This document shows positions 1 through 6,259 of a stretch of 6,259 nt of DNA, one piece after another. Each line of letters begins with the position of its first letter. The first letter of the stretch is position 1. The stretch spans positions 1 through 6,259 of the forward strand of contig JALHTB010000095.1 of assembly GCA_022865625.1 (NCBI GenBank), written 5' to 3'. Source of the stretch: Candidatus Bathyarchaeota archaeon. Lineage in GTDB: Archaea > Thermoproteota > Bathyarchaeia > 40CM-2-53-6 > FEN-987. A program made the position numbers and the translations under genes. The notes beneath the pieces were generated by a model. That model saw only the letters and a list, made by a program, of their open reading frames with translations, was not told the origin of the DNA and searched no databases.

Positions 1-39
1 ATTGCGCTAACGGTGATTCGACGTAGGCGAAGACTGTGA

Positions 40-1359
40 TTAGCTCCCACCCATGAATGGGTGTGGGCTTCTGGGCTTGCAGGCTACTATTTCTCTTGCC
101 CGTTCATCCCCAGCATAGGCCAAATCATCTGTGGCCTGTCGAGTCGTGGCCTTTGGCATGAAACACGACCCGATATTGATACCGCTGTTGTAGTCCGCGT
201 TGTAGATGAGCTCGCAGTCCCAGCAGTGAAAGATGCTCTGCGTGATGCGTTCGGTATGGCGTGAGCCGCAACGGTGACATGTCCGACTGGACCAACGTTC
301 GTCCGGTGTTTCAGAGCGTATGCCCTGTTTCGCGCATTCTTCTTGAATGTAGCGGATTTCTCGCCCATAGGTCCAACGGGCGAGTATTTTGCGAAGTCTT
401 GCCTTGTCGTTGCCCTTGAAGTTCTGATATTTGATGCCCTTCGGGTAGCCGACCACTACGAGGCAGTTCTGTGAAGTTGCGGCAATTTGCTTCGCCGCAA
501 GCCGGTCATAGTATTCGCTGACATGCAGTCTCTTGTGCCGGATGCGTTTCAGTGGCTCCCACTTCTTCGCACGCCGTAGTTCTGCTACTCGCTTCTCCAA
601 CCGGTTCAATCGATCCCGCTTCAACCCGTCCGTCTGGATTGCGAAGTCAGTTGACCTTAGAGGCTGATTCGGCCTGAGCATCACGGATGCTATTGACCGT
701 TTCACTCCAAGGTCGATACCACGAATCGTATAGACAGGTTGATCTGGAACCTCAAACTCTACCTTCACGTGAACGTGATATTTGCCGTTCTGCTTCACAA
801 GCTGAAAACTCTTCACTGTGCCTCGTTCCAAGAGGTCGAGATGATACTTTGCCGGATTCAATGGAATCGTGAGCTTCTCACCTCTCCGCAATGTTGAGAC
901 ACGTGCCACATAGGAGCAGAGTTTCAGATGCTTCGACCGTTCAATCGAGCCTATTCGATTGTCGAACCATATTGGAATCTTACCCTTCATCCCACGCGAG
1001 AACGGCTCTTGCGGTTCCCGTCGCAGAAGCTTGCGAAGCCACTTTTCATCACCTTCACTTCTGGCGATTGCGGCATTTCTACGCCACGCCTTGTGTGCTT
1101 CACGGTAACTCCACCACATCCAAGCCGTCGTATCGAAGCAACATTGAGTCATGGCGCCGCTGAGTTTCGCTTGTTCCTTGATGTCTGCGTGGAAACGCCG
1201 TCTATCTGCGTAGGAGCCTTTCAGCCCATGTTCCTTAGACAATTTCGACCATAACCAGGCGCCGTACGTGGTTCGTGCAGTTAACGAATCGAGAACTGAG
1301 AGCTTACGCCTCGTGATGCCGTAGTGGACTGGAACCTTCATAGTCTTGATAACGCGCAT
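40..1359 (-). CDS. tnpB: RNA-guided endonuclease TnpB family protein (IS200/IS605 OrfB), 439 aa
   Basis: TnpB proteins are RNA-guided DNA endonucleases, ancestors of Cas12, that help IS200/IS605 elements persist. Starting from ATG 1359, the order is an N-terminal helical/wedge region (about 1-210), RuvC-I GIDLGVKR with Asp216, a basic helical insert (about 245-300), RuvC-II VVVGYPKGI (about 301-309), a C4 zinc ribbon (Cys361/364/379/382), and RuvC-III YNADYNSGINI with Asp389. The usual RuvC-II glutamate is a glycine (Gly304). Glu354 in PDERWSS, just before the zinc ribbon, could replace it. The frame also extends to a TTG at 1428 behind GAGAGG. I chose ATG 1359 because a GGGGGG tract precedes it, a TATA-like TTTATAAC lies about 35 bp upstream, and the protein then opens with the family-like MRVIKTMKVPVHYG. 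The frame is intact and the length is normal. It is almost certainly TnpB; whether it still cuts is uncertain. Confidence 0.93.
   Translation of the reverse strand: MRVIKTMKVPVHYGITRRKLSVLDSLTARTTYGAWLWSKLSKEHGLKGSYADRRRFHADIKEQAKLSGAMTQCCFDTTAWMWWSYREAHKAWRRNAAIARSEGDEKWLRKLLRREPQEPFSRGMKGKIPIWFDNRIGSIERSKHLKLCSYVARVSTLRRGEKLTIPLNPAKYHLDLLERGTVKSFQLVKQNGKYHVHVKVEFEVPDQPVYTIRGIDLGVKRSIASVMLRPNQPLRSTDFAIQTDGLKRDRLNRLEKRVAELRRAKKWEPLKRIRHKRLHVSEYYDRLAAKQIAATSQNCLVVVGYPKGIKYQNFKGNDKARLRKILARWTYGREIRYIQEECAKQGIRSETPDERWSSRTCHRCGSRHTERITQSIFHCWDCELIYNADYNSGINIGSCFMPKATTRQATDDLAYAGDERAREIVACKPRSPHPFMGGS
45..67 (-). ncRNA. Right-end hairpin, likely 3' part of the TnpB omega RNA
   Basis: Bases 46-53 pair with 58-66 (8 bp, one bulged T at 64, TGAA loop on the plus strand). 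The hairpin overlaps the last codons of tnpB and its stop at 40-42. In characterised TnpB systems the guide (omega) RNA comes from the 3' end of tnpB and the right end, and its terminal hairpin is followed directly by the guide. If the element ends at 36, the guide would be read from the minus strand of bases 35 to about 16. The hairpin is seen in the sequence; the omega RNA role is inferred from the family. Confidence 0.45.
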
Positions 1360-1392
1360 CACGTTCCCCCCTGCACCATGATCCGCTGATCG

Positions 1393-1400
1393 GTTATAAA
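1393..1400 (-). promoter_or_regulatory. TATA-like box for tnpB
   Basis: The minus strand reads TTTATAAC here, inside the frame between the TTG at 1428 and the ATG at 1359. A start of transcription 25 bp downstream would fall near 1371, giving a leader of about 11 nt that carries the GGGGGG tract. This favours the ATG start over the TTG. Confidence 0.45.
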
Positions 1401-1468
1401 CCGCGGAGGGTTGTGCTTTCTTGCTCAATTCCTCTCTAACTCCCGTTCACTCCCGACGGTTCCGGCTG

Positions 1469-1750
1469 TTAGCGGTCTCCACCCTGCAGGATACATCGCA
1501 TCAGCTCCCGCACTTGCTCGGATTGACCCAGTTCTCCTTCCATCAGACAGCGTGGCTTTCGTTCGTTCACCAAGACAATCTGTAGGCGCGATCCGATTGG
1601 GAGCGCCCTTCCACTGATCTCACCGTCGAGCTTCCTCAGGTTCTCACGGCCATTCCCAGGTGGTACGACTGAACTCTTCGAGGATATGGCCACCCACGAA
1701 TGCGAAGAAACGAGCGAGAAAGGCACCGGGCTAATAGAGTGACTCTTCAC
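1469..1750 (-). CDS. Doubtful small hypothetical ORF upstream of tnpB (93 aa)
   Basis: The frame is bounded by an in-frame TGA immediately before its GTG start, and the first in-frame ATG lies deep inside, so initiation would need GTG (1750, or an internal GTG). The second half, from about residue 35, reads like a real protein: alternating charged and hydrophobic residues, for example EISGRALPIGSRLQIVLVNE. The first 30 residues are Ser/Val-rich and less convincing. It ends 109 bp before the tnpB ATG, on the same strand. I recognise no family. It may be a remnant whose 5' part was lost, or chance. No TATA box or Shine-Dalgarno supports the start. Confidence 0.3.
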   Translation of the reverse strand: MKSHSISPVPFSLVSSHSWVAISSKSSVVPPGNGRENLRKLDGEISGRALPIGSRLQIVLVNERKPRCLMEGELGQSEQVRELMRCILQGGDR

Positions 1751-1888
1751 TCACACCAAAAACTACAATTTCGTGAGACCACACATGACACTAGACGACC
1801 ACACACCCGCCCAAGAAGCCACAATACCAATACAGCTAGGAACGAACCGATGGCTCGACTTGATCAGACAGGCGGCAAGAAGCAGGAG

Positions 1889-2596
1889 TCAGTGAAACGT
1901 AGGGGCTTCAACGAAACCACCTCCGCCACGTAGCGGAAGTATGTTCTCACCCACTACTTTGAATTTGGTTTTTCTGGACCCTAAAAGGGTCCTTTTCGGT
2001 TTGTCATCATAGACCTTCACACACGCTCTATATTCTCCCTCCGGATACCCGAAGGGAATCTTGTGACCCCAAACAGATTTGTGAACCCTCAAGAACCGTA
2101 GGAACCGAGAAGAACCACGCCCGTGCAGGAGCCCAGTATCCACTTTCCAATCATTTGTGTTGTAGTCCACCCACCACACATAATCCTTCTTGGTGTCTGG
2201 CAAGATCTTGTGGTCAGGCGAATCGACTAAGCATGTGAAGAAGCCGTTTTTCAGTTCGCCCCTGAAACGTGCCTCTAATCGGACGGTTTCGCCTACTAGA
2301 AATGTGTCTCCGTGTCTGCCAGATAGCCCAGTCACAAAGCGTTGGAACGGAAGACCTGATGTCTTCATTCCATGCCTAATCCACTCATAAGAGCTGTGGG
2401 CACTTGTGACCAGAAAAAGGGCAAAAATCACTGTTGACATTACAACAACTGCATAATACCCAATCTCGGAGGGCGGTAGATGAAAGAACCTGCCTAGCAA
2501 CTCGTTGACAAACTGCTTGATCTCGTCAGGCCATAGAAGACTCATAAGCGTAAACGCCCCGCTGGCGAGAGCCATGAGATAAGGTTTCCACTGCAA
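1889..2596 (-). CDS. Hypothetical membrane protein, two TM helices plus beta-rich soluble domain (235 aa)
   Basis: I do not recognise a named family. Hydrophobic helices lie at about residues 5-22 and 46-65, joined by a short loop with WPDEIKQFVNELLGRFFHLPP. Positive charges after the second helix (IRHGMKTSG, QRF) suggest both termini are cytoplasmic. Residues about 95-217 look like an Ig-like or other beta-sandwich: GETVRLEARF, NGFFTCLVDSP, a WW/DYNTNDW segment, and PEGEYRACVKVYD, a pattern typical of Ig-type edge strands. The tail is Gly-rich (GGGGF). The start is TTG 2596; an ATG at codon 8 (2575) is an alternative, and an upstream in-frame stop excludes a longer protein. No strong TATA or Shine-Dalgarno was seen. 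It is divergent from another 2TM protein at 2783. A membrane-anchored sensor or effector is possible but unproven. Confidence 0.75.
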   Translation of the reverse strand: MQWKPYLMALASGAFTLMSLLWPDEIKQFVNELLGRFFHLPPSEIGYYAVVVMSTVIFALFLVTSAHSSYEWIRHGMKTSGLPFQRFVTGLSGRHGDTFLVGETVRLEARFRGELKNGFFTCLVDSPDHKILPDTKKDYVWWVDYNTNDWKVDTGLLHGRGSSRFLRFLRVHKSVWGHKIPFGYPEGEYRACVKVYDDKPKRTLLGSRKTKFKVVGENILPLRGGGGFVEAPTFH

Positions 2597-2621
2597 CTTG
2601 TCTCTGCCATGATGCTCTGCC

Positions 2622-2674
2622 GAGGTGCTGTCAAGTTGTTATCGGGTAGAGTAACCTGTCAAAAACCGTCGGGT
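2622..2674 (+). repeat. 53-bp intergenic repeat, copy A
   Basis: Aligned without gaps to the minus strand of 5417-5469, 37 of 53 bases are identical by hand count. Conserved blocks are GAGGT, CTGTCAAGTTG, TCGG, CCTGTCAA and CGTCGGGT. Each copy holds two CTGTCAA heptamers exactly 28 bp apart (here at 2628 and 2656). This copy lies in the divergent gap between the two 2TM genes. Its last GTCGGG (2668-2673) can also pair with CCCGAC at 2697-2702, just before the ATG at 2703. It could be an operator pair, an RNA element or a small mobile repeat. Confidence 0.6.
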
Positions 2675-2702
2675 CGAGAACCAATTCTGATCTTGCCCCG
2701 AC

Positions 2703-2786
2703 ATGGCAAAGGACGCTGCCGCCAAGAAACATGTCGATCTCTTGGGGTGTCTTAAATACGAAAGCAACTCCCCCATTTCCCCATGA
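2703..2786 (+). CDS. Possible 27-codon small ORF, ATGA overlap with next gene
   Basis: An ATG-started ORF encodes MAKDAAAKKHVDLLGCLKYE followed by SNSPISP. Its TGA (2784-2786) overlaps the ATG of the 2TM gene at 2783 as ATGA, the arrangement seen in translationally coupled genes. Against it, no Shine-Dalgarno or TATA was seen upstream, it is very short, and the likely TATA box of the downstream gene lies inside it. It would be translated only from a transcript starting upstream of 2703. Confidence 0.25.
   Translation: MAKDAAAKKHVDLLGCLKYESNSPISP
2751..2758 (+). promoter_or_regulatory. TATA box of the 2783 gene
   Basis: CTTAAATA is centred about 29 bp before the ATG at 2783. In archaea this spacing puts the transcription start within a few bases of the start codon, so a leaderless or near-leaderless mRNA is expected. 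No Shine-Dalgarno precedes the ATG, which agrees with that. Confidence 0.6.
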
Positions 2787-3385
2787 AACATACTACTACG
2801 CTTCGTCTGCTAGGTACGGTCATTGTAGTTGTCCTAGTGCTAGTGGTAGTCGTTCTACATCTGTCTGGTGCTGAGAATTTGATCCAATCAACGACAGAAC
2901 TTGTTCTCATACTTGTGAGCGTAGTCGGCACCATCGCAGTTCAACTAATGGTTTGGCCTGAGCGTTTTCTGAAACCAACGGACACGAGCGGGGTTGCTCC
3001 GGAAACTGTAAAAGAGATAGCAAAGGTCGAGGCGAAAACTGACGTTTTGAAACCGTGGCGGCAACAGCAGATCATGAAGTTGGGATTTCAGTCGTTAGTG
3101 AAGCAGGATTTGCTTGCAATAGAGCGGCAACTCGTCTTCCAAACCCCAAAGCGCATTGATTTCGAATCTTGGAACGACACTGACGCCGAAACGAAGAAGC
3201 GGTATGTTGACAAGGAAACCGTCTATAGGACTATAGACAATATTGCAAAGGTGCTGAATGAATGGAACACGGAGTTGGATAGGGCCTCTCTGTTGATGCT
3301 TGAACCTAACTCGGTACTATGGTTGTACATTCAAAGTTGCAAGAAGTACTATGAAAAGCTGAGAGCCATCGAATTTCTGAGCTAG
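2783..3385 (+). CDS. Hypothetical membrane protein, two TM helices plus helical cytosolic domain (200 aa)
   Basis: The N-terminus is two hydrophobic helices: about 8-27, an almost pure Val/Leu run, and about 39-57. A polar soluble part of roughly 140 residues follows. It is predicted mainly alpha-helical and charged (VKEIAKVEAKTDVLK, QQQIMKLGFQSLVKQDLL, TVYRTIDNIAKVLNEWN, CKKYYEKLRAIEF). The positive residues before TM1 and the WPERFLK segment after TM2 fit an N-in, C-in hairpin. The shape resembles small 2TM proteins with long helical tails such as the SLATT group, but I see no defining motif and do not assign it. ATG 2783 is supported by the TATA box at 2751-2758. Its TAG overlaps the stop of the convergent RHH gene as CTAG. 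A TTTTCTCTT stretch at 3394 may aid termination. Confidence 0.8.
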   Translation: MKHTTTLRLLGTVIVVVLVLVVVVLHLSGAENLIQSTTELVLILVSVVGTIAVQLMVWPERFLKPTDTSGVAPETVKEIAKVEAKTDVLKPWRQQQIMKLGFQSLVKQDLLAIERQLVFQTPKRIDFESWNDTDAETKKRYVDKETVYRTIDNIAKVLNEWNTELDRASLLMLEPNSVLWLYIQSCKKYYEKLRAIEFLS

Positions 3386-3522
3386 GGAACACCTTTTCTC
3401 TTGAAGTACTCACCTAGCACGGCTCTTACGGTCTCGGGTACTGATTCCAGCTTTCGGGCTTTTCGTTCTTGATCTAGTGCTTTGACCATGTCGTCTGACA
3501 TGGCTACCATGACTTTGTGCAT
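3382..3522 (-). CDS. Ribbon-helix-helix (CopG/MetJ-type) DNA-binding protein, 46 aa
   Basis: This gene is small enough to be missed by routine ORF calling. It encodes one beta strand (MHKVMVAM, 1-8), helix A (SDDMVKALDQERKARKLES, about 9-27) and helix B (VPETVRAVLGEYFKRKG, about 28-44), the layout and length of CopG-like RHH repressors, which dimerise and insert the paired strand into the major groove. ATG 3522 follows a TATA-like GTATAAAGG on the minus strand (3562-3570), implying a leader near 18 nt. Two perfect 9-bp repeats, 10 bp apart, lie between TATA and start, where a repressor would block transcription. It is convergent with the 2TM gene, sharing CTAG at 3382-3385. No toxin partner is adjacent on the same strand. 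The likely role is autorepression and control of the divergent transposase (inference). Confidence 0.8.
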   Translation of the reverse strand: MHKVMVAMSDDMVKALDQERKARKLESVPETVRAVLGEYFKRKGVP

Positions 3523-3537
3523 TGCCAAATTGGACAC

Positions 3538-3596
3538 GGTACACATAGGTACACATCGCAACCTTTATACCTTCCGCATGTGTATAGCTATGTGTA
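3538..3596. promoter_or_regulatory. Symmetric divergent operator: four ATGTGTA/TACACAT heptamers around a TATA core
   Basis: TACACAT occurs at 3540-3546 and 3550-3556, within perfect GGTACACAT repeats at 3538 and 3548 that are exactly 10 bp apart. Its reverse complement ATGTGTA occurs at 3578-3584 and 3590-3596, 12 bp apart. The whole array is a dyad centred at 3567-3568, on the TATA-like CTTTATAC. RHH proteins commonly bind tandem or inverted half-sites about one helical turn apart as cooperating dimers. The array covers the expected transcription starts of both the RHH gene (minus) and the transposase (plus). The repeats are seen; the identity of the binding protein is inferred. Confidence 0.7.
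3563..3570. promoter_or_regulatory. TATA-like core between RHH gene and transposase
   Basis: The plus strand reads CTTTATAC and the minus strand GTATAAAG. Used leftward it would start transcription near 3541 for the RHH gene at 3522. Used rightward it would start near 3592 for the transposase at 3608. One near-symmetric box may serve both, or the minus direction may dominate. Confidence 0.5.
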
Positions 3597-3607
3597 GCGA
3601 TTGGAAT

Positions 3608-4762
3608 ATGCCGTTCCCAAGACCGATTGACGAGGGCCGCGTGATGAGAGGCCAAGAAATCAGCAGACTAGAGGGCCAAGTCTCGCGTCTGGATGAGAAG
3701 GCCTACCAAGTCAAGTCACAGTCAGGACACGGACTCTACACAGTCGTCAGAGGCTACCGTGACTATTGGCGTTGCTCTTGCCCTGACCACATCTACCGTG
3801 AGGTCAAGTGCAAACACATTTGGGCCGTCGAGTTCAGCCTTAGACTGAGAGACAAGGTACGTGAGAATGTCGTAATCCAGCCACTCACAGTCAACTCGTG
3901 CCTGTACTGCGGTTCGAACGAAATCATCCGAGATGGGCTACGGCACAACAAGTCAGGCGACATTCAGGTTTTCAACTGCAAGTCATGTCACCGATACTTC
4001 ACAGTCAACCTAGGCTTTGAACGCATGAAGCACAATCCTCAAGGCATCACGACCGCCATGCAACTCTACTTCTCTGGCGAGAGCCTACGGAATACGGCTC
4101 GCTCTCTCCGACTGATGGGAGTCCAAGTCAGTCACCAGACCGTCTATAATTGGATACAGAAGTACACGGGCTTGATGGAGAAATATCTGGACAAGATCAC
4201 TCCCCAAGTCTCAGACACATGGCGAGCAGACGAACTCTATGTGAAGATCAAAGGCGACATGAAGTATGTCTTTGCGATGATGGACAACGAGACACGGTTC
4301 TGGATAGCGCAGGAAGTTGCGAACACGAAAGAGTCACATGATGCGAGACATCTATTCCAAATCGCCAAGGAGAGAACGGGAAAGAAACCCGACATTCTGA
4401 TAACTGACGGCCTACGCTCGTATCATGAGGCGTGGATGAAGGAGTTCAGAACCGTCAAGCTCGTTGATACGACTGTTCATATCCGCAACATCACGCTTGC
4501 AGGTAACCACAATAACAACAAGATGGAACGGCTCAACGGGGAGATCAGAGACCGAGAAAAGGTCATGCGCTCGCTCAAGAAAGATGACACACCAATCCTT
4601 ACAGGTATGCAGATCTTCCACAACTACGTTCGACCACACGAGGGACTAGATGGGCGTACACCGTCAGAGCTTGCGGGCATCCAAGTCGAAGGCGAGAACA
4701 AGTGGCTAACACTCATCCAGAACGCGAGCAAGACGTGCCCGAGACGGCTTATAAACGAATGA
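3608..4762 (+). CDS. IS6-like DDE transposase with SWIM zinc finger, 384 aa
   Basis: Domains counted from ATG 3608: a SWIM zinc finger WRCSCPDHIYREVKCKHIWA (Cys56, Cys58, Cys68, His70); a C4 zinc ribbon (Cys98/101 and Cys124/127); a helix-turn-helix-like region with SGESLRNTARSLR and VSHQTVYNWIQKY (about 157-186); then an RNase H-fold DDE core with Asp208 (WRADELYVKIKG), Asp267 (ILITDG) and Glu307 (NNNKMERLNGE). The C-terminal FHNYVRPHEGLDGRTPSELAGI is typical of IS6/IS240-type cores. All catalytic residues and the full length are present, so it is probably active. The frame runs back to 3482. The promoter core at 3563-3570 makes 3608 the best start, with ATG 3644 behind a GAGGG tract as the alternative. 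It is divergent from the RHH gene, whose operator overlaps this promoter. Confidence 0.93.
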   Translation: MPFPRPIDEGRVMRGQEISRLEGQVSRLDEKAYQVKSQSGHGLYTVVRGYRDYWRCSCPDHIYREVKCKHIWAVEFSLRLRDKVRENVVIQPLTVNSCLYCGSNEIIRDGLRHNKSGDIQVFNCKSCHRYFTVNLGFERMKHNPQGITTAMQLYFSGESLRNTARSLRLMGVQVSHQTVYNWIQKYTGLMEKYLDKITPQVSDTWRADELYVKIKGDMKYVFAMMDNETRFWIAQEVANTKESHDARHLFQIAKERTGKKPDILITDGLRSYHEAWMKEFRTVKLVDTTVHIRNITLAGNHNNNKMERLNGEIRDREKVMRSLKKDDTPILTGMQIFHNYVRPHEGLDGRTPSELAGIQVEGENKWLTLIQNASKTCPRRLINE

Positions 4763-4767
4763 AAAGA

Positions 4768-4772
4768 TTTTT
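4768..4772 (+). terminator. Oligo-T termination signal after the transposase
   Basis: TTTTT begins 6 bases after the transposase stop. Archaeal RNA polymerase terminates at short T runs on the non-template strand without needing a hairpin, so this is a plausible but weak terminator. Confidence 0.35.
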
Positions 4773-4801
4773 AGCTGCACTAGCACAATCGCATATCCAA
4801 C

Positions 4802-4872
4802 GTTTAGCGGCAGGCCGGAGTGCCTCGGTGTCGTAAGACACTCTGATGGGCTCGGCCCATCTGCCGCTAAAC
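4802..4872. other. 71-bp structured inverted-repeat element, possible ncRNA or non-autonomous element
   Basis: A perfect 12-bp stem (GTTTAGCGGCAG at 4802-4813, CTGCCGCTAAAC at 4861-4872) encloses two further hairpins. One is GTGTC-GTAA-GACAC (4828-4841), with a GNRA-type tetraloop if read on the plus strand. The other is ATGGGC-TCG-GCCCAT (4846-4860), stacked directly on the main stem. GAGTG at 4818-4822 can also pair with CACTC at 4839-4843, which would exclude the tetraloop hairpin. The element fills the gap between the convergent transposase and NYN genes. It matches no RNA family I recognise: it lacks a tRNA T-loop and box C/D motifs. It could be an RNA, a bidirectional terminator structure, a MITE or a repeat at the IS boundary. 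Confidence 0.6.
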
Positions 4873-4879
4873 CCCTACA

Positions 4880-5362
4880 CTAATTCTTGAACTGTCTGAT
4901 GCTACTGGTCAAATCTATAACCCTACTTGCCGTAGTCGTCAGCGACATCGATAATTGCTTTCTAAAAGAAGCGACCTCGACGCTTTTGTTCAAGGACCTG
5001 AGTTTTCTGACGGCAGGGGCAAAATCTCCATCTCCACTCGCCAGAAGTGCAATATCGAACAAATCGGTGTAGGCTCCACTGACCATGTCAACCGCAATTT
5101 GGACATCAACCTCTCTCTGAGGATGATCTTGAACTTTCTTCGGACCAAGAACAAGTTTGTAGCCAAGAATTTGCAATCTTGAATAGAAGGCGAGTTCACC
5201 GAGTTCACTCGACTTGCTATTGTAGTAGTTTGCAAGAACGACCACTCGATTTCCTGCGAGAAATGCCTTAAGACGACGATAGTTGATTCTGATGCCCATA
5301 TCCTTGGATGCCCTATCGATGTTAGCACCGTCAACAAAAATCGCTAGTCGCGGCGCTGTCAT
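4880..5362 (-). CDS. NYN domain protein (LabA/DUF88-like putative ribonuclease), 160 aa
   Basis: NYN domains are PIN-like nucleases that cut RNA with metal ions held by conserved acidic residues. From ATG 5362 the visible motifs are LAIFVDGANI with Asp11, REVDVQIAVDMV with Asp86 and Asp92, and LLASGDGDFAPAV with Asp111 and Asp113, the standard order and spacing for the LabA/DUF88 branch. The whole protein is a single NYN domain with no extra partner domain, ending VIDLTSSIRQFKN. A GTG three codons upstream (5371) is an alternative start. I chose the ATG because TATA-like TTATAC at 5383-5388 is about 24 bp away, predicting a near-leaderless message. It is convergent with the transposase. Substrate and partners cannot be read from the sequence; LabA-like proteins occur in RNA turnover, toxin-like and defence settings. 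Confidence 0.9.
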   Translation of the reverse strand: MTAPRLAIFVDGANIDRASKDMGIRINYRRLKAFLAGNRVVVLANYYNSKSSELGELAFYSRLQILGYKLVLGPKKVQDHPQREVDVQIAVDMVSGAYTDLFDIALLASGDGDFAPAVRKLRSLNKSVEVASFRKQLSMSLTTTASRVIDLTSSIRQFKN

Positions 5363-5382
5363 GTACTGCACTTGCGGGCGAC

Positions 5383-5388
5383 GTATAA
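5383..5388 (-). promoter_or_regulatory. TATA-like box of the NYN gene
   Basis: The minus strand reads TTATAC, centred about 24 bp before ATG 5362. This spacing predicts transcription starting at or very near the start codon. The 53-bp repeat copy B lies 29 bp further upstream. Confidence 0.5.
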
Positions 5389-5416
5389 CTGACTTGCCCT
5401 GAGGTCACAACCCGCC

Positions 5417-5469
5417 ACCCGACGAAAGTTGACAGGCACAAGGAGCCGACGGCAACTTGACAGAACCTC
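5417..5469 (-). repeat. 53-bp intergenic repeat, copy B
   Basis: This is the partner of 2622-2674, in inverted orientation, with 37/53 identities and no gaps. Its two TTGACAG heptamers (plus strand, 5429 and 5457) have the same 28-bp spacing as in copy A. Read on the minus strand it points toward the NYN promoter and ends 29 bp before the TATA-like box, a place where an activator or repressor could act. Confidence 0.6.
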
Positions 5470-5546
5470 TGCCGACCATGCTTAAATGCCCTGACGAAAA
5501 AGCGCGGCATGTTCACCACTCGCTAAGTTAACACTGTGCCAGAACC

Positions 5547-5562
5547 GGGGGGTGGGAGGGGG
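5547..5562 (+). other. G-rich tract GGGGGGTGGGAGGGGG
   Basis: Runs of 6, 3 and 5 guanines are separated by single bases, 7 bp upstream of the palindrome. Three runs with one long enough to be split could support a two-layer quadruplex; a standard four-run G3 quadruplex is not clearly possible. On the minus strand it is a C-rich stretch between the wHTH gene and the NYN promoter. Confidence 0.4.
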
Positions 5563-5569
5563 TTTGCGG

Positions 5570-5589
5570 AGATAGTGTATACACTATCT
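5570..5589. promoter_or_regulatory. Perfect 20-bp palindrome, candidate operator
   Basis: The half-site AGATAGTGTA is followed by its exact reverse complement. CGGA at 5567-5570 and TCCG at 5591-5594 extend the symmetry with a small offset. It lies 85 bp past the stop of the winged-helix gene and about 208 bp upstream of the NYN start. No T run follows on either strand, so it is a poor terminator. A perfect dyad of two 10-bp half-sites suits a homodimeric winged-helix regulator; the adjacent wHTH protein is the obvious candidate but not proven. Confidence 0.55.
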
Positions 5590-5673
5590 TTCCGAGCTGA
5601 CTCTCAGCCGTCCATGAGTACTCGGAAGGAAGGAACCCAAGGTTTTCTCTGTTTAAAGCCCAGAACTCAGTCC

Positions 5674-6222
5674 TCACATGTGGACGAAGTCAAAATTATG
5701 ACATGGAGTCTCAATCGAGTGGATTTTCCCGCAATGCGAACACTGCCTGACTTTGCTCGAAACGACTGGACTGCCTTCTATTGATTCAACACGCAACTTT
5801 CTCGGAACATCAGGCGCTGAGATGTATGCTCCTGGTGGCATTCCAAAGGACAGATTACTCATTCCAAGTACGAGTCTCCCACCACCAAGGTTTGTCATTG
5901 AACTGGGAATCGTCATTCCTTGGCTCGCAATCCAACACTCCGAGTTGACGTCTTTCCCTTTTTCCGTTAGTCTAAAGTTGGATCTCATGCGAGGTGCAGT
6001 GTCGCCCTCCTTCTCCAAATACCCTGCCTTAACAAGTGCATGTACTACCCTGCTAGCGGTGGAACGATACCCACCGTACTCCCGATCCAACTTGTATTGC
6101 CAAATCCTGCTATTTCTCTTCTCTTCAAAGCTAGCAATATTCAGCGCCTCAACGCCTTTTGGTGTTATTTGATTCGAACTGATTCTTCCTCGCTCTACGA
6201 TCCTAGGACGATTCAATATCAC
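5674..6222 (-). CDS. Winged-helix DNA-binding protein with C-terminal Cys/His zinc knuckle, 182 aa
   Basis: Residues about 33-92 form a winged helix: EKRNSRIWQYKLDREYGG, then a recognition helix STASRVVHALVKAGYLEKEG and a wing MRSNFRLTEKGKD, the pattern of MarR/PadR-like archaeal regulators. The segment VERGRISSNQITPKG (9-23) before it reads like an extra N-terminal element. A low-complexity middle (GGGRLVLGMSNLSFGMPPGA) leads to a putative zinc site CSHCGKIH...PCH (Cys161, Cys164, Cys174, His175). The start is GTG 6222: an in-frame TAA lies 27 bp upstream, no in-frame ATG intervenes, and TATA-like ATTTAACT at 6248-6255 is about 30 bp away. It acts probably as a transcription regulator; the zinc site may sense metal or redox or bind a partner. 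Its downstream region holds the 20-bp palindrome. Confidence 0.8.
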   Translation of the reverse strand: MILNRPRIVERGRISSNQITPKGVEALNIASFEEKRNSRIWQYKLDREYGGYRSTASRVVHALVKAGYLEKEGDTAPRMRSNFRLTEKGKDVNSECWIASQGMTIPSSMTNLGGGRLVLGMSNLSFGMPPGAYISAPDVPRKLRVESIEGSPVVSSKVRQCSHCGKIHSIETPCHNFDFVHM

Positions 6223-6247
6223 CCATCTCGCATAGTCGCGAATTGTC

Positions 6248-6255
6248 AGTTAAAT
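6248..6255 (-). promoter_or_regulatory. TATA-like box of the wHTH gene
   Basis: The minus strand reads ATTTAACT about 30 bp before the GTG at 6222. The implied leader is only a few bases, in line with the other genes here. It lies at the edge of the window, so upstream elements cannot be seen. Confidence 0.4.
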
Positions 6256-6259
6256 CTCG

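Follow-up and report, generated by a model that had tools for sequence, protein, structure and literature searches.

The question posed by this locus is whether a very small putative regulator governs the mobility of the transposase gene next to it and, if so, to whom that regulator belongs. As stated in an earlier sequence-only reading of the 6,259-nucleotide stretch of DNA analyzed here (hereafter, the window), a gene for a 46-aa ribbon-helix-helix (RHH) protein is present, divergent from an intact IS6-like transposase. That reading had contemplated two situations: an insertion sequence under RHH control, or an insertion sequence that landed beside a host repressor and captured its operator.

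Both situations can be judged from the borders of the element. Two inverted-repeat pairs (2612-2645/5446-5479 and 2655-2674/5417-5436) were found to be a single pair of ends, with TCTGCCGA flanking both. Because the merged repeats are directly flanked by this octamer on both sides, they delimit one complete-looking transposon of 2,844 bp (2624-5467) that encloses the RHH gene and the transposase. The left terminal inverted repeat (TIR; 2624-2676, plus strand, beginning with GGTGCTGTCAAG) and the right one (5415-5467, minus strand, beginning with GGTTCTGTCAAG when read inwards) match each other in inverted orientation by BLAST (E 1.5e-5), and they are recognized with E-values of 4e-6 and 1e-7, respectively, by an end profile whose training set included both of them. 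The two copies of the target site duplication (TSD; 2616-2623 and 5468-5475) are identical at 8/8 positions and lie directly outside both repeats, so that the 8-bp duplication of the IS6 family is present here, and the ends start with GGTGCTGT/GGTTCTGT, as expected for IS6 (GG, CTGT). Instead of the short, 15-20 bp terminal repeat of that family, the window has a repeat of about 50 bp, composed of two tandem motifs (CTGTCAA...CGG in the left one), spaced 28 bp apart in both ends. Four genes lie inside: a passenger for a 200-aa protein with a hydrophobic N-terminus (2783-3385, plus strand), the RHH gene (3382-3522, minus strand), the transposase (3608-4762, plus strand) and a second passenger for a 163-aa NYN/LabA-like putative nuclease (4880-5371, minus strand; Pfam NYN 6e-25, PADLOC NYN 4e-15 and HEC-09 1e-12). 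The 200-aa product, judged by eye to be a putative membrane protein, had no above-cut-off match in Pfam or NCBIfam and none in PHROGs or PADLOC. The RHH gene sits 0.76 kb inward from the left end and, being inside the TIR/TSD borders, it is therefore carried by the transposon, which argues against the capture of a host repressor's operator; the notion of a bare insertion sequence proved to be of the wrong scale, since the actual unit is a 2.84-kb transposon with two passenger genes. On the outer side, the insertion point at 2624 falls just upstream of a 235-aa ORF (1889-2596, minus strand), which the insertion has perhaps separated from its promoter, and a TnpB-family protein (with a Cas12f1-like TNB domain) is encoded outside the transposon at 40-1428 (minus strand).

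The transposase has an IS6-like DDE domain (Pfam DDE_Tnp_IS240, 58.1 bits against a cut-off of 27) preceded by a SWIM-like and zinc-ribbon-like part, whose matches lie just below the curated cut-offs (18.5 against 19.6 for Pfam SWIM); the NCBIfam IS6 model scores 122.8 against 125. Residues D208, D267 and E307, which were assigned as catalytic, are invariant across 24 aligned transposases, the window protein included. The reading frame is open to 4762, and the ATG at 3608 was preferred as the start because homologs begin there (384 aa), further in-frame ATGs being found at 3578 and 3590, each contained in one of the two ATGTGTA repeats described below. Among the 120 homologs listed of 5,324, several carry a precomputed SWIM domain and five have a named organism (four Bathyarchaeia and one "archaeon"). 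The upstream extensions of two of the 24 aligned proteins (P0001, 91%, and P0022, 78%) parallel the window's read-through of the RHH start and promoter, which suggests that they may have the same RHH/promoter arrangement. No resolvase domain was detected by Pfam or NCBIfam in the seven window ORFs scanned.

The 46-aa RHH protein scores 20.4 bits with Pfam RHH_1, whose cut-off is 20.5. Its AlphaFold2 model (mean pLDDT 91) is that of a monomer, with an extended N-terminus followed by two helices, and thus the predicted fold corresponds to the strand-helix-helix of RHH regulators (CopG/Arc/MetJ), in which the strand would pair only in the dimer. The top Foldseek matches were NikR, CopG and Arc with probabilities of 0.92-1.0, at E-values of only 0.05-0.4, none below 0.001. 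Two codons upstream of the ATG there is an in-frame TTG (3528), which would yield a 48-aa protein beginning with M-A-M-H-K and resembling the M-A-M-K-K of its relatives in the family alignment, and may be the start matching the homologs. A co-operonic toxin gene is absent: the gene following RHH, that for the 200-aa protein of no known family, is convergent and overlaps the RHH end.

The region between the two start codons contains four exact heptamers, TACACAT at 3540-3546 and 3550-3556 (plus strand) and ATGTGTA at 3578-3584 and 3590-3596 (minus strand), arranged as two direct and two inverted copies around one central TATA-like core (TTTATA, 3564-3569), which is roughly 43 bp away from the start codon on either side (3522 and 3608) and could act as a bidirectional promoter. 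The arrangement proposed in the sequence-only reading was thus confirmed, including the placement of the left pair in perfect 9-bp repeats one helical turn apart (GGTACACAT beginning at 3538 and 3548, 10 bp). The claim of a fully symmetric operator stood only in part: the putative left arm (3538-3556, plus strand) has a spacing of 10 bp and the putative right arm (3578-3596, minus strand, inverted to the left one) a spacing of 12 bp, and the array is therefore symmetric in plan, not to the base. These four heptamers are the window's entire set, with 0.55 expected and four reached in 1 of 200 shuffles, and TACACAT is absent from the transposon ends in this whole-window count. A stricter score, which requires a pair of direct copies spaced by 9-12 bp and, separated from it by 10-40 bp, a pair of inverted ones, attained its maximum of 42 in the window; when these 95 bp were shuffled 2,000 times with dinucleotides preserved, no shuffle equaled it (best, 34).

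These observations can be integrated by assuming that the RHH protein is the transposon's own repressor, a self-limiting switch acting on the four heptamers, a reading to which we assign a probability of roughly 0.8 and in which binding and repression are inferred. RHH dimers would bind the four heptamers on either side of a single, probably bidirectional TATA promoter, and the occupied arms would extend over the transcription start regions of both genes and keep out TBP/TFB or the polymerase, so that RHH would limit its own synthesis and that of the transposase together. Upon entry into a new cell, where no RHH is present, a brief burst of transposase would be expected, and transposition would be shut down as RHH accumulates; both the start sites and this burst-then-silence behavior are what we infer. 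The array could also serve for activation by RHH, or RHH could act on transposition itself.

Support for this proposal was sought in relatives. Scanning the GTDB 220 species genomes with the 24-sequence transposase alignment, the best 80 of 200 loci being retained, and IMG/VR, which added five more, gave 85 transposase loci, the bulk of them, judged by their record titles, from Bathyarchaeota, Thaumarchaeota and Methanoperedens; viral contigs scanned with the window transposase alone gave no match. Relatives of the window RHH protein lie divergent from the same transposase family in 10 of the 85. The reverse search, of 398 genomes with the RHH protein, yielded 20 matches in 13 genomes, and 13 of the 20 adjoin a transposase of the family, the two sets overlapping in that L127 repeats L056 and L134 repeats L053. 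The other seven comprise four members of one subfamily (L135, L137, L144 and L146), two single cases (L136 and L139) and a fragment (L143); the latter and L014 (32% over 40 aa, away from the main transposase) were the only missed or degenerate copies found in the fetched loci. By eye, the RHH gene of the four-member subfamily is divergent from a gene whose product has a SLPAGVKI.KFYD motif, and host use of the regulator is possible there. On a quick transposase tree of 101 rows, 20 of them with the window RHH family (L140 and L129 were left out), presence of the RHH gene required 11 changes against 18.4 in shuffles (0/500 reached so low a value), and at least eight changes are imposed by strongly supported branches. 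The RHH gene therefore clusters on the tree, with repeated gain or loss.

The array recurs together with the gene. Among 22 RHH-plus-transposase loci (duplicates L089, L090, L127 and L134 were dropped), the four-site geometry was found at p < 0.05 in 16 and fell short in six; the combined Fisher p, 6e-17 with the window and 5e-15 without it, is overstated because the loci are related. The geometry was present in one of six RHH loci lacking the transposase (L139; Fisher 0.08), and in 1 of 43 control stretches taken inside the transposase (Fisher 0.84). A further control, the regions upstream of the transposase in TSD-bounded elements without the window RHH family, gave 7 of 43 (Fisher 0.004), and the seven positives (L001, L008, L010, L016, L050, L080 and L084) may carry operators of their own, since each has another small divergent ORF. 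The sites vary in sequence from locus to locus (CAATAGG, ATACCAA, TAGATAT and others), so that the heptamer was rejected as a family signature and only the geometry is common to the loci. Consequently, of the expectation that RHH gene and TACACAT arrays would recur beside archaeal transposases, the gene and the array geometry were borne out and the sequence was not kept.

With transposase distance and GC held constant, operator composition tracks RHH distance (partial Mantel r 0.60, p 0.0002; 18 loci, L025, L129, L131 and L140 being left out), and it does not track transposase distance when RHH distance and GC are held in the same 18 loci (r -0.03, p 0.53). Without these controls, the correlations were 0.75 for RHH and operator, 0.47 for transposase and RHH, and 0.41 for transposase and operator. 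That the site sequence follows the RHH protein is what control of both genes by a single repressor would predict. In 12 other loci the transposase has an in-frame ATG 45-100 bp away from the RHH start, and in 11 of them, L145 being the exception, the best TATA-like site is no more than 5 bp off the midpoint of the two start codons. No in-frame transposase ATG exists within 100 bp in 9 of the 22 loci, in some of them owing to an intervening small ORF. In six loci (L051, L056, L063, L130, L142 and L145), a very short ORF (29-35 aa, mostly acidic, of the type MTTEQARFEM..DEFEEW..) starts at or near the array and lies ahead of the transposase, past the RHH promoter.

The window transposon is one of a family of bounded elements. 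An end profile was trained on 52 ends from 27 loci, among them the window. When end pairs were picked by profile score alone, an exact 8/8 duplication was found at zero shift in 42 of 60 loci and within two bases in 46 (duplicates L114, L122 and L123, the last a duplicate of L016, were left out). For loci outside the profile training the figures were 21 and 23 of 34, respectively, and mismatched ends from different loci gave 1 in 3,600. In many loci no pair of ends was found, in a good part of them for the reason that the contig or the retrieved sequence stops too early. The working set, in which the duplication was also used for choosing the pair and shifts of up to four bases were allowed, consists of 48 elements with a perfect 8-bp duplication, 2,210-5,663 bp in length (median 3,364), 43 of them at zero shift; L041, with shifts of -4 and +2, is the least certain. 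Each element end carries two tandem TGTnAA....CGnnG-like motifs, 27-28 bp apart in 37 of 49 ends measured, and the two copies within an element resemble each other by eye. As opposed to the absence of passengers usual in IS6, all 48 elements contain at least one further ORF of at least 125 aa that is neither transposase nor regulator-slot gene. A transposase match at 1e-100 was present in 15 of 256 genomes from the class of one Bathyarchaeota genome. The genome of L056 (G003) has ten transposase matches, eight of them partial, which look like signs of repeated invasion and decay.

Copies lacking the RHH gene, which the sequence-only reading had regarded as speaking against its proposal, are in fact the majority: of the 48 TSD-bounded elements, only five have the window RHH family and 43 do not, although 32 of these 43 hold another recurrent family in the slot divergent from the transposase. 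Altogether, 37 of 48 elements have in this slot a small protein from one of the recurrent families (RHH, AbrB/MazE-like or zinc-ribbon). All but one (L064) of the 43 have a divergent ORF of at least 35 aa in the slot, a count of 42 in which some may be chance ORFs and that of L124 lies outside the element. Iterated profiles placed a second RHH group in 14 of the 43 (L035, L117 and L008 weakly, E 0.0005-0.004) and a zinc-ribbon family, with putative DNA binding, in seven. The second RHH group matches solved chains of the CopG family, omega and ParG, as well as the archaeal-virus regulator SvtR (2kel), and its model (pLDDT 92) has two helices after an extended segment. Ten more slots fall into four recurrent small families that we labeled AbrB_a to AbrB_d; L016 and the five elements with the window RHH family complete the count of 37. 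Pfam MazE_antitoxin matches 8 of the 42 slot proteins at E-values up to 0.1, L016, L028, L040 and L042 being among the matches in single scans, and the group-a label of L017 was given by eye, as this protein has no Pfam match. Other assignments made by eye are L044 (RHH) and L010, L050 and L084 (AbrB-like); in L001, L018, L079, L080, L082 and L124 the slot is filled by some other ORF or a doubtful one, and a group-a gene is found on the opposite side of the transposase in L064 and L079. The 3,000 comparison ORFs for these profiles are not an independent control because they were drawn from the same loci, and many of the matches among them were these slot ORFs themselves or those of other loci. 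Such variety of slot proteins may reflect selection for escape from repression by related elements already resident.

Three other explanations for the RHH gene have to be weighed against that of a transposon-borne repressor. RHH proteins are often antitoxins, and the window protein might be a cargo antitoxin or plasmid-type regulator whose array autoregulates RHH only, with the transposase controlled separately. Such a role would suit a fold so common among antitoxins and the four of the seven transposase-free matches (L135, L137, L144 and L146) that lie divergent from another gene, but it accords poorly with the lack of a partner gene after RHH in the same direction, where the next gene is convergent and overlapping, with the presence of a single TATA and a single array between both start codons, and with a slot beside the transposase that is kept while its occupant changes; we consider it unlikely. 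Transposon regulators can have a second role, as the Tn3 resolvase does in being both repressor and recombinase, and by this precedent RHH could bind the array and yet act mainly in the transposition reaction, as an architectural factor or in target immunity. The array, however, lies between the start codons, 0.9 kb from the left transposon end and 1.9 kb from the right one, and the ends themselves lack TACACAT, which makes this alternative quite improbable. The explanation that an insertion sequence took over the operator of a host RHH gene next to which it had landed could draw on the patchy occurrence of RHH among relatives, with its 11 changes on the tree, and may describe the ancestral gain of the gene; as an account of the window copy it is highly improbable, given that RHH lies within the TIR/TSD borders and recurs with the transposase in many genomes. 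The reading of RHH as the transposon's own repressor is therefore preferred.

At the level of the family, we consider it fairly likely that these elements represent a widespread, apparently undescribed group of archaeal transposons, characterized by an IS6-like transposase with an N-terminal zinc-binding part, bipartite ends of about 50 bp, 8-bp duplications, a few cargo genes that include defense-type ones, and interchangeable slot regulators, the repressor and its operator forming a swappable immunity module. If this is true, elements sharing a repressor would silence each other and those with different repressors would not, which would select for repressor turnover.

The window regulator shares the RHH fold and the use of short-repeat arrays as operators with the Omega, CopG, NikR and AvtR/SvtR repressors. 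Omega operators are heptad arrays. The window protein differs from these in having only 46-48 aa, no effector domain and a putative operator common to the transposase. Tn7-like transposons use the Tn7 machinery, in contrast to the single IS6-like transposase, the few cargo genes and the 2-6 kb of the elements described here. Like this family, they are bounded by TIR/TSD and carry defense genes, according to the text available of one report (PMC8649781). A small regulator near the transposition genes and common control sites are also found in the control region of Tn3 (tnpA-res-tnpR), and, in the accessible part of an account of Tn3 elements, RHH or AbrB-type antitoxin modules were repeatedly acquired beside transposition genes (PMC7157771); here there is a lone RHH with no toxin partner recognized, an unrelated transposase and archaeal hosts.

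Another related system is the IS6 family (IS26, IS240 and archaeal ISH/ISC), which has the same type of DDE domain, ends that begin with GG..CTGT and 8-bp target duplications. In the table rows available from one source (PMC6807381), archaeal members measure 696-853 bp, with transposases of 211-237 aa and TIRs of 12-34 bp, as opposed to the 384-aa transposase with an extra N-terminal zinc-binding part, the bipartite ends of about 50 bp, the cargo and the repressor-like gene found here. The long zinc-finger IS6 elements of Clostridia (clades VII/VIII, or h/i) likewise have an extra N-terminal zinc-finger domain and, in several cases, an 8-bp TSD; they are 1.2-1.8 kb long with TIRs of 12-32 bp, and a repressor gene is not mentioned in the available part of that source (PMC6807381). 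The only passenger-carrying IS6 member named in the accessible text of a 2021 review is the bacterial ISDsp3 (PMC7986276), and that of a 2019 survey of the thaumarchaeal mobilome states that composite transposons with passenger genes were not detected in archaea, thaumarchaea included (PMC6563490). The 48 elements of one transposase lineage, with perfect duplications and cargo, contrast with this statement. The portions available of PMC7986276, PMC6807381, PMC6563490, PMC7157771 and a 2026 survey of archaeal immunity (PMC12988326) do not describe an IS6-like transposon of archaea that has cargo, long bipartite ends or an RHH repressor, and none of the papers listed in searches of an open-access library reports, by title or start of abstract, the same kind of element. 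This lineage of archaeal cargo transposons is apparently undescribed within that scope, and may have appeared elsewhere, in subscription papers, preprints or ISfinder. A transposon with a divergent repressor is a known kind of arrangement, and its archaeal cargo-transposon setting looks new; the RHH/operator pair offers a minimal model, amenable to testing, for the way in which transposition of an archaeal element may be restrained by the element itself.

The cargo was surveyed in 91 ORFs, namely 94 ORFs of at least 125 aa outside the window, minus five (one slot gene, one transposase piece and three overlapping or doubtful), plus the window's two; as the selection was mechanical, some are spurious, and two slot ORFs (L018 and L080) are still included. 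With 25 of 30 Pfam families listed, the matches at 1e-5 were N6_Mtase (six), Methylase_S (five), GmrSD_N (two) and HNH (two), together with single matches to NYN (the window), AbiV-HEPN, HSDR_N, Mrr, ParB and others, and integrase or transposase domains of other elements. At least 46 of the 91 have no Pfam match, since the matches sum to at most 45. PADLOC (25 of 224 families listed) concurs on the methylases and reports mad2 in seven. Restriction-modification, GmrSD and AbiV-like genes are thus among the cargo, and the element borders delimit short gene modules, many without known function, that lie beside them and are candidates for archaeal defense. Weak relatives of the window NYN protein were found in L118 and L037 (24% over 145 aa and 39% over 41 aa, respectively). 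Six loci (L015, L039, L042, L044, L046 and L057) carry large proteins related to one another by BLASTP, which probably are the six N6_Mtase matches, and L008 and L013 have a cargo gene in common, probably accounting for the two GmrSD matches.

Searches of the window for tRNA and Rfam RNAs found none. Between the transposase and the NYN gene, a perfect 12-bp inverted repeat closes a 71-nt hairpin (4802-4872), which has no Rfam match and no BLAST match among the fetched loci and for which the RNA fold of 4795-4880 gives -41.6 kcal/mol (z -4.9).
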